From: Azotobacter vinelandii CA
GTDB lineage: Bacteria > Pseudomonadota > Gammaproteobacteria > Pseudomonadales > Pseudomonadaceae
Length of the DNA stretch: 64,000 bases
Direction: 5' to 3'
Assembly: GCF_000380335.1 (NCBI RefSeq)
Contig: NC_021149.1
Coordinates: forward strand, 1-64,000
The position numbers and the translations under genes are program-made. Shown piece after piece: positions 1-64,000 of the stretch; within the stretch, counting starts at the first letter, position 1, and every line of letters begins with the position of its first letter. The notes under the pieces were generated by a model. That model was not told where the DNA came from, did no database searches, and saw only the letters and a program-made list of their open reading frames with translations.

Positions 1-24
1 TTTATAGGGAAGCTTGCCGATCCA

Positions 25-55
25 TGTGGATAACCCTGGTCCGGACGGATACAAT
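25..55 (+). promoter_or_regulatory. dnaA promoter overlapped by a DnaA box
   Basis: A perfect DnaA box (TTATCCACA on the minus strand) lies at 25-33. A plausible sigma70 promoter overlaps it: TGGATA (27-32) as a weak -35, a 17-bp spacer and TACAAT (50-55) as -10, about 46 bp before the GTG start of dnaA. The box over the -35 would fit DnaA autorepression, as known in other bacteria. The main origin region between rpmH and dnaA lies outside the window. Confidence 0.6.
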
Positions 56-100
56 GGCAGACTGTTTTTTGCCAGCCGTTCGGGCGGCGAGGGGAGATAG

Positions 101-1537
101 GTGTCCGTGGAACTTTGGCAGCAGTGCGTCGAGCTGCTGCGCGACGAGCTGCCCGCCCAGCAATTCAATACCTGGATTCGCCCTCTGCAGGTGGAGGCCG
201 ATGGCGACGAGTTGCGCGTCTATGCGCCCAACCGTTTCGTTCTCGATTGGGTCAACGAGAAGTATCTCGGCCGGTTGCTCGAACTGCTCGGCGAGCGTAG
301 CGAGGACGTCACGCCTTCCGTTTCCCTGCTGATCGGCAGCAAGCGCAGTTCCGCTCCGCGCGCGGTGCAGCCGGCGTCTCCGCCGCCGGCCGTGGTACAG
401 GCGGCACCGGTGGCGATCGAAGAGGCATCGGCCGCACGCACTGTGGATGCACAGCCGGTAGCGCCCGCAACGGTACGCACCGAGCGTTCGGTGCAGGTCG
501 AGGGGGGCCTGAAGCACACCAGCTACCTGAACCGGGCCTTCACCTTCGAGAACTTCGTCGAGGGCAAGTCCAACCAACTGGCGCGCGCCGCCGCCTGGCA
601 GGTGGCGGACAACCCCAAGCATGGTTACAACCCGCTGTTCCTCTATGGTGGGGTCGGTCTGGGCAAGACCCACCTGATGCACGCGGTGGGCAATCATCTG
701 CTGAAGAAGAACCCCAATGCCAAGGTGGTCTACCTGCATTCGGAACGCTTCGTCGCCGACATGGTGAAGGCCCTGCAGCTCAACGCGATCAACGAGTTCA
801 AGCGCTTCTACCGTTCCGTGGACGCCCTGCTGATCGACGACATCCAGTTCTTCGCCAAGAAGGAGCGCTCGCAGGAGGAGTTTTTCCACACCTTCAATGC
901 CCTGCTCGAAGGCGGCCAGCAGGTGATTCTCACCAGCGACCGCTATCCGAAGGAGATCGAAGGGCTCGAGGAGCGTCTGAAGTCGCGTTTCGGCTGGGGC
1001 CTGACGGTGGCCGTGGAGCCACCGGAACTGGAAACCCGGGTGGCGATCCTGATGAAGAAGGCCGAGCAGACCAAGGTCGAGCTACCCCACGACGCCGCCT
1101 TCTTCATCGCCCAGCGCATCCGTTCCAACGTGCGCGAGCTGGAGGGCGCGCTGAAGCGGGTCATCGCCCATTCGCATTTCACCAACCACCCGATCACCAT
1201 CGAACTGATCCGCGAGTCGCTGAAGGACCTGCTGGCGCTGCAGGACAAGCTGGTCAGCATCGACAATATCCAGCGCACCGTCGCTGAGTACTACAAGATC
1301 AAGATCGCCGATCTGCTTTCCAAGCGTCGCTCGCGTTCGGTGGCTCGCCCGCGTCAGGTCGCCATGGCGTTGTCCAAGGAACTGACGAACCACAGCCTGC
1401 CGGAGATCGGCGATTCCTTCGGCGGCCGCGATCACACTACCGTCCTCCACGCCTGCCGCAAGATCGCCGAGCTGCGCGAAACCGACGCGGATATTCGCGA
1501 GGACTACAAGAACCTGCTGCGTACCCTGACCACCTGA
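101..1537 (+). CDS. dnaA: Chromosomal replication initiator DnaA
   Basis: Binds DnaA boxes at oriC, opens the duplex and recruits DnaB. At 478 aa it has normal length for the family. Domain I spans about residues 1-80, followed by an Ala/Pro-rich linker (about 85-135). The AAA+ core carries Walker [10 protein letters not shown] (183-191) and Walker B LLIDDIQF (about 243-250). Domain IV ends with the DnaA signature [15 protein letters not shown] (from about 441). The start is a GTG preceded by a purine-rich GGGGAG; the product begins MSVELWQQ as in other pseudomonads. It is first in a dnaA-dnaN-recF-gyrB series, 28 bp before dnaN. Confidence 0.98.
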
Positions 1538-1565
1538 GCCAGACGCAACCGATTGGGGACTGACC

Positions 1566-2669
1566 ATGCATTTCACCATTCAACGCGAAGCCCTGCTGAA
1601 ACCGCTGCAACTGGTCGCTGGCGTCGTCGAGCGCCGACAGACCCTGCCGGTGCTTTCCAACGTGCTGCTGGTCGTCGAGAAGCAGCAGTTGTCGCTCACC
1701 GGTACCGATCTGGAGGTCGAATTGGTCGGTCGCGTGCCGCTGGAGGAGAACGCCGAGCCCGGCGAGATCACCGTGCCGGCGCGCAAGCTGATGGACATCT
1801 GCAAGAGCCTGCCGAACGACACGCTGATCGATATCCGTCTGGACGAGCAGAAGCTGCTGATCAAGGCCGGGCGTAGCCGTTTCAGCCTGTCCACCTTGCC
1901 GGCCAGCGACTTTCCCACCGCCGAGGAAGGTTTGGGCTCGCTGACCTTCTCCCTGGGGCAGAGCAAGCTGCGCCGGCTGATCGAACGCACCAGTTTCGCC
2001 ATGGCCCAGCAGGACGTGCGCTACTACCTGAACGGCATGCTGCTGGAGATGAACGGCGGCGTGCTGCGCGCGGTCGCCACCGACGGGCACCGCCTGGCGC
2101 TGTGCTCCATGCAATCCGGCATCGAGCATGCCGACCGCCATCAGGTCATAGTGCCGCGCAAGGGTATTCTGGAGCTGGCGCGCCTGCTCACCGACCAAGA
2201 CGGCGAAGTCAGCATCGTCCTCGGCCAGTACCATATCCGTGCCACCACCGGCGAATTCACCTTCACCTCCAAGCTGGTCGACGGCAAGTTCCCTGACTAC
2301 GAACGGGTACTCCCGCGCGGTGGCGACAAGAAGGTACTCGGCGATCGACAGTTGCTGCGTGAAGCCTTCAGCCGCACGGCGATCCTCTCCAACGAGAAGT
2401 ACCGCGGTATCCGCCTGCAATTGGCCAGTGGCCTGCTGAAGATCCAGGCCAACAACCCGGAGCAGGAAGAGGCCGAAGAGGAAGTGGCGGTCGACTACAG
2501 CGGCGATGCTCTGGAGATCGGCTTCAACGTCAGCTATCTGCTCGACGTGCTGGGTGTGATGAGTGCCGAGCAGGTGTGCCTGACCCTGTCCGACTCCAAC
2601 AGCAGCGCCTTGCTCCAGGAAGCCGATAATGACGATTCCGCCTATGTCGTCATGCCGATGCGGCTGTAA
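1566..2669 (+). CDS. dnaN: DNA polymerase III sliding clamp (beta subunit)
   Basis: Forms the ring-shaped homodimeric clamp that tethers DNA polymerase III to DNA and acts as a hub for Hda, MutS, ligase and translesion polymerases. The 367-aa product spans the three tandem clamp folds expected (E. coli 366 aa). It opens MHFTIQREALLKPLQLVAGVVERRQTLP and ends with the conserved VVMPMRL tail that forms part of the peptide-binding pocket. It is transcribed with dnaA, 28 bp downstream, with a GGGGACTGACC ribosome site, and lies 18 bp before recF. Confidence 0.98.
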   Translation: MHFTIQREALLKPLQLVAGVVERRQTLPVLSNVLLVVEKQQLSLTGTDLEVELVGRVPLEENAEPGEITVPARKLMDICKSLPNDTLIDIRLDEQKLLIKAGRSRFSLSTLPASDFPTAEEGLGSLTFSLGQSKLRRLIERTSFAMAQQDVRYYLNGMLLEMNGGVLRAVATDGHRLALCSMQSGIEHADRHQVIVPRKGILELARLLTDQDGEVSIVLGQYHIRATTGEFTFTSKLVDGKFPDYERVLPRGGDKKVLGDRQLLREAFSRTAILSNEKYRGIRLQLASGLLKIQANNPEQEEAEEEVAVDYSGDALEIGFNVSYLLDVLGVMSAEQVCLTLSDSNSSALLQEADNDDSAYVVMPMRL

Positions 2670-2687
2670 ACCTGCAACCCCGCCTCG

Positions 2688-6211
<3,524 letters not shown>

Positions 6212-6218
6212 TGAAAGC

Positions 6219-6241
6219 TGTGGGTAAGGAAATTATCCACA
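6219..6241. promoter_or_regulatory. DnaA-box pair downstream of gyrB
   Basis: A perfect DnaA box TTATCCACA lies at 6233-6241, and a one-mismatch box in the opposite orientation (TGTGGGTAA) at 6219-6227, 5 bp apart and directly behind the gyrB stop. The surrounding 250 bp (6212-6461) hold no gene. This may be a DnaA-titrating or regulatory site. The consensus match is seen; the function is inferred. Confidence 0.55.
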
Positions 6242-6461
6242 AGCATCAAAGCGAACTCTCTGGCGGCCCAGGTCTGCCAGAAGGGTTTGCGCTGGATGGG
6301 GTGATGGAAGCCTGTGGAAATCTGGGCGAAGGCAACCTACTCCGCCGGTCCTTGTCAGAGAAGAAGTCGCATGTGGCCCTTTGCGACGAGGATTTTCGAT
6401 TCTGTAACGGCGCCGTTTCTTGCCTAGAATGATCGCTTGTCGACCACACGGAGTCCACGAC

Positions 6462-6767
6462 ATGTTCCTTGCCATGAACCGTTTCAAGATTGCCCGGGGA
6501 CGCGAAGAAGCCTTCGTCGCCCATTGGCGTGAACGTGAGAGCTATCTTCACGAGGTGCCCGGCTTCGTTCGTTTCCATCTGCTGCAGGGACCGCAGGGCG
6601 AGGAATTCACCCTGTTCAGTTCCTACACCGAGTGGCAGTCCGCTCAGGCCTTCGAGGATTGGACGCATTCCGAAGCTTTCCGAAAGGCACATGCCAACGC
6701 CGGCAACAGCCCGCGCGAGTTTTACCTGGAACCGCCGCAGCTGGAGCTGTTCGAAGCCGTTCTGTAA
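6462..6767 (+). CDS. Antibiotic biosynthesis monooxygenase (ABM) family protein
   Basis: Small 101-aa protein of the ferredoxin-like dimeric alpha/beta barrel fold, the family that includes heme-degrading and quinol monooxygenases. Visible family features are the opening MNRFKIARGREEAFVAHW, the FVRFHLLQG strand and a W-x(5)-F-x(2)-W helix (WQSAQAFEDW). The ATG at 6462 is chosen because GGAG lies 8 bp upstream; an in-frame TTG 42 bp earlier has no ribosome site. It stands alone between gyrB and a convergent Dyp peroxidase gene. A heme-linked role, as for HmoA-type proteins, is possible but not shown. Confidence 0.75.
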   Translation: MFLAMNRFKIARGREEAFVAHWRERESYLHEVPGFVRFHLLQGPQGEEFTLFSSYTEWQSAQAFEDWTHSEAFRKAHANAGNSPREFYLEPPQLELFEAVL

Positions 6768-6876
6768 TCGCTTCCGCTCCGCTGTTGCGGACGCGGTGGA
6801 TGGGGAGCGTTCACCGCGCCGGATATTCTCCTCTTTCAGGCTCCATCTCGTTCTTTCGGAGACCGTCGGGACTTGC

Positions 6877-7758
6877 CTATCCCACCACCTTGCGCAGGTC
6901 CAGTCGTCCCTCTCGTACCGGTGGGCACCAGTAGTAACCGCCGCTGATCGGTCGGCTGAAGCGGAACAGGGCGTCGACGATACCATCGTCCAGGCCGGCC
7001 ATGCGCTTGAGCTGGGCTTCGAAGGCGTCGAGGCTGTGGCCGAAGGCGAGGAACAACAGGCCGGCTTGCCGGCCGTCGCTCCAAGGCATCGAGCGACGCA
7101 GGACGAAGGCCTCAGGGCTGAAGCTTTCTTGTGCGGTACGCTTGACGTGGGCGGATTCCGGCGCGTCTTCCAGCTCTTCGTTGTCGCTCTTGCGCCGGCC
7201 GACGATATTGTCCTGTTCGTCCGAAGGCAGGCTATCGAAGTGATCGAGGTCGTGTACCCAGTGTTGCACGGCGGCGAAGCTGCTACCCCGTTCACCCTCG
7301 GGACCTTCGCCGACGAGAGCGGCGGCGACAGCCTCTTCCCCGTCGGGATTCTCGCTACCGTCCTCGTAGCCGGTCAGGTCATGGCCTTCCCGGTAACGGA
7401 AGGCGTCGGTGCTTTGCTCCAGGCGCAGGGCTGGGTGCAGGGCGGCTACCAGTGCGCGACCGAGCTGCAGCAGCTCGCCGCGATCCTCGCCACGCAGCCA
7501 GCACCAGAGGGCGTGTTGGGTCGAGGGGATGTCCACGCTGCTGCCGTTCAGGACCGGAAACACACGCAGACCGGCGACGTGGCGGCTTTGCGCCCGCAGC
7601 AGCGACTCGCCGAAACCGACGACGATCGTCTCGCCGTCGGCCAGGGTGGAGAGCCGGTCGAGGGCGGCCGGCAGCTCCTCTACCGATTCGAGGGAGAAGA
7701 ACAGGTGGCATGCCAGTGAGGGGATCGCGGCAAGGATGCCCGGCTGGGAAAGCGTCAT
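6877..7758 (-). CDS. Dyp-type peroxidase (YfeX-like)
   Basis: Heme peroxidase of the dye-decolorizing family, 293 aa. The family signature GxxDG is present as GYEDGSENP; its Asp is the distal catalytic residue. The probable proximal heme histidine is in SAHVKRT, followed by the arginine segment FVLRRSMPW. The C-terminus has the family form GLLFLAFGHSLDAFEAQLKRM ... ISGGYYWCPP. The ATG at 7758 is chosen because AGGAG lies 6 bp before it; a further in-frame start 27 bp upstream lacks one. No signal peptide, so probably cytoplasmic. It converges with the ABM gene. Confidence 0.88.
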   Translation of the reverse strand: MTLSQPGILAAIPSLACHLFFSLESVEELPAALDRLSTLADGETIVVGFGESLLRAQSRHVAGLRVFPVLNGSSVDIPSTQHALWCWLRGEDRGELLQLGRALVAALHPALRLEQSTDAFRYREGHDLTGYEDGSENPDGEEAVAAALVGEGPEGERGSSFAAVQHWVHDLDHFDSLPSDEQDNIVGRRKSDNEELEDAPESAHVKRTAQESFSPEAFVLRRSMPWSDGRQAGLLFLAFGHSLDAFEAQLKRMAGLDDGIVDALFRFSRPISGGYYWCPPVREGRLDLRKVVG

Positions 7759-7875
7759 GAAAGCTCCTTTCTGGAAGAGTGGCAATTCCTGAGGGCGTCA
7801 TTGTGCCGGAATTCCTGCCGCTCACGAAACGAGTCGCGAATCATGGAGGGATTTCGCGGGGCAGCGAAGAGGCTT

Positions 7876-8898
7876 TCAGTGTTCGCTGTCTTTCTCTGCC
7901 AGCGGCCTGCCCAGTACGGCTCGCGCCCGGAAGTATTCGCTGCGATAGACGGCAAAGATTTCGCCGATCATTGTTTCCGCCATACCCAGCTGGCTCAAGG
8001 TTCGCCGCAGGTAGGCGCAGCTTTCGACGAAACGAAAGGATTCGCAGAGCAACTGGCGATTGAGGGACATGTCACCCGCTGACCCGCCGTCGAGCAGCCG
8101 ATCCAGCACGGCGTCCATCAGCCCGGCGACCGTGCGTGCGTCCGCCCGGCGACGGCCCTGACGCCAGGCGTCGAGCTGGTACTCCCTGGTCTGGACATCC
8201 ATGCCCTCCCTTGCCCAGAGCCTGGCCAGGCTGCTGTAGTCGTCCTGCTGTTCCGGGCAGTCGTCGACCAGGGCGGCGAGATGAACCAGATAGTCCTCCA
8301 CGGGGTTGTTCCACTGTCCGTTCGTGGCATCGATGTTCGGCAGGAAGCGCTCGAGCAGCACTTCGTGCTGTTCGCCGTCTTCCGCCAACAGTTCCCAGTA
8401 TTCAAGGCTGAGATCGACCACCCGCCAGGCGGCCAGGCGCAGCGCCAGGGCGAACGCATCGGCGAGCCGCGTCTCGAGCAGCAGTTCGTTCTCCAGCAGT
8501 GCGTCGGTTTCCTCGATATCCCGCAGGTGGCGACGCAGGCGCTCGCCGGCCGACGGGCAGCCGAGTTCGGTGGCCAGGGGGCTGTGAGCCAGGCAGCGGA
8601 GCCGATCGAGACCGCTATCCTGCTGTGCCAAGATCTGGTTGGTCAGCCGGCGCTCCTCCTCCAGACGCTGTCGCCAGTAGTCGCGAGCGGCCGGGTGGAC
8701 GAACAGGCCGCCGTCGAGCAGCCGTTGCCACTGGGCATGGCAGGACCAGTAACCGGGAGCGTCGAGTGCTTCCGGCGGATTGTCCTGGCTTTGCCGGGGC
8801 AGATTGAGTAGTTCCAGCAGCAGTGGCAGGGGCAGGAAGAACAGTGTGCCCTCCTCGATCGCCGCTTCCTGCAGCGGAACGGTTCCGTTGGCCGTCAT
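7876..8898 (-). CDS. Conserved-looking protein of unknown function
   Basis: About 340 aa from the ATG at 8898 (MTANGTVPLQEAA). I do not recognise a family. The protein looks helix-rich and acidic, rich in Leu, Glu and Arg (for example RQRLEEERRLTNQILAQQ), with no membrane segment, signal peptide or nucleotide motif. The start is uncertain: the frame stays open to 9126, but the extra N-terminus is Arg/Pro-rich low-complexity sequence and would include the parS site at 9047-9062. An in-frame ATG at 8967 is also possible. No strong ribosome site precedes any of them. It lies upstream of the Dyp peroxidase on the same strand. Confidence 0.6.
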   Translation of the reverse strand: MTANGTVPLQEAAIEEGTLFFLPLPLLLELLNLPRQSQDNPPEALDAPGYWSCHAQWQRLLDGGLFVHPAARDYWRQRLEEERRLTNQILAQQDSGLDRLRCLAHSPLATELGCPSAGERLRRHLRDIEETDALLENELLLETRLADAFALALRLAAWRVVDLSLEYWELLAEDGEQHEVLLERFLPNIDATNGQWNNPVEDYLVHLAALVDDCPEQQDDYSSLARLWAREGMDVQTREYQLDAWRQGRRRADARTVAGLMDAVLDRLLDGGSAGDMSLNRQLLCESFRFVESCAYLRRTLSQLGMAETMIGEIFAVYRSEYFRARAVLGRPLAEKDSEH

Positions 8899-9046
8899 GA
8901 CAAGGGTATCTCGCTCGCTGGCTTCCTTCCGGCTCGGCGGTTGAGGAGGCTGTGGCGACGGCATTGGGCGGTGTAATCCATGGGGCGGGTTCCGGCTACG
9001 TCTGGTCTGGCGAGAGGATCTATGGGATGGCATGCCGTGCATGGGG

Positions 9047-9062
9047 CGTTCCACGTGGAACA
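9047..9062. promoter_or_regulatory. parS site 3 (one mismatch)
   Basis: CGTTCCACGTGGAACA differs from the 16-bp parS consensus only in its first base. It lies in the roughly 240-bp gap between the unknown gene (start 8898) and lptA (end 9136), about 9 kb from dnaA. Together with the two recF sites it makes a parS cluster near the origin. Confidence 0.85.
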
Positions 9063-9135
9063 TGGCCCGTCGACGCCGGACCGGGCCCACGAAAGCCGGG
9101 ACGGGGCCGGCTTTTCTGGAACGCATGCCGGGATG

Positions 9136-9897
9136 TTAAACCTTGGCCGCTCCATCGACCACTGGGTCGTCGCTCAGGACGCCGAGCTGACGCTGGGTCT
9201 GCTCGACCCAGGCGAAGGCACGTTCGTTGAGGTCGGCGATGGCGCGCGGACCTTCGCCCTCGGCCTGCAAAGGCGGACCGAAGATCACCCGGATGGTACC
9301 GGGAGTTTTGCTCCAGCCATCCTTGGGCCAATAGCGGCCGGCGTCGTGGGCGACCGGTAGTACCGGCAGGCCGGCGTTCACCGCGAGGGCCGCACCGCCG
9401 CGGGAAAACTTGCCGATCTGTCCGACCGGCACGCGGGTTCCCTCAGGGAAGATCAGCACCCAGACGCCCTGCTCCAGCCGCTTGTGACCCTGCTCGGCCA
9501 GTTGCTTGAGCGCTGCCTTGGGATTGCTGCGGTCGATGGCGATCGGCTTGAGCAGGGCTGTCGCCCAACCGAAGAACGGGATGCGTAGCAGTTCGCGCTT
9601 GAGCACCTGGCTGAGCGGCTCGAAGTAGGCCGAGAGGAAGAAGGTTTCCCAGGTGCTCTGGTGCTTGGCGAGGATCACGCAGGGTCGCTGCGGGATGTTT
9701 TCCACCCCATGCAGTTCATAGCGGATACCGATGATGTGCCAGGCCAGCCAGACGGCGCAGCGGCACCAGGTCTGCACGACGAAGCGGTAGCGGGCGCGAA
9801 ACGGCAGGAAAACCGCGACCAGCAGGCTGATCAGGCACCAGACGACGGTGCTGAGGGACAGCAGTAGATAGAAGATCGGAATGCGAAGGGATTGCAT
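9136..9897 (-). CDS. lptA: 1-acyl-sn-glycerol-3-phosphate acyltransferase (PlsC/LptA type)
   Basis: Transfers an acyl chain to lysophosphatidic acid, giving phosphatidic acid at the inner membrane. The 253-aa product has an N-terminal membrane segment (about residues 8-32). The catalytic block is HQSTWE (H79...E84), an H-x4-E variant of the usual H-x4-D. The substrate motif FPEGTR is at about 150-155. Pseudomonad homologues at this locus (PA0005, lptA) share it. The gene lies 6 bp downstream of gmhB on the same strand, so they are probably co-transcribed, with glyS and glyQ upstream. Confidence 0.92.
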   Translation of the reverse strand: MQSLRIPIFYLLLSLSTVVWCLISLLVAVFLPFRARYRFVVQTWCRCAVWLAWHIIGIRYELHGVENIPQRPCVILAKHQSTWETFFLSAYFEPLSQVLKRELLRIPFFGWATALLKPIAIDRSNPKAALKQLAEQGHKRLEQGVWVLIFPEGTRVPVGQIGKFSRGGAALAVNAGLPVLPVAHDAGRYWPKDGWSKTPGTIRVIFGPPLQAEGEGPRAIADLNERAFAWVEQTQRQLGVLSDDPVVDGAAKV

Positions 9898-9903
9898 GGG
9901 GAC

Positions 9904-10446
9904 TCAGCCATCGGCCTTGAGAAGATGATCGACGACGGACGCCAGGTCATCGAACACCTGGGTGCCGGGCGGCAGGATGTTTTGCAGGGTACGCTGGCCC
10001 TTGCCGGTTTTCACCAAGTACGGCCTGCCGCCGAGCACCAGGCCGGCGTGCAGGTCGCGGTGGCTGTCGCCGACCACCGGCACGCCCTTCAGGTCTGGGA
10101 GTTGGAAATGCTCGGCGATGATGCGGAACATGCCAGGCAGCGGCTTGCGGCAGTTGCAGCCGTCCTGCGGACCGTGTGGACAGTGCACGATCAGGTCGAT
10201 CTGCCCGCCCTGCTCCATCACCAGCCGTTGCATCTTCAGGTGCATGTCGGTGAGATCGGTCATGTCGAACAGGCCACGGGCCAGGCCCGACTGGTTGGTG
10301 GCGACCGCCACCTTCCAGCCGGCCTTGCTCAGGCGGGCGATCGCCTCGATGGAACCGGGGATGGGAATCCATTCCTCCGCGGATTTGACGAAGGCATCGG
10401 AGTCCTCGTTGATGACCCCGTCGCGATCGAGCACGATCAGCTTCAT
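9904..10446 (-). CDS. gmhB: D-glycero-D-manno-heptose 1,7-bisphosphate 7-phosphatase
   Basis: HAD-family phosphatase that removes the 7-phosphate in ADP-heptose synthesis for the LPS inner core. The 180-aa product has the nucleophile motif DRDGVIN (D7, acid/base D9), motif II TNQSG (50-54), the zinc loop C89-x-H91-x5-C97-x-C99, and the motif IV GDSHRD. Length and zinc loop fit GmhB. It is only 3 bp downstream of glyS, so it belongs to the glyQ-glyS-gmhB-lptA transcription unit. Confidence 0.92.
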   Translation of the reverse strand: MKLIVLDRDGVINEDSDAFVKSAEEWIPIPGSIEAIARLSKAGWKVAVATNQSGLARGLFDMTDLTDMHLKMQRLVMEQGGQIDLIVHCPHGPQDGCNCRKPLPGMFRIIAEHFQLPDLKGVPVVGDSHRDLHAGLVLGGRPYLVKTGKGQRTLQNILPPGTQVFDDLASVVDHLLKADG

Positions 10447-10449
10447 CGC

Positions 10450-12507
10450 TTACTGTCCCAGTACGGAGATGTCGGCGACGCAGAGGAACAGGCCACGCAA
10501 TTGCGCCAGCATGGCGTGGCGGTTGGCGCGGATCGCCGGGTCCTCGGCGTTGACCAGCACTGCCTCGAAATAGGCGTCCACCGGGTCGCGCAGGCTGGCC
10601 AGACGCTCCAGCGCCTCGCGGTAGCGGCGTTCGGCGGCCAGCGGGCGGACCGCGTGCTGCGCCTGCTGCAGCGCCGAGTACAGGGAGAACTCGCTGGCGT
10701 TGTCGAAGTAACGGGCCTCGATGGCCGCCGGCAGCTTGCCCTCGTACTTGCCGAGCAGGTTGGAGACACGCTTGTTCACCGCGGCCAGCGCTTCGGCTTC
10801 CGGCAGGCGGCGGAAGGCCTGCACCGCCTGCACGCGCAGGTCCAGGTCGTAGGCCGAGGCCGGTTGCAGGGCGCGCACCGCCAGGTAGCTGGAGACGTCG
10901 ATGCCTTCGTCCTCGTAGCGTGCGCGCAGGCGGTCGAAGACGAACTCGCTGACCTGCTCGGCGAGGCCGCTGGCCTTGACCTTGGTGCCGTACTGGGCGA
11001 CCGCGAAGTGGCTGGCCTCTTCCAGATTCAGGTCCAGCTGCTTCTCGATGAGGATGCGCAGGATGCCCAGGGCGGCGCGGCGCAGGGCGTAGGGGTCCTT
11101 GCTGCCGGTGGGCGGCATGCCGATACCGAAGATGCCGACCAGGGTGTCGAGCTTGTCGGCCATCGCCACGGCGGCACCGGTCAGGGTCGACGGCAGCTGG
11201 GCGCCGGCGCCGCGCGGCATGTACTGCTCGTCGAGGGCGCGGGCGATGTCTTCCGGCTCGCCGGCGTTGAGCGCGTAGTGGTAGCCGGCGATGCCCTGCA
11301 GTTCGGGGAATTCACCGACCATCTCGCTGGCCAGGTCGGCCTTCGACAGCAGGCCGGCGCGGATGGCGTGCTGCGGATCGCCGCCGATGCGCTCGGCGAT
11401 GAAGCCGGCCAGCCGCGAGACGCGCTCGGCCTTTTCCAGCACACTGCCGAGCTGGGCCTGGAAGACCACGCTGGCCAGGCGCTGGTTGAAGCTTTCCAGG
11501 GGCTGCCGCTTGTCCTGGTTGAAGAAGAACTCGGCGTCGGTCAGACGCGGGCGCACCACCTTCTCGTTGCCGGCGACGATCTGCGCCGGGTCCCTGCTCT
11601 CGATGTTGGCCACGGTGATGAAGCACGGCAGCAGCTTGCCGTTCGCATCCAGCAGGCAGAAGTACTTCTGGTTGTCCTGCATGGTGGAGATCAACGCTTC
11701 CTGGGGCACCGTGAGGAAGCGCTCCTCGAAGGAACAGACCAGCGGCACCGGCCATTCGACCAGCGCGGTCACCTCGTCGAGCAGGTCCTCGGGAACGACG
11801 GCGCTGCCCTGCTGCTGCGCGGCCAGGTCGGCGACGCGGCCGGCGATCAGTTCGCGGCGCTCGGCGAAGTCGGCCAGCACGTAGGCGCTGCGCAGGTCTT
11901 CCAGGTAGCTGGACGGCTGGCTGATGCGCACCGCGTCCGGATGGTGGAAGCGGTGGCCCATGGATTCGCGGCCGGCCTTCTGGGCAAGGATCTCGCAGTC
12001 GACCACCTGGTTGCCGAACAGCATCACCAGCCACTGGCTCGGCCGGACGAACTCTTCCTTGCGCGTGCCCCAGCGCATGCGCTTGGGAATCGGCAGTTCG
12101 TCGAGAGAAGCCTGGACGATCGCCGGCAGCAGTGCGCTGGCTGGCTGGCCGGGGATATGCCGGCTGTAACGCAGCTTGGCGCCGCTGCTGTCGATCTCGT
12201 GCAGCTCCACGCCGCACTTGCGGGCGAAGCCCAGGGCGGCCTGGGTCGGGTTGCCTTCGGCGTCGAAGGCGGCGGCGACCGGCGGGCCATCCAGGTTGAG
12301 GGTGCGGTCCGGCTGCTGGGCGACCAGGTGCTCGACCAGCACCGCCAGGCGGCGTGGCGCGGCATAGAAACGGGCGACCCGATACTCGAGGCCGGCGGCG
12401 GCCAGCCCCTTCTCGATGCCGGCGAGGAAAGCGGTGGCCAGGCTCTTCAGGGCTTTCGGCGGCAGTTCTTCGCTGCCCAGTTCGACCAGGAAATCTTGTG
12501 CACTCAT
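10450..12507 (-). CDS. glyS: Glycine--tRNA ligase beta subunit
   Basis: Beta subunit of the alpha2-beta2 glycyl-tRNA synthetase; it binds tRNA-Gly. From the ATG at 12507 ([20 protein letters not shown]) it is 685 aa, the usual length. The frame stays open upstream through glyQ, but the conserved start MSAQDFLVE is clear. The start overlaps the glyQ stop by 4 bp (ATGA), so translation is coupled, which suits a fixed subunit ratio. The C-terminal anticodon-binding region is present ([14 protein letters not shown] ... [12 protein letters not shown]). Confidence 0.97.
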
Positions 12508-13451
12508 TCTGCAGCCTCCAGCTTGGCCAGGACTTCGTCGCGCAGTTCGGGGGGGGCCATGGGGAAGCCGAGCTTGGCACGCGCCTGCAGGTAGCTTTGC
12601 GCCACGGCGCGGGCCAGGGTGCGCACGCGCAGGATGTAGCGCTGGCGCTCGGTCACCGAGATGGCGCGGCGGGCGTCCAGCAGGTTGAAGGTGTGCGAGG
12701 CCTTGAGGACCATTTCGTAAGTCGGCAGCGGCAGCTCCAGTTCGATCAGTCGGTTGGCCTCGGATTCGTAGAAGTCGAACAGCTCGAACAGCTTGGCCAC
12801 GTTGGCATGCTCGAAATTGTAGGTGGACTGTTCCACTTCGTTCTGGTGGAACACGTCGCCGTAGGTGACCTTGCCGAACGGGCCGTCGGTCCACACCAGG
12901 TCGTAGACCGAATCGACGCCCTGCAGGTACATGGCCAGGCGTTCCAGGCCGTAGGTGATTTCGCCGGTGACCGGATAGCACTCGACGCCGCCGACCTGCT
13001 GGAAGTAGGTGAACTGGGTGACTTCCATGCCGTTCAGCCAGACCTCCCAGCCCAGGCCCCAGGCGCCCAGGGTCGGCGACTCCCAGTTGTCCTCGACGAA
13101 GCGCACGTCGTGCACGCGGGTATCGATGCCGATGCGGCGCAGGGATTCCAGGTAGAGGTCCTGGATGTCGTCCGGGTTGGGCTTCAGGACCACCTGGAAC
13201 TGGTAGTAGTGCTGCAGACGGTTGGGGTTTTCGCCATAGCGGCCGTCGGCCGGGCGACGCGAGGGCTGCACGTAGGCGGCGTTCCAGGTTTCCGGGCCGA
13301 TGGCGCGCAGAAAGGTGGCGGTGTGGAAGGTGCCGGCGCCCACTTCCATATCGTAGGGCTGCAGCACCACGCAACCCTGTTCGGCCCAATAGTTCTGCAG
13401 GGCGAGAATCAGGTCTTGGAAGGTGCGCACGGCAGGCGTAGTCTGGCTCAC
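12504..13451 (-). CDS. glyQ: Glycine--tRNA ligase alpha subunit
   Basis: Catalytic alpha subunit of glycyl-tRNA synthetase: 315 aa from the GTG at 13451 (product [18 protein letters not shown]), the usual length. The block [22 protein letters not shown] is characteristic of GlyQ. An AGGGTGA ribosome site precedes the GTG; an open extension to 13586 runs into the divergent tag gene and is rejected. It is the first gene of the glyQ-glyS-gmhB-lptA run, and its promoter must lie in the 84 bp shared with divergent tag. Confidence 0.97.
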
Positions 13452-13535
13452 AAAAATCACCCTGTCCTGAGGCTGCGACGTAAAAGGCTGCGAGTATACC
13501 CGATTCCCGGCCCCCTCCACTCTGTGCAAACGCCC

Positions 13536-14120
13536 ATGCCACGCTGCTTCTGGTGCTCCGAAGACCCGCTGTATCAGGCCTACCACGACGAAGAATGGGG
13601 CGTGCCCCTGCGCGATCCGCAGCGCCTGTTCGAGTTGCTGCTGCTGGAGGGATTCCAGGCCGGATTGTCTTGGTTCACCGTGCTGAAGAAGCGCGAGCGC
13701 TATCGCCAGGTGTTGTTCGGTTTCGAGGTCGCGCGGTTGGCGCGGATGAGCGACGAGGAGATCGGGGAACGCCTGCAGGACCCCGGCATCATCCGCAACC
13801 GACGCAAGCTCGAGGCGGCCCGGCAGAACGCCCGGGCCTGGCTGCGGCTCGAGGAGCCGGTCGGCTGGCTATGGTCCTTCGTCGGTGGCATGCCGCGGAT
13901 CAACCGTTTCCGCACGCCGGCCGAGGTGCCGGCGACGACGCCCGAGGCCGAGACGATGAGCAAGGCGCTGAAGAAGGCCGGCTTCGTCTTCGTCGGACCG
14001 ACCATCTGTTACGCCTTCATGCAGGCGTGCGGGATGGTCATGGACCACACCCTCGACTGCGACCGGCATGTGGAACTGGCGGGTTCGTCCGCCGGGCAGG
14101 TACCTGCAGCGGATCGCTGA
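13536..14120 (+). CDS. tag: DNA-3-methyladenine glycosylase I
   Basis: Base-excision repair enzyme that removes 3-methyladenine. The 194-aa product (ATG 13536, [24 protein letters not shown]) has the N-terminal Cys/His and the C-terminal DHTLDCDRH that form the zinc site of Tag. It carries the helix-hairpin-helix core [23 protein letters not shown]. It lies divergent from glyQ, the conserved pseudomonad arrangement. The upstream gap is short, so promoters for both directions share 84 bp. Confidence 0.95.
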
Positions 14121-14351
14121 ATGTCGCTTCCGGTCACAGGCCGGTTCCCCAATGTCGGAAAGCCCCCTGCCCTTCCCGGGTTGCGCCGGAAGCATCGGGT
14201 CGTTCGAGGAATGTGGTGGCGATCGCTTTCCTGCGTTCCTTGGCTGCATGTGGACCGCCGGAACCCGCTGTCGCTTTTCCGGGCGGAAGGAAGGAAGCCA
14301 TACGACCGTGCTATCTTGCAGGACCCGGTCCGAGCGCCGATGGAGCGCGCC

Positions 14352-16055
14352 ATGTCACGATCGTCGATCCGCCCGCTGGTCCTGCTGTTCGTCGCGCTCG
14401 TTCCGGCCGGCGGTTGCAGCCAGGTGCCGCGGCCGCAGCCGGTCGAGGTCAACCTCCTGGTCGTGAACGATTTCCATGGCCATATCCAGCCGACCCGCTT
14501 CAGCCACCGGAACGCCGCCGGCGAGCAGCTCAGCCTGAAAGCCGGCGGTATCGGCGCGCTCAGCGGCTTGCTGGCGGAGATGCGTGCCCGGGACCCCGAA
14601 CTGCTGTTCGTCGGAGGTGGCGACCTCATCGGCGGCAGCCCGCCGCTTTCGGCCATGTGGGCGGACGAGCCGTCGCTGCGGGCGCTCGATCTGCTGGACA
14701 TGCGCCTGTCCGTGGTCGGCAACCATGAACTCGACCAGGGTCGCGACGAGCTGCTGCGCCAGGTCCGGGGCGGCTGTCGTTCGCCCCGCCCGGACAAGGC
14801 CTGCCGGTTCGAAAGCGTTCACCCCGGCATCGGTTTCACCTATATCGCCGCCAACCTGGTGGACCGCCGGAGCGGCGAGCGGCTGTTCCCGGCCTACCGC
14901 ATCGAACGGGTGCGCGGAGCACGGATCGCCTTTGTCGGCGCCGTGCTGGAAGACGTCGACACGCAGCTCTCCCGGCAAAGCATGCAGGGCTTGCGCAGCC
15001 TGGACGAGGCGCAGGCGATCAATGCCCAGGTTCCGACCCTGCTGGCGCAGGGCGTGGATGCCATAGTCGCGGTGGTGCACCAGGGCGGCGCCACGCCGGA
15101 AGCCTACGACCAGCCGGATTGCCGCCAACTGAGCGGCCCGGTCGTCGAGATCGTCCGGCGTCTGGACCCGAGGATCAAGGTGGTGCTGAGCGGGCACACC
15201 CATCAGGGCTACCTGTGCCGGGTCGGCGAGGTACTGGTGACCCAGGCCGGTTCCTACGGGCGGCTGGCCACGCACCTGACCCTGCGCATCGATCCGCGCC
15301 GTCATCGGCTGCTGGAGGTCGAGGCCCGCAACTTGCTGGTCGATCCGCGCCGCTACGCACCCATCGCCGAGATCGATGCCCTGCAGCAGGCCGTGGAGCG
15401 ACGCAGCCAGGCGTTGCTCGGCCGTCCCCTGGCGCGCCTGGCGGTGCGCGAAGTGCCGCAGGCATACAATGGCGCGGGCGAATCGCCGATGGGCAACCTG
15501 ATCGCCGATGCCCAACTGGCGGCCACCGCGCATCTGGGCGCCCAGGTGGCGCTGACCAATCCGGGCGGAATCCGTGCCGGCCTGGCGCTGGAACCCGGCC
15601 AACCGGAGGTCGGCTACGGCCAGGTGGCCAGCACGCAGCCGTTCAACAACAGCCTGACGATAGTCACCCTCAGCGGTGCGCAGTTGCGCGAGCTGCTGGA
15701 GCAGCAATGGCAGCAGGACGGTTTCAGGCCGCTGCAGCCGTCGGCGTCGTTCAGCTATAGCTGGGACCCCGGACGGCCCGGCGGGCGGCATGTCGTCGCC
15801 GACAGCCTGAGGATCGATGGCCGGCCGATACGGGACGGCGACCTCTACCGGATCACGGTGAATTCCTTCATGGCCGGCGGCGGCGACAGGCTGAGCGTGC
15901 TGGCCGAGGCGGCCGAGCGCCTGGATACGGGGCTGAACGATCTGGAGGCGCTGATCGACTATCTGCAGGCCAGGGACCGCGCCGGCTCGCCGGCCGGCCG
16001 CAGCCTGGCGGCCGGACGCATCCGGCGCCTCGAAGGCGGCCGGCCGGAAGAGTGA
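14352..16055 (+). CDS. 5'-nucleotidase/2',3'-cyclic phosphodiesterase family lipoprotein
   Basis: Metallophosphoesterase of the UshA/5'-nucleotidase type, 567 aa from ATG 14352. GGAG at 14342-14345 supports this start over the ATG at 14340. The N-terminus is a signal peptide ending in PAGGC, an atypical lipobox. Metal-binding motifs follow in order: NDFHGHI, GGGDLIGG, GNHELD, VVHQGG and SGHTHQG. The C-terminal nucleotidase domain follows (MGNLIADAQL, NPGGIRAGL, FNNSLTIVTLSG). Probable role: hydrolysis of nucleotides in the periplasm for phosphate or nucleoside recovery. It converges with trkA. The 231 bp before it show no gene. Confidence 0.85.
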   Translation: MSRSSIRPLVLLFVALVPAGGCSQVPRPQPVEVNLLVVNDFHGHIQPTRFSHRNAAGEQLSLKAGGIGALSGLLAEMRARDPELLFVGGGDLIGGSPPLSAMWADEPSLRALDLLDMRLSVVGNHELDQGRDELLRQVRGGCRSPRPDKACRFESVHPGIGFTYIAANLVDRRSGERLFPAYRIERVRGARIAFVGAVLEDVDTQLSRQSMQGLRSLDEAQAINAQVPTLLAQGVDAIVAVVHQGGATPEAYDQPDCRQLSGPVVEIVRRLDPRIKVVLSGHTHQGYLCRVGEVLVTQAGSYGRLATHLTLRIDPRRHRLLEVEARNLLVDPRRYAPIAEIDALQQAVERRSQALLGRPLARLAVREVPQAYNGAGESPMGNLIADAQLAATAHLGAQVALTNPGGIRAGLALEPGQPEVGYGQVASTQPFNNSLTIVTLSGAQLRELLEQQWQQDGFRPLQPSASFSYSWDPGRPGGRHVVADSLRIDGRPIRDGDLYRITVNSFMAGGGDRLSVLAEAAERLDTGLNDLEALIDYLQARDRAGSPAGRSLAAGRIRRLEGGRPEE

Positions 16056-16095
16056 ACCGGCGGGCGGACGAACGTCCTTCCCCCGGCGGGAGCTT

Positions 16096-17469
16096 TCAGA
16101 AGAAGGCCAGTCCCACCTGGAACAGCCGCTCCACGTCGCGGATATGCTTCTTGTCGACCAGGAACAGGATCACGTGGTCGCCGGACTCGATCAGGGTATC
16201 GTTGTGGGCGATCAGCACCTGCTCGGCGCGGATCACCGCGCCGATGGTGGTTCCCGACGGGAGTTCGATCTCGCCGATCATGCGCCCGACCACCTTGCTC
16301 GACTTCTCGTCGCCATGGGCGATGGCCTCGATGGCCTCCGCCGCGCCGCGGCGCAGCGAGTGCACGCTGACGATGTCGCCGCGGCGCACATGGGTCAGCA
16401 GGGTGCCGATGGTGGCCAGTTGCGGACTGATGGCGATGTCGATCTCGCCGCCCTGCACCAGATCGACGTAGGCCGGGTTGTTGATGATGCTCATCACCTT
16501 GCGCGCGCCGAGGCGCTTGGCCAGCAGCGAGGACATGATGTTGGCCTCGTCGTCGTTGGTCAGGGCGAGGAAGATGTCGGCCTCGTTGATGTTCTCCTCG
16601 ACCAGCAGATCCTTGTCCGAGGCGTTGCCCTGCAGCACGATGCTGCTGTCCAGGGTGTCCGAGAGGTAGCGGCAGCGTGCCGGATTGGACTCGATGATCT
16701 TCACCTGGTAGCGGCTCTCGATGGCTTCGGCCAGGCGCTCGCCGATGTGTCCGCCGCCGGCGATGACGATGCGCTTGTTGCTGATCTCGAGTCGGCGCAG
16801 CTCGCTTATCACCGCGCGGATATGGGTCTTGGCGGCGATGAAGAACACCTCGTCGTCGGCCTCGATCACCGTGTCGCCCTTGGGCAGGATCGCCCGGTTG
16901 CGACGGAAGATCGCCGCCACGCGGGCGTCCACGGTCGGCATGTGCTCGCGGATCTGCCTGAGCTGCTGGCCGACCAGCGGGCCACCGTAGTAGGCGCGCA
17001 CCGCCACCAGTTGGGCCTTGCCGTCGGCGAAGTCGATCACCTGCAGGGCACCGGGGTATTCGATCAGCCGCTTGATGTGGTTGGTCACCACCTGCTCCGG
17101 GCTGATCAGCACGTCCACCGGAATCGCCTCGTTGCTGAACAGCCCGGCGCGGGTCAGGTAGGCCGATTCGCGCACCCGGGCGATCCGCGTCGGGGTGTGG
17201 AACAGGGTGTAGGCGACCTGGCAGGCGACCATGTTGGTTTCGTCGCTGTTGGTCACCGCCACCAGCATGTCGGCGTCGTCGGCGCCGGCCTGACGCAGCA
17301 CGGTCGGGAAGGACCCCTTGCCGGCGATGGTGCGGATGTCCAGGCGGTCGCCGAGATCGCGCAGGCGCTCGGTATCGGTGTCGACCACGGTGATGTCGTT
17401 GGCCTCGCTGGCCAGGTGCTCGGCCAGGGTACCGCCGACCTGGCCGGCGCCGAGAATGATGATCTTCAT
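16096..17469 (-). CDS. trkA: Trk potassium uptake regulatory protein TrkA
   Basis: Cytoplasmic NAD(H)-binding gating subunit of the Trk K+ uptake system. The 457-aa product is two RCK units in tandem: an N-terminal Rossmann motif GAGQVGG (7-13) with the acidic end of strand 2 at VVDTD, and a second Rossmann motif [12 protein letters not shown], each followed by a TrkA-C domain. It is the last gene of def-fmt-rsmB-trkA, 13 bp after rsmB. The membrane subunit TrkH/TrkI is not in the window. Confidence 0.96.
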
Positions 17470-17482
17470 CGGACTGCTTTCC

Positions 17483-18814
17483 TCAGCCGCGCGGACCGGC
17501 GGCGATCTTGATCAGCTTGGCATAGTAGAAACCGTCATGGCCGTGGGGCTGCGGCAGGAGCTGGCGGCCGTGGCGCTGTGCCAGGCCCGGCTTGGCGCCG
17601 ACGAAGCCGGAGGCGATGTCCAGTTCGCGGGCGCCGGGGGTGCGGGCGAGAAAGGCGGCGATGGTGTCGCTGTTTTCCGCCGGCAGGATCGAACAGGTGG
17701 CATAGAGCAGGATGCCGCCGACCTCCAGGGTCGGCCACAGGGCGTCCAGCAGCTCGCCCTGCAGGCTGGCCAGGGCGGGGATGTCGCTGGCCTGGCGGGT
17801 CAGCTTGATGTCCGGATGGCGGCGGATCACTCCGGTGGCGGAACAGGGCGCATCGAGCAGGATGCGCTGGAAGCGCCGGCCATCCCACCAGGCTTCGGTG
17901 GCGCGCGCATCGGCGGCGACCAGCCGGGCCGCCAGGCCCAGCCGGTCGAGGTTCTCGCGGACCCGCGCCAGGCGTTTTTCCTCTAGGTCGATGGCGACCA
18001 GCTCGGCCAGCCGCGGCTCGCTCTCCAGCAGGTGGCAGGTCTTGCCGCCGGGCGCGCAGCAGGCGTCCAGCACGCGCTGACCGGGCATCGGTTCGAGCAG
18101 GTAGGCGGCCAGTTGGGCCGCTTCGTCCTGCACGCTGACCAGGCCTTCGGCGAAGCCCGGCAGGCTGCGCACGTCGCACGGTTCGTCGAGCAGGATGCCG
18201 TCGCGGCTGAAGCGGCAGGCACTGGCCGCGATGCCGGCCGCCTTCAGGGTAGCGAGATAAGTGTCGCGCGCGGTCAGCCGGCGGTTGACCCGCAGGGTCA
18301 GCGGCGGGTGCTCGTTGTCGGCCGCGCAGATGGCTTCCCAGTGTTCCGGCCAGTGCTGCGCCAGTGCCTGCTGCAACCAGCGCGGATGAGCGGTGCGCGC
18401 CACCGGATCGTTCGCCAGTTCGGCGAGCAGCGCCTCGCCCTCGCGCTGTACGCGGCGCAGCACGGCGTTCAGCAGGGCCTTGGCCCAGGGTTTCCTCAGT
18501 TGCTCGGCGCAGGCCACGGTCTCGCCGATCGCCGCGTGGGCGGGGATGCGGGTGTGCAGCAACTGGTAGAGACCGATCAGCAGCAGCGCCTCGACGTCCC
18601 GGTCGGCGGCCTTGAGCGGCTTGCGCAGCAGCCTTTCGGCGAGCAGCGCCAGGCGCGGCTGCCAGCGGGCGGCGCCGAACGCCAGCTCCTGGGCCAGGGC
18701 GCGGTCGCGCGGCGCGACCTGCTCCAGTTGCGCCGGCAGGGCGGCGAGCGAGGCCTTGCCGGCGAGCACGGCGGCCAGGGCACGGGTGGCGGCCAGGCGC
18801 GGATTCAGGCTCAT
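17483..18814 (-). CDS. rsmB: 16S rRNA (cytosine-967-C5) methyltransferase
   Basis: SAM-dependent m5C methyltransferase (Fmu/Sun). The 443-aa product has an N-terminal NusB-like RNA-binding domain, the SAM motif [10 protein letters not shown], the motif IV Cys in [17 protein letters not shown], and the catalytic Cys in YATCSI. Its ATG overlaps the fmt stop by 4 bp (ATGA), so translation is coupled. Gene order def-fmt-rsmB-trkA is widely conserved in gamma-proteobacteria. Confidence 0.96.
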
Positions 18815-19755
18815 GTGCCCAGCACCTGGCCGACGGCGAACTGCTCGCGGCGGCTGTTGTACAGCTCGGCGAAGGCCAGCGGCCTGCCGCCCGGCAGTTG
18901 CAGGCGGGTCAGGCGCAGGGCGCCGCTGCCGCAGGCCACGGTCAGGCCGTCGCGGCTGGCGGCGAGGATGGTTCCCGGCGCTCCCCCGCCCTGCTCCACG
19001 CTCGCGGCGAACACTTTCAGCGGCGCGCCGTCCAGGCTGCTGTGGCAGACCGGCCAGGGATCGAAGGCGCGGATCCGCCGTTCCAGCTCGTCCGCCGGGC
19101 GGCTCCAGTCGAGCCGCGCCTCGTCCTTGTTCAGCTTGTGCGCATAGGTGGCCAGGGCGTCGTCCTGCGTCTCGCCGGCGAGTCCGCCGGCCGCCAGGGC
19201 GCCGATGGCCTCGACCAGGGCCTGCGCGCCCAGCCCGGCCAGGCGATCGTGCAGGCTGCCGCCGGTGTCGTCGGGGCGGATCGGCGTGGCGACCTTGAGT
19301 AGCATCGGCCCGGTGTCCAGGCCGGCCTCCATGCGCATCACGGTGACCCCGGATTCACCGTCGCCGGCCTCGATCGCCCGCTGGATCGGCGCCGCGCCGC
19401 GCCAGCGCGGCAGCAGCGAGGCATGGCTGTTGACGCAGCCGAGACGCGGGATGTCCAGCACCGCCTGCGGCAGGATCAGCCCGTAGGCGACCACCAGCAG
19501 CAGGTCGGGTTCGAGCGCCGCCAGCTCCGCCTGGGCGGCGGCGTCGCGCAGGGTCGGCGGTTGCAGGACGGGAATGCCGTGCTGCAGGGCGAGCCGTTTC
19601 ACCGGGCTGGCCATCGGCTTCTGCCCGCGTCCGGCGGGACGGTCCGGCTGAGTATAGACGGCGACGGGCCGCTGGCCGGCGGTCAGCAAGGCCTGGAGGT
19701 GCTCGGCGGCGAATTCGGGAGTGCCGGCGAAGACGAGGCGCAGGGGCTGGGTCAT
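18811..19755 (-). CDS. fmt: Methionyl-tRNA formyltransferase
   Basis: Formylates initiator Met-tRNA using 10-formyl-THF. The 314-aa product from ATG 19755 ([20 protein letters not shown]) has normal length. The active-site block [20 protein letters not shown] is intact with the catalytic Asn and His, and [20 protein letters not shown] marks the C-terminal OB-fold linker. An open N-terminal extension of 58 codons overlaps def and is rejected. It lies 56 bp after def. Confidence 0.97.
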
Positions 19756-19811
19756 GGTTTCTCGCTCAGGAAAGAAAAGGCTTGCCACGGCAAGCCTTCG
19801 CGGGGACGGCT

Positions 19812-20318
19812 TCAGCCGTGCTGGCGATGCTGTTTCTCCAGCTTCTTGCGGATGCGGTCGCGTTTGAGCGTCGACAGATAGTCGACGAACAGCTTGCCGT
19901 TCAGATGATCGCATTCGTGCTGGATGCACACCGCCAGCAGGCCCTCGGCGACCAGTTCGAAGGGCTGTCCGTCGCGGTCCAGGGCGCGGATGCGGACCTT
20001 CTGCGGGCGGTCGACGTTCTCGTAGAAGCCGGGGACCGACAGGCAGCCCTCCTGGTAGGGCTCCAGCTCCTCGGTGAGCGCTTCGAACTCCGGGTTGATG
20101 AATACCCGCGGCTCGTTCTTGTCCTCGGACAGGTCCATCACCACCAGGCGCTTGTGCACGTTCACCTGGGTCGCCGCCAGGCCGATGCCGGGCGCGGCGT
20201 ACATGGTCTCGAACATGTCGTCGATCAACCGGCGAATGCCGTCGTCCACCGTTTCGATGGGCTTGGCGATGGTGCGCAGGCGCGGATCGGGAAATTCGAG
20301 GATGGTCAGTATCGCCAT
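19812..20318 (-). CDS. def: Peptide deformylase
   Basis: Removes the N-formyl group from nascent proteins. The 168-aa product carries all three type I motifs: [13 protein letters not shown] and HECDH, whose Cys and two His hold the catalytic metal. It is the first gene of the def-fmt-rsmB-trkA operon and lies divergent from the LysM-protein gene across 151 bp. Confidence 0.98.
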
Positions 20319-20469
20319 ATGCGTTTGTGATGCGCTTGGGAATTGGTCGAAACGGCTGCTGCTAAGATGCTGAGCAGCATTGAAAAAACGGCTTTACGCC
20401 GCGATCCGGAGAGAAATCCGGCGGCGCGCGACGTTTCATGCGAAGGCACATCATAAAGGGATTCGGCGC

Positions 20470-21495
20470 ATGAGGAAATCACTACTCGCCCTGCTGCTGG
20501 CGGCCTGCAGCGCTCCGGCGCAGGCCGAGGTGCAGCTTCGCGCGGGTCATCCGCAGAGCTACAGGGTCGTCCAGGGCGATACCCTGTGGGGCATCTCCGG
20601 CAAGTTCCTCCGTGCGCCCTGGCAGTGGCCGCAGCTCTGGCACGTCGACCCGCGGCTCGAGAATCCCCACCTGATCTACCCGGGCGACGTGCTGAACCTG
20701 GTCTACATCGACGGTCAGCCGCGCCTGACGCTCGATCGCGGCGCCAGCCGCGGCACCGTCAGGCTGTCGCCGCGGGTCCGTCGCACGCCCACGGTCCAGG
20801 CCATCCCGACCATTCCGCTGGAGAAGATCGACAGCTTCCTGCTCGGCAACCGCATCGTCGACGACGCCGCGCAGTTGCGGAAGGCGCCCTACGTGGTCGC
20901 CGGCAATGCCGAGCGGGTGATCAGCGGCGCTGGCGACCGGGTCTACGCGCGCGGCGACTTTTCCGCCGGCGAGGCGGCCTACGGCATCTTTCGCCAGGGC
21001 AAGGCCTACGTCGACCCGGCGACCAGGGAAGTGCTCGGCATCGACGCCGACGACATCGGCACCGGCGAACTGGTCGCCGAGGAAGGCGGCCTCGCCACCC
21101 TGCTGCTCAGCCGCTCGACCCAGGAAGTGCGCATCGGCGACCGCCTGCTCCCCAGCGAGGAGCGGGCCGTCGACTCCACCTTCATGCCCAGGGAGCCGAA
21201 CGTCCCGGTCGAGGGGGTGATCCTCGACGTGCCGCGCGGCGTGACCCAGGTCGGCAATTTCGCCGTGGTCACCCTGAACAAGGGCAGTCGGGACGGGCTG
21301 GCCGAGGGCGACGTGCTGGCGGTGTACAAGACCGGCGAAACCGTGCGCGACCGCATCGGCGGCGAGCCGGTGAAGATTCCCGATGAGCGTTCCGGCCTGC
21401 TGATGGTGTTCCGCACCTACGCGCGGCTCAGCTACGGCCTGATCCTCAGTGCCAGTCGCCAACTGGCGGTGATGGACAAGGTGCGCAACCCGTAA
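20470..21495 (+). CDS. LysM-domain exported protein
   Basis: A 341-aa protein from ATG 20470 with a Sec signal peptide (RKSLLALLLAACSAPAQA, cleavage near residue 20) and one LysM peptidoglycan-binding domain (YRVVQGDTLWGISGKFLRAPWQW ... IYPGDVL, about residues 32-80). The remainder is a conserved beta-rich region of unknown role. Homologues sit at this place between def and dprA in Pseudomonas (PA0020, also 341 aa). A ribosome site AAGGGA lies 8 bp upstream. A cell-wall-related role is inferred from LysM only. Confidence 0.88.
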   Translation: MRKSLLALLLAACSAPAQAEVQLRAGHPQSYRVVQGDTLWGISGKFLRAPWQWPQLWHVDPRLENPHLIYPGDVLNLVYIDGQPRLTLDRGASRGTVRLSPRVRRTPTVQAIPTIPLEKIDSFLLGNRIVDDAAQLRKAPYVVAGNAERVISGAGDRVYARGDFSAGEAAYGIFRQGKAYVDPATREVLGIDADDIGTGELVAEEGGLATLLLSRSTQEVRIGDRLLPSEERAVDSTFMPREPNVPVEGVILDVPRGVTQVGNFAVVTLNKGSRDGLAEGDVLAVYKTGETVRDRIGGEPVKIPDERSGLLMVFRTYARLSYGLILSASRQLAVMDKVRNP

Positions 21496-21560
21496 CCTCC
21501 GCGTTTTCCCTCCGTCGAGGGAACCGCCTTTCGCTTCCATGGATCAAGGACGATCGCTCC

Positions 21561-22661
21561 ATGCCCCTTTCTCCCGCCGAACTGGAGGCGCGCCTGCGCC
21601 TGCACGCCCTGCCCGGCTTCGGACCGCGCCGCCATCGCCGTCTGCTCGAGGCCTTCGCCAGCGCCTCGGCGGCGCTCAGTGCGCCGGCCGCCGCCTGGCG
21701 CGCGTTGGGGCTGCCGGCCGCTTGCGCGGAGGCGCGGCGCAGCGCCGCGGTCCGCCAGCAGGCCGCGCAGGCGCTGGCCTGGCTGGAGAAGCCACGGCGG
21801 CACCTGCTGCCATTCGGCGAGCCCGACTATCCGGCCCTGCTCGCCGAACTGGACGACGCTCCGCCGCTGCTCTTCGTCGAAGGCGATGCGGCCATTCTGG
21901 AGCGGCCGCAACTGGCCATGGTCGGCAGCCGGCGCGCCTCGAAGCCCGGGCTCGACACCGCCCGCGCCTTCGCCCGGCAGCTCGCCGGCGCCGGTTTCGT
22001 CGTCACCAGCGGACTGGCCCTGGGCATCGATGGCGCCGCCCACCGGGGCGCGCTGGATGCCGGCGGACGGACGGTGGCCGTGCTCGGCACGGGCCTGCGG
22101 CGCCTCTATCCGGCGCGCCACGAAACCCTGGCGGCGGAGATCCTCGAAGGCGGCGGCGCGCTGCTATCCGAACTGCCGCTGGACTGTCCGCCCCAGGCGG
22201 GCAACTTCCCGCGCCGCAACCGTATCGTCAGCGGCCTGTCCCTCGGCGTCCTGGTGGTCGAGGCCGGCCCTTCCAGCGGCTCGCTGATCACCGCCCGGCT
22301 GGCCGCCGAGCAGGGTCGCGAGGTCTATGCGATTCCCGGCTCCATCCACCATCCCGGCGCCCGTGGCTGCCATCGGCTGATTCGCGACGGTGCCATTCTG
22401 GTGGAAAGCATCGAGCACATCCTCGAAGCGCTGCGCGGCTGGCAGAACCTGGCGCCGCCGCCCCGCTCGCAGGCCGGTCCGGCTCCGCTCGACGCGCGGC
22501 ATCCACTGCTGGCGCTGCTGCATGCCGCGCCGCAGACCAGCGAGGAGCTGGCCCTGGCCAGCGGCTGGCCGCTCGCCCGGGTACTGGCGGCACTCACCGA
22601 ACTGGAGCTGGACGGTAAGGTGGCCCGCGAAGGCGGACGCTGGCAGGGATGCGCCGGCTGA
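21561..22661 (+). CDS. dprA: DNA processing protein DprA/Smf
   Basis: Binds incoming single-stranded DNA and loads RecA during natural transformation. The 366-aa product has the extended Rossmann core VGSRRASKPG ... TSGLALGIDGAAHRGAL ... FPRRNRIVSGLSLGVLVVEA ... SGSLITARLAAEQGREVYAIPG. An N-terminal HhH/SAM-like region and a C-terminal winged-helix-like region (residues about 300-366) flank it. It is 65 bp after the LysM gene on the same strand and 60 bp before tsaC. Confidence 0.95.
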   Translation: MPLSPAELEARLRLHALPGFGPRRHRRLLEAFASASAALSAPAAAWRALGLPAACAEARRSAAVRQQAAQALAWLEKPRRHLLPFGEPDYPALLAELDDAPPLLFVEGDAAILERPQLAMVGSRRASKPGLDTARAFARQLAGAGFVVTSGLALGIDGAAHRGALDAGGRTVAVLGTGLRRLYPARHETLAAEILEGGGALLSELPLDCPPQAGNFPRRNRIVSGLSLGVLVVEAGPSSGSLITARLAAEQGREVYAIPGSIHHPGARGCHRLIRDGAILVESIEHILEALRGWQNLAPPPRSQAGPAPLDARHPLLALLHAAPQTSEELALASGWPLARVLAALTELELDGKVAREGGRWQGCAG

Positions 22662-22721
22662 CGGGCTGCGCCGCCGCCGACGCCTTGGGTACACTGCGCC
22701 GAATTTTTCCGGAGGCGGGCG

Positions 22722-23279
22722 ATGCTGGGCGATTGGCGGGTGCGACAGGTGGCGCGGGCGGTGCGCCGGGGCGGGGTGATCGCTTATCCGACCGAGGCGG
22801 TCTGGGGCCTGGGCTGCGATCCGTGGAACGCGGATGCGGTGCGCCGCCTGCTGGCGCTCAAGCGGCGGCCGCAGGACAAGGGCCTGATCCTGGTCGCCGC
22901 CGACATTGGCCAGTTCGGCTTCCTGCTCGACGACCTGCCGTCGGCCTGGCGCGAGCGGCTGGCCGGGACCTGGCCGGGGCCGAACACCTGGCTGGTGCCG
23001 CACCGGGGCCGCCTGCCGGCATGGATCACCGGCCGCCACGCGAGCGTCGCCCTGCGCGTCAGCGACCATCCGCTGGTGCGTGCGCTGTGCCGTCTCACCG
23101 GCCCGCTGGTGTCCACCTCGGCCAATCCCGCCGGCCGCCCCGCCGCACGCTCGCGGCTGCGCGTCGAACAGTACTTCCCGCGCCGCCTGGACGCCGTGCT
23201 CGGCGGCGCCCTGGGCGGGCGGCGCAACCCGAGCCTGATCCGCGACCTGGCCAGCGGCCAGGTGATCCGCCCGGCCTAG
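22722..23279 (+). CDS. tsaC: Threonylcarbamoyl-AMP synthase TsaC (YrdC/RimN)
   Basis: Makes threonylcarbamoyl-AMP from Thr, bicarbonate and ATP, the first step to t6A37 in tRNA. The 185-aa product has the normal short-form length. The signature [12 protein letters not shown], the K-R motif [13 protein letters not shown] and the [11 protein letters not shown] loop are present. The TAG stop (23277-23279) lies at the left junction of the 265-bp inverted-repeat element. Confidence 0.96.
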
Positions 23280-23544
23280 GGCCTGTTAACACTACTCTCC
23301 GCGAGCCGCGTTGCTGCGGCAAATGGCGCCAGGCGAGGCGCGGGACGCAGGGAATGGCATTCCCTTGCCAAGTCCCGCAACGACGCATGGCGCCATTTGC
23401 CGCGCAACCCGCAGGGACGGGCCCGTTTTTGCGCGGAGCGTCGTTACTCGTCGTTCGTTTGGAATGACCAAACTTCTCTCCTCGCGCCTAACCCCGCGCA
23501 AAAACAGGCTCCGTCGCGGCCGCGCGGAGTAGTGTTAACAGGCC
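23280..23544. mobile_element. 265-bp MITE-like element with 18-bp terminal inverted repeats
   Basis: The ends are perfect inverted repeats GGCCTGTTAACACTACTC (23280-23297 and 23527-23544). Both are flanked by CTAG (23276-23279 and 23545-23548), which could be a 4-bp target duplication, or a TA duplication if the repeat starts one base further out. Inside are a 16-bp perfect inverted repeat (23316-23331 / 23388-23403) around a palindromic centre GGGAATGGCATTCCC, and a 12-bp one (23425-23436 / 23494-23505). No coding potential for a transposase. It fills the gap between convergent tsaC and qor and may terminate both. Confidence 0.75.
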
Positions 23545-24522
23545 CTAGGGCAGCAGGATGGTCGAGCCGGTGGTCCGGCGCGAGGTCAGGGCCTCCTGGG
23601 CGCGGGCGGCCTCGGCGAGGGGGAAGCGTTGGCCGATCTCGACGCGGACCCGGCCGTCGGCGAGCATCGCGAACAACTCGTCGGCCATCGCCTGCAGGCG
23701 CTCCGGCGTATCGGCGTAGCCGGCCAGGGTCGGGCGGGTGACGAACAGCGAGCCCTTCTGCGCCAGCACCCCGAGGTCGATCCCGGTCACCGGCCCGGAG
23801 GCGTTGCCGAAGCTGACCAGCAGGCCGCGCGGGGCGACGCAGTCCAGCGAGGTTTCCCAGGTGTCCTTGCCGACCGAGTCGTAGACCACCGGGCACTTGC
23901 GCCCGTCGGTCAGTTCCAGCACCCGCGAGGCTACGTTCTCGCGGCTGTAGTCGATGGTCGCCCAGGCGCCGAGGGCCCTGGCCCGTTCGGCCTTCTCCGG
24001 CGAGCCGACGGTGCCGATCAGCCTGACTCCGAGCGCCTTGGCCCACTGGCAGGCGATGCTGCCGACGCCGCCGGCCGCGGCATGGAAGAGGATGGTTTCG
24101 CCACCCTGGAATCGGCCGATCTGACGCAACAGGTACTGCACGGTGAGGCCCTTGAGCATCGCTGCCGCGGCCTGCTCGAAACCGATCGAATCCGGCAGCC
24201 CGACCAGCTTGTCCGCCGGCAGCACGTGCAGCTCGGCATAGGCGCCCAGCGGGCCGCCGGCGTAGGCCACCCGGTCGCCGACCTTGAAGCGCTCGACCGC
24301 GCTGCCCACCGCCTCGACCTCCCCGGCGCCCTCCAGGCCGAGGCCGGACGGCAGTCGCGGCGGGGCGTAGAGGCCGCTGCGGTAGTAGGTGTCGATGAAG
24401 TTCAGGCCGATCGCCCGGTTGCGCACTCTGACCTCGTGCGGACCGGGCTGCGGCGCTGTGTGATCGACCCATTCGAGGACTTCGGGACCGCCGTGGCGGC
24501 CGATCTGGATACGCTTGGCCAT
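23545..24522 (-). CDS. qor: NADPH:quinone oxidoreductase (zeta-crystallin-like)
   Basis: Zinc-free MDR-family reductase giving semiquinones from quinones. The 325-aa product opens MAKRIQIGRHGGPEVLEW. It has the NADP-binding motif AAAGGVGSIACQWAKALG and GADRVAYAGG-like family segments, and lacks the structural-zinc Cys cluster. The C-terminus ends TTGSTILLP, then a TAG at the right junction of the MITE-like element. It lies divergent from hemF across 154 bp. Confidence 0.93.
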   Translation of the reverse strand: MAKRIQIGRHGGPEVLEWVDHTAPQPGPHEVRVRNRAIGLNFIDTYYRSGLYAPPRLPSGLGLEGAGEVEAVGSAVERFKVGDRVAYAGGPLGAYAELHVLPADKLVGLPDSIGFEQAAAAMLKGLTVQYLLRQIGRFQGGETILFHAAAGGVGSIACQWAKALGVRLIGTVGSPEKAERARALGAWATIDYSRENVASRVLELTDGRKCPVVYDSVGKDTWETSLDCVAPRGLLVSFGNASGPVTGIDLGVLAQKGSLFVTRPTLAGYADTPERLQAMADELFAMLADGRVRVEIGQRFPLAEAARAQEALTSRRTTGSTILLP

Positions 24523-24643
24523 CTGTTCTGCTCCTTCGGGGACTTTGCCCGACAGTACCGTGGGACGCGACGGAGGCGGCTATTCGGGCGCCAGGCAGTC
24601 CGTCCCGTCAACTTCGGCAAGGGATTGCGCGATGTTATGCTAG

Positions 24644-25606
<963 letters not shown>

Positions 25607-25627
25607 CACCCATTCGCAGGGCCCGTA

Positions 25628-25659
25628 GGGCGGAAAACCGCTGTGCGGGTTTTCCGCCC
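25628..25659. repeat. Intergenic palindrome / hairpin between hemF and aroE
   Basis: Stem GGCGGAAAACC (25629-25639) pairs with GGTTTTCCGCC (25648-25658) over a short GC-rich loop, 22 bp after the hemF stop. This form (GTAGGGCGG... palindrome) is like the REP-type intergenic palindromes of pseudomonads. It could stabilise the hemF mRNA end or attenuate transcription; there is no T-run. Confidence 0.55.
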
Positions 25660-25682
25660 CACGACAACTTCCGAGGATTCTC

Positions 25683-26495
25683 ATGGACCGCTACGCCGTG
25701 TTCGGCAATCCCATCGGCCACAGCAAGTCGCCGCAGATCCACCGCCTGTTCGCCGGGCAGACCGGCCAGGCGCTCGGCTACGAGCCCCTGCTCGCGCCAC
25801 TGGATGGCTTCGCCGGGGCGGCCCGCGCCTTCTTCGTCGACGGCAGGGGCGCCAACGTCACGGTGCCCTTCAAGGAGGACGCCTTCCGCCTGGCCGACGA
25901 ACTCACTCCCCGCGCCCGGCGCGCCGGCGCGGTGAATACCCTGATGAAGCGCGAGGACGGTACGCTGCTCGGCGACAACACCGACGGCGCCGGGCTGGTG
26001 CGCGACCTCAGGCAGGCCGGCCTGGATCTGGCGGGATTGCGCATCCTGCTGCTCGGCGCCGGCGGCGCGGTGCGCGGGGTGCTCGAACCGCTGCTGGCGG
26101 AGCGCCCGGCGGCGCTGGTGATCGCCAATCGCAGCGAAGACAAGGCCAGGCAACTGGTCGACGAGTTCGCCGAACTCGGCCCGCTGAGCGCCTGCGGCTT
26201 CGCCGCGCTGCAGGGACCGTTCGACCTGATCGTCAACGGCACCTCGGCGAGCCTGGCCGGCGAACTGCCGCCGCTGCCCACCGGGCTGATCCAGCCGGGC
26301 CGCGGTTTCTGCTACGACATGATGTACGGCCGCGAGGCCACGCCCTTCTGCCACTGGGCCCAGCAGCAGGGCACGGCGCGAACCCGCGACGGGCTGGGCA
26401 TGCTGGTCGAGCAGGCCGCCGAATCCTTCCAGTTGTGGCGCGGCGTCCGGCCGGACACCGCGAGCGTGCTGGCCGAACTGCGCCGGCAACTGTAG
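25683..26495 (+). CDS. aroE: Shikimate dehydrogenase (NADP+)
   Basis: Reduces 3-dehydroshikimate to shikimate in aromatic amino acid synthesis. The 270-aa product starts [23 protein letters not shown] with the shikimate-binding Ser residues. The catalytic Lys is in [11 protein letters not shown] and the Asp in [11 protein letters not shown]. The NADP-binding loop is [16 protein letters not shown] followed by NRS, with the C-terminal [18 protein letters not shown]. An AGGATTCTC ribosome site precedes it. Confidence 0.97.
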
Positions 26496-26601
26496 TTGGT
26501 CGCGGTACGGGCGGTATCGCACATCGCGGAGGGGAAAACTCATCGAGCCGGGCTGGATCCTCGCTCTGCCCGTCGGCATATCGGTTCAAAAGGAGCAGCA
26601 C

Positions 26602-27129
26602 ATGGCGTTGGCCCCCATTCCCTGTCGTTTTTATATCTCCCTCGGCGCTATGGGACTTCTCATCTCCCTGTTCATCATGGTGCCCGCATCCATGCGAGGA
26701 GGCTTCTGGTCCACCAGTTTCCTGGTGGCGATGACGATAGTCTGGGGGCTTCATCTCCTGATCCTGGGCGTTTCTTTCCGGCGGAACATTGCCGTCCGGG
26801 ATGGACGGCTCGTCGTTAAAAGCACTTTCTATAGCATCGAGGTTCCAGCGAGCCAGATCACGGACGTCCGGCGGGTGCCCGACGAGCGGCGCGTCGCGCT
26901 CCAATACCGTTCGAATGGCGTGGGAATGCCCGGTTTGTGGTCCGGCTGGTTCAGGGGGGACGGTGAAAAGTATTTCGTGGATGTCGTCAAATCCCCGAAT
27001 GTGGCGCTCGATACCTCGTCGGGAACGACGATCGTGCTGGAAGTGCGGGACCCCGCCGCTTTTCGGGATGCCCTGGGCGGATCGATCCCGGATTCGACCC
27101 ATGAAGCTCGCCCGGATCGGAAAAACTGA
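26602..27129 (+). CDS. Membrane-anchored bacterial PH-domain protein
   Basis: A 175-aa protein with two N-terminal membrane segments (about residues 11-29 and 38-57), then a soluble domain (about 60-165). The soluble domain has the pattern of bacterial pleckstrin-homology domains of the bPH_5 type: FYSIEVPASQITDVRRV, GMPGLWSGWFRGDGEKYFVDVV, then a beta strand TTIVLEVRDPAAFRDAL. Function unknown. An AAAGGAGC ribosome site lies directly upstream. It stands alone between aroE and the DUF883 gene; lower-complexity flanks suggest this is where conserved synteny ends. Confidence 0.7.
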   Translation: MALAPIPCRFYISLGAMGLLISLFIMVPASMRGGFWSTSFLVAMTIVWGLHLLILGVSFRRNIAVRDGRLVVKSTFYSIEVPASQITDVRRVPDERRVALQYRSNGVGMPGLWSGWFRGDGEKYFVDVVKSPNVALDTSSGTTIVLEVRDPAAFRDALGGSIPDSTHEARPDRKN

Positions 27130-27248
27130 GTCTCGCCGTTCGTCCTGGCACGTCGATCGGGGCGAGTCGCGGCGAGCGTCCGTCCACGGGCAGTGAAATC
27201 CGCACCCTCGCCGTTTGCGCCTTGTCCGCGCCCGCCAGTTCCCGGCGC

Positions 27249-27581
27249 TCAGCGGTCCCGGCCGCGGGCGAACAGCATGCCGAGCAGCGCGACGGCGCCC
27301 ACGCCCACCGCCAGGCTGCTCCAGGGATGGGTACGGACGCAGTCGTAGGCGCACTCGCTGATCTTCCGGCAGTGCCGGGCCAGGTCGTGGCCGGTGTCGT
27401 GACAATGGTGGCGGGAATGCCGCAACAGCCCCTCGGCGCGATCCCGGAGCCGCTCGTAGTTGTTCCGGGTATCGCGCGAAGCGCTGCTTTTGAGGTGCTC
27501 CAGGGCATGGAGCAGATCGTGGATCTCCTTCTCGAGGCGTTCCTCGGCCAGGGACGTGCGGGGGGTCTTGAACAGCGACAT
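27249..27581 (-). CDS. DUF883/ElaB-YqjD-like membrane protein
   Basis: A 110-aa protein from ATG 27581, supported by GGAG 8 bp upstream. It has an N-terminal amphipathic helical region (TSLAEERLEKEIHDLLHALEHLK), then the segment CAYDCVRTHPWSSLAVGVG and a single C-terminal membrane helix (VGVGAVALLGMLF). This layout is typical of DUF883 (ElaB/YqjD/YgaM), stationary-phase inner-membrane proteins that bind ribosomes in E. coli. Four His and three Cys residues in the middle (RHSRHHCHDTGHDLARHC) are unusual and could bind metal. Confidence 0.72.
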   Translation of the reverse strand: MSLFKTPRTSLAEERLEKEIHDLLHALEHLKSSASRDTRNNYERLRDRAEGLLRHSRHHCHDTGHDLARHCRKISECAYDCVRTHPWSSLAVGVGAVALLGMLFARGRDR

Positions 27582-27694
27582 GGGTAGCTCCAGTCCGGTG
27601 GTCATGGATGCGCCGCGGCAGGCTCCGGCATACCGCGGCGTCGAGCAAGCATAGTCCAGTGCGCCGGGCGTCTCGACCGCGGGCCCGTTTCACC

Positions 27695-27708
27695 TTACGC
27701 GATTGTAA
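27695..27708. promoter_or_regulatory. CusR/PcoR/CopR-like copper box upstream of copA
   Basis: TTACGCGATTGTAA matches the known copper-responsive operator form TTACA-N4-TGTAA at all but one base. It lies 79 bp upstream of the copA ATG. No copRS-type two-component genes occur in the window, so the regulator would act from elsewhere. Confidence 0.55.
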
Positions 27709-27786
27709 TCACCCGTCCGCGCCGGATATGGCAGTTTCCTTTCCGGAACGCCGCCTCGTGCGGCTCGTGTTTCCGACCGACTGGAC

Positions 27787-29661
27787 ATGAACGGCATGCA
27801 TTGCAAAACCTCGCGGCGGACCTTCGTCAAGGGGCTCGCCGCCGGCGGCGTCCTCGCCGGCTTCGGCCTCTGGCGCCCGCCGGTCTGGGCACTGGGCGGC
27901 CCGGCCCGGCCCGCGCTGCTTTCCGGCAGCGAATTCGATCTTTCCATCGGCGAAGCCCCGGTGAACATCACCGGCAAGCCGCGCATCGCCACCGTCATCA
28001 ACGGCTCCCTGCCCGGCCCCACCCTGCGCTGGCGCGAGGGCGACAGCGTCACCCTGCGGGTGCGCAACCGCCTGGACGAGGACACCTCCCTCCACTGGCA
28101 CGGTATCCTCCTGCCAGCCAACATGGACGGCGTGCCGGGCCTGAGCTTCGACGGCATCGCGCCGGGCGGTCTGTACCAATACCGCTTCAAGGTGAAGCAG
28201 AACGGCACCTACTGGTACCACAGCCATTCCGGATTCCAGGAGCAGACCGGCGTCTACGGCGCGCTGGTCATCGATCCGCGCGAACCCGAGCCCTTCCGCT
28301 ACGAGCGTGACTACGTGGTGATGCTCAGCGACTGGACCGACGAGAATCCGGCGCGGGTGCTGAAGAAGCTCGAGAAACAGTCGGGCTACTACAACTTCCA
28401 CAAGCGCACCCTCGGCGACTTCATCGGCGATGTCGGCGAGCACGGCTGGGCGGCGACCGTCGCCGAGCGCAGGGCCTGGGCGGCGATGAACATGACGCCC
28501 ACCGACCTGGCCGACGTCAGCGGCCACACCTACACCTACCTGCTCAACGGCCGCTCGCCCGCCGGCAACTGGACCGGCCTGTTCCGTCCCGGCGAGCGGG
28601 TCCGCCTGCGGCTGATCAACGCCGCGGCGATGACCTACTTCGACGTGCGCATCCCCGGCCTGAAGATGACCGTGGTCGCCGCCGACGGCCAGTACGTCGA
28701 ACCGGTGAGCGTCGACGAGCTGCGCATCGCCGTGGCCGAGACCTACGACGTGATCGTCGAGCCGCGCGATGCCGAGGCCTACACCCTGTTCGCCCAGTCC
28801 CTCGATCGTACCGGCTACGCCCGCGGCACCCTGGCGCTGCGCGAGGGGCTGGAGGCGCCGGTGCCCGAGCCCGATCCGCGTCCGATCCTGAGCATGGCCG
28901 ACATGGGTCATGGCGGCATGGAGCATGCGGCGCACGGCGGCCGGCCGGCCGGCGCGGACCACGCCGGGCACGGGAGCACGGCGCATGCCGGCCACGACGG
29001 GGCGGACATGGATCACGGTGGCACGAGCCATGGCGAAATGGCCGGCATGCACCCTATGGAGATGAATCACGACGACATGGCCGGCATGGCCCACGGCGCC
29101 ATGGAGCATGCCGGCACGGAGCGCGCCGCTCCGGGCATGCAGGCGCATCCGGCCTCGGAAACTGGCAACCCGCTGGTCGACATGCAGACCATGACGCCCA
29201 CCGCCAAGCTCGGCGACCCCGGAATCGGTCTGCGCGACAACGGTCGCCGGGTACTGACCTATGCCGATCTGCGCAGCGCCTTTGCCGATCCGGACGGCCG
29301 CGAGCCGGGCCGTACCCTCGAACTGCACCTGACCGGGCACATGGAGCGGTTTTCCTGGTCGTTCGACGGCATTCCCTTCGCCGATGCCGAGCCGCTGCGC
29401 CTGAAGTACGGCGAGCGGCTGCGCATCGTGCTGGTCAACGACACCATGATGACCCACCCCATCCACCTGCACGGCATGTGGAGCGACCTGGAGGACGAGC
29501 AGGGCAATTTCCTGGTGCGCAAGCACACCCTCGACATGCCGCCCGGATCGCGGCGCAGCTACCGCGTCACCGCCGATGCCCTGGGCCGCTGGGCCTACCA
29601 CTGCCACCTGATGTTCCACATGGAGACGGGCATGTTCCGTGAAGTGCGGGTGGAGGAATGA
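27787..29661 (+). CDS. copA: CopA-type multicopper oxidase, copper resistance
   Basis: Periplasmic multicopper oxidase that oxidises or binds copper, 624 aa. A Tat signal ([13 protein letters not shown], residues 9-21) leads in. Copper ligands of the trinuclear and type 1 sites are intact: HWHG (103-106), WYHSHSG (143-149), HPIHLHG (about 557) and [12 protein letters not shown] (about 605). A Met/His-rich insert (about 370-455, repeated MxHG, GHxx, MEH units) is the copper-scavenging region of the CopA/PcoA group. The ATG at 27793 (residue 3 onward) is an alternative. It overlaps copB by 4 bp and is preceded by a copper box. Confidence 0.93.
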
Positions 29662-30629
29662 TGGCCGCGCCGCTATGCCTGCTGCCGAGGCGCGCGTCGC
29701 GCGCCATCGCTCTCGCCGCCGTGCTGGCCGCCTCCCAGGGCGCGCCGGCCGCCGACGGACACGCCGGCCACGGCCGCTACCCGGCGGCGGACGAACCCAT
29801 GGAACATGACGCCATGGATCACGGCGACATGCGCCATGCTCATGACCATGGCGAAGCGGAACGGGATCGCGGCGCGCACGAGGGCATGGCGCATTCCCCG
29901 GCTACGGCCGGCCAGGCCCTGCCACCGAACATCCCGGTCCTCACCGACGCCGACCGCGCCGCCGCCTTCCCCACGCTGAACGTCCATGCGCCCCACGGCC
30001 GTTCTGTCAACAGCCTGCTGCTGTTCGACAAGCTCGAATACCAGGACGCCGACGACGGCAGCGCCCTGGTCTGGGACGCCACCGGCTGGATCGGCGGCGA
30101 TATCGACCGGTTGTGGCTGCGCTCGGAAGGCGAGCGCGGCAACGGGCATACCGAACGGGCCGAGTTCCAGGCGCTCTGGGGGCACGCCATCGGCCCCTGG
30201 TGGGAACTGGTCGGCGGCCTGCGCCAGGACTTCAAGCCCGGCTCGGCGCAGACCTGGGCCGCCGTCGGCATCCAGGGCATGCCCTTCTACGGCCTGGAGA
30301 CGGAAATCACCGCCTACTACGGCGAGGGGCGCCAGACCTCCCTGCGGCTGGAGGCCGACTACGACATCCTGCTGACCAATCGGCTGATTCTCCAGCCGAC
30401 GGTGGAAGCCGATCTCTACGGGCGCAACGACCGCGAGCGCGGGGCCGGTTCCGGGCTGGGCGAGATCGAGGCCGGCCTGCGCCTGCGCTACGAGTTCACC
30501 CGCCAGTTCGCGCCCTACATCGGCGTCACCTGGGGACGCCTGTACGGCAACAGCGAGGACCTGGCCCGCGAGGCGGGCGAGGACGAGGAGGAGGCTCGCT
30601 TCGTCGCCGGTATCCGCCTCTGGTTCTGA
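29658..30629 (+). CDS. copB: CopB-type outer-membrane copper resistance protein
   Basis: Outer-membrane partner of CopA, 323 aa. A signal peptide ends near residue 31 ([11 protein letters not shown]). A His/Met/Asp-rich segment follows (about 32-75: repeated MDHGDM, HAHDHGE). The CopB beta-barrel domain runs from [22 protein letters not shown] to the terminal RLWF, with an aromatic last residue typical of outer-membrane proteins. Start codons at 29658 and 29661 both overlap the copA stop, so CopA and CopB are translationally coupled. Confidence 0.92.
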
Positions 30630-30633
30630 AACC

Positions 30634-30727
30634 GGAGCCTGTTCACGATCTCGCCGGCCGGCGCCGGGCAAGGCGAAATCGATTGCGACGCCGCATGGCC
30701 GATGCGCGCGGATCGCGAACGGGTTCT
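30634..30727. repeat. Short imperfect inverted-repeat element between copB and mgtC
   Basis: About 94 bp with related ends: GGAGCCTGTTCACGATC (30634-30650) and the complement of GATCGCGAACGGGTTCT (30711-30727), 13 of 17 positions matching. The outer GCCTGTT is shared with the ends of the 265-bp element at 23280. The right arm contains the mgtC stop codon. It could be a degenerate relative of that element, or only a terminator-like structure between convergent genes. Confidence 0.4.
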
Positions 30728-31223
30728 AAGCCTCGCCGCCGCGCTGCTTTTCCAGCCGGTTGATCAGCCAGGACACGACATTGAGGATCAGCAGGCCCAG
30801 CAGGGTGCCGAGCACCGCCGTGGCCTGGTGGCCGAGGCCGACCGCCACGCCGATGGCGGTGGTGAGCCAGATGCCGGCCGAGGTGGTCAGGCCCTTCACC
30901 TGCGACAGGTCGCGGCTCTTCAGGATGGTGCCGGCGCAGAGAAAGCCCACGCCGGCCACGATGCCCTGGATCACCCGGCTCAGGGCGTCGTCCCGGGCGC
31001 CCTCCTGCTCCGGGACCAGCACGAACAGCGCGGCGCCCAGGGCCACCAGCATGTGCGTGCGCACACCGGCGGCATGGCCGTGGTGCTCGCGCTCGAAGCC
31101 CAGCAGGCCGCCGAGCACGGCCGCCAGCAACAGGCGCAGGCCGACCCGGATGGTCCGTTCCGGTTCGGAAAGGTCGGAAAACTCCTGGGTCAGGATCATC
31201 ACGAACAGCTCCCATGCAGTCAC
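30726..31223 (-). CDS. mgtC: MgtC/SapB family membrane protein
   Basis: A 165-aa inner-membrane protein with four or five hydrophobic helices. The family core is visible: RLLLAAVLGGLLGFERE near residues 30-46, GVRTHMLVALGAALFVL, VIQGIVAGVGFLCAGTILK and GLTTSAGIWLTTAIGVAVGLG. MgtC-type proteins support growth at low Mg2+; this short form corresponds to the membrane domain only, without the C-terminal ACT-like domain. It converges with copB. Confidence 0.85.
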   Translation of the reverse strand: MTAWELFVMILTQEFSDLSEPERTIRVGLRLLLAAVLGGLLGFEREHHGHAAGVRTHMLVALGAALFVLVPEQEGARDDALSRVIQGIVAGVGFLCAGTILKSRDLSQVKGLTTSAGIWLTTAIGVAVGLGHQATAVLGTLLGLLILNVVSWLINRLEKQRGGEA

Positions 31224-31364
31224 GCTCTCCCTCCGGCAGATCAGGATGTCCGGAAAACGCTCTCAGTAAAGCAGGCCTCGCATGACGCAGATCGGACAGT
31301 GGGAACCATCGCCGCGGTACGGAGAGTCCAAATTCCGTGTTCGTTCAGCATGGAGGAATGCCCC

Positions 31365-31589
31365 ATGACCCGGAAACACCACTTCCTCGTCAGCTACATT
31401 CTCAACGACCAGCCGCAGTCGACCGAGGTCGAGTCGGAGGCGGAAACCCTTTCCATCGACCAGGCGCGTTTTCACATCGCCGCCCTGCATACCGCGGAGA
31501 AGCCGGCGGACATCACCGACGTACAGGTGACCAGGATCCTCCATCCCAAGGCGCCGGGCAGCACGCCGGGGCATTATCAGCAGCCGTGA
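31365..31589 (+). CDS. Small hypothetical protein
   Basis: A 74-aa protein from ATG 31365, with a strong GGAGG 8 bp upstream. It begins MTRKHHFLVSYILNDQPQSTEV and continues with a helix (SIDQARFHIAALHTAE) and a strand (ITDVQVTRILHP), so a small alpha/beta fold is likely. I do not recognise the family. No signal peptide or membrane segment. It lies divergent from mgtC across 141 bp and converges with the hemerythrin gene. Confidence 0.6.
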   Translation: MTRKHHFLVSYILNDQPQSTEVESEAETLSIDQARFHIAALHTAEKPADITDVQVTRILHPKAPGSTPGHYQQP

Positions 31590-31682
31590 GCGGCTGGCCG
31601 GCGCCAGGCGGGGCCGGCCATTCGCCCGGGATGAAAGGCATGCGAGGGGCCTACCCGCCGGCGGCGGCGCAGGCCGCTCGGA

Positions 31683-32156
31683 TCAGGCGGCGCGTTCCCC
31701 GCTCAGTTGCCTCCTGAGTTCCTTCCTGCGGGTCTCCATCTGCGCGCCCAGTTCCTCGAGGCGCTCCTCGCCCAGCAGTTCGCCGGCCTTGGGCAGCATT
31801 TCCTGTTCTTCCTCTTCGATATGGTGCCCGACCATATCCTTCAGCACCTTCGCCCGGCCGGCGAATTCCACGCTGGACGGTTCGGTCTTCTCCAGGTCCG
31901 GCAGGATCAGCGCCTCCACCGCCCGGTGTTCCTCGGTCGCCTCGTGAAACAGGATGTCGCCTTCCTTGCCGCTCGCCGCCTTGAAGGCGGGATAGAAGAT
32001 CTCCTCCTCGAGCCGGGTATGGATCGTCAATTCCTCGTGCAGGTGGCGCATCAGTTCCCCGCGCGTCTTGACGCCTCGCTCGGTGGTTTTGCCCAGGCGC
32101 TCGAAGACTTGCTTGAGCGTCTCGTGATCGTGCTTCAGCAGTTCGATAGCGTTCAT
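31683..32156 (-). CDS. Hemerythrin HHE domain protein
   Basis: A 157-aa protein from ATG 32156, chosen for AGGAGG 7 bp upstream; a longer open N-terminus lacks one. It is a four-helix bundle with the di-iron ligand pattern LLKHDHETLK, HEELTIHTRLEEEIFYP, HEATEEHRAVEALI and HHIEEEEQEMLP. Such proteins bind O2 or NO or sense iron and oxygen. The C-terminus is charged and may be coiled. Its divergent neighbour across 200 bp is the DUF3182 gene. Confidence 0.88.
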   Translation of the reverse strand: MNAIELLKHDHETLKQVFERLGKTTERGVKTRGELMRHLHEELTIHTRLEEEIFYPAFKAASGKEGDILFHEATEEHRAVEALILPDLEKTEPSSVEFAGRAKVLKDMVGHHIEEEEQEMLPKAGELLGEERLEELGAQMETRRKELRRQLSGERAA

Positions 32157-32356
32157 CGTCGTCCTCCTCGGAGTGGTGCCGCCTCTTAAGGTGACTCCTC
32201 GCCCGGTCGATGGGTTCGATGTTCGTGCGCCACCGTTCGTCCTTGTGGCGTTCGGCCCATGGCGAGGGAATGTTCCTGGCCCGATGGCAGTCCATACCGG
32301 TACGGGCATCGGCGTCTCGGTCGTTCCGGCACTGGGCAACAGGCGGGAGAGCAGCG

Positions 32357-33484
32357 ATGAAGACAGCAGTGGAACGGGAGGGGCGAAATGGCCCCGGTAC
32401 CGTAGTGATCTACAGCAACCGTGGCCGCGAGGCCCTGCACGAGCGGGCCGTGCACCTCGACCTGGGGCACCGGCTGGCGCGCCTGCAGGGGCTGGACTTC
32501 GGCGGCGAATACGACCCGGATACCCGCTATCCGGGAGGCTTGTACTTCGTGCCCACCGGCACGGTGATCGGTCGGCGCAACGCCGGCCGCCTGGGCATGC
32601 GCAGCGCTGCGGACCTCTTCGGCGGAGTGGTGCCGCGGCCCTTCATGGCGACCAAGGCGATCACCCACGGGCTGCTGCGCAGCGGCGCCCAGGCCCCGCC
32701 CGGCTGGTCGCCCGGCTTCGTCCGGCGAGTGGCGGACGCGGTGCTGCGCGGTTTCACCGCGTTCAACCGGAAAGAAGCCGGCGAGGCGGGTCGCCGGCTG
32801 CTGGCCGAGGGGCCGCTGCGGATCAAACCGGTACTGGCGACCGGCGGTCGCGGACAGCGCCTGGTCGCCGATCCGGCCGAACTGGAGCGGCAACTGGCGG
32901 CGCTGGACGAAACCGAGCTGAGCCGTTTCGGCCTGGTGCTGGAAGAGCATCTGGAACAGGTATCGACCTACAGCGTCGGCCAGGTGCAGGTCGGCGATCT
33001 GTTGGCGACCTACTGCGGGACCCAGCGGCTGACCCGCGACAACCGGGGCGAGGAGGTCTATGGCGGCTCGGACCTGCTGGTGGTGGCCGGCGATTTCGCG
33101 GAACTGCTCGCCCTCGAACTGGACGACCCGCTGCGTCTGGCCGTGCAACAGGCGCGGATCTACGATGCCGCCGCCCTGCGCAGCTTCGCCGGCTTCTTCG
33201 CCTCGCGGCGCAACTACGACATCGCCCGTGGCCTGGACAGCCGGGGACGCACCCGCTCCGGGGTGCTCGAGCAATCCTGGCGCATCGGCGGCGCCAGCAG
33301 CGCGGAAATCGCCGCGCTGGAAGCCTTCCGCGCCGGCGCGCGGAGCGTGCGGACCTCCTCCCTGGAGCTGTTCGGCGAAGACAAGGTCGCGCCCGCCGGG
33401 GCCTGCGTACTGTTCCGCGGCGAGGACCCGGAACTCGGCTATCTGACCAAATGCGTGGTGACGACGGACAATGGCAACCCGTAG
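32357..33484 (+). CDS. DUF3182 family protein (ATP-grasp-like)
   Basis: A 375-aa protein from ATG 32357 (GGGAGA upstream). I recognise it as the pseudomonad DUF3182 family from segments such as GLDFGGEYDPDTRYPGG, YFVPTGTVIG and VVPRPFMATKAITH. The later part RIKPVLATGGRGQRLVAD ... FGLVLEEHLEQVSTYSVGQVQVGD resembles the ATP-binding and metal face of ATP-grasp ligases, but this is inference; the function is unknown. It overlaps the following hydrolase gene by 14 bp, so the two are almost surely co-translated and work together. Confidence 0.72.
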   Translation: MKTAVEREGRNGPGTVVIYSNRGREALHERAVHLDLGHRLARLQGLDFGGEYDPDTRYPGGLYFVPTGTVIGRRNAGRLGMRSAADLFGGVVPRPFMATKAITHGLLRSGAQAPPGWSPGFVRRVADAVLRGFTAFNRKEAGEAGRRLLAEGPLRIKPVLATGGRGQRLVADPAELERQLAALDETELSRFGLVLEEHLEQVSTYSVGQVQVGDLLATYCGTQRLTRDNRGEEVYGGSDLLVVAGDFAELLALELDDPLRLAVQQARIYDAAALRSFAGFFASRRNYDIARGLDSRGRTRSGVLEQSWRIGGASSAEIAALEAFRAGARSVRTSSLELFGEDKVAPAGACVLFRGEDPELGYLTKCVVTTDNGNP

Positions 33485-34217
33485 CGAAAGCATCGAATTG
33501 CCGGTGGAGGACGAACGGCTCGCCGGCACCTTGCTCACCCCGGACACCCAGATGCCGGGCCTGCTGTTCGTGCACGGCTGGGGCGGCAGCCAGGAGCGCG
33601 ACCTCAAGCGCGCGCGCGGCATCGCCGGCCTCGGCTGCGTCTGCCTGACCTTCGACATGCGCGGTCACGGCGACACCCTGGCGCGGCAGGAGGGCGTCAC
33701 CCGGGAAGACAACCTGCGCGATCTGGTCGCCGCCTACGACCTGCTGGCCCGGCATCCGGCCATCGACCGCGATGCCATCGCGGTGGTCGGCAGCAGCTAC
33801 GGCGGCTACCTGGCGGCGCTCCTCACCTCCCTGCGCCCGGTGAAATGGCTCGGCCTGCGCGTGCCGGCGCTGTACCGGGATACCGAATGGAACCGCCCCA
33901 AGCGCGACCTGGACCGCCAGGATCTGCAACTGTACCGGCACTCGCCGCTGACGGCCGCCGACAACCGTGCGCTGGCGGCCTGCGCGGCATTTCGCGGCGA
34001 CGTGCTGATCGTCGAGTCGGAGCACGACCAACTGATCCCGCACACCACGATCATGAACTACCGCAGTGCCTTCGTCCGCGCCCATTCGCTGACCCACCGG
34101 ATCATCGACGGCGCCGACCACGCCCTCAGCGAGGACATCTGCCAGCAGGCCTATACCTCGATCCTGGTGCGCTGGGTGACCGAGATGGTGATCAAGTCCA
34201 GGGTCGGCAGCATCTGA
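33471..34217 (+). CDS. Alpha/beta hydrolase
   Basis: A 248-aa serine hydrolase. The oxyanion loop is HGWGG (35-39), the nucleophile elbow GSSYGG (Ser109), the acid probably Asp186 (ESEHDQL) and the base His217 (GADHAL), so the triad looks complete. Substrate unknown. The gene overlaps the DUF3182 gene by 14 bp, which suggests a joint reaction, perhaps ligation and hydrolysis of the same ester or amide bond. It converges with the poly-Ser lipoprotein gene. Confidence 0.82.
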   Translation: MATRSESIELPVEDERLAGTLLTPDTQMPGLLFVHGWGGSQERDLKRARGIAGLGCVCLTFDMRGHGDTLARQEGVTREDNLRDLVAAYDLLARHPAIDRDAIAVVGSSYGGYLAALLTSLRPVKWLGLRVPALYRDTEWNRPKRDLDRQDLQLYRHSPLTAADNRALAACAAFRGDVLIVESEHDQLIPHTTIMNYRSAFVRAHSLTHRIIDGADHALSEDICQQAYTSILVRWVTEMVIKSRVGSI

Positions 34218-34309
34218 CGACGGCCGGACCCGGGATCAAGGCCGATGGCGGATGTCCGGCTGCGCCGCCGCCGGAGCCGAGCGGCGAAGATCCGATGCCG
34301 CGGGGCGCA

Positions 34310-35026
34310 TCACTTGGCCTGGGCGGCACCGGCCGGTTTCTGCGGCGCGTCGATGTCGAAATCGCCCATCCAGATCGGCGAATTGGTGCGCGTGTCGACG
34401 ATCTGGAACGCATAGCGCTGCACGCTGGGCTGTTCCTTCGTGGGAGCGAGCACGGTGACCGTGCATTCCAGGCGGTAAGCCGCCCCTCCCTGCCCGCCGG
34501 AACGGCGGCCGCTGCCACTACCACTGCCACTTTTGCTGCTGCTGCTACTACTTTTGCTGCTCGAATCGCTCAGGCTGCTCGACGTACTGGCCTCGCGCTT
34601 GTCGACATAGGTTATGTCCCCGGCACGGGACTTCCGGAGTTCGCTCAGCAGGCGCAGGGCGAAAGCGCTCTTGTTGAGCGTGGCTCCCTCCTGCACGTCG
34701 ATGTATTGCTGGTCCACCAGAATCTGGTTCTGCGTGGTTCCCGGCCTGCTCAGACGGGGCGAATTGGGAATATCGTCGCTCATGCGCGCGGCGATGGCGG
34801 CGACATCCTGGTCCAGGAAGCCGTTTTCCAGGAATGCCAGATGTTCGGGGGATGGCCCATCGCCGCTGGATGTGGAGGCGACGGCGGCGCCGGAGCCGGA
34901 GGATGCGGTGGCGATGGCGGCATCGAGTTCGGCCTGGCGATCCCCACCGGAACCGTTATGGGACGAGCAGGCCGTCAGCAGGATTGCCGACACGCAGGTG
35001 CAGGCCAGAAGCTGGGTTTTGTTCAC
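34310..35026 (-). CDS. Poly-Ser lipoprotein with an LpoB/CsgG-like domain
   Basis: A 238-aa protein from GTG 35026 (AGGAG 9 bp upstream; product NKTQLLACTCVSAILLTAC). The lipobox LTAC gives a lipoprotein at about residue 20. The C-terminal half has the pattern of LpoB-like proteins: LVDQQYIDVQEGATLNKSAF, AFALRLLSELRKSRAGDITYVD, then YRLECTVTVL and YAFQIVDTRTNSPIWMGDFDI. Between these lies a Ser/Gly linker (SSSLSDSSSKSSSSSSKSG) from an AGC-rich low-complexity stretch. A role as penicillin-binding-protein activator is possible but unproven. A convergent hydrolase follows. Confidence 0.6.
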   Translation of the reverse strand: MNKTQLLACTCVSAILLTACSSHNGSGGDRQAELDAAIATASSGSGAAVASTSSGDGPSPEHLAFLENGFLDQDVAAIAARMSDDIPNSPRLSRPGTTQNQILVDQQYIDVQEGATLNKSAFALRLLSELRKSRAGDITYVDKREASTSSSLSDSSSKSSSSSSKSGSGSGSGRRSGGQGGAAYRLECTVTVLAPTKEQPSVQRYAFQIVDTRTNSPIWMGDFDIDAPQKPAGAAQAK

Positions 35027-35449
35027 TGAATGATCTCCTGAACGGCAGGAGCCGACGTCGAAACCCTGTCCGGAACCGGGTCCGGCGGGATCGTCTTGCG
35101 ATGGGCGCGGGATGACGCTGTAGCGCTCCGCGCAGGTTCGCCAGACGGGATTCGAGCCAGTCCATGCCGGTGTTCCATTGGGAAGGATGGGTCCGCGATC
35201 GCGCCTTGGCGCGGCAGGACATACCCGGCGGACAGGGACGCCAGTGGCGTGCCCGCAGGGCCGGAATCTTAAAATAAAAATTCCTATCAAATACGTATAT
35301 TTATCATCTTTACCATTGGGCTTCGAAGAACGCTACGGCCCGCTGGCCGTTCCCGATGGCTTCGCGCACTCCGCCGGCGTGGTCTTCCCGGACGGCGGGA
35401 GGGGCGCCAGCGCCGTTCGATCCCGCATGCAACGCCCGTCCGGCAGCCG
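35027..35449. other. 423-bp intergenic region with an AT-rich island
   Basis: No convincing gene. It holds the upstream region of the poly-Ser lipoprotein gene and, at about 35268-35312, a distinctly AT-rich stretch (TTAAAATAAAAATTC, ATACGTATATTTATC) in a genome of about 66% GC. An open frame through it (35178-35519, plus strand) has no start site or family resemblance and runs into the antisense of the next gene, so I treat it as non-coding or gene debris. Confidence 0.45.
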
Positions 35450-35884
35450 CTACCGCGACCATGTCCCCCCGCCGTTCTCGCAGTCGAAACGGGTCTGCTT
35501 CGGGTCCTGTACCCGGTAGTAGTAGGTGACGATCCGCGCATCCTCCGGCAGCGGGTCCGGCCAGGAGCCGTGGCCGTACTGGCCGCCGGCTTCCTCGTTG
35601 GCCAGGGCTTCCTGGGTCAGGGCCGCGGTGCATTTGCCGAGATGGCCGCTCGGGCAGTTCGCGCGCTTTTCCTTGTGCACGCCGGCCACGGGGCTCTTGT
35701 CCGTACTGCAGGACCAGTCGAGCGAGCCGGCCGGCATGCCGCGGTGCTCGAAGCAGGATTCCATGACATCGGCCGCGGTTCCGGCCACCGCCAACTGTTC
35801 TGTGACATGACAGGCCTCGGCGAACAGCGGCGGGCTGGACAGGCCGGCGAAGAGAAAAAAACCGATGCGGAGTAGGCGCTTCAT
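35450..35884 (-). CDS. Small secreted Cys-containing protein of unknown function
   Basis: A 144-aa protein from ATG 35884, with GGAG 8 bp upstream. The signal peptide MKRLLRIGFFLFAGLSSPPLFA is cleaved before EACHV. The mature part has six Cys (ACH, SCFEH, SCSTD, NCPSG, KCTA, DCENGG), likely forming disulfides in the periplasm. No family recognised. It lies divergent from the cytochrome c gene across 249 bp. Confidence 0.65.
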   Translation of the reverse strand: MKRLLRIGFFLFAGLSSPPLFAEACHVTEQLAVAGTAADVMESCFEHRGMPAGSLDWSCSTDKSPVAGVHKEKRANCPSGHLGKCTAALTQEALANEEAGGQYGHGSWPDPLPEDARIVTYYYRVQDPKQTRFDCENGGGTWSR

Positions 35885-36133
35885 GGGAGGCTCCTGGCTG
35901 CGTGGGATCTCGGCGCGAATGCAGCCCTGTTCGCGTGGGACTGGCGTTTTCCGGCCAGAGTTCGTCCCGAAAGGACCGGCGGCGCCCGCACGGCTCCGTT
36001 CCAGAGCGATGCGGGAGAATTGATTTGCCCTCCCCCCGGCCTTAACGTGAACGAGGGAGCGCCCGGTATGTTCTTGCCGGATTCGAACCGGATGTGCGTT
36101 ACCCAGCCTTTTTAGCCTTGAGGAAGTCAAAAC

Positions 36134-36448
36134 ATGAAGAAGATGCTGATTCCGTTGCTCGCCTGCGGCGCTGCGCTGGTCCTGCAGTCCGCCCTGGCCG
36201 AGACCGGCGAGGAGTTGTACAAGACCAAGGGCTGCACGGTTTGTCATGCCATCGACAGCAAGCTGGTCGGCCCCTCCTTCAAGGAGGTTACCGCCAAGTA
36301 CGCCGGCCAGGCCGGTATCGCCGACACGCTCGCCGCCAAGATCAAGGCTGGCGGTTCGGGCAACTGGGGGCAGATCCCGATGCCGCCGAACCCGGTCTCC
36401 GAGGCGGAAGCCAAGACCCTCGCCGAGTGGGTCCTGACCCACAAGTAA
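36134..36448 (+). CDS. Class I cytochrome c (c551-like)
   Basis: Periplasmic electron carrier, 104 aa including a 22-residue signal peptide (cleaved after QSALA, before ETGEELYK). The heme site is C34-T-V-C37-H38 and the axial Met is M83 in IPMPPNP, the c551/c552 layout with a loop WGQIPMPPNPVSEAEAKTLAEWVL. In Pseudomonas, c551 donates electrons to nitrite reductase or cytochrome oxidases. No nir genes occur nearby, so its partner is not apparent. TTGAGGAAG provides the ribosome site. Confidence 0.9.
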   Translation: MKKMLIPLLACGAALVLQSALAETGEELYKTKGCTVCHAIDSKLVGPSFKEVTAKYAGQAGIADTLAAKIKAGGSGNWGQIPMPPNPVSEAEAKTLAEWVLTHK

Positions 36449-36455
36449 GCCTTCC

Positions 36456-36480
36456 GGGACGCCGGGCGGGCCGGCGTCCC
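36456..36480. terminator. Bidirectional stem-loop terminator after cytochrome c
   Basis: A perfect 10-bp stem GGGACGCCGG / CCGGCGTCCC with a 5-nt loop, followed by TTCCCCCTT. It lies between the convergent cytochrome c and GGDEF genes. The plus-strand U-tract is weak. Confidence 0.6.
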
Positions 36481-36539
36481 TTCCCCCTTGCCTTGCCGCC
36501 CCGCGCCGGTCTCGGTAGGCGAGAGTTTTTCACGGCCTC

Positions 36540-38129
36540 TCAGCCCAGCGGCGCATCCTCGCTGCCGATTTCCCGCTGTCCGGCCACGACGACTCGGTTG
36601 CGGCCGTTCCGCTTGGCCCGGTACAGCGCTTCGTCGGCCAGCTTGAGCACCGCCGGCACCGAACTGGCGCTACCCGGCCAGTGGGCGACGCCGGTGGAGA
36701 TGGTGACGAAGGAGCCGGTGGGCGTCTGTGTGTGGCTGATCAGGCCGCGCAGCCGTTCGGCGACCTGCGTGGCCGCTTCCAGGCCGGTTTCCGGCAGCAG
36801 CAGGACGAACTCCTCGCCGCCGCTCCGGCAGACCAGGTCGCTGCTGCGCGAGACGCTGTCCATCAGATGGCTCACGTGCTGCAGCACCTGGTCGCCCACG
36901 TCGTGGCCATGGTTATCGTTGACCTGCTTGAAATGGTCGATGTCCAGGACGATCACGGCGAACGGCTGCTGCTGCTCCTGCCAACGCTCCAGGGCGAACT
37001 GCTGGCCGCGCCGGTTGACCAGCCCGGTCAAGGGGGCGGTGATGTTTTCCTGGTTGAGCCGGCCGAGCTTGCCGTGCAGCAGCGCCAGGCCGCCCAGCAT
37101 GGCGAGCTTGAGCTGTTCGGCCTCGAAGTACCAGGAGTGCACCCGGCGGATCTGTTCCTGGGCGGTGGAGAACTCCCAGTGCCGGGCGGTGATGGCCAAC
37201 TGCCGCAGCGGGCGTGCGATCAGCTTCGACAGCCACCAGATGGCCACCAGCAGCGGAACGAAGAAGAGCAGCGCATCGAACAGGATCTCCAGCATCAGGC
37301 CGTCCAGCGCGGCCAGCGTGGCCGCGCTGGGGCGCTGGGCGACCACGCCCCAGCCGGTGCTGGCGACCGGGGCATAGCCGGCGAGCATGTCGGTCCGCTG
37401 CGAGTCGAGCAGTTGCCGGCTGCCCTCCTCGCCGCGCAGCACGGCCTCGACCGCCGGATTGCCGGTGACGACCTCGCCGATCCGGGACGGGTCCTGGTGG
37501 TGGAGCAGGTGCCGGTTGGCGTCCACCACGTACAGTTGCGAACCATCCTGGTAGTAGTGGTTGCCGAGCAGCGCCTGCAGGCTGCCGTCGTGTTTCCCCA
37601 GGTGGATGGCACCGCCGACATAGCCCAGGTAGCGGCCGTCCCGGGCGAAGACCGGTTGCGAGAGGAAGACCAGCAAATACCCGCGGACACCGGCATAGGG
37701 GGCGCTGATCCTCGGTTGGCGCGCGCTCAGGGCCGCCAGCATCTCCCGGGTCTTCAGCACGCCGCCGACCAGCCCCAGACTGTTCGGCGCGGTGGCCAGC
37801 ACCCGGCCATCGGTGCGTACGATGAAGACGCCGTTGAAGGTGCCGGTCTGTCCCTTCAGGCGTGTGACTTCGGCGTCGAGCCGTTCCGGCCGGTCGAACA
37901 GCTCCGGCAGCAGGGCGGCGCTGTAGGCGAGCTGCTGCTGAGCCGCCTTGAGGAAATTGTCGGTGCTGTGGGCCAGCTTGGCGGCATAGGCGCGGTTGGC
38001 CTCCAGCGTCTGGGCGATCAGTTGGCGGTGCAGGGTCCGGTAGCTGGCGTGGAAGCTGTTGAGGAGGGTCAGCAGGGTGGCGGCGATCGTCAGCAGCAGG
38101 ATCAGTCGGCGCAGATCGAGGCGATACAT
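36540..38129 (-). CDS. Membrane diguanylate cyclase with dCache-type sensor
   Basis: Makes c-di-GMP. A 529-aa protein from ATG 38129 (MYRLDLRRLILLL). The first membrane helix is at about 8-26, a periplasmic dCache-like sensing region from about 40 to 275, and the second membrane helix at about 285-310. Then comes a GGDEF domain with active-site GGEEF (437-441) and an inhibitory I-site RSSD (428-431) exactly five residues upstream, so an active, product-inhibited cyclase is expected. The ligand of the periplasmic domain is unknown. A further in-frame start upstream is rejected because it lacks a ribosome site and precedes the transmembrane start. Confidence 0.88.
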   Translation of the reverse strand: MYRLDLRRLILLLTIAATLLTLLNSFHASYRTLHRQLIAQTLEANRAYAAKLAHSTDNFLKAAQQQLAYSAALLPELFDRPERLDAEVTRLKGQTGTFNGVFIVRTDGRVLATAPNSLGLVGGVLKTREMLAALSARQPRISAPYAGVRGYLLVFLSQPVFARDGRYLGYVGGAIHLGKHDGSLQALLGNHYYQDGSQLYVVDANRHLLHHQDPSRIGEVVTGNPAVEAVLRGEEGSRQLLDSQRTDMLAGYAPVASTGWGVVAQRPSAATLAALDGLMLEILFDALLFFVPLLVAIWWLSKLIARPLRQLAITARHWEFSTAQEQIRRVHSWYFEAEQLKLAMLGGLALLHGKLGRLNQENITAPLTGLVNRRGQQFALERWQEQQQPFAVIVLDIDHFKQVNDNHGHDVGDQVLQHVSHLMDSVSRSSDLVCRSGGEEFVLLLPETGLEAATQVAERLRGLISHTQTPTGSFVTISTGVAHWPGSASSVPAVLKLADEALYRAKRNGRNRVVVAGQREIGSEDAPLG

Positions 38130-38403
38130 AGGGTCTCTGGGTAAAGTGACCACTGGCGGATTCCCTTGTCGAGTGCCAGTGGCGGACGGGTGCCTACCCT
38201 CGATCCGTGAGAATGCGCGGGACGCCGCCCGTCGCACCGCGGGGTCCGCTCATGGAGGCGCCGGACGGCCGGAACGGCGCCCCTGCCCGCAGAGGACGCC
38301 GTTTGCTACCGGGCGAATTATGATGGCAAAAAGTCCCGGTGGAAAAGCCTCCCGGGTCGCGCCGCGCGCCAGTGGTCGGAAATCCGGCCCCGCCGGTGTC
38401 GCC

Positions 38404-39000
38404 CTATTGCATGCGTACCACCAGGCGCGCCACGTGAGCGCCCTGGAAGCTGGCCAGGATCAGTTCCTTCTCGCTCGGCCGGCGCGAGCCGTCCGCCCCG
38501 GCGATGGTCGCCGCGCCGTAGGGTGAGCCGCCGCGCGGTTCGCTGACGTCGGAGAGTTCGGGCAGCACATAGGGCAGGCCGACGATCACCATGCCGTGAT
38601 GCGCCAGGGTGTGCCAGAACGAGGTGATGGTGGTTTCCGAACCGCCGCCGGTGCCGGTGCTGGTGAACACGCTGGCGAACTTGCCGACCAGGGCGCCGCT
38701 GACCCACAGGCCGCCGGTCTGGTCGAGGAAATTGCGCATCTGCCCGGCCATGTTGCCGAAGCGGGTCGGCGTACCGAACAGGATGGCGTCGTAGTCGGCC
38801 AGTTCCTTCGGCTCGGCCGGCGGAGCCGCCTGATCCAGTTTGGCGCCGGCCTTGCGCGCCACTTCCTCGGGCATGGTCTCGGGCACCCGCTTGAGGGTCA
38901 CCTCCACGCCCGGCACGCTGCGCGCGCCTTCGGCCACCGCTTCGGCCATGCGCTCGATGTGGCCGTACATGGAATAGTAGAGAACGAGGATCTTCTTCAT
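38404..39000 (-). CDS. wrbA: NAD(P)H:quinone oxidoreductase WrbA
   Basis: Flavodoxin-like FMN enzyme that reduces quinones by two electrons. The 198-aa product begins [29 protein letters not shown]-binding loops [21 protein letters not shown] and [11 protein letters not shown] are intact. The C-terminus [19 protein letters not shown] is the WrbA family tail. It is a monocistronic gene divergent from the SpmA/SpmB-type gene across 107 bp. Confidence 0.94.
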
Positions 39001-39107
39001 GGAGTGGTCTCCCTGGTTGCCGTTCGGATCAGACAGGTATAGCAGCGCCCGGACAGCGCTGCGCTTGAGTCGCTATGATGCACGGCCATGTTTTGCAGGA
39101 GATCGAG

Positions 39108-40337
39108 ATGCTCAACGGCCTCTGGCTGGGTTTTTTCCTGACCGCCGCGCTGACCGCCTTCGGCCGCTGGTTGCTGGACGGCGAGCCCGCGGTGTTCGCC
39201 GCCATGGTCGACAGCCTGTTCGCCATGGCCAAGCTGGCGGTGGAGGTGATGATCCTGCTGTTCGGCACCCTCACGCTCTGGCTGGGCTTTCTGCGCATCG
39301 CCGAGCAAGCCGGGCTGGTGGAGCTTCTGGCGCGGCTGCTCGGCCCGCTGTTCGGCCGGCTGATGCCGGAGGTGCCGCCCGGGCACCCGGCGCTGGGGCT
39401 GATCACCCTCAACTTCGCCGCCAACGGCCTGGGCCTGGACAACGCCGCCACGCCGATCGGCCTCAAGGCGATGAAGGCGCTGCAGGAGATCAATCCGAGC
39501 AGCACCACGGCGAGCAATGCGCAGATCCTGTTTCTGGTGCTCAACGCCTCTTCGCTGACCCTGCTGCCGGTGTCGATCTTCATGTACCGCGCCCAGCAGG
39601 GCGCCGACGACCCGACCCTGGTGTTCCTGCCGATCCTGCTGGCGACCAGCGCTTCGAGCCTGGCCGGCCTGCTCGCCGTGGCCTGCATGCAGCGGCTGCG
39701 GCTGTGGGACCCCGTGGTGCTCGCCTACCTGCTGCCCGGCGCGCTGCTGCTCGGCGGCTTCATGGCGCTGCTCGCCGGGCTCTCGGCGACGGCGCTGGCG
39801 GCGCTGTCCTCGCTGCTCGGCAACCTGGTGCTGTTCAGCCTGATCCTGCTGTTCCTGGCGCTGGGCGCGCTGCGCAAGGTGGCGGTCTACGAGCACTTCG
39901 TCGAGGGCGCCAAGGAGGGTTTCGAGGTGGCGAAGAACCTGTTGCCCTATCTGGTCGCCATGCTTTGCGCGGTGGGCGTGCTACGCGCTTCCGGGGCGCT
40001 CGACTACGTGCTGGAAGGCCTGCGCTGGCTGGCCGGGACGGCCGGCTGGGACGCGCGCTTCATCGACGCCCTGCCCACCGCGCTGGTCAAGCCTTTCTCC
40101 GGCAGCGCGGCGCGCGCCATGCTGATCGAGACCATGCAGACCCACGGGGTGGACAGCTTCCCCGCGCTGGTCGCCGCCACCGTGCAGGGCAGCACCGAGA
40201 CCACCTTCTACGTGCTCGCCGTGTACTTCGGCGCGGTCGGCATCCAGCGTGCCCGTCACGCGGTCGGCTGTGCCCTGCTGGCGGACTTCTGCGGCGTGCT
40301 GGCATCGATCGGGGTGTGCTACTGGTTCTTCGGCTGA
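39108..40337 (+). CDS. Fused spore maturation SpmA/SpmB (nucleoside-recognition Gate) membrane protein
   Basis: A 409-aa polytopic membrane protein from ATG 39108 (CAGGAG 6 bp upstream). It carries two homologous Gate-domain halves: NFAANGLGLDNAATPIGLKAM and, near the C-terminus, PTALVKPFSGSAARAMLIETM, then STETTFYVLAVYFGAVGI. In Bacillus, SpmA and SpmB are separate proteins; here they are one chain, as is common in Proteobacteria. The gene's function in non-sporulating bacteria is unknown. Confidence 0.83.
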   Translation: MLNGLWLGFFLTAALTAFGRWLLDGEPAVFAAMVDSLFAMAKLAVEVMILLFGTLTLWLGFLRIAEQAGLVELLARLLGPLFGRLMPEVPPGHPALGLITLNFAANGLGLDNAATPIGLKAMKALQEINPSSTTASNAQILFLVLNASSLTLLPVSIFMYRAQQGADDPTLVFLPILLATSASSLAGLLAVACMQRLRLWDPVVLAYLLPGALLLGGFMALLAGLSATALAALSSLLGNLVLFSLILLFLALGALRKVAVYEHFVEGAKEGFEVAKNLLPYLVAMLCAVGVLRASGALDYVLEGLRWLAGTAGWDARFIDALPTALVKPFSGSAARAMLIETMQTHGVDSFPALVAATVQGSTETTFYVLAVYFGAVGIQRARHAVGCALLADFCGVLASIGVCYWFFG

Positions 40338-40353
40338 GGCGACGCGGCGCGCC

Positions 40354-40761
40354 TCAGCTCGCCAGCCAGACATCCTTGGCCCAGTGCCATACCGAGTCCC
40401 AGCTCTCGTCGCTCAGTTCGCCGCTGTCGCTGCTCCACAGCAGCACCTGGCCTTCGATATCCACCGCGTAATAATCGTCGCCGACCTGGCACAGCGGCAC
40501 CAGGTCGCGCGGCATGCCCTGGTCCCAGGCGACCGCGGCGACTTCCGGCAGGTAGGTGTGCGACTGGGGATCGCTCACGGTCACCGGCTCCAGGCTGCCA
40601 TAGATCACGTCGCTGACCTTGAGCAGGAATTCGCGCAGCTCGAAGGGCAGGTTGATCAGAAGCTGCTCTTCGATTTCCACCAGCAGGTCTTCGTCGGGCA
40701 GTTCCAGGGGTACCGGCACGGGCTCGTTCAGCTCGCGCAATTGCTCGATCACGTCTTCCAC
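40354..40761 (-). CDS. SMI1/KNR4 (SUKH) family protein
   Basis: A 135-aa protein from GTG 40761 (product begins with EDVIEQLRELNEPVPVPLELP), with GAGGA upstream; other initiation codons upstream lack it. The SUKH fold is suggested by LVEIEEQLLINLPFELREFLLKVSDVIYGSLEPV, VAWDQGMPRDLVPLCQVGDDYYAVD and VLLWSSDSGE. Several SUKH proteins are immunity proteins for toxins, but this form is a widespread single gene in pseudomonads. It converges with the SpmA/SpmB gene; no toxin gene is adjacent. Confidence 0.8.
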   Translation of the reverse strand: MEDVIEQLRELNEPVPVPLELPDEDLLVEIEEQLLINLPFELREFLLKVSDVIYGSLEPVTVSDPQSHTYLPEVAAVAWDQGMPRDLVPLCQVGDDYYAVDIEGQVLLWSSDSGELSDESWDSVWHWAKDVWLAS

Positions 40762-40988
40762 GGTTCGTTCGTCCTCAGGCAATGATGATGCGTGCTTTAT
40801 ACCCCGGCGCCCGGACCAGCAGAATCGCGCCGGTGTTGCGGGTCCTGTATGGATAGTCCGGCTCCGGCCATTCTGCCCCTGGCCACTCGTCCCCTCGGCG
40901 GAAACCTGCCCCGGAACCGCCAAGTCCACCGAAGGGCCGTGGTTTTTCGCAGCCGTTCCGGTCCGTCACCATGCGAGGGAGAACGAAC

Positions 40989-41318
40989 ATGAATGCTTCC
41001 ATGTACGAATCCTGTATCCAGGCCTGCAGCGACTGCGCCTGGAGCTGCGAAACCTGCGCGGCCTCCTGTCTGCGCGAGGACGATGTGCAGGCGATGGCGC
41101 GCTGCATTTCCCTGGACATGGACTGCGCCGACTTCTGCAGGATGGCTGCCACTCTGATGGCGCGGGGCAGCGACCATGCCCCGGCGTTCTGCCGGCAGTG
41201 CGCGCAGGTTTGCCGCGCCTGCGCCGAGGAGTGCGCCCGGCATGAGGCCGGACACTGCCGGCGCTGCGCCCAGGCCTGCCGGGCATGCGCCGAGGAATGC
41301 GAGCGGATGGCCGCCTGA
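40989..41318 (+). CDS. Four-helix-bundle copper-storage (Csp/DUF326) protein
   Basis: A 109-aa protein from ATG 40989 (GAGGGAGA 6-7 bp upstream). It has 19 Cys residues, in a repeating pattern (CIQACSDCAWSCETCAASC ... CADFC ... CRQCAQVCRACAEEC ... CRRCAQACRACAEEC). In Csp proteins the Cys line a bundle core that binds many Cu(I) ions; 13 Cys is usual in Csp1, so 19 is high. No signal peptide, so it is a cytosolic store. It stands alone. Confidence 0.86.
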   Translation: MNASMYESCIQACSDCAWSCETCAASCLREDDVQAMARCISLDMDCADFCRMAATLMARGSDHAPAFCRQCAQVCRACAEECARHEAGHCRRCAQACRACAEECERMAA

Positions 41319-41763
41319 GGCGGGAATGGAGCCTGCCCGTGCGGCGGGCGGCAAGGCGGCCGGCAGCAGGCGCGCCGACCGTCGCAGGGGCTGGTGTCAA
41401 TATAACGACACACGAAAAATGACCAGGATCTGTCACTTGTCAAGTGGTGCGCGCCTGTGTCGCAGTGCGCAGTGCCTGGAAGCGTCCCGCCTGGCCGACG
41501 ACGATCTGGACTCCCCCCTGACGCTCCGCGATACTGCCAGCATTGCGCGTCATGCCCGTATCCCACGACAGACATCGGGTGCTGGTTGCCTTCGAGAGAT
41601 TGCACCCGGTCAAAACGTCCCGACCGCCATGGCTGAACATATCCGTGAATGGCGGCTTCCTCGGCCGGCGTCCCGCCGCAGCGGGCGGACGGAGAGGCGA
41701 ATATCGTTCCGATCGTAACACCCAGCGCGGCACATCCAGATGTCGAACAGAGCAGGATCTTCT
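41319..41763. other. 445-bp intergenic region upstream of the globin-coupled cyclase
   Basis: No gene supported. It contains a near-perfect 13-bp palindrome CACTTGTCAAGTG (41434-41446), overlapping a TTGACA on the minus strand, and the likely promoter of the downstream cyclase. No known regulator box was recognised. Confidence 0.5.
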
Positions 41764-43158
41764 ATGCCCGGTATCTCCCCGGAACAACAGGCCGCAGAAT
41801 GGAAACTATTGCTAGGGCAATTTCCCGCCCCGGTCGTCGCCCAGATCAGGGAGTTGGCCACTACCCACCAGTCCGAACTGCCCGGGTATTTCTATGAGCA
41901 GATGCTGCAGGACGAACAGGCCATGCTCTTCCTCACCCACGAGCAGGTGAAGAGCCGTCTGCACGGCACCCTGCGGCAATGGATCGTCTCGGTATTCTCC
42001 ATGAGCGACGACGATGCCGCGCTGCAGGCGCTGATCGCCCAGCAGAAGCAGATCGGCGAGATCCATGCGCGCATCAAGATCCCCATCCATCTGGTGCTGC
42101 GCGGCGCCCGGCATCTGCGCGAGCGGCTGTTCGTCCTGCTCCGCCAGCGTCCCCTCGATCCCGAACACAAGCTCTTCGGCCAGCGCCTGATCAGCGAAAC
42201 CGTCGACCTGGCCATGGAAATCATGAGCCGGGCCTTCTCCGACGCCTACGACCGCAACTCGCGCAGCGAGGAGGGATACCGGCTGTTCTCGGTGGCGCAG
42301 AACATCGGCATCGAACAGGAGCGCCAGCGTTCCGCCCTGCTCGACTGGGAAAACCACCTGATGTTCGACCTGGCGGTCGGCCAACTCGCCACGCAGTTGC
42401 CCAGGCTGTCCAACTCCGAGTTCGGCCTGTGGTTCCGCCACAAGGGAGCCCATGCCTTCCAGGGTTCGCGGGAAACCGAACTGATCCTGGAGGGCATGCG
42501 GCAGATCGACGAGGTGCTGCTGCCGCTGTTCGGGCAGCCGGCGGCCGGGGCGGACGCGGACCAGCGCCTGCAGAACCTGCGCCTGCTGCGCGAGCAGACC
42601 AAGGGCATCATCTTCCACCTGGACAACCTGTTCGAGCAGGCCAATGTCCTGGAGAGCGGCCGCGATGTGCTGACGCACATGCTCAACCGCAAGTTCCTGC
42701 CGGTGATCCTGGCCAAGGAAGTGGCCTATGCGCGGCAGAACGAGCGCTCCTTCGCCGTGCTGGCCGTGGACATCGACCGCTTCAAGCACATCAACGACGA
42801 ATTCGGCCACGAGGCCGGCGACGTGGTCCTGCAGCAGCTCGCCTCCCTGCTCAGCAACCATTGCCGCGGCGGCGACTACGTGTTCCGCATGGGCGGCGAG
42901 GAGTTTCTCGTGCTGCTGGTCGACGTCACCCAGGCGCATGCGCTCGGGGTGGCCGAGAAGCTGCGCCAGCAGGCTGCGCAGGAGCGCTTCCGCCTGCCGG
43001 GCGAGCAGGACCTGCAACTGACCGTGAGCATCGGCGTGGCCCTGCACGACGGCCATCCGGATTATCAGCACCTGCTGCGCCAGGCCGACCGGGCGCTGTA
43101 CGAGGCCAAGCACGGCGGACGCAACCAGGTGGTGCTGGCCCGGAAGCTGGATGGCTGA
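41764..43158 (+). CDS. dosC: Globin-coupled oxygen-sensing diguanylate cyclase (DosC/YddV-like)
   Basis: A 464-aa cytosolic heme sensor. The start ATG 41764 follows AGGA by 6 bp; the upstream ATG 41740 has no ribosome site. Residues about 1-155 are a sensor globin with the proximal His101 ([10 protein letters not shown]), distal Tyr44 and Leu57 as in E. coli DosC. A middle signalling domain carries [13 protein letters not shown]. The GGDEF domain has GGEEF (377-381) with I-site RGGD (368-371). Oxygen binding should tune c-di-GMP synthesis. A partner phosphodiesterase gene (dosP) is not adjacent. Confidence 0.9.
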
Positions 43159-43162
43159 AAAG

Positions 43163-43188
43163 AAAAACCCGGGCGGACCCGGGTTTTT
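43163..43188. terminator. Bidirectional intrinsic terminator
   Basis: A perfect 11-bp stem AAAAACCCGGG / CCCGGGTTTTT with a CGGA loop lies 5 bp after the globin-cyclase stop and 18 bp before the convergent Tim44 gene's stop. The A-run and T-run make it terminate from both sides. Confidence 0.9.
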
Positions 43189-43205
43189 CGTCGCAGGGAT
43201 GTGGA

Positions 43206-44060
43206 TCAGCCGTTCTGGCGGATGCCCGCGATCAGCCAGGGCTGGTTCTCGCCCTGACGGCGCTCCATGCGCCAACTCTCGCTGAAGGTCTCGCCCTGCT
43301 CGAAGCGGGAGCTCTTCGACACGCCGCTGAAGGTCAGGGTGGCGACGGTCTTGTCGGCCAGATCGTCCACGCCGTCCAGTTGCACCTGCAGGTTGTCGAT
43401 GTAGGTGGACTGGAAACCGTCGCCCAGCTCGGCGCGTTCCTTGCGAATGAACTCGAGCATCTGCGGGGTGACGAATTCGGCGATCTTGTCCAGCTCGTTG
43501 GCGTCCCAGTGCTGTTGCAGGGCCGTGAAATGCTGGCGCGCGGCCTCCAGGAAGCGTTGCTCGTTGAACCAGGCCGGCGCCTGGATCGGTGCGCGCCGCT
43601 GGGCGGCGCCCGTTGCGGCCGGACGCGGCTGGGCCGGCGTTTCCCGCTGCATCGGCGCGTGGCCGGCCACGGCCGGATGCAGCTTGCGCCGGCGGGCGAC
43701 GATCAGGCGGTACACCAGGAAGGCGATCAGCGCGAGGATCAGGATGTCGAGCAACTGGATGCCATCGAAGCCGTCGCCCATGAACATCGAGGCGAGCAGG
43801 CCGCCGGCGGCGATGCCGGCCAGCGGACCGAGCCAGCGCGAGGCGCCGCTGGCCGGACGGGCGGGCGCCGGCGCGGCCGCGTTCGGCGCCGTGGCGGTGC
43901 TGCCGGCCGGCTGTTGCGGCTGGGCCTGGCGCATCTGGCTGCTCTGGTGGCTCGGTGCGCTGCCGGATGACTTGCCGCCGCCGAAACGCTTGGCGTTGGC
44001 GTCGAGGCTGAGGGTCATGGCCACACAACAGGCCATGAAAATACTGAGAAAACGACGCAT
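43206..44060 (-). CDS. Tim44-like domain membrane protein
   Basis: A 284-aa protein from ATG 44060 (MRRFLSIFMACCVAMTLSL, a signal-like helix). An Ala/Pro/Gln-rich segment (about 35-75) and a glycine-rich TM region (LGPLAGIAAGGLLASMFMG, then LDILILALIAFLVYRLIVARRRK) follow. The C-terminal domain (about 155-284; EQRFLEAARQHFTALQQHWDANELDKIAEFVTPQMLEFI) matches the bacterial Tim44/TPR-like fold. Function in pseudomonads unknown. An upstream extension to 44123 lacks a ribosome site. Confidence 0.75.
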   Translation of the reverse strand: MRRFLSIFMACCVAMTLSLDANAKRFGGGKSSGSAPSHQSSQMRQAQPQQPAGSTATAPNAAAPAPARPASGASRWLGPLAGIAAGGLLASMFMGDGFDGIQLLDILILALIAFLVYRLIVARRRKLHPAVAGHAPMQRETPAQPRPAATGAAQRRAPIQAPAWFNEQRFLEAARQHFTALQQHWDANELDKIAEFVTPQMLEFIRKERAELGDGFQSTYIDNLQVQLDGVDDLADKTVATLTFSGVSKSSRFEQGETFSESWRMERRQGENQPWLIAGIRQNG

Positions 44061-44212
44061 GTGGGAATTCCCGTAGTTGAAGTCACGCAATTCATCTTGC
44101 CCAGCGGTGCCGGGGCCTGTCATTCATTATTTCCCAACCGGGAGCCGATCGCGGCCGGACACCGGGTTCGCGCCCAGGAAAAATGTTTCGAGCTTTTGCA
44201 CCGGGGACCGGC

Positions 44213-44779
44213 TCAAGGCCGCAGCAGGCAGGCCAGCGGCAGGCTGTGCAGGCGCCGACGCAGGTAGACGCGCAGCGCCGCTTCGTCCTCCCGGCGATGG
44301 CGCAGCCAGTGGGCGAAGGTGCACAGATAGACGGCGCTGAGCGCGCATTCCTCGCCGATGCGCGCAAGCCAGGCGTCGCTCCGTCCGGCCGCCTCGCGCC
44401 ACCACTGCACCGTGCGGCTGATGCGCATCAGCCCCTGCGCCTGCAGGTGGATATGGCCGGGTTCGAGCTTGTAGCACAGCATCTCCCCGGTCAGGGCCCG
44501 GTGCGGGGCCAGCGCGGCGAACCAGGCCACCAGCAGTTCCTCCAACCGGCCGGCGGGCGTCATCGCCGCCAAGTCGGCGTCCCGGGCCCGGGCGAGCAGG
44601 GCGGCGTCGGCCCGGTCGAACCAAGCCTCCACCAGGGCATCCTTGTCCCGGTAGTGGCGGGCGATCTCGTCCAGCCCGATATCCAGCGTGGCGGCCACGT
44701 CGAACAGGCGCAGACGTTCCCAGCCGCTGCGCTCGGCGATCTGCAGGGCGGTATCGAGAATCTGCGCGGCACTCGTCAT
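44213..44779 (-). CDS. TetR family transcriptional regulator
   Basis: A 188-aa protein from ATG 44779, with GGAGG 7 bp upstream. The N-terminal helix-turn-helix (about 20-48, ERLRLFDVAATLDIGLDEIARHYRDKDAL) matches TetR regulators. The C-terminal ligand domain is not recognised and has no sequence cue to its ligand. It lies divergent from the binding-protein/GTPase/ABC operon across a 310-bp gap that holds a 24-bp palindrome, so it is likely the local regulator of that operon. Confidence 0.85.
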   Translation of the reverse strand: MTSAAQILDTALQIAERSGWERLRLFDVAATLDIGLDEIARHYRDKDALVEAWFDRADAALLARARDADLAAMTPAGRLEELLVAWFAALAPHRALTGEMLCYKLEPGHIHLQAQGLMRISRTVQWWREAAGRSDAWLARIGEECALSAVYLCTFAHWLRHRREDEAALRVYLRRRLHSLPLACLLRP

Positions 44780-44981
44780 GAACTCACCTCCGTCTTCCAG
44801 TATGGCCGCTTCCGCAACGGCCGGCGGTGGCGGCGACCGGTGGCGGAGCGCGCTTGGGCAGAGCCGCAGGCATGCCTTGCGGCTCGCACGGTCCAGTGTT
44901 CCGGTCCGTACATTCGGATACCGATGATGTTCGTTCCGGAATCCACTCCCCGCCGAAGGCCGGCCATTACCTGATCGCGTT

Positions 44982-45005
44982 CGAACAAAAATGGTTTTAT
45001 GTTCG
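44982..45005. promoter_or_regulatory. Palindromic operator candidate for the TetR regulator
   Basis: A 24-bp inverted repeat: left half CGAACAAAAATG, right half GTTTTATGTTCG; arms CGAACA/TGTTCG match perfectly, with AAA/TTT inside, 18 of 24 positions symmetric. It sits between the divergent TetR gene and the binding-protein gene, 85 bp before the latter's ATG. The AT-rich centre stands out from the local GC. Operator function is inferred. Confidence 0.5.
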
Positions 45006-45089
45006 CAAAGGTCCGCTCCAGAGCGCTGCGAGCGGGTGGCATCGGGGTTGCACTGTCCGTTCGGCAACAGCCGGTGATGATCGATACCC

Positions 45090-46118
45090 ATGATGAAATC
45101 AGTCTCTTGCCCGCGTTTCGGTCTGTTTTTGCTGCTGGGGTTGTCCCTGGCCACGGCCCAGGCGCGTCAGCTTACCGATATGAGCGGCCGTACCGAGGAG
45201 ATTCCCGAGCGGCCGCAGCGGGTGTTCCCCGCTGTGACCATGATGACGCCGGTGATGGCCGCCCTGGCGCCGGAACTGATGACCGGGCTGGCGTTTCGCC
45301 TGGCTCCGGGCGCCGAGGCCTTCCTGCCGGCCGGGGTGGCCGGGTTGCCCGTGGTTCCGGTGCTGGAGGACATGAACGCCGAGGCCATCCTGGTCATGCG
45401 TCCGGACCTGGCGATCGGCTGGAGCGGCGCCGGTCCCCTGATGCGGCGCACCGAGACGCTGATGCAGCGTCTGCGGATTCCGGCGCTGTTCTACAAGGGC
45501 GAACGCCTCGACGAATACCCGGCGACTTTCCGGGCGCTGGGCGATGCTCTGGGACGGAAGGTGCGCGGCGAGCGACTGGCGCGCTATCTGGAGGACAGCC
45601 AGGTCCGTTTGCGGCAGGCCCTGCGGGATCTGCCGGAAAGCGAACGGCCACGGGTCTACTACGCCGAAAGTCCCGACGGCCTGACCACCCAATGCGACAG
45701 CACCAGCCGCATGGAGGTGATCCGCCTGGCCGGTGGCGTTCCGGCGCTGTCCTGCGCCGACAAGGGGTTCGCCACCAGCAGGGAGGTCGATTTCGAAACC
45801 CTGCTGGAATTGGACCCGGACGTCGTCGTGGCGCGCAATCCGGACAGCGCGGCCCGGCTGCGCGGCGAGCCGCGCTGGCAACTGCTGCGAGCCGTGCGCG
45901 AGGGAAGGGTCTACGGGATTCCCGAACTGCCCTTCAACTGGTTCGACCGGCCGCCCTCCTTCATGCGCGCGCTGGGCGCGCACTGGCTGGCGCGCCTGCT
46001 GCACCCGCGGCGCTTCGACGAGGATATCCGCAGCGAAGCCGTGCGCTTCAACCAGGTGTTCTTCGGCATCGAACCGCCAGCCGCCGCGCTCGATCGACTG
46101 CTGGAGCCGCGCTCATGA
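45090..46118 (+). CDS. Periplasmic metal/cobalamin/siderophore-type binding protein (PF01497-like)
   Basis: A 342-aa exported protein. The signal peptide ends AQA (about residue 25) and is followed by RQLTDMSGRTEEIPERPQRV, the typical N-terminus of class III binding proteins (BtuF, FecB, TroA-like). Later VLEDMNAEAILVMRPDLAIGW and LLELDPDVVVARNP give the helix backbone. The ligand is unknown; no TonB receptor or permease lies nearby. ATG 45090 and 45093 are both possible. Its stop overlaps the next gene (ATGA), and it is the first of four coupled genes. Confidence 0.8.
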   Translation: MMKSVSCPRFGLFLLLGLSLATAQARQLTDMSGRTEEIPERPQRVFPAVTMMTPVMAALAPELMTGLAFRLAPGAEAFLPAGVAGLPVVPVLEDMNAEAILVMRPDLAIGWSGAGPLMRRTETLMQRLRIPALFYKGERLDEYPATFRALGDALGRKVRGERLARYLEDSQVRLRQALRDLPESERPRVYYAESPDGLTTQCDSTSRMEVIRLAGGVPALSCADKGFATSREVDFETLLELDPDVVVARNPDSAARLRGEPRWQLLRAVREGRVYGIPELPFNWFDRPPSFMRALGAHWLARLLHPRRFDEDIRSEAVRFNQVFFGIEPPAAALDRLLEPRS

Positions 46119-47116
46119 TGCTGGCCGAGCAGGTGATCGACGCCGAGGAGCCGGTCTTTCCCGAGGAGGAGTGGGGAGCGACCCGGCGGCTGGACTTCTA
46201 TGGCCAGAACATCCCGCCGCTGGCGCGCGCGATGCGCCGTCTGCTGGCGGAGCATTTCCGTCGCCGGCAGCTGCAGCCGGCCTGGTACGTCACCGGGCCC
46301 TTCGGCAACGAACCCTACCGACAGTTCAGCGAGGTCGAAGACGCCGACGACCTGCCGGCGCTGATCGCCGATGCCGGTCCGCGCGCCTTCGGCCGTCCGG
46401 CCTTCGCCGAGCGCTGGGCCGGGGTCTACGCAGCGCGCCGCCAGGCCGGGCGGCGCGCGGAGTTCGTGCAGGCCGGCCTGTACGATCCGGCCGATATCTT
46501 CCAGACCCACGGCTGTTCCTGCTGGCTGATCCTGGCCGACGAGCAGGAACTGGCCGGACGCCCGCTGCCGACGGCCTGGTGCGATCTGTTCGCGCCCCGC
46601 TACGAGCGCAGCATAGTGCTCAACGGAGATGGCGACCTGCCGGCCCGCCTGTTGCTGGCCAATCTGGCGCACGACCACGGCGCCGCCGCCATGACCGCGC
46701 TGGGCCGCAACACCCGGGCGATCCGCAGCGGCGGCGAGATGGGCCGGGCGGCCGGCAGCCACAGTCCGGAGCGGGCCGCCCTCTACGTGCTGCCCTGGTT
46801 CTGGGCGCGCAACAACATCCACACCCAGCGTACCCGCATCCTCTGGCCGCGCGACGGCGCCTATGTCACGCCACTGGTTTCGCTGGGCCGCCGCGAGCTG
46901 TCGCCCGGCGCGCAGGCCGCGCTCGATTTCCTCGGCGGGCCGCTCTGGGCGGCGACCATGGAAAGCGTGGATTGCGTCGTGGCCGATCCGCGCCATGCCC
47001 GTGCGCCGCTGCCCGGCCCGTTGCGCTGGACTGGCTGGGAGCCGGTTCGCAGCGCCGCCTTGGATGATCTGGTCGCCTCCGCGGCCGCCCATTTCCGTCA
47101 GGGATTCCATGCATGA
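46115..47116 (+). CDS. Periplasmic-binding-protein-like protein without signal peptide
   Basis: A 333-aa protein from ATG 46115 (MMLAEQVIDAEEPVFPEEEW). The middle LPTAWCDLFAPRYERSIVLNGDGDLPARLLLANLAHDHG resembles the PTSWADLxxPxYKGxI region of FbpA-type class II binding proteins, and LYVLPWFWARN... YVTPLVSLGRRELSPGAQAALDFLGG resembles their second lobe. Yet there is no signal peptide, so it probably acts in the cytoplasm. Cys residues C134, C136, C156 could bind metal. It overlaps both neighbours by 4 bp (ATGA), so all four genes are coupled. Function unknown. Confidence 0.65.
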   Translation: MMLAEQVIDAEEPVFPEEEWGATRRLDFYGQNIPPLARAMRRLLAEHFRRRQLQPAWYVTGPFGNEPYRQFSEVEDADDLPALIADAGPRAFGRPAFAERWAGVYAARRQAGRRAEFVQAGLYDPADIFQTHGCSCWLILADEQELAGRPLPTAWCDLFAPRYERSIVLNGDGDLPARLLLANLAHDHGAAAMTALGRNTRAIRSGGEMGRAAGSHSPERAALYVLPWFWARNNIHTQRTRILWPRDGAYVTPLVSLGRRELSPGAQAALDFLGGPLWAATMESVDCVVADPRHARAPLPGPLRWTGWEPVRSAALDDLVASAAAHFRQGFHA

Positions 47117-47835
47117 AACTCATCACCCTCGCCGGACCGCCGTCGTCCGGCAAGACCTCCATCGCCATCCGCACCCTGCAACTGCTGCGCGAGGAGGGCC
47201 TGCGCGCCGGCGTGGTCAAGTTCGACTGCCTGACCGGCCGCGACGGCGAGCGCTACCGGGCCGCCGGACTGCCGGTGCTGAGCGGCATCTCGGGCAATGC
47301 CTGCCCGGACCATTTTTTCGTCAGCAATATCGTGGATTGCGCCGCCTGGGGCCACGAGCAGGGGCTCGATCTGCTGCTCAGCGAGTCGGCGGGGCTGTGC
47401 AACCGCTGCGCGCCGCATATCCGCGGCCTGTACGCGGTCTGCGTGCTGGACAACCTGGCCGGGGTCGATACGCCGTTCAAGATCGGGCCGATGCTGAAGA
47501 CCGCCGATCTGGTGGTCATCACCAAGGCCGATATCGTCAGCCAGGCCGAGCGCGAGGTGTTCGCCCACCGGGTGCGGCAGGTCAACCGCAAGGCGCGCAT
47601 CCTGTTCGCCAACGGCATCACCGGACAGGGCGCCTGGGAGATCGGCCAGCTCTGGCGCGACGCCGCGGAGGACGACGAACTGACGGGCGGGCGGCTGCGC
47701 TTCTCGTTGCCTTCGGCGGTCTGCTCCTATTGTTTCGGACAGACCAAGATCGGCCACGAATTCCAGCGCGGCGTGGTGCGGCGCATCGAGATTCCCGGCC
47801 TCGAAACGGGTGGCGAACAGGAGCAGGCGCAATGA
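47113..47835 (+). CDS. HypB/UreG-like (SIMIBI, G3E) GTPase, metallochaperone candidate
   Basis: A 240-aa P-loop GTPase. Walker A GPPSSGKTS is at residues 8-16, VVKFD (34-38) takes the place of the HypB switch Asp, and TKAD (137-140) is the guanine motif. Between these, NACPDHF (C64, H67) echoes the metal-binding Cys-x-His of HypB/UreG, ESAGLCNRC (C96, C99) and SAVCSYCFG (C204, C207) add two CxxC pairs. Such GTPases deliver Ni or other metals to enzymes. The partner enzyme here is unknown. The gene overlaps both neighbours by 4 bp. Confidence 0.75.
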   Translation: MKLITLAGPPSSGKTSIAIRTLQLLREEGLRAGVVKFDCLTGRDGERYRAAGLPVLSGISGNACPDHFFVSNIVDCAAWGHEQGLDLLLSESAGLCNRCAPHIRGLYAVCVLDNLAGVDTPFKIGPMLKTADLVVITKADIVSQAEREVFAHRVRQVNRKARILFANGITGQGAWEIGQLWRDAAEDDELTGGRLRFSLPSAVCSYCFGQTKIGHEFQRGVVRRIEIPGLETGGEQEQAQ

Positions 47836-48815
47836 ATCCCTTGCTGGACGATCCTTCTCTCGGCGAGTTCTTCCGCCTCAACGGTCTGCCGCAACCGCAG
47901 CCCCACGTCCGGCTGGACGACTACTGGCAGGGCCTGGCCTGGCAGCAGCGGGATCTGGGGGGCTGGACCCTCGACAGCCTGGCCGATGCGCTGGTCAGTT
48001 TCATGGCGGCCCGGAACGATCCGGCCGGCTCCCCGGTACGGCTTTGCAGCCTGCAGATCCTGGCGGGGCAGGCCAAGGACGGGACACCGGAAACCCAGGA
48101 CCTGAATTTCCTGCCGGGCGATGTCGTCTGCATCGTCGGTCCCACGGGCTCCGGCAAGAGCCGCTTGCTGGCGGACATCGAGTGCCTGGCCCAGGGCGAC
48201 ACGCCATCGCGCCGGCGGGTGCTGGTCAACGGGCTGGAGCCCGATCCGGAGTGGCGTTTCTCCAGCGAGGCCCGGCTGGTGGCGCAGATCACCCAGAACA
48301 TGAACTTCGTGATGGATCTGTGCGTGGGCGATTTCCTCTGTCTGCACGCCGAGAGCCGCCGGCTCGACGATCCCCGGGCCGCCGCCGACCGGGTGCTGGC
48401 GGCGGCGGTGGACATGGCCGGCGAACCTTTCGCCGCCGGCACCCCGCTGACCCAGTTGTCCGGCGGCCAGTCGCGGGCGCTGATGATCGCCGATGCCGCC
48501 CTGCTCAGCCCCAAGCCGATCGTGCTGATCGACGAGATCGAGAACGCCGGGGTGGACCGCAACCGGGCGCTGAGACTGTTCGTCGAAAAAGGCAAGATCG
48601 TCCTGCTGTCCACCCACGATCCCCTGTTGGCGCTCTCCGGCAGTCGGCGCCTGGTGATCCGCAACGGCGCCATCGCCAAGGTCGTCGAGGCTTCGCCCGA
48701 GGACCGCCGCTACGCCGAAGAACTGGCACGCCTGGATCGCGGCATGGCCACCCTGCGCGAGGCGATCCGTCGGGGACAGGCGCCGGCCGAGGTGTGGCCC
48801 GGGTTGGGATTCTGA
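47832..48815 (+). CDS. ABC-type ATPase without a cognate permease
   Basis: A 327-aa ABC ATPase. An N-terminal region of about 95 residues of unknown fold precedes the nucleotide domain. Walker A GPTGSGKS is at 103-110, the signature LSGGQ at 209-213 and Walker B VLIDEIE about 230-237, followed by LLSTHDPLLALSG with the switch His. All motifs are intact. No membrane protein gene lies in the operon, so transport is not evident. It overlaps the GTPase stop by 4 bp and ends the operon, converging with the sulfotransferase gene. Confidence 0.8.
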   Translation: MNPLLDDPSLGEFFRLNGLPQPQPHVRLDDYWQGLAWQQRDLGGWTLDSLADALVSFMAARNDPAGSPVRLCSLQILAGQAKDGTPETQDLNFLPGDVVCIVGPTGSGKSRLLADIECLAQGDTPSRRRVLVNGLEPDPEWRFSSEARLVAQITQNMNFVMDLCVGDFLCLHAESRRLDDPRAAADRVLAAAVDMAGEPFAAGTPLTQLSGGQSRALMIADAALLSPKPIVLIDEIENAGVDRNRALRLFVEKGKIVLLSTHDPLLALSGSRRLVIRNGAIAKVVEASPEDRRYAEELARLDRGMATLREAIRRGQAPAEVWPGLGF

Positions 48816-48878
48816 ACAGCGCTCCCGCGGGGCGGGCGCGGACGGAGTCCGGCGCCCCGTCCGCAAGGCCCGCGGCCT

Positions 48879-49601
48879 TCAGTCGGGGGGCGTGTACCCC
48901 AGCAAGCGGTAGTCGTGCGCATACACCTCGCGGATTCTTTTCCGCGTCGCTGCCTTGAATCGCTCGGGTCCGCCGCTCGCGCTCTTGAGCAGCGACTTGT
49001 TCCTGTGCGCCAGTTCGGCCCGGAGGCCGAGCCGTTCGCAGATCCGCGCGAAATCGCCGGGCAGATTTTCATAGCGGCCGACGAAGTCCATGCCGATCTG
49101 CCCGAGTTCGTCGGTCAGGAAGCGCCACTGGGGCACGAAGTGAATCTGCCGTTCGAGGTTTTCCGGACAGAGCCAGGCGTCGACGAAGTCGTCGAAGCCG
49201 TCATAGCGTTCGAGCATTCTCCGCATGGCCTGATCCTGTTCGTACGGGCTGGTGCCGAGCAGGTAGCAATAGGCCGAGTAGGCTCGCTCCAAGGGATCGC
49301 GGACGATGGCGAACTTGAATGCCCGGGCATGGAATTCCGGGAAGACCCGGGCATACCAGTTCAGGCTCCGATGCCCCGGGTCCCAGTCGCCGAACAGCGA
49401 CGCGCAGAGGCTCTTGCCCGCGCATTTGGGCACATGCACGAAGATGCAGTTGTGCCGCTGGAAGGGAGCGGGAAGCGCCAGGGATTTCTTGAAGAAGGTT
49501 TTCTTGAACACTTCGCGTTCGATGGAGGGCAGTTGTCCCAGCAGGTAGTCCTGTTGCTGTTTGTTCAGGTTGCGCCAGAAGAGTCTTCCCAGGAAATTCA
49601 T
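48879..49601 (-). CDS. PAPS-dependent sulfotransferase family protein
   Basis: A 240-aa protein from ATG 49601 (MNFLGRLFWR). The 5'-phosphosulfate-binding motif is FVHVPKCAGKSL (about 54-66), and the 3'-phosphate motif FAIVRDPLERAYSAYCYL follows, as in PF03567-type sulfotransferases acting on carbohydrates. The acceptor is unknown. It lies divergent from cysC, which makes its donor PAPS, so the two probably work as a pair, perhaps sulfating a surface polysaccharide, lipid or Nod-like molecule. The open frame extends to a GTG at 49703 but lacks a ribosome site. Confidence 0.8.
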   Translation of the reverse strand: MNFLGRLFWRNLNKQQQDYLLGQLPSIEREVFKKTFFKKSLALPAPFQRHNCIFVHVPKCAGKSLCASLFGDWDPGHRSLNWYARVFPEFHARAFKFAIVRDPLERAYSAYCYLLGTSPYEQDQAMRRMLERYDGFDDFVDAWLCPENLERQIHFVPQWRFLTDELGQIGMDFVGRYENLPGDFARICERLGLRAELAHRNKSLLKSASGGPERFKAATRKRIREVYAHDYRLLGYTPPD

Positions 49602-49839
49602 AGGTGGTTCCGCGATGCCAGAAAATGTCCGATTGCCCCGGAATCCGGGAATCGCATTCCGGGCGGCGCACTGCCCATGGCGCCGTGCCAAGCCCGGCGC
49701 CACTACAGCACAGGGGCGGGTAAGGATTCGTAAAGTTCGGTAAGACTTCGCGGGCTTTGGGTAAAAGTGGATGAACTCGTCGGGCGAGGGGAGTAACTAG
49801 CCGGCTTATCAGGACAAACCCAGCGGTCTGCACCTACCC

Positions 49840-50436
49840 ATGACAAAGAATCTGAGCTGGCACGCATCGAGCGTCGGCAAGCTGCAGCGAGCCGGCGGCA
49901 AGCGACAGAAACCCTGCATCCTCTGGCTCACCGGCCTGAGCGCAGCGGGCAAGTCGACGATCGCCAATCTTCTGGAGCAGGAGCTGTTTCTGTGCGGTGC
50001 GCACACCTATCTGCTCGACGGCGACAACCTGCGCCACGGCCTGAACCGGGATCTGGGCTTCGCCGATGCCGATCGCCAGGAAAACATCCGTCGGGCGGCG
50101 GAAGTCGCTCACCTGTTCGTCGATGCCGGGATCATCGTCATCGCGGCCTTCATCTCGCCCTTCCGGCGGGATCGCGAACTGGCCAGGCGCCTGGTCGCTC
50201 CCGGCGAATTCCTGGAAATATTCGTCGACACGCCGCTGGAAGAATGCGAACGACGCGATCCGAAGGGCCTGTACAGGAGGGCCAGGTGCGGGCTGATCAG
50301 CCACTTCACCGGCATCGACTCGGCCTACGAGGTTCCGCTCGACCCGGAAATGCGGCTGACCACGCTGGGGTGGACGCCGGCGCAGAATGCCTGCGCGATC
50401 GTCGACTACCTGCGGGAAGGGGGCTACCTGAGATAG
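49840..50436 (+). CDS. cysC: Adenylylsulfate kinase CysC
   Basis: Phosphorylates APS to PAPS, the sulfate donor. The 198-aa product has the P-loop GLSAAGKST (32-40), DGDNLRHGLNRDLGF, the conserved serine in FISPFRRDRE and the C-terminal FTGIDSAYEVPLDPEM. CysC is usually fused to or beside CysN; here it is free and beside a sulfotransferase gene. This is a context for making sulfated products rather than for sulfate assimilation alone. No cysDN in the window. Confidence 0.93.
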   Translation: MTKNLSWHASSVGKLQRAGGKRQKPCILWLTGLSAAGKSTIANLLEQELFLCGAHTYLLDGDNLRHGLNRDLGFADADRQENIRRAAEVAHLFVDAGIIVIAAFISPFRRDRELARRLVAPGEFLEIFVDTPLEECERRDPKGLYRRARCGLISHFTGIDSAYEVPLDPEMRLTTLGWTPAQNACAIVDYLREGGYLR

Positions 50437-51365
50437 CCGGCCCCGGCTCTTTCGGGGACTTCGGCCAGGGCAATCGCATGAAGCGCTCGCCTGATATCGG
50501 ACGGGAAAGATTGTGTGAGCCTTGGCATGGCTGCTTGCCGAGTGGCCGGACAGTCCCTGTTTCGGCCCCCCGGCCGAGTCACTTTTTCTTGCTGGCCAAG
50601 AAAAAGTAACCAAAAAGAAGGCCACCCCCTCATCCGGCCCTGCGCTTCGCTCCGGGTTCCCTCCCTACATCGCCGTTCCAGGGGCTCGCCGCGAAGGGCC
50701 ATCCATGGCCCATCGCGGCTCTCGCGGCATCCTTGCCGCTCGACCCCTTCCACGACGATTCCGTTCGGCCTCCTGAAGGGGGCATCCGGCGCGGCCTGAC
50801 AGGCCGTGCCGCAAGCGCGAAAGCGCTTTCAGGCAACTCGGAGCCCGATTCCCGTCAGGAGGCCGAGCGCAGGTGTCGCGGAGAGGGGCGAGCCGCAGGG
50901 AGGCGGCGAGAGTCGTACGAGGGGCATGGATGCCCCTTGTGCGACGACCCTCGGAGCGGCACCGGAGCGAGGGAAGTCTGGCCGCAGGCCAGACCCGGAT
51001 GTCGGGCGCGCTTTCTCTTTGGTTACTTTCTCTTTCGCGCGAGCAAAGAGAAAGTGACTCGGGCGGGGGCCCGAAACAGGGACTGTCCGGCCACTCGGCA
51101 AGCAGCCAGTGCAGCGGAGCCGAAGACCACGCCGGAACGACCAGGCACACAATCTTTCCCGTCCGGTATGGGGCGGGCATTTCATGCGATTGCCCTAGGA
51201 CTTCGGCCGAGAGCCCCGGCTGCCTGTCGGCCAAGGTTATAGCGGGTTTGTCCGCGATTGGGTCGCGTCGGGCAAAAGTGTCGCGAACAGGTTCGCGCCT
51301 GCCCGGGCGCCATCGAGCTGGTTCCTCCGGCCAGTAAGCGTGCAGGGCCCCGGAAGGGCCGATGG
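50437..51365. repeat. 929-bp non-coding region with two inverted copies of a long repeat
   Basis: No gene supported. The left copy (about 50456-50780) and the right copy (about 50840-51205) face each other. Perfect or near-perfect blocks: 15 bp (50468-50482 / 51181-51195), 19 bp (50499-50517 / 51146-51164) and 38 bp (50528-50565 / 51071-51108). Each copy contains a strong hairpin: 11-bp stem ACTTTTTCTTG at 50581-50607, and ACTTTCTCTTT at 51025-51055. These hairpin-bearing repeats occur widely in pseudomonads. It separates cysC from uvrD. Confidence 0.8.
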
Positions 51366-53546
51366 TCAGACCGCTTCCAGCTTGGCGTAGCCGAGCATCA
51401 GCCACTTGCTGCCTTCGTCCTCGAAGTTCACCTGCACCCGCGCCTGGGCGCCGGCGCCCTCGAAGTTGAGGATGGTGCCTTCGCCGAACAGCGGATGGCG
51501 CACGCGCTGGCCGAGAACGAAGGGGCTGTCCGGCACGGCGGCGCCGGCGAGCGGCGAGCCCTGGCCGGCGCGGACGGCGACGGGGCGGCCGGGTCCGTTG
51601 GACAGGCGCACCTCGCGCAGCAGCGCCGGCGGGATCTCGCGGACGAAGCGCGAGATCCTGTTGTAGGTCTCGCTGCCGTACAGCCGGCGGGTCTCGGCAT
51701 AGCTGACCACCAGGCGCCGCATGGCGCGGGTGATGCCGACGTAGGCCAGGCGGCGCTCCTCCTCCAGGCGGCCGGGTTCCTCCAGGCTCATCTTGTGGGG
51801 GAACAGGCCCTCCTCCATGCCGACCAGGAACACCTGCGGGAACTCCAGGCCCTTGGCGCTGTGCAGGGTCATCAACTGCACGCTGTCCTCGAAGTCGCCG
51901 GCCTGCTGTTCGCCGGCCTCCAGCGAGGCGTGGTCGAGGAAGGCCGCCAGCGGAGTCTGCAGGCCCTCGTCCTCGTAGTGCTCGAAGGCGCGGGCGGCGC
52001 TGACCAGTTCCTCGAGGTTTTCCACCCGCGCCTGGGCCTTCTCGCCCTTTTCCGCGCCGTGGTAGGCGCGCAGTCCGGAATCCTCGACCACCACCTGGAT
52101 CGTCTGCGGCAGCGGCAGTTGCTCGACCTTGAGGGCCAGGCTGTCGATCAGTTCGACGAAGGCGTTCAGCGCGCTGGCGGCGCGGCCGGAAACCAGCTTG
52201 CCGCCGACCGCCTGGTGCAGCGCGCCCCACAGCGAGAGGTCGGCCTCGCGGGCCAGTTGGCGCAGGGTCTCGACGGTCTTCTCGCCGATGCCGCGGGCCG
52301 GCAGGTTGATGATCCGCTCCAGTGCCGCGTCGTTGTGGCGGGTGTGGATCAGCCGCAGGTAGGCCACCGCGTTCTTGATCTCGGCGCGTTCGAAGAAGCG
52401 CTGGCCGCCGTAGATGCGGTAGGGGATCTTCTCCCGCAGCAGCGCCTCCTCGAGCACCCGCGACTGGGCGTTGGAGCGGTAGAGGATGGCGATCTCGCTG
52501 CGTGTCAGGCCGTCCTTGAGCGCCTGCTCGATGCTGTCGACCACGTAGCGCGCCTCGTCGTGCTCGTTGAAGGCGGCGTAGAGGCCGATCGGCTCGCCGT
52601 CGGCGCCCTCGGTCCACAGCTCCTTGCCGAGGCGGCCCTGGTTGTTGGCGATCAGCGCGTTGGCGGCCTTGAGGATGCTGCCGGTGGAGCGGTAGTTCTG
52701 CTCCAGGCGGATGGTTTCGGCGGCCGGAAAGTCCTGGCAGAACTGCTGGATGTTCTCGATCCGCGCGCCGCGCCAGCCGTAGATCGACTGGTCGTCGTCG
52801 CCGACCGCCATCAGGCTGGCGCCGCCCTGCGCGAGCAGGCGCAGCCAGGCGTACTGCACGGCGTTGGTGTCCTGGAACTCGTCGACCAGCACATGCCGGA
52901 AGCGCCGCTGGTAGTGCTCCAGCAGGCCCGGCCGGTCGCGCCACAGGTCGAGGGCGCGCAGCAGCAGCTCGGCGAAGTCGATCACCCCGGCGCGCGCGCA
53001 GGCCGCCTCGTAGGCCGCGTAGATCTTCGCCTGGGTGGCGAGGAACAGGTCGCCGCCCGGCTGGATGTGCTGCGGGCGCAGGCCCTCGTCCTTCTTCGCG
53101 TTGATGAACCACTGCGCCTGGCGCGCCGGCCAGCGCTGCTCGTCGAGACCCAGTTCGCGGATCACCCGCTTGACCAGCCGCTGCTGGTCGTCGGCGTCGA
53201 GGATCTGGAAGTTCTCGGCGAGACCCGCTTCCTGCCAGTGGGCGCGCAGCAGGCGGTGGGCCAGGCCGTGGAAGGTGCCGATCCACATGCCCATCGGGCT
53301 CGTCCCGAGCAACTGCTCGATGCGCGTGCGCATTTCGGCGGCGGCCTTGTTGGTGAAAGTCACGGCGAGGATCGCATGGGGAGAAGCATTCTCCACCTCG
53401 ATCAGCCAGGCGATGCGATGCACCAGCACGCGGGTCTTGCCCGAGCCGGCGCCGGCCAGCACCAGGCGCGGACCCAGGGGAGCGGTCACGGCCTGGCGCT
53501 GGGCGGCGTTGAGTGCACTTAGCAGAAAGGATAGGTCTTCGCGCAT
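51366..53546 (-). CDS. uvrD: DNA helicase II UvrD
   Basis: Superfamily 1 3'-5' helicase for nucleotide-excision and mismatch repair. The 726-aa product has normal length. Motifs are in order: Q motif LNAAQRQAV, I GAGSGKTRVL, Ia TNKAAAEM, II VDEFQDTN, III GDDDQSIYGWRGA, IV QNYRS, V LMTLHSAKGLEFPQVFLVG and VI EERRLAYVGITRAM. The C-terminus ends as in UvrD. Here, as in Pseudomonas PA5443-5440, it is followed by a GGDEF-EAL gene and trhP. Confidence 0.97.
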   Translation of the reverse strand: MREDLSFLLSALNAAQRQAVTAPLGPRLVLAGAGSGKTRVLVHRIAWLIEVENASPHAILAVTFTNKAAAEMRTRIEQLLGTSPMGMWIGTFHGLAHRLLRAHWQEAGLAENFQILDADDQQRLVKRVIRELGLDEQRWPARQAQWFINAKKDEGLRPQHIQPGGDLFLATQAKIYAAYEAACARAGVIDFAELLLRALDLWRDRPGLLEHYQRRFRHVLVDEFQDTNAVQYAWLRLLAQGGASLMAVGDDDQSIYGWRGARIENIQQFCQDFPAAETIRLEQNYRSTGSILKAANALIANNQGRLGKELWTEGADGEPIGLYAAFNEHDEARYVVDSIEQALKDGLTRSEIAILYRSNAQSRVLEEALLREKIPYRIYGGQRFFERAEIKNAVAYLRLIHTRHNDAALERIINLPARGIGEKTVETLRQLAREADLSLWGALHQAVGGKLVSGRAASALNAFVELIDSLALKVEQLPLPQTIQVVVEDSGLRAYHGAEKGEKAQARVENLEELVSAARAFEHYEDEGLQTPLAAFLDHASLEAGEQQAGDFEDSVQLMTLHSAKGLEFPQVFLVGMEEGLFPHKMSLEEPGRLEEERRLAYVGITRAMRRLVVSYAETRRLYGSETYNRISRFVREIPPALLREVRLSNGPGRPVAVRAGQGSPLAGAAVPDSPFVLGQRVRHPLFGEGTILNFEGAGAQARVQVNFEDEGSKWLMLGYAKLEAV

Positions 53547-53661
53547 CGAGGCATTCTAGCGGCGGCAGTGAAGACGGGGCAAACTCGGGCTACCTTGCAA
53601 TGCTACACCGAGGAAGATCGCCCGATCGCTGACCTTGGGACTGGATGCGTCAATTGGAACC

Positions 53662-55821
53662 ATGGACATGAACTCCGTTCTTTCCGCCAACGTCGTGCCG
53701 CCGGCCATAGAGCCGGAGAGCATCCGGGAGCGCTACGGCGTGCAGATGGAGGCGGCCGTGAACCGTCGCCTGTACCGTGCCGCGCCGCTACCGATCATTT
53801 TGATGCTGAGCGACGGCCTGGGCTGCGTGCTGCTGCGCTGGGAACAGCACAGCCCATCCTCTCTGGCCTGGCTGGGCCTGCTGGTCGGCCTGAGCCTGTG
53901 GCGCATCCTCGCCTTCTTCCGGGCTCCGGCGAAGCGCCAGGCCGACCCGGGCTGGCGCTTCACCTTCCTGGTCGGCGCCGCGGTGTCGGGGGCGACCCTG
54001 ACCCAGACCGGCATCTTCCTCCTGCCGCTGGCCACGCCGCTGCAACAGGCGCTGATCCATGGCCTGCTGGCGGCGGCGACCATTTGCGCCAGCATGGCCT
54101 ACGCGGCCAGCCTGGGCGCCTTCCTCGCCTTCGCCCTGCCCGCCCTGTTGCCCTCCAGCCTCTATCTGCTCAGCTTCGACAGCGGCGAACTGCAGGGCTG
54201 GGGCTGCCTCGGCCTGATCCTGCTGGCGGCTCTCGTGCTCAGCGCCTGGCAGATCAACCGGGCGACCCGCCGCAACCTGCTGCAGCGTTACCAGAACCGT
54301 TCGCTGCTGGAGTTCGAGAAACAGAGCCGCTGGGCCGCCGCCCGGCTGAACGACGAGCTGGCGCGCGAGGTGCAGTTGCGCAGGCGGGTCGAGGAGGAAC
54401 TGCGCAGCGCGCAGAAGGCGCTGGAGGAGCGGGTCGACGAACGCACCCGGGCGCTCACCGCCAGCGAACGGGCGCGCCGCGAGGAAAAGGCGCTGCGCCG
54501 CTACCTCTCCAGCCACGACCCGATGACCGGCCTGGCCAACCGCAGCCTGCTGCTGCGCCGCCTGAAGCTTCTGGCCAGCCGCCCGCGGGTGCTCGGCCGC
54601 GAACTGGTGCTGATGCACTTCAACCTGGATCGCTTCAAGCGGCTCAACGAAAGCCTCGGCCATCAGCTCGCCGACGAGATCGTCCGCGAACTGGCCCGCC
54701 GCCTCGGCGGCAGCCTGCGCCGGGCGGACACCGTCGCGCGGATCGCCGTCGACGAATTCGCCGTGCTGCTGGATACCGACAAGAGCCTGGAGGAAGTGGA
54801 ACAGCTCGGACGGCGCCTGCTCACCCTGCTGCGCCATGGCGTATCGGTGGACGAGCACGAGGTGGTGGTCAGCGCCTCGCTGGGGATCGGCCTGCTGTCC
54901 GCGGCCGGCGGCGATCCGGCGACGCTGCTCTGCCAGGCGGCGATGGCCATGCGCCACGCCAAGCAGCTCGGTTGCAACACCGTGCAGTTCTACCGCGACA
55001 GCCTGCAGAGCAGCGGCCGCGAACGCCTGCTGCTCGAAGCGCAGCTGGACAAGGCGCTGGGGCGCGGCGAACTGGAGGTGTTCTACCAGCCGAAGCTGAA
55101 TTTCGCGGCGAACCGCCTGCAGGGCGCCGAGGCGCTGGTGCGCTGGCGCCATCCCCAGCGAGGCCTGGTCTCGCCGGCCCAGTTCATCCCCCTGGCCGAG
55201 GAAACCGGACAGATCGGCGCCATCGGCGACTTCGTCCTGTCCGAGGCCTGCAGCCAGGCGAGCGCCTGGCTGCAGGCGGGCATCGCCGGGCTGCGCGTGG
55301 CGGTGAACGTCTCTATGGGCCAGTTGCGCCAGGACGACTTCGTCGAGCGGGTCGGCGCCGTGCTGGCGAGGACCGGCCTGCCGGCGCACCTGCTGGAACT
55401 GGAGCTGACCGAGAGCCAGTTGTCGGACGATGTCGAGCACCTGGCCCGGGTGTTCGGCGCGCTGCGCGCCCTGGGCGTGCGCCTGGCGATCGACGATTTC
55501 GGCACCGGCTATTCGTCGCTCGGCTATCTCAAGCACCTGCCGGTGAACGTGGTGAAGATCGACCAGACCTTCATCCGCAGTCTCGACGGCTCCGGCCGGG
55601 GCGGCGATGCGGCGATCACCCGGGCGATCATCGTCATGGCCCACAGCCTGGGCCTGGAGGTGGTCGCCGAGGGGGTCGAGGAGCAGGCGCAGCTCGAGTT
55701 CCTGCGCGAGCACGGTTGCGACGAGATCCAGGGTTACCTGATCGGCCGGCCGGTGGAGGCGGCGATCCTGACCAGCCGCCTGCACGAGCAGACCGCGCAG
55801 CCATCCTGCGCGGTCGACTGA
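53662..55821 (+). CDS. GGDEF-EAL protein with degenerate GGDEF
   Basis: About 719 aa from ATG 53662 (MDMNSVLSANVVPP). The N-terminus has five or six membrane helices (residues about 40-205), then a coiled coil (EEELRSAQKALEERVDERTRALTASERARREEKAL). The GGDEF motif is AVDEF, lacking the glycines needed for cyclase activity, so it is probably inactive and perhaps regulatory. The EAL domain is intact: EALVRW, ELTESQLS, DDFGTGYSSLGYLKHLP, KID and AEGVEEQAQ. It is therefore likely a c-di-GMP phosphodiesterase. It lies divergent from uvrD. Confidence 0.85.
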   Translation: MDMNSVLSANVVPPAIEPESIRERYGVQMEAAVNRRLYRAAPLPIILMLSDGLGCVLLRWEQHSPSSLAWLGLLVGLSLWRILAFFRAPAKRQADPGWRFTFLVGAAVSGATLTQTGIFLLPLATPLQQALIHGLLAAATICASMAYAASLGAFLAFALPALLPSSLYLLSFDSGELQGWGCLGLILLAALVLSAWQINRATRRNLLQRYQNRSLLEFEKQSRWAAARLNDELAREVQLRRRVEEELRSAQKALEERVDERTRALTASERARREEKALRRYLSSHDPMTGLANRSLLLRRLKLLASRPRVLGRELVLMHFNLDRFKRLNESLGHQLADEIVRELARRLGGSLRRADTVARIAVDEFAVLLDTDKSLEEVEQLGRRLLTLLRHGVSVDEHEVVVSASLGIGLLSAAGGDPATLLCQAAMAMRHAKQLGCNTVQFYRDSLQSSGRERLLLEAQLDKALGRGELEVFYQPKLNFAANRLQGAEALVRWRHPQRGLVSPAQFIPLAEETGQIGAIGDFVLSEACSQASAWLQAGIAGLRVAVNVSMGQLRQDDFVERVGAVLARTGLPAHLLELELTESQLSDDVEHLARVFGALRALGVRLAIDDFGTGYSSLGYLKHLPVNVVKIDQTFIRSLDGSGRGGDAAITRAIIVMAHSLGLEVVAEGVEEQAQLEFLREHGCDEIQGYLIGRPVEAAILTSRLHEQTAQPSCAVD

Positions 55822-55824
55822 GTC

Positions 55825-57186
55825 TCAGCCGCGGGTGGTGGCGCCGTCCAGCTCGCGCATCAGGAGGGCATGGCCGAGGTCCACGCCTTCCGGTACCGGC
55901 AGGTAGAGGGTGTGGCCGTCGCCCGGGGCCACCTCGGCGCGCTCGCCGCGCTTGTTCTCCAGCGCCTCCAGGCGGAAGTTCAGGTTGCCCCGGGGGGTCA
56001 TCAGCTCCAGGCGGTCGCCGAGGGCGAAACGGTTCTTCACCTGCACCTCGGCCAGACCGTTGCGGCGCTCGCCGGTCAGCTCGCCGACGAACTGCTGGCG
56101 TTCGGACAGCGAATAGCCATGGGCATAGTTCTGGTATTCGTCGTGTACGTGGCGGCGCAGGAAGCCCTCGGTGTAGCCGCGATGGGCCAGCGATTCCAGG
56201 GTGTCCATCAACGACTTGTCGAACGGCCGGCCGGCCACCGCGTCGTCGATCGCCTTGCGGTAGACCTGGGCGGTGCGCGCCACGTAGTAGTGGCTCTTGG
56301 TGCGGCCCTCGATCTTCAGCGAATGCACGCCCATCTTCACCAGCCGCTCGACGTGCTGCACGGCGCGCAGGTCCTTGGAGTTCATGATGTAGGTGCCGTG
56401 CTCGTCCTCGAAGGCCTCCATGTACTCGCCCGGCCGCTTGCTCTCCTCGAGCAGCATCAGCCGTTCGGTGGGCACGCCGCTGCCCAGGGTCGGCTCGGCC
56501 GGCTGCGCCCGGACCGGCTCCTGGACGTGGACGATGTTGCCCAGTTCGTCTTCCCTGCCCTCGTGCGCCCGGTACTCCCAGCGGCAGGCGTTGGTGCAGG
56601 TGCCCTGATTGGGATCGCGGTGGTTGATGTAGCCGGACAGCAGGCAGCGCCCGGAATAGGCCATGCACAGCGCGCCGTGGACGAACACCTCCAGCTCCAT
56701 GCCCGGCACCCGCTCGCGCATCTCGCCGATCTCCTCCAACGACAGCTCGCGGGAGAGGATCGTCCGGGTCAGCCCCTGGCGGCGCCAGAACTCCACGCTG
56801 GCCCAGTTCACCGCGTTGGCCTGCACCGAGAGGTGGATGGCCATTTCCGGAAAGTGCTCGCGCACCAGCATGATCAGTCCCGGGTCGGACATGATCAGCG
56901 CATCCGGTTGCATGTCGATCACCGGCTGCAGGTCCTTGAGGAAGGTCTTCAGCTTGGTGTTGTGCGGGGCGATGTTGACCACCACGTAGAAGCGTCTGCC
57001 CTGGGCGTGGGCTTCCGCGATGCCGAGCGCCAGGTGGGCATGATCGAATTCGTTGTTGCGCACCCGCAGGCTGTAGCGCGGCTGCCCGGCGTACACCGCA
57101 TCGGCGCCGTAGGCGAAGGCGTAGCGCATGGACTTGAGGGTGCCGGCGGGAGACAGCAGTTCGGGACGGAAGGCGGAAGCGGTCAT
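55825..57186 (-). CDS. trhP: U32 family tRNA hydroxylation protein TrhP (YegQ)
   Basis: A 453-aa U32-family protein. It acts in prephenate-dependent ho5U formation at position 34 of tRNAs. Signature LSPAGTLKSMRYAFAYGADAVYAG opens; the U32 family signature ELEVFVHGALCMAYSGRCLLSGY follows, with the Cys cluster C...C...GTCTNAC (likely an Fe-S or metal site). The C-terminal domain has GDRLELMTPRGN. Starting codon ATG 57186. It converges with the GGDEF-EAL gene, 3 bp between stops. Confidence 0.9.
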   Translation of the reverse strand: MTASAFRPELLSPAGTLKSMRYAFAYGADAVYAGQPRYSLRVRNNEFDHAHLALGIAEAHAQGRRFYVVVNIAPHNTKLKTFLKDLQPVIDMQPDALIMSDPGLIMLVREHFPEMAIHLSVQANAVNWASVEFWRRQGLTRTILSRELSLEEIGEMRERVPGMELEVFVHGALCMAYSGRCLLSGYINHRDPNQGTCTNACRWEYRAHEGREDELGNIVHVQEPVRAQPAEPTLGSGVPTERLMLLEESKRPGEYMEAFEDEHGTYIMNSKDLRAVQHVERLVKMGVHSLKIEGRTKSHYYVARTAQVYRKAIDDAVAGRPFDKSLMDTLESLAHRGYTEGFLRRHVHDEYQNYAHGYSLSERQQFVGELTGERRNGLAEVQVKNRFALGDRLELMTPRGNLNFRLEALENKRGERAEVAPGDGHTLYLPVPEGVDLGHALLMRELDGATTRG

Positions 57187-57408
57187 GGCGCAGCGACTCG
57201 CGGGCTAGTAGCGAAAGGGCGAGGGATTCTACTGCGCTTTACCGGAACGCGCGCCTTTCCGGTGAATGCGGGCGACGGCCGTCATTTCCATGCTTTTCGT
57301 ACGGTACGGTTTCTGCACGTAATGCCAGAGAGCCTGGCGAACGGGTAGTCACAGCCATGGGGCGGTGTCGGGTGGTTTATACCAAGGTAGGAAATCGCCT
57401 GACGTGTA

Positions 57409-57422
57409 TTGATCCAGATCAA
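57409..57422. promoter_or_regulatory. ANR/FNR box 1
   Basis: TTGATCCAGATCAA is an exact TTGAT-N4-ATCAA match to the FNR/ANR consensus, 160 bp upstream of the small glycine-zipper gene and followed by AT-rich sequence. It suggests induction at low oxygen. Confidence 0.85.
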
Positions 57423-57563
57423 TGAAATAATTACTTTTTATTTCAAGGTTTGGCCCATCGATAGCGTATCTGGCACCGTTCGACCCCGCCACCGCTCGCC
57501 TGCTAACGCTAAGGAGGAGCGGTCGTCCGAGCCGGTGGTTCAAGGAAGCAGAAACCCAGCAAT

Positions 57564-57578
57564 GTTCCTCGGAGGAAC
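57564..57578 (+). promoter_or_regulatory. Hairpin over the ribosome binding site, copy 1
   Basis: GTTCCTCGGAGGAAC: stem GTTCC/GGAAC around TCGGA, so the Shine-Dalgarno GGAGG is partly paired. It ends 4 bp before the ATG at 57583. The same 15 bp recur before the paralogue at 58244. The GGA in a hairpin loop is like RsmA/CsrA targets; control by RsmA is inferred. Confidence 0.5.
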
Positions 57579-57582
57579 CCCC

Positions 57583-57870
57583 ATGAAGAACTTCGCGATC
57601 CCGACCCTGATCCTCGGCCTGTTGGCCTTCGCCAGCGCGCATGCCGCCGAGGCGGTCGAGGAAACCGAAGAACAGACCACCGGCAAGTCGCTGGGTGGCA
57701 TGAACGGCATGATGATCGGCGCCATCGGCGGTCCGCTCGGCATGCTGATCGGGGCGGGTGTCGGCGCGCTGTTCGGCGGCAGCGCCCAGGAGGCCGCCGG
57801 CCTCGGCGAACGCGACCACGAGGCCGAAGGCGCCGACGGCGAGCAGAAGGTACTGCACGCGCCCAACTGA
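57583..57870 (+). CDS. Small glycine-zipper exported protein, copy 1
   Basis: A 95-aa protein from ATG 57583. The signal peptide (KNFAIPTLILGLLAFASAHA, cleaved before AEAVEETEE) is followed by a short acidic segment and the glycine zipper GGMNGMMIGAIGGPLGMLIGAGVGALFGGSAQEAAG. That pattern forms membrane-embedded or oligomeric helices. The C-terminal 20 residues are charged. A paralogue lies 373 bp downstream with the same core. Perfect ANR box and hairpin precede it. Probable anaerobically induced envelope protein; function unknown. Confidence 0.8.
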   Translation: MKNFAIPTLILGLLAFASAHAAEAVEETEEQTTGKSLGGMNGMMIGAIGGPLGMLIGAGVGALFGGSAQEAAGLGERDHEAEGADGEQKVLHAPN

Positions 57871-58053
57871 GTCGGCCGCTCCTCCGCCGGCCTTTCCGCA
57901 TTCCGTTCGTTTCCGCCCCTCCGCTCGTTGCCCCTCCGCGCCGGCCTCCGCCAAGGTCCCGCGCAGGCCGCTTCCTGCCCGCATCGTCCCTATTGCCCGC
58001 CTGCGCCATCCATCGTTCTCGATGGCGATGAGCACAGATACGGCTACGATTAC

Positions 58054-58067
58054 TTGATCTGGATCAA
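58054..58067. promoter_or_regulatory. ANR/FNR box 2
   Basis: TTGATCTGGATCAA is an exact TTGAT-N4-ATCAA match, 176 bp upstream of the second paralogue. It is followed by the same TGAAA as box 1. The distance to the ATG is similar (176 against 160 bp). Confidence 0.85.
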
Positions 58068-58224
58068 TGAAAGTTCATTTTTTTGGAGGGATTCCGACAG
58101 GCGTTTGTGCGTGACGCGACATTTTGTCGCGAAACGCTCCGGGGAAAGGAAGCTAAGTCATTGATTCTACGTGCCAACCCTTCTGGCATGTTTCGTGGAA
58201 TAACCATGTCGTAGCCCACTGAAA

Positions 58225-58239
58225 GTTCCTCGGAGGAAC
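58225..58239 (+). promoter_or_regulatory. Hairpin over the ribosome binding site, copy 2
   Basis: The identical 15-bp GTTCCTCGGAGGAAC with the Shine-Dalgarno GGAGG partly paired, ending 4 bp before the ATG at 58244. Conservation between paralogues suggests a post-transcriptional role. Confidence 0.5.
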
Positions 58240-58243
58240 CGCC

Positions 58244-58642
58244 ATGAAAAAGTTCGGCATCCTGGCTCTGACCTTCGGCCTGCTGTCCATCGGCACCGCC
58301 AACGCAGACGAGATCGTTCGTGAAGTGAAGGACCAGACCTCCGGCAAGGCAACGGGTGGCATGACCGGCATGATGGTCGGCGCCGTCGGCGGGCCGATCG
58401 GCGCCCTGGTCGGTGCCGGCGTCGGGGCGCTGTTCGGCGGCTCCGCCCAGGAAGCGGCCAATGGCAGCGACCGCGCCTACGTGGTTCGTACCGACAGTGG
58501 CGAACTGAAGACGGTACGCTCGCCGAACCGTACCTTCGCCGCCGGCGACAAGGTCGAGATCCGCGGCAACCGTCCGTATCCGAAACGGCCCAAGACCACC
58601 GCCCTGGCCGACGCCGGCGACAGTCTGCGCGCCATCCGCTAA
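58244..58642 (+). CDS. Small glycine-zipper exported protein, copy 2
   Basis: A 132-aa paralogue of the 57583 gene. Signal peptide MKKFGILALTFGLLSIGTANA; then DEIVREVKDQTSGKATGG and the same glycine zipper (GMMVGAVGGPIGALVGAGVGALFGGSAQEAA). It has an extra C-terminal basic region of about 55 residues (YVVRTDSGELKTVRSPNRTF ... DKVEIRGNRPYPKRPKTT) not present in copy 1. Both genes have ANR boxes and the same hairpin, so a duplicated, co-regulated pair. Confidence 0.8.
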   Translation: MKKFGILALTFGLLSIGTANADEIVREVKDQTSGKATGGMTGMMVGAVGGPIGALVGAGVGALFGGSAQEAANGSDRAYVVRTDSGELKTVRSPNRTFAAGDKVEIRGNRPYPKRPKTTALADAGDSLRAIR

Positions 58643-59015
58643 GAGTTTTCCGGCCCGGACCTCCGACCGGGCCGATACCGCGTTAGGCTCTCCCGCCCCC
58701 CTGCCCCCCCTGGCGATCGAAGCGGCGGGAGAGCCGCCCTCACTTTTCCATGTCAACCATGCCGTCGGCCCATCCGCGCAACCGGGGTCGTACCGGCGTC
58801 TTTGCGTTTTCCGCCCGTCCGCGAGCCGGATGCCCCGGTCCTCTCGCCGGGTTTCCCGGCGTCCTCGTCTTCACGAACGCCGCGCGGTCGAATCGAGATG
58901 GATGTCGATATGCTCGATCATGGCTCCGGGTATCGAACGGAGCGGCGACGGCCTGCCGGTTTCGGCCACCCTTCCTGGTACGTCATCGCGAAAGCGCAGG
59001 ACACTCATGGAAGAC
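58643..59015. other. 373-bp intergenic region with two hairpins
   Basis: No gene supported. Behind the second zipper gene lie a CGGCCCGG...CCGGGCCG hairpin (58651-58674) and a 12-bp stem GGCTCTCCCGCC / GGCGGGAGAGCC (58686-58735) with a 26-nt loop. Either may be a terminator, though neither has a T-run. The ABC exporter operon converges from the right. Confidence 0.5.
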
Positions 59016-60125
59016 TCAGGCGAGCCGGTTGCGGAACAGCCAGGCGGCCAGCGGCAGGGTCAGCGCCGCCACACAGACCATGGGAATGAAGTCGCGCCAG
59101 ACCTGCTCCAGCGGCGCGCCTTCCAGATATACCCGGCGCACCAGGTCGATGGCGAAGCGCAGCGGGTTGGCATGCGTGGCGATCTGGAACGCCTCGGGCA
59201 TGTTGCGCACCGGGGTGGCCAGGCCCGACAGCAGAACCAGCGGCACCAGCAGCACGAAGGTGTACAGCATCGCCTGCTGCATGTTGGCCGACAGCGCCGA
59301 GATCGACAGCCCGACCCCCACCACCGCGACGGTGAACACCAGCAGGCCGACGGCCAGGGCCGGCCACGCGCCGGCCATCGGCACGTCGAACCAATGGATC
59401 GAAATCAGCATCACCAGGGCCGATTGCAGCAGGCCGATGACGATGGCCGGCAACGCCTTGCCGATCATGATCTGGCTGGGCGAGACCGGGGTCACCAGCA
59501 ACTGGTCGAAGGTGCCCTGCTCGCGCTCGCGCGCCACCGACAGCGCCGCCAGCATCATCACCTGGATCATGCTCAGCGAGGCGATCAGGCCCGGCAGGAT
59601 GTTCCAGCGCGTTTCCAGGTTCGGGTTGAACCAGGCGCGTGTCTCCAGCGTGACGGGAGGACTGGCGACTCCCGGCAGCGTGGCGTTGAAATTCGCCACC
59701 ACTTCGCGGATCTGCGCGGCGGCGTTGCCCGCCGTGGTCGAGTTGCGCCCGTCCAGCAGTACCTGCAGCGGCGCGCTGCCCCGGCTGCTCAGGCGGCTGT
59801 CGAAGTCCGCGGCGAAGTGCAGCACCAGCAGCGCGTCGCCGGCGTCGATGAGGTCGGCGATCCGTGCCGGCGAATGCAGCGTGGCCACGCGATGGAACCT
59901 GCCGGTCCCGTCCAGCCGCGCCAGCAGGCGCATCGACAGCTCGCCGCGGCTCTGGTCGAGCACCGCATAGGGCACGTCGTTCAGGTCGAAGGTCGCGCCA
60001 TAGCCGAACAGCAGGGTCTGCAGGATCACCGGCGCGATCAGGATCACCCGGTTGGCCGGGTCCTTGAGCACCGCCAGGAACTCCTTGCGGCACAGGTTGG
60101 CGAGTCTATACAGGTAGTCGATCAC
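59016..60125 (-). CDS. ybhR: ABC exporter permease 2 (YbhR-like)
   Basis: A 369-aa ABC-2 permease from GTG 60125 (GAGGA 8 bp upstream; product starts with IDYLYRLANLCRKEFLAVLKDP). One N-terminal TM, a periplasmic domain with FDLNDVPYAVLDQS, then five to six C-terminal helices (GLIASLSMIQVMMLAALSVAREREQGTFDQLLVTP ... LLVPLVLLSGLATPVRNMP). Last gene of ybhG-F-S-R, 12 bp after the other permease. Confidence 0.88.
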   Translation of the reverse strand: MIDYLYRLANLCRKEFLAVLKDPANRVILIAPVILQTLLFGYGATFDLNDVPYAVLDQSRGELSMRLLARLDGTGRFHRVATLHSPARIADLIDAGDALLVLHFAADFDSRLSSRGSAPLQVLLDGRNSTTAGNAAAQIREVVANFNATLPGVASPPVTLETRAWFNPNLETRWNILPGLIASLSMIQVMMLAALSVAREREQGTFDQLLVTPVSPSQIMIGKALPAIVIGLLQSALVMLISIHWFDVPMAGAWPALAVGLLVFTVAVVGVGLSISALSANMQQAMLYTFVLLVPLVLLSGLATPVRNMPEAFQIATHANPLRFAIDLVRRVYLEGAPLEQVWRDFIPMVCVAALTLPLAAWLFRNRLA

Positions 60126-60136
60126 GGCGCTTGTCC

Positions 60137-61279
60137 TCAATCCAGGCGCTTGCGCGTCACCGCGCGCGCCAGCGCCAGCAGCGCGACCGCGTACAGGGCG
60201 AGGATCGCGCAGTCCTTGAGCACGATCGGCCAGTAGGTGCCGGCCAGGAACAGCGTCTTGACCAGCTCCATGAAGTAGGTGGCCGGCAGCAGATGCCCGA
60301 CCACCTGCACCGCCGGCGGCACGTTGCGCAGGTCGAAGACGAAACCCGAGAGCATCAGCGAAGGCATGAAGCTCGCCAGGATCGCGACCTGGCTGGCCAG
60401 GAACTGGTTGCGGGTGAAGGCCGAGATCAGCAGGCCGATGCCCAGCGACACGACCATGTACAGCATGCTGGCGGCCAGCAACACCGACAACGAACCCTGG
60501 ATCGGCACATCGAACAGCAGCCGAGCGGCCGCCAGGCACATGCCGAGCCCGACCAGTCCGACCGCGAAGTACGGCACTATCTTGGCCAGCAGTACCTCGC
60601 CCGGCCGGACCGGGGTGACGAACAGCGACTCCAGCGTGCCGCGCTCCCATTCGCGCGCCATCACCAGGGCGGTGAGGAAGGTGCCGACCAGGGTCATGAT
60701 CAGCACGATCAAGCCGGGCACCAGGTACCAGGTGCTGTCGTTGGCGGCGTTGAACCACATGCGCTCCACCGCGACCACCCCGCTTCCCGCCGCGGCGCCC
60801 TGACGGTCCCGGCGCTTCTGCTCGCCCTGCGCCAGCGCGCCTTCGACGTAGCCGCGGATCGCCGCCGAGCGGGTCGGATCGCCGCCCTGCAGCAACAGTT
60901 GCACGCGCGCATCGCCGGCGGCCGCGCGCCGCGCGAAGTCGGCGGGCAGGTAGAGCAGCGCATCGACCCGGTGTTCGTCCATCAGGCGCCGGGCCGCGGC
61001 GAGCGAGCGCACCACCGTGGTGGACATATAGGTGGAGCCCTCCAGGCCGGCGACCGTCTCGTATGCCGCCGGCGAGGCGTCTTCCAGCGCCACCGCCAGG
61101 CGCGCGTCGCGCACGTCCAGCGACAGGCCGTAGCCGAAGATCAGGATCAGCGCGATCGGCAGGCCGATGCCGATCAGCAGGTTGCTGCGGTCGCGCAGCA
61201 ACTGGCGGAACTCCTTGCGGATCAGCGCCGCCAGCCGTCGCCGGAAGTCGCGCCACGCGCCGCGCCGGGCTCCCGTCAT
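60137..61279 (-). CDS. ybhS: ABC exporter permease 1 (YbhS-like)
   Basis: A 380-aa ABC-2 permease from ATG 61279 (MTGARRGAWRDFRRRLAALIRKEFRQLL). N-terminal TM at about 32-52, a periplasmic domain of about 140 residues, then C-terminal helices with VMAREWERGTLESLFVTPVRPGE, the ABC-2 signature. Its ATG overlaps the ATPase stop by 4 bp (ATGA). The frame is open further upstream, but the conserved start is clear. Confidence 0.9.
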   Translation of the reverse strand: MTGARRGAWRDFRRRLAALIRKEFRQLLRDRSNLLIGIGLPIALILIFGYGLSLDVRDARLAVALEDASPAAYETVAGLEGSTYMSTTVVRSLAAARRLMDEHRVDALLYLPADFARRAAAGDARVQLLLQGGDPTRSAAIRGYVEGALAQGEQKRRDRQGAAAGSGVVAVERMWFNAANDSTWYLVPGLIVLIMTLVGTFLTALVMAREWERGTLESLFVTPVRPGEVLLAKIVPYFAVGLVGLGMCLAAARLLFDVPIQGSLSVLLAASMLYMVVSLGIGLLISAFTRNQFLASQVAILASFMPSLMLSGFVFDLRNVPPAVQVVGHLLPATYFMELVKTLFLAGTYWPIVLKDCAILALYAVALLALARAVTRKRLD

Positions 61280-63057
61280 GGCGTCGGCTCCGTCGTATCG
61301 CGCGCCGCACGTGCGCGTTCGACGATGGCGATGAAGGCCTGCTCCATGTCCAGGCGTCGCTGCGCGGTTTCGCCGGCCTGTCGCCGTACCTGCTCCGGCG
61401 TGCCCAGCGCCAGCAGCCTGCCGGCGTCCTGGATGACGATGCGGTCGCAGTATTCGGCTTCCTCCATGAAGTGCGTGGTGACCACGACGGTGGTGCCGGC
61501 GCTCGCCAGCGCGGTGATGCGCCGCCAGAAGCCGCGCCGCGCCAGCGGATCGGCGCCGCTGGTCGGTTCGTCGAGGAACAGGATGTCCGGCTCGTGCAGC
61601 AGTCCGACCGCCATCGCCAGGCGCTGCTTGACGCCGCCGGGCAACTGCCCGGCCGGCTGCGCTTGGTGTCCGCGCAGGTCGAACTGCGCGAGCACCGCCT
61701 GCATGCGCTGGCGCAACGCGGCGCCGCGCAGGCCGTAGGCGCCGCCGAAAAAGCGCAGGTTCTCCTCCACCGTCAGGTTCGCGTACAGGGCGAACTTCTG
61801 CGACACGTAGCCGATGCGGCCGCGCGCCTGGGCGCGCGCGCTGCGCAGGTCGAGCCCGGCGACGCGCGCCTGGCCGCCGCTCGGCGGCAGCAGCCCGCAG
61901 AGCATGCGGAAGGTGGTGGTCTTGCCCGCGCCGTTGGGGCCGAGCAGGCCGAAGATCTCGCCGCGCCGCACGCTGAAGCTGGTCTTGTCGACCGCGACGA
62001 AGTCGCCGAAGCGGCGCACCAGGTCGCGCACCTCGATGACCGGGGCGTCTTCCCCGGCCGCAGCGGCGCCCGAGCCTTCGGGCATGGCCCGGGCGGCCTC
62101 GGCCGGGCGCTCGCCGCTGCGCGCGCGCAGCAACACCATGAAGCCATCCTCCAGCTTCTCGGCCACCGGCCGCAGCGTCCGCGCGGGCAGCCCGAGTTCG
62201 GCCGGGCCGGTGGCGCCGCGCAGGATGAAGTGCACGCGCCCGCCATGCGGCACCGCATCGACGATCGCCGCGTCGTCGTCGAGCAGCCGCGCCTGGAGCA
62301 GGCGCGGCGGCTGTCCCGGCGGCGGCTCGGCGTCGTGGCACAGGCCGCGGGCATGCGCGGCGATCTCGGCGGGACTGCCGCTGGCCAGGACACGGCCTTC
62401 GTGCAGCACGTGGACCTGCGCGCAACGCTCGGCCTCGTCCATGTAGGAAGTCGCCAGCAGTACCGACAGGCGTTCCTGCGTCACCAGGCGCTGCACGATC
62501 TCCCACAGTTCGCGCCGCGACAGCGGATCGACGCCGACGGTGGGCTCGTCCAGCAGCAACAGTTCCGGCGAGCGCACCAGCGTGCAGGCCAGGCCGAGCT
62601 TCTGCTTCATGCCGCCGGACAGCTTGCCCGCCGGGCGTCTGGTGAAGCGCTCGAGGTCGGTCATCTCCAGCAACCGGGCGAAACGCTCGCGGCGCACCGG
62701 CAGCGGCAGCGCATGCAGGTCGGCGTACAGGTCGAGGTTCTCCTGCACGCTCAGGTCCTCGTAGAGGCCGAAGCGTTGCGGCATGTAGCTGATGCGGTCT
62801 TGCACCGCCTGCGGCTGGCGCGTCACGTCCAGGCCTAGCACCGACAATTCGCCTCGGTCCGGCCGCATCAGCCCGGCGACCAGCCGCAGGAAGGTGGTCT
62901 TGCCGGCGCCGTCCGGCCCGACCAGCGCGGTGAGCGCGCCATGCGCCACCCGCACGTCGACGTCGTCGAGCGCGGCCAACTGGCGCCGCGTCGCGGGATC
63001 GGCGAAGCGCTTGCCGACCCCGCGTGCGTCCACGGCCAGGATCTCGTCGGCGCTCAT
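61276..63057 (-). CDS. ybhF: ABC exporter double-nucleotide-domain ATPase (YbhF-like)
   Basis: A 593-aa fusion of two ATPase domains from ATG 63057 (MSADEILAVDARGVGKRFADP). Domain 1 has Walker A GPDGAGKTT, signature LSGGMKQKLGLA and Walker B LLLLDEPT. Domain 2 (from about residue 295) has Walker A GPNGAGKTT, a slightly divergent signature LPGGVKQRL and Walker B ILFLDEPTSGAD. E. coli YbhF has the same layout. It overlaps both neighbours by 4 bp. It powers the YbhG-type efflux complex. Confidence 0.92.
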   Translation of the reverse strand: MSADEILAVDARGVGKRFADPATRRQLAALDDVDVRVAHGALTALVGPDGAGKTTFLRLVAGLMRPDRGELSVLGLDVTRQPQAVQDRISYMPQRFGLYEDLSVQENLDLYADLHALPLPVRRERFARLLEMTDLERFTRRPAGKLSGGMKQKLGLACTLVRSPELLLLDEPTVGVDPLSRRELWEIVQRLVTQERLSVLLATSYMDEAERCAQVHVLHEGRVLASGSPAEIAAHARGLCHDAEPPPGQPPRLLQARLLDDDAAIVDAVPHGGRVHFILRGATGPAELGLPARTLRPVAEKLEDGFMVLLRARSGERPAEAARAMPEGSGAAAAGEDAPVIEVRDLVRRFGDFVAVDKTSFSVRRGEIFGLLGPNGAGKTTTFRMLCGLLPPSGGQARVAGLDLRSARAQARGRIGYVSQKFALYANLTVEENLRFFGGAYGLRGAALRQRMQAVLAQFDLRGHQAQPAGQLPGGVKQRLAMAVGLLHEPDILFLDEPTSGADPLARRGFWRRITALASAGTTVVVTTHFMEEAEYCDRIVIQDAGRLLALGTPEQVRRQAGETAQRRLDMEQAFIAIVERARAARDTTEPTP

Positions 63058-64000
63058 GGTCGTTCCTTCGTCTCCGCATCGGCGACCAGCCGGATCGTGG
63101 CGGGCATGCCCAGGCGCAGCCTGTCGCGCGGATCGTCGACAAGGATGCGCACCTCGTAGACCAGGCTGGTGCGCAGGTCCTCGGTCTGCACGGACTTGGG
63201 CGTGAACTCGGCGACCGAGGAAATGAAACCCACCCGTCCGTCGATCGGTGCGTCCGGTGCGCTGTCGGTGACGACCGTGGCGGCCATGCCCGGCCGGATG
63301 CGGCCCAGTTCGACCTCGTTCGCATAGGCGCGCACCCATTTGGGGTCGCTCAGCGCCAGCGTGTAGGCCGGCTGCTGCGGCGAGGCCATATCGCCCGGCT
63401 CCAGCAGCCGCGCGCGCACCACGGCGGCCTGCGGCGCGCGTAGCTCGGCCAGGTCGATGCGGTGCTGGAGCAACGCCCGCTCGGCCTGCGCCGCCCGCAA
63501 TTGCGCCTCGGCGCGGGCGATGTCCTCCTGGCGCGGTCCGATCCTGGCCAGGCGCTGCGCCTGTCGTTGCGCGTCCAACTGCGCCTGCGCCACGCGCAAC
63601 TGGGCCCGGGCGTTGTCCAGATCCTGCCGGCTCACGGCGTGCCCGCCGGTCCGCATGGAAGCGTCGTGCAGGCGCCGGAATTGCAGGCGGCTGCGCTCGA
63701 CCTCGGCGGCGGCGGCGACGACCTGGGCGTCGGCCTGCGCGATCTCCTCCGGGCGGCTGCCGTTACGCAGGGCCAGCAGGCTCTGTTCGAGCACCCCGAC
63801 CTGCGCCACGGCCTGCTCCAGTTGCAAGCGGAGGGTGCGCGTGTCCAGCATCGCCAGCACCTGCCCGGCGTGGACGCGGTCGCCTTCCTCCACGCGCATC
63901 TCGGCGATCCGGTCGCTGCCTTCGAAGGCCAGCGCGACCTGGCGGATATCGACGTTTCCGTACAGGGTCAGGACATCGCCAGGGCCGTCGTCGCGCCGCT
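63054..64000 (-). CDS. ybhG: HlyD-family periplasmic adaptor (YbhG-like), 5' end outside the window
   Basis: Partial: the reading frame continues past position 64000. The visible 315 residues include the start of the adaptor core (YGNVDIRQVALAFEGSDRIAEMRVEEGDRVHAGQVLAMLD), a long coiled-coil hairpin (about 160 residues rich in Arg, Ala, Gln) and the barrel region LRTSLVYEVRILVDD. It is the membrane-fusion partner of the YbhFSR ABC exporter. The stop overlaps the ATPase start by 4 bp. Confidence 0.88.
   Translation of the reverse strand, partial: RRDDGPGDVLTLYGNVDIRQVALAFEGSDRIAEMRVEEGDRVHAGQVLAMLDTRTLRLQLEQAVAQVGVLEQSLLALRNGSRPEEIAQADAQVVAAAAEVERSRLQFRRLHDASMRTGGHAVSRQDLDNARAQLRVAQAQLDAQRQAQRLARIGPRQEDIARAEAQLRAAQAERALLQHRIDLAELRAPQAAVVRARLLEPGDMASPQQPAYTLALSDPKWVRAYANEVELGRIRPGMAATVVTDSAPDAPIDGRVGFISSVAEFTPKSVQTEDLRTSLVYEVRILVDDPRDRLRLGMPATIRLVADAETKERP

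Follow-up and report, generated by a model that had tools for sequence, protein, structure and literature searches.

What does an operon do that encodes two binding proteins, a GTPase and an ABC ATPase, and no permease? The locus lies in the window, i.e. the whole 64-kb stretch of Azotobacter vinelandii DNA analysed here. A sequence-only reading had described four genes strictly coupled by ATGA overlaps, and the frames and junctions are as it gave them, with four frames on the + strand and ATGA at every junction. These genes and a divergent neighbour are:

45090..46118, + strand: P0001, PF01497 binding protein (type III, periplasmic) whose N-terminus is signal-like (profile match, hydropathy)
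46115..47116, + strand: P0002, SBP_bac_6 protein with an FbpA/FutA fold and without a signal peptide (profile, structure model, fold search)
47113..47835, + strand: P0003, HypB/UreG-like GTPase in which seven Cys/His are invariant (profiles, alignment)
47832..48815, + strand: P0004, ABC ATPase whose motifs are intact and whose N-terminal extension is helical (profile, structure model, fold search)
44213..44779, - strand: divergent gene P0005, 188 aa, weakly TetR/COQ9-like (profile matches, all under cut-off)

P0001 scored 58.8 bits against PF01497 (cut-off 27.5), and its hydrophobic N-terminus (best 15-residue hydropathy 1.75) bears out the signal peptide proposed for it, as expected of the binding protein of a PF01497/FecCD importer. 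Neither a FecCD permease nor a FecE ATPase is encoded within 45090-48815. P0002 matched PF13343 (SBP_bac_6) at 114 bits (cut-off 24.6). Hydropathy revealed no signal-like stretch in it (0.52), nor one above 2.0 in any of the 57 family rows (57/57), in agreement with the cytoplasmic location suggested earlier. Structure prediction, which had been recommended for this protein, gave a model (pLDDT 92.2) with the FbpA/FutA fold; the fold search placed FutA1 first (E 3.2e-12, TM 0.60) and KfuA at TM 0.68, with ~12% identity. Since the fold matches include iron, sugar-phosphate and polyamine binders, the fold does not single out one ligand. By sequence, P0002 matches a pyridoxal-phosphate binder best, and the sequence matches do not clearly cover the iron-ligand tyrosine site of FbpA/FutA.

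P0003 scored 39.7 bits against PF02492 (cobW/HypB/UreG; cut-off 20.7). The P-loop GPPSSGKTS, the pair C64-P-D-H67 and the CxxC pairs C96-N-R-C99 and C204-S-Y-C207, all pointed out before, are present, and each of C64, H67, C96, C99, C204, C207 and C110 is conserved without exception in the alignment (81/81 rows). P0004 (model pLDDT 91.9) scored 48.2 bits against ABC_tran (cut-off 25). The match begins at residue 90 and the first strand of the structure model falls at residue 74, so that the extra N-terminus comprises ~70-90 residues instead of the 95 first counted, while the ABC motifs are intact as described.

A VnfA-type promoter

The operon had been placed "behind a TetR gene", with regulation implied. 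TetR control was rejected because P0005 scored weakly (19.1 bits against PF00440, cut-off 24; 23.8 bits against the COQ9 family TIGR02396, also below cut-off) and because the promoter is of the sigma-54/VnfA type. P0005 is probably not the regulator of the operon. The promoter elements are:

44898..44911, + strand: VnfA-type motif GTTCCGGTCCGTAC, an exact match to GT(T/A)C-N6-GTAC
45037..45052, + strand: sigma-54 site TGGCATCGGGGTTGCA (GG-N10-GC), one mismatch to TGGCAC-N5-TTGCA

The sigma-54 consensus used was TGGCAC-N5-TTGCA. Weaker VnfA-type copies, with one mismatch each, lie at 44908 and 45001. A VnfA motif and a sigma-54 site within 250 bases of each other occur only once in the window, upstream of P0001, and none of 150 simulated 64-kb sequences contained such a pair at ≤1 mismatch. 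No Rfam match at the gathering threshold was found near the operon. The VnfA motif GT(T/A)C-N6-GTAC was taken from the accessible text of PMC9542535, according to which Avin_00450 is a Class B target of VnfA1/VnfA3 with a ChIP peak, its expression without Mo and V depends on VnfA1, and its regulation responds to the absence of Mo and V and not of iron; the label given there is "putative iron ABC transporter operon". P0001 is very probably Avin_00450, as judged from the locus-tag-to-position ratio (9.7–10.4 per kb) and the unique promoter site, and the operon has the VnfA motif upstream of a sigma-54 promoter that marks VnfA1/VnfA3 Class B. We therefore consider its regulation known, being both published for Avin_00450 and visible here as the promoter pair.

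The description of the system as undescribed holds for its function; the operon itself is very probably a published target, and a paralogous operon, Avin_02430-02390, appears in the accessible text of the same paper. In other words, the regulation of Avin_00450 and the VnfA1 dependence of Avin_02430-02390 are already known. Beyond PMC9542535, no paper naming either operon was found in the open-licence literature.

A conserved module and an apparently split importer

P0002, P0003 and P0004 form a conserved and apparently cytoplasmic module. The synteny search proposed earlier found the order binding protein-GTPase-ABC directly in 63 of 80 loci of relatives, and the GTPase had at least one of its two partners adjacent in 76/80. 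Relatives of P0002 over >200 residues were present in 69/80 loci and those of P0004 at ≥40% identity in 72/80; in the P0004 family (45/50 rows aligned), 9/50 rows have a stretch above hydropathy 1.6. A second copy of the module, with a 59% identical GTPase, lies near vnf at 230.7–233.5 kb of the A. vinelandii genome and probably corresponds to Avin_02430-02410 of the published VnfA1-dependent operon.

Co-occurrence in genomes linked the module to alternative nitrogenases. The close GTPase and AnfG/VnfG occurred in identical genome sets in two Pseudomonadota samples (2/398 and 5/37), and in the class containing a Geobacteraceae genome the GTPase was found in 7/7 AnfG genomes, with 45/146 genomes being carriers (p=1.9e-4). 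In 8/18 AnfG genomes the GTPase gene shares a contig with AnfG at a distance of 5.4–23 kb, and in one more it is 113 kb away; in five Azotobacter-family genomes the distance is 7.7–18.6 kb. A link to Mo-nitrogenase in general was rejected for lack of association in the Geobacteraceae-containing class (36/45 carriers vs 85/101 others, p=0.63). Further to that, 11/50 carrier genomes have no PF00148 protein and hence show no nitrogenase, and five of these 11 also lack MoaA; therefore, a role in supplying Mo or V to nitrogenase is not universal. When GTPase copies were split post hoc at 60% identity, NifD matches accompanied 23/23 vs 13/22 (p=5.6e-4), a relation that is only suggestive.

Neighbours were counted with family profiles within 8 kb of the 80 GTPase loci. 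FecCD was found in 17/80, PF01497 in 19/80, both together in 17/80, a Mod gene of any kind in 24/80 and a nitrogenase-associated protein in 6/80; matches above cut-offs were to TIGR01616, ModA, ModB and ModD. On a 28-kb Pseudothauera contig, modABC, the P0001 ortholog, the module, a TonB receptor, FecCD, FecE and vnf stand together. A. vinelandii has counterparts elsewhere in its genome, those of FecCD/FecE and modABC among them, some in the same regulon, and FecCD alone has six matches there, five above cut-off. Taken together, the importer served by P0001 looks split across the genome, not missing, and the module's ABC ATPase looks surplus to it. "Permease-less" is thus true of the operon, and the earlier view of a metal-linked, coupled unit whose ABC ATPase lacks a permease gene of its own stands, but for P0001 the absence is explained. 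A dedicated permease elsewhere, named as what would count against that view, comes close to being found in the scattered FecCD/FecE and modABC counterparts.

A permease operon at 2.699–2.705 Mb was considered and set aside. The FecE encoded there shares 67% identity over 258 residues with the Pseudothauera FecE and is outscored by the copy at 4.79 Mb, which matches over 379 residues (366 vs 401 bits). At the former site there is a VnfA motif at 2698919, and the only sigma-54-like sites found are upstream of it; the motif scan found no sigma-54 pair for the VnfA motif at 4784679.

Proposed role and alternatives

We suggest, at roughly even chances, that in A. vinelandii the operon combines a scavenger for Mo/V starvation with cytosolic handling of these metals. 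VnfA1/VnfA3 and sigma-54 would switch it on under joint scarcity of Mo and V, and exported P0001 would capture metal, as an oxyanion or a chelate, for a FecCD/FecE permease whose genes lie elsewhere. P0002, P0003 and P0004 would remain in the cytoplasm as a single metal-handling unit: P0002 may hold the incoming metal species, P0003 may take the metal over via its Cys/His sites, in the way nickel is handled by HypB and UreG, and P0004, having no free permease, may drive the release or transfer in the manner of a soluble ABC protein. The cargo would most likely be Mo or V, destined for nitrogenase cofactor assembly.

It is unlikely that the module is instead a device for iron, nickel or another metal, tied to nitrogenase by general metal stress. 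Ferric-binding proteins are fold neighbours of P0002, some carriers have neither nitrogenase nor MoaA, and HypB and UreG GTPases are known to work with nickel; however, the GTPase shares its genomes with AnfG/VnfG, Mod genes are among its neighbours, and the published regulation follows Mo and V, not iron (accessible text of PMC9542535). The earlier hint at nickel came from family membership alone, and the context is one of molybdenum and vanadium. Nickel delivery to urease or hydrogenase was rejected: the annotated clusters contain no such genes, none occurred among the recurrent neighbours tested, and separate HypB- and UreG-like GTPases appear to be encoded at 5117681 and 888686, as inferred from ~31–33% identity and neighbourhood.

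It is rather improbable that all four genes make up a single conventional importer with a borrowed permease, in which P0004 would be the ATPase and P0002 a binding protein that has degenerated. FecCD genes elsewhere in the genome, the intact ABC motifs and the published annotation agree with it, but the Pseudothauera contig has FecE and ModC homologs beside P0004, P0002 and its family have no signal-like N-terminus, and two loci (L181 and L182) have a divergent GTPase-ABC pair but no permease. That the module is a metal sensor controlling VnfA activity, in the way VnfZ does for VnfA3 (accessible text of PMC9542535), is very unlikely: P0002 is likewise a binding protein without a signal peptide, but the role is already taken by VnfZ, the module is frequent where VnfA/nitrogenase was not found (11/50), and two NTPases exceed a sensor's needs.

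Returning to the proposed metal handling, we put forward more tentatively, as a possibility we doubt more than we trust, that the three module proteins assemble into a single soluble machine driven by both GTP and ATP, a kind of complex not yet described. In the cytoplasm, this machine would detach a scarce metal, whether Mo, V or a different one, from the ligand that accompanied its uptake and would then relay the metal. Bacteria with back-up nitrogenases would have retained it, as would bacteria of another clade that have no nitrogenase. How scarce Mo and V travel from uptake systems to nitrogenase assembly scaffolds is poorly known. Two concrete operons in the well-studied A. vinelandii now bear on this route, and their module follows the distribution of AnfG/VnfG in two Pseudomonadota samples and in one further class; if the idea is true, the module would deliver metal as a unit of general use, found outside nitrogen fixers too.

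Comparison with known systems

SufC and SmsC, soluble ABC ATPases of metal-cluster assembly, resemble P0004 in being without a permease of their own, and SmsC appears at rank 20 among the fold matches; transporter ATPases rank higher (CbiO first) and no SufB/SufD-like partner is present, so the likeness is one of analogy only. P0003 shares with HypB and UreG the PF02492 family, the P-loop and a Cys-His pair after the switch region, but scores below the cut-offs of both curated models (51.7 bits where HypB requires 121.2, and 21 where UreG requires 204.2) and has extra CxxC pairs.

MolABC (HI1470-1472), of the PF01497/FecCD type II importers, shares its PF01497-type binding protein with P0001. 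HI_1472, the molA product of this secondary Mo transporter (accessible text of PMC3928620), matched P0001 at 6.9e-12, with 4pag, the best solved relative, far above it. The H. influenzae mol cluster also holds modA and modD (same source). Unlike MolABC, the operon in the window has neither permease nor FecE, and a cytoplasmic module is no part of MolABC as described in the accessible text.

VnfZ is a cytoplasmic binding protein without a signal peptide that acts on VnfA3 (accessible text of PMC9542535). It resembles P0002 in this and in belonging to the same regulon, but is coupled to vnfA3 and has no GTPase or ABC partner.

The closest counterpart is Avin_02430-02420-02410-02400-02390, which we take from position and gene content to be the copy at 230.7–233.5 kb. 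It differs in having its GTPase in another tree clade and no PF01497 gene at its head, and it continues with nitroreductase and glutamate-cysteine ligase genes. It agrees with the module in its three families and their gene order and, in the accessible text of PMC9542535, is a VnfA1-dependent Class A operon, active with V too and conserved with V-nitrogenase.

Operon, promoter and regulation

All four genes described in the sequence-only reading, with their ATGA junctions and named motifs, were found in the sequence. The ABC protein also has the additional N-terminal stretch, ~70–90 residues long rather than 95, and the TetR label given to the divergent gene is weak.

44213-44779 (-): divergent gene, P0005
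44898: VnfA motif, exact, 139 bases 5' of the sigma-54 site
45037: sigma-54 site, one mismatch, 53 bases 5' of the P0001 start
45090-46118 (+): P0001, PF01497 periplasmic binding protein
46115-47116 (+): P0002, SBP_bac_6 binding protein lacking a signal peptide
47113-47835 (+): P0003, HypB/UreG-like GTPase
47832-48815 (+): P0004, ABC ATPase
50682-50746 (-): borderline Rfam TwoAYGGAY match (43.1 bits, gathering score 43)

The VnfA/sigma-54 pair was the only one detected by motif scan in the window, which covers the opening 64 kb of one 5,366,370-base contig. No such pair at ≤1 mismatch occurred in 150 simulated 64-kb sequences, and the mean at ≤2 mismatches was 0.027. Across 302,809 bases of the same genome, in stretches picked by us, five pairs were found including the operon's own, the others lying at 70961, 128929 (5' of a ModA gene), 253448 (5' of vnfH) and 3190864 (5' of a large PF01497-containing frame); several other stretches carried the VnfA motif with no sigma-54 partner. 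Judged by position, these four pairs appear to match promoters discussed in PMC9542535. Locus tags in A. vinelandii run at 9.7–10.4 per kb, so that Avin_00450 is expected at ~43–46 kb, and P0001 would correspond to it; regulation of Avin_00450 is already published in the same paper.

The conserved module and its neighbours

A scan of the genome collection with P0003 as query yielded 113 relatives, and 80 loci were retained, some of them cut by contig ends (52 span ≥14 kb). The direct order binding protein-GTPase-ABC is seen at 63 of the 80, and at least one partner is adjacent at 76. Seven Cys/His residues of the GTPase are invariant in the alignment (81/81 rows). A signal-like start (N-terminal hydropathy >2.0) occurs in 0/57 rows of the P0002 family vs 7/16 PF01497 cluster rows. 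The LPCP cysteine (P0002 residue 34) is kept in 50/57 rows; the seven without it are P0002 itself, its counterpart in the second A. vinelandii copy, Pseudothauera L008, L056, L061, L073 and truncated L026. Each of the five Proteobacteria rows for which V-nitrogenase-type genes are on hand lacks it. A CxC at 134/136 is confined to the window and L008 (2/57).

Within 8 kb, ModA and ModB each occur at 17 of the 80 loci, ModE at 11, ModD at 7 and any Mod at 24; FecCD occurs at 17, PF01497 at 19 and both at 17, alongside two TonB receptor clusters (19 and 5), DUF364 (9), TrmO (7) and a nitrogenase-associated protein (6), family names being verified on representatives. At least one Mod or metal-uptake neighbour is present at 38 loci and none at 42. 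FecCD and ModA/B coincide at six (L008, L019, L058, L069, L071, L073), and nitrogenase genes lie inside six (L024, L040, L046, L056, L061, L062).

Separately, Acidobacteriota and a Deferribacteraceae genome encode a conserved Cys-rich ~80-aa protein directly 3' of the module's ABC gene (L029:9702-9941, L057:7747-7989, L059:5330-5572, L063:7474-7716); the L059 copy gave no Pfam or NCBIfam match. Spartobacteria UBA695 carries two module copies (L009, L010) on one contig, with AnfG on the same contig.

The 28-kb Pseudothauera contig carries a regulator fragment, VnfA motifs at 1234, 1244 and 1316 and a sigma-54 site at 1342. The fragment is 69% identical to a frame beside the 4.785-Mb locus of A. 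vinelandii, which from its position is probably VnfA3. There follow modA (68% to the VnfA-linked A. vinelandii ModA), modB, a modC-type ABC (72%), an ortholog of P0001 (61%), binding protein, GTPase (78%), ABC (74%), a TonB receptor (46% to A. vinelandii 4784626-4786833), PF01497, FecCD, FecE (63% to A. vinelandii 4787693-4789735) and vnf genes (VnfD 93%, VnfH-type 90%). Uptake, module and vnf parts thus form one island there and are dispersed in A. vinelandii. Because FecE and the ModC-type ABC both stand beside the P0004 counterpart on this contig, P0004 is left with no obvious permease. A profile search gave six FecCD matches in the A. vinelandii genome, five above cut-off and none in the window, and we suggest that a permease is shared with genes elsewhere. 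The same genome holds open frames of 1041 and 1108 aa ending in PF01497 (3190972-3194097, L149; 4784568-4787894, L147), possibly fusions or high-GC frame artefacts; the L147 frame apparently overlaps a TonB receptor.

Association with alternative nitrogenases

The module GTPase is associated with AnfG/VnfG in three samples. Among 398 unselected Pseudomonadota, it was found at E ≤ 1e-40 in genomes G000, G246, G095 and G129, and AnfG in G000 and G246 only; in G095 and G129 the GTPase is 38% identical and lies with an ABC beside a PF04060 Fe-S protein, and a P0002-family binding protein was not found. In 37 relatives, a close GTPase and AnfG occur in the same five genomes (G000-G003 and G013), weaker matches elsewhere being HypB/UreG-like. 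In the class of genome G061, the GTPase is present in 45/146 and AnfG in 7, all among those 45 (p=1.9e-4, relatedness ignored), while a NifD match shows no association (36/45 carriers vs 85/101 others; p=0.63, relatedness ignored). A divergent GTPase-ABC pair (38–41% identity) with no binding protein adjoins a PF04060 Fe-S protein at L181:8572-10832 and L182:8322-10582 (-), and the two genes may constitute a core unit by themselves.

In 50 carrier genomes picked by us from the 80 loci for diversity, a non-random sample, AnfG/VnfG was present in 18, PF00148 in 39 and neither in 11; the 18 may be an undercount, as L056 was scored negative for AnfG and its contig carries a VnfK-like fragment. With contigs paired by length, the GTPase and AnfG genes lie on one contig in nine of the 18 (gaps of 5.4–23 kb in eight, 113 kb in one) and are on separate contigs or not placed in the other nine. 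Five Azotobacter-family genomes have one GTPase copy 7.7–18.6 kb from AnfG/VnfG. In A. vinelandii, with two AnfG/VnfG genes and a vnf cluster at 246–261 kb, this is the second copy, the window copy lying ~200 kb off.

On the GTPase tree, AnfG-plus labels required 13 changes vs a shuffled mean of 18.8 (2/500 as low), and no-nitrogenase labels 5 vs 10.2 (0/500). The window GTPase pairs with Pseudothauera (100/99) within a 14-row set with Verrucomicrobia diazotrophs that includes one misplaced long branch, L101; the second A. vinelandii GTPase falls in a separate clade of 9 rows, 7 of them AnfG-plus. None of the other three genomes of the genus yielded a window-type copy.

Cargo and protein relatives

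We suggest that the module handles metal in the cytosol, with Mo or V as the likely cargo. A pure Mo role is weakened by carriers lacking MoaA (PF06463): among 17 carriers with no nitrogenase, or not tested for it, MoaA is present in 8 and absent in 9, and of 11 tested for both, MoaA is present in 6, the other 5 lacking MoaA as well as nitrogenase; several of these carriers are incomplete metagenome genomes. MoaA is also absent from a Fusobacterium vincentii carrier with a complete 2.1-Mb record (nitrogenase status not tested) and from the nitrogenase carrier L019.

Both P0002 and P0004 have confident AlphaFold models (mean pLDDT 92.2 and 91.9). P0002 has an FbpA/FutA fold, with FutA1 ranking first (E 3.2e-12, TM 0.60) and KfuA at TM 0.68; sugar-phosphate and polyamine binders also match, and by sequence the best match is a pyridoxal-phosphate binder (7.4e-8). 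P0004 resembles ABC ATPases broadly, with CbiO ranking first and SmsC 20th. The nearest match to P0001 is 4pag (4.3e-51); a further one is HI_1472 (6.9e-12), listed in PMC3928620 as molA, part of a secondary Mo transporter.
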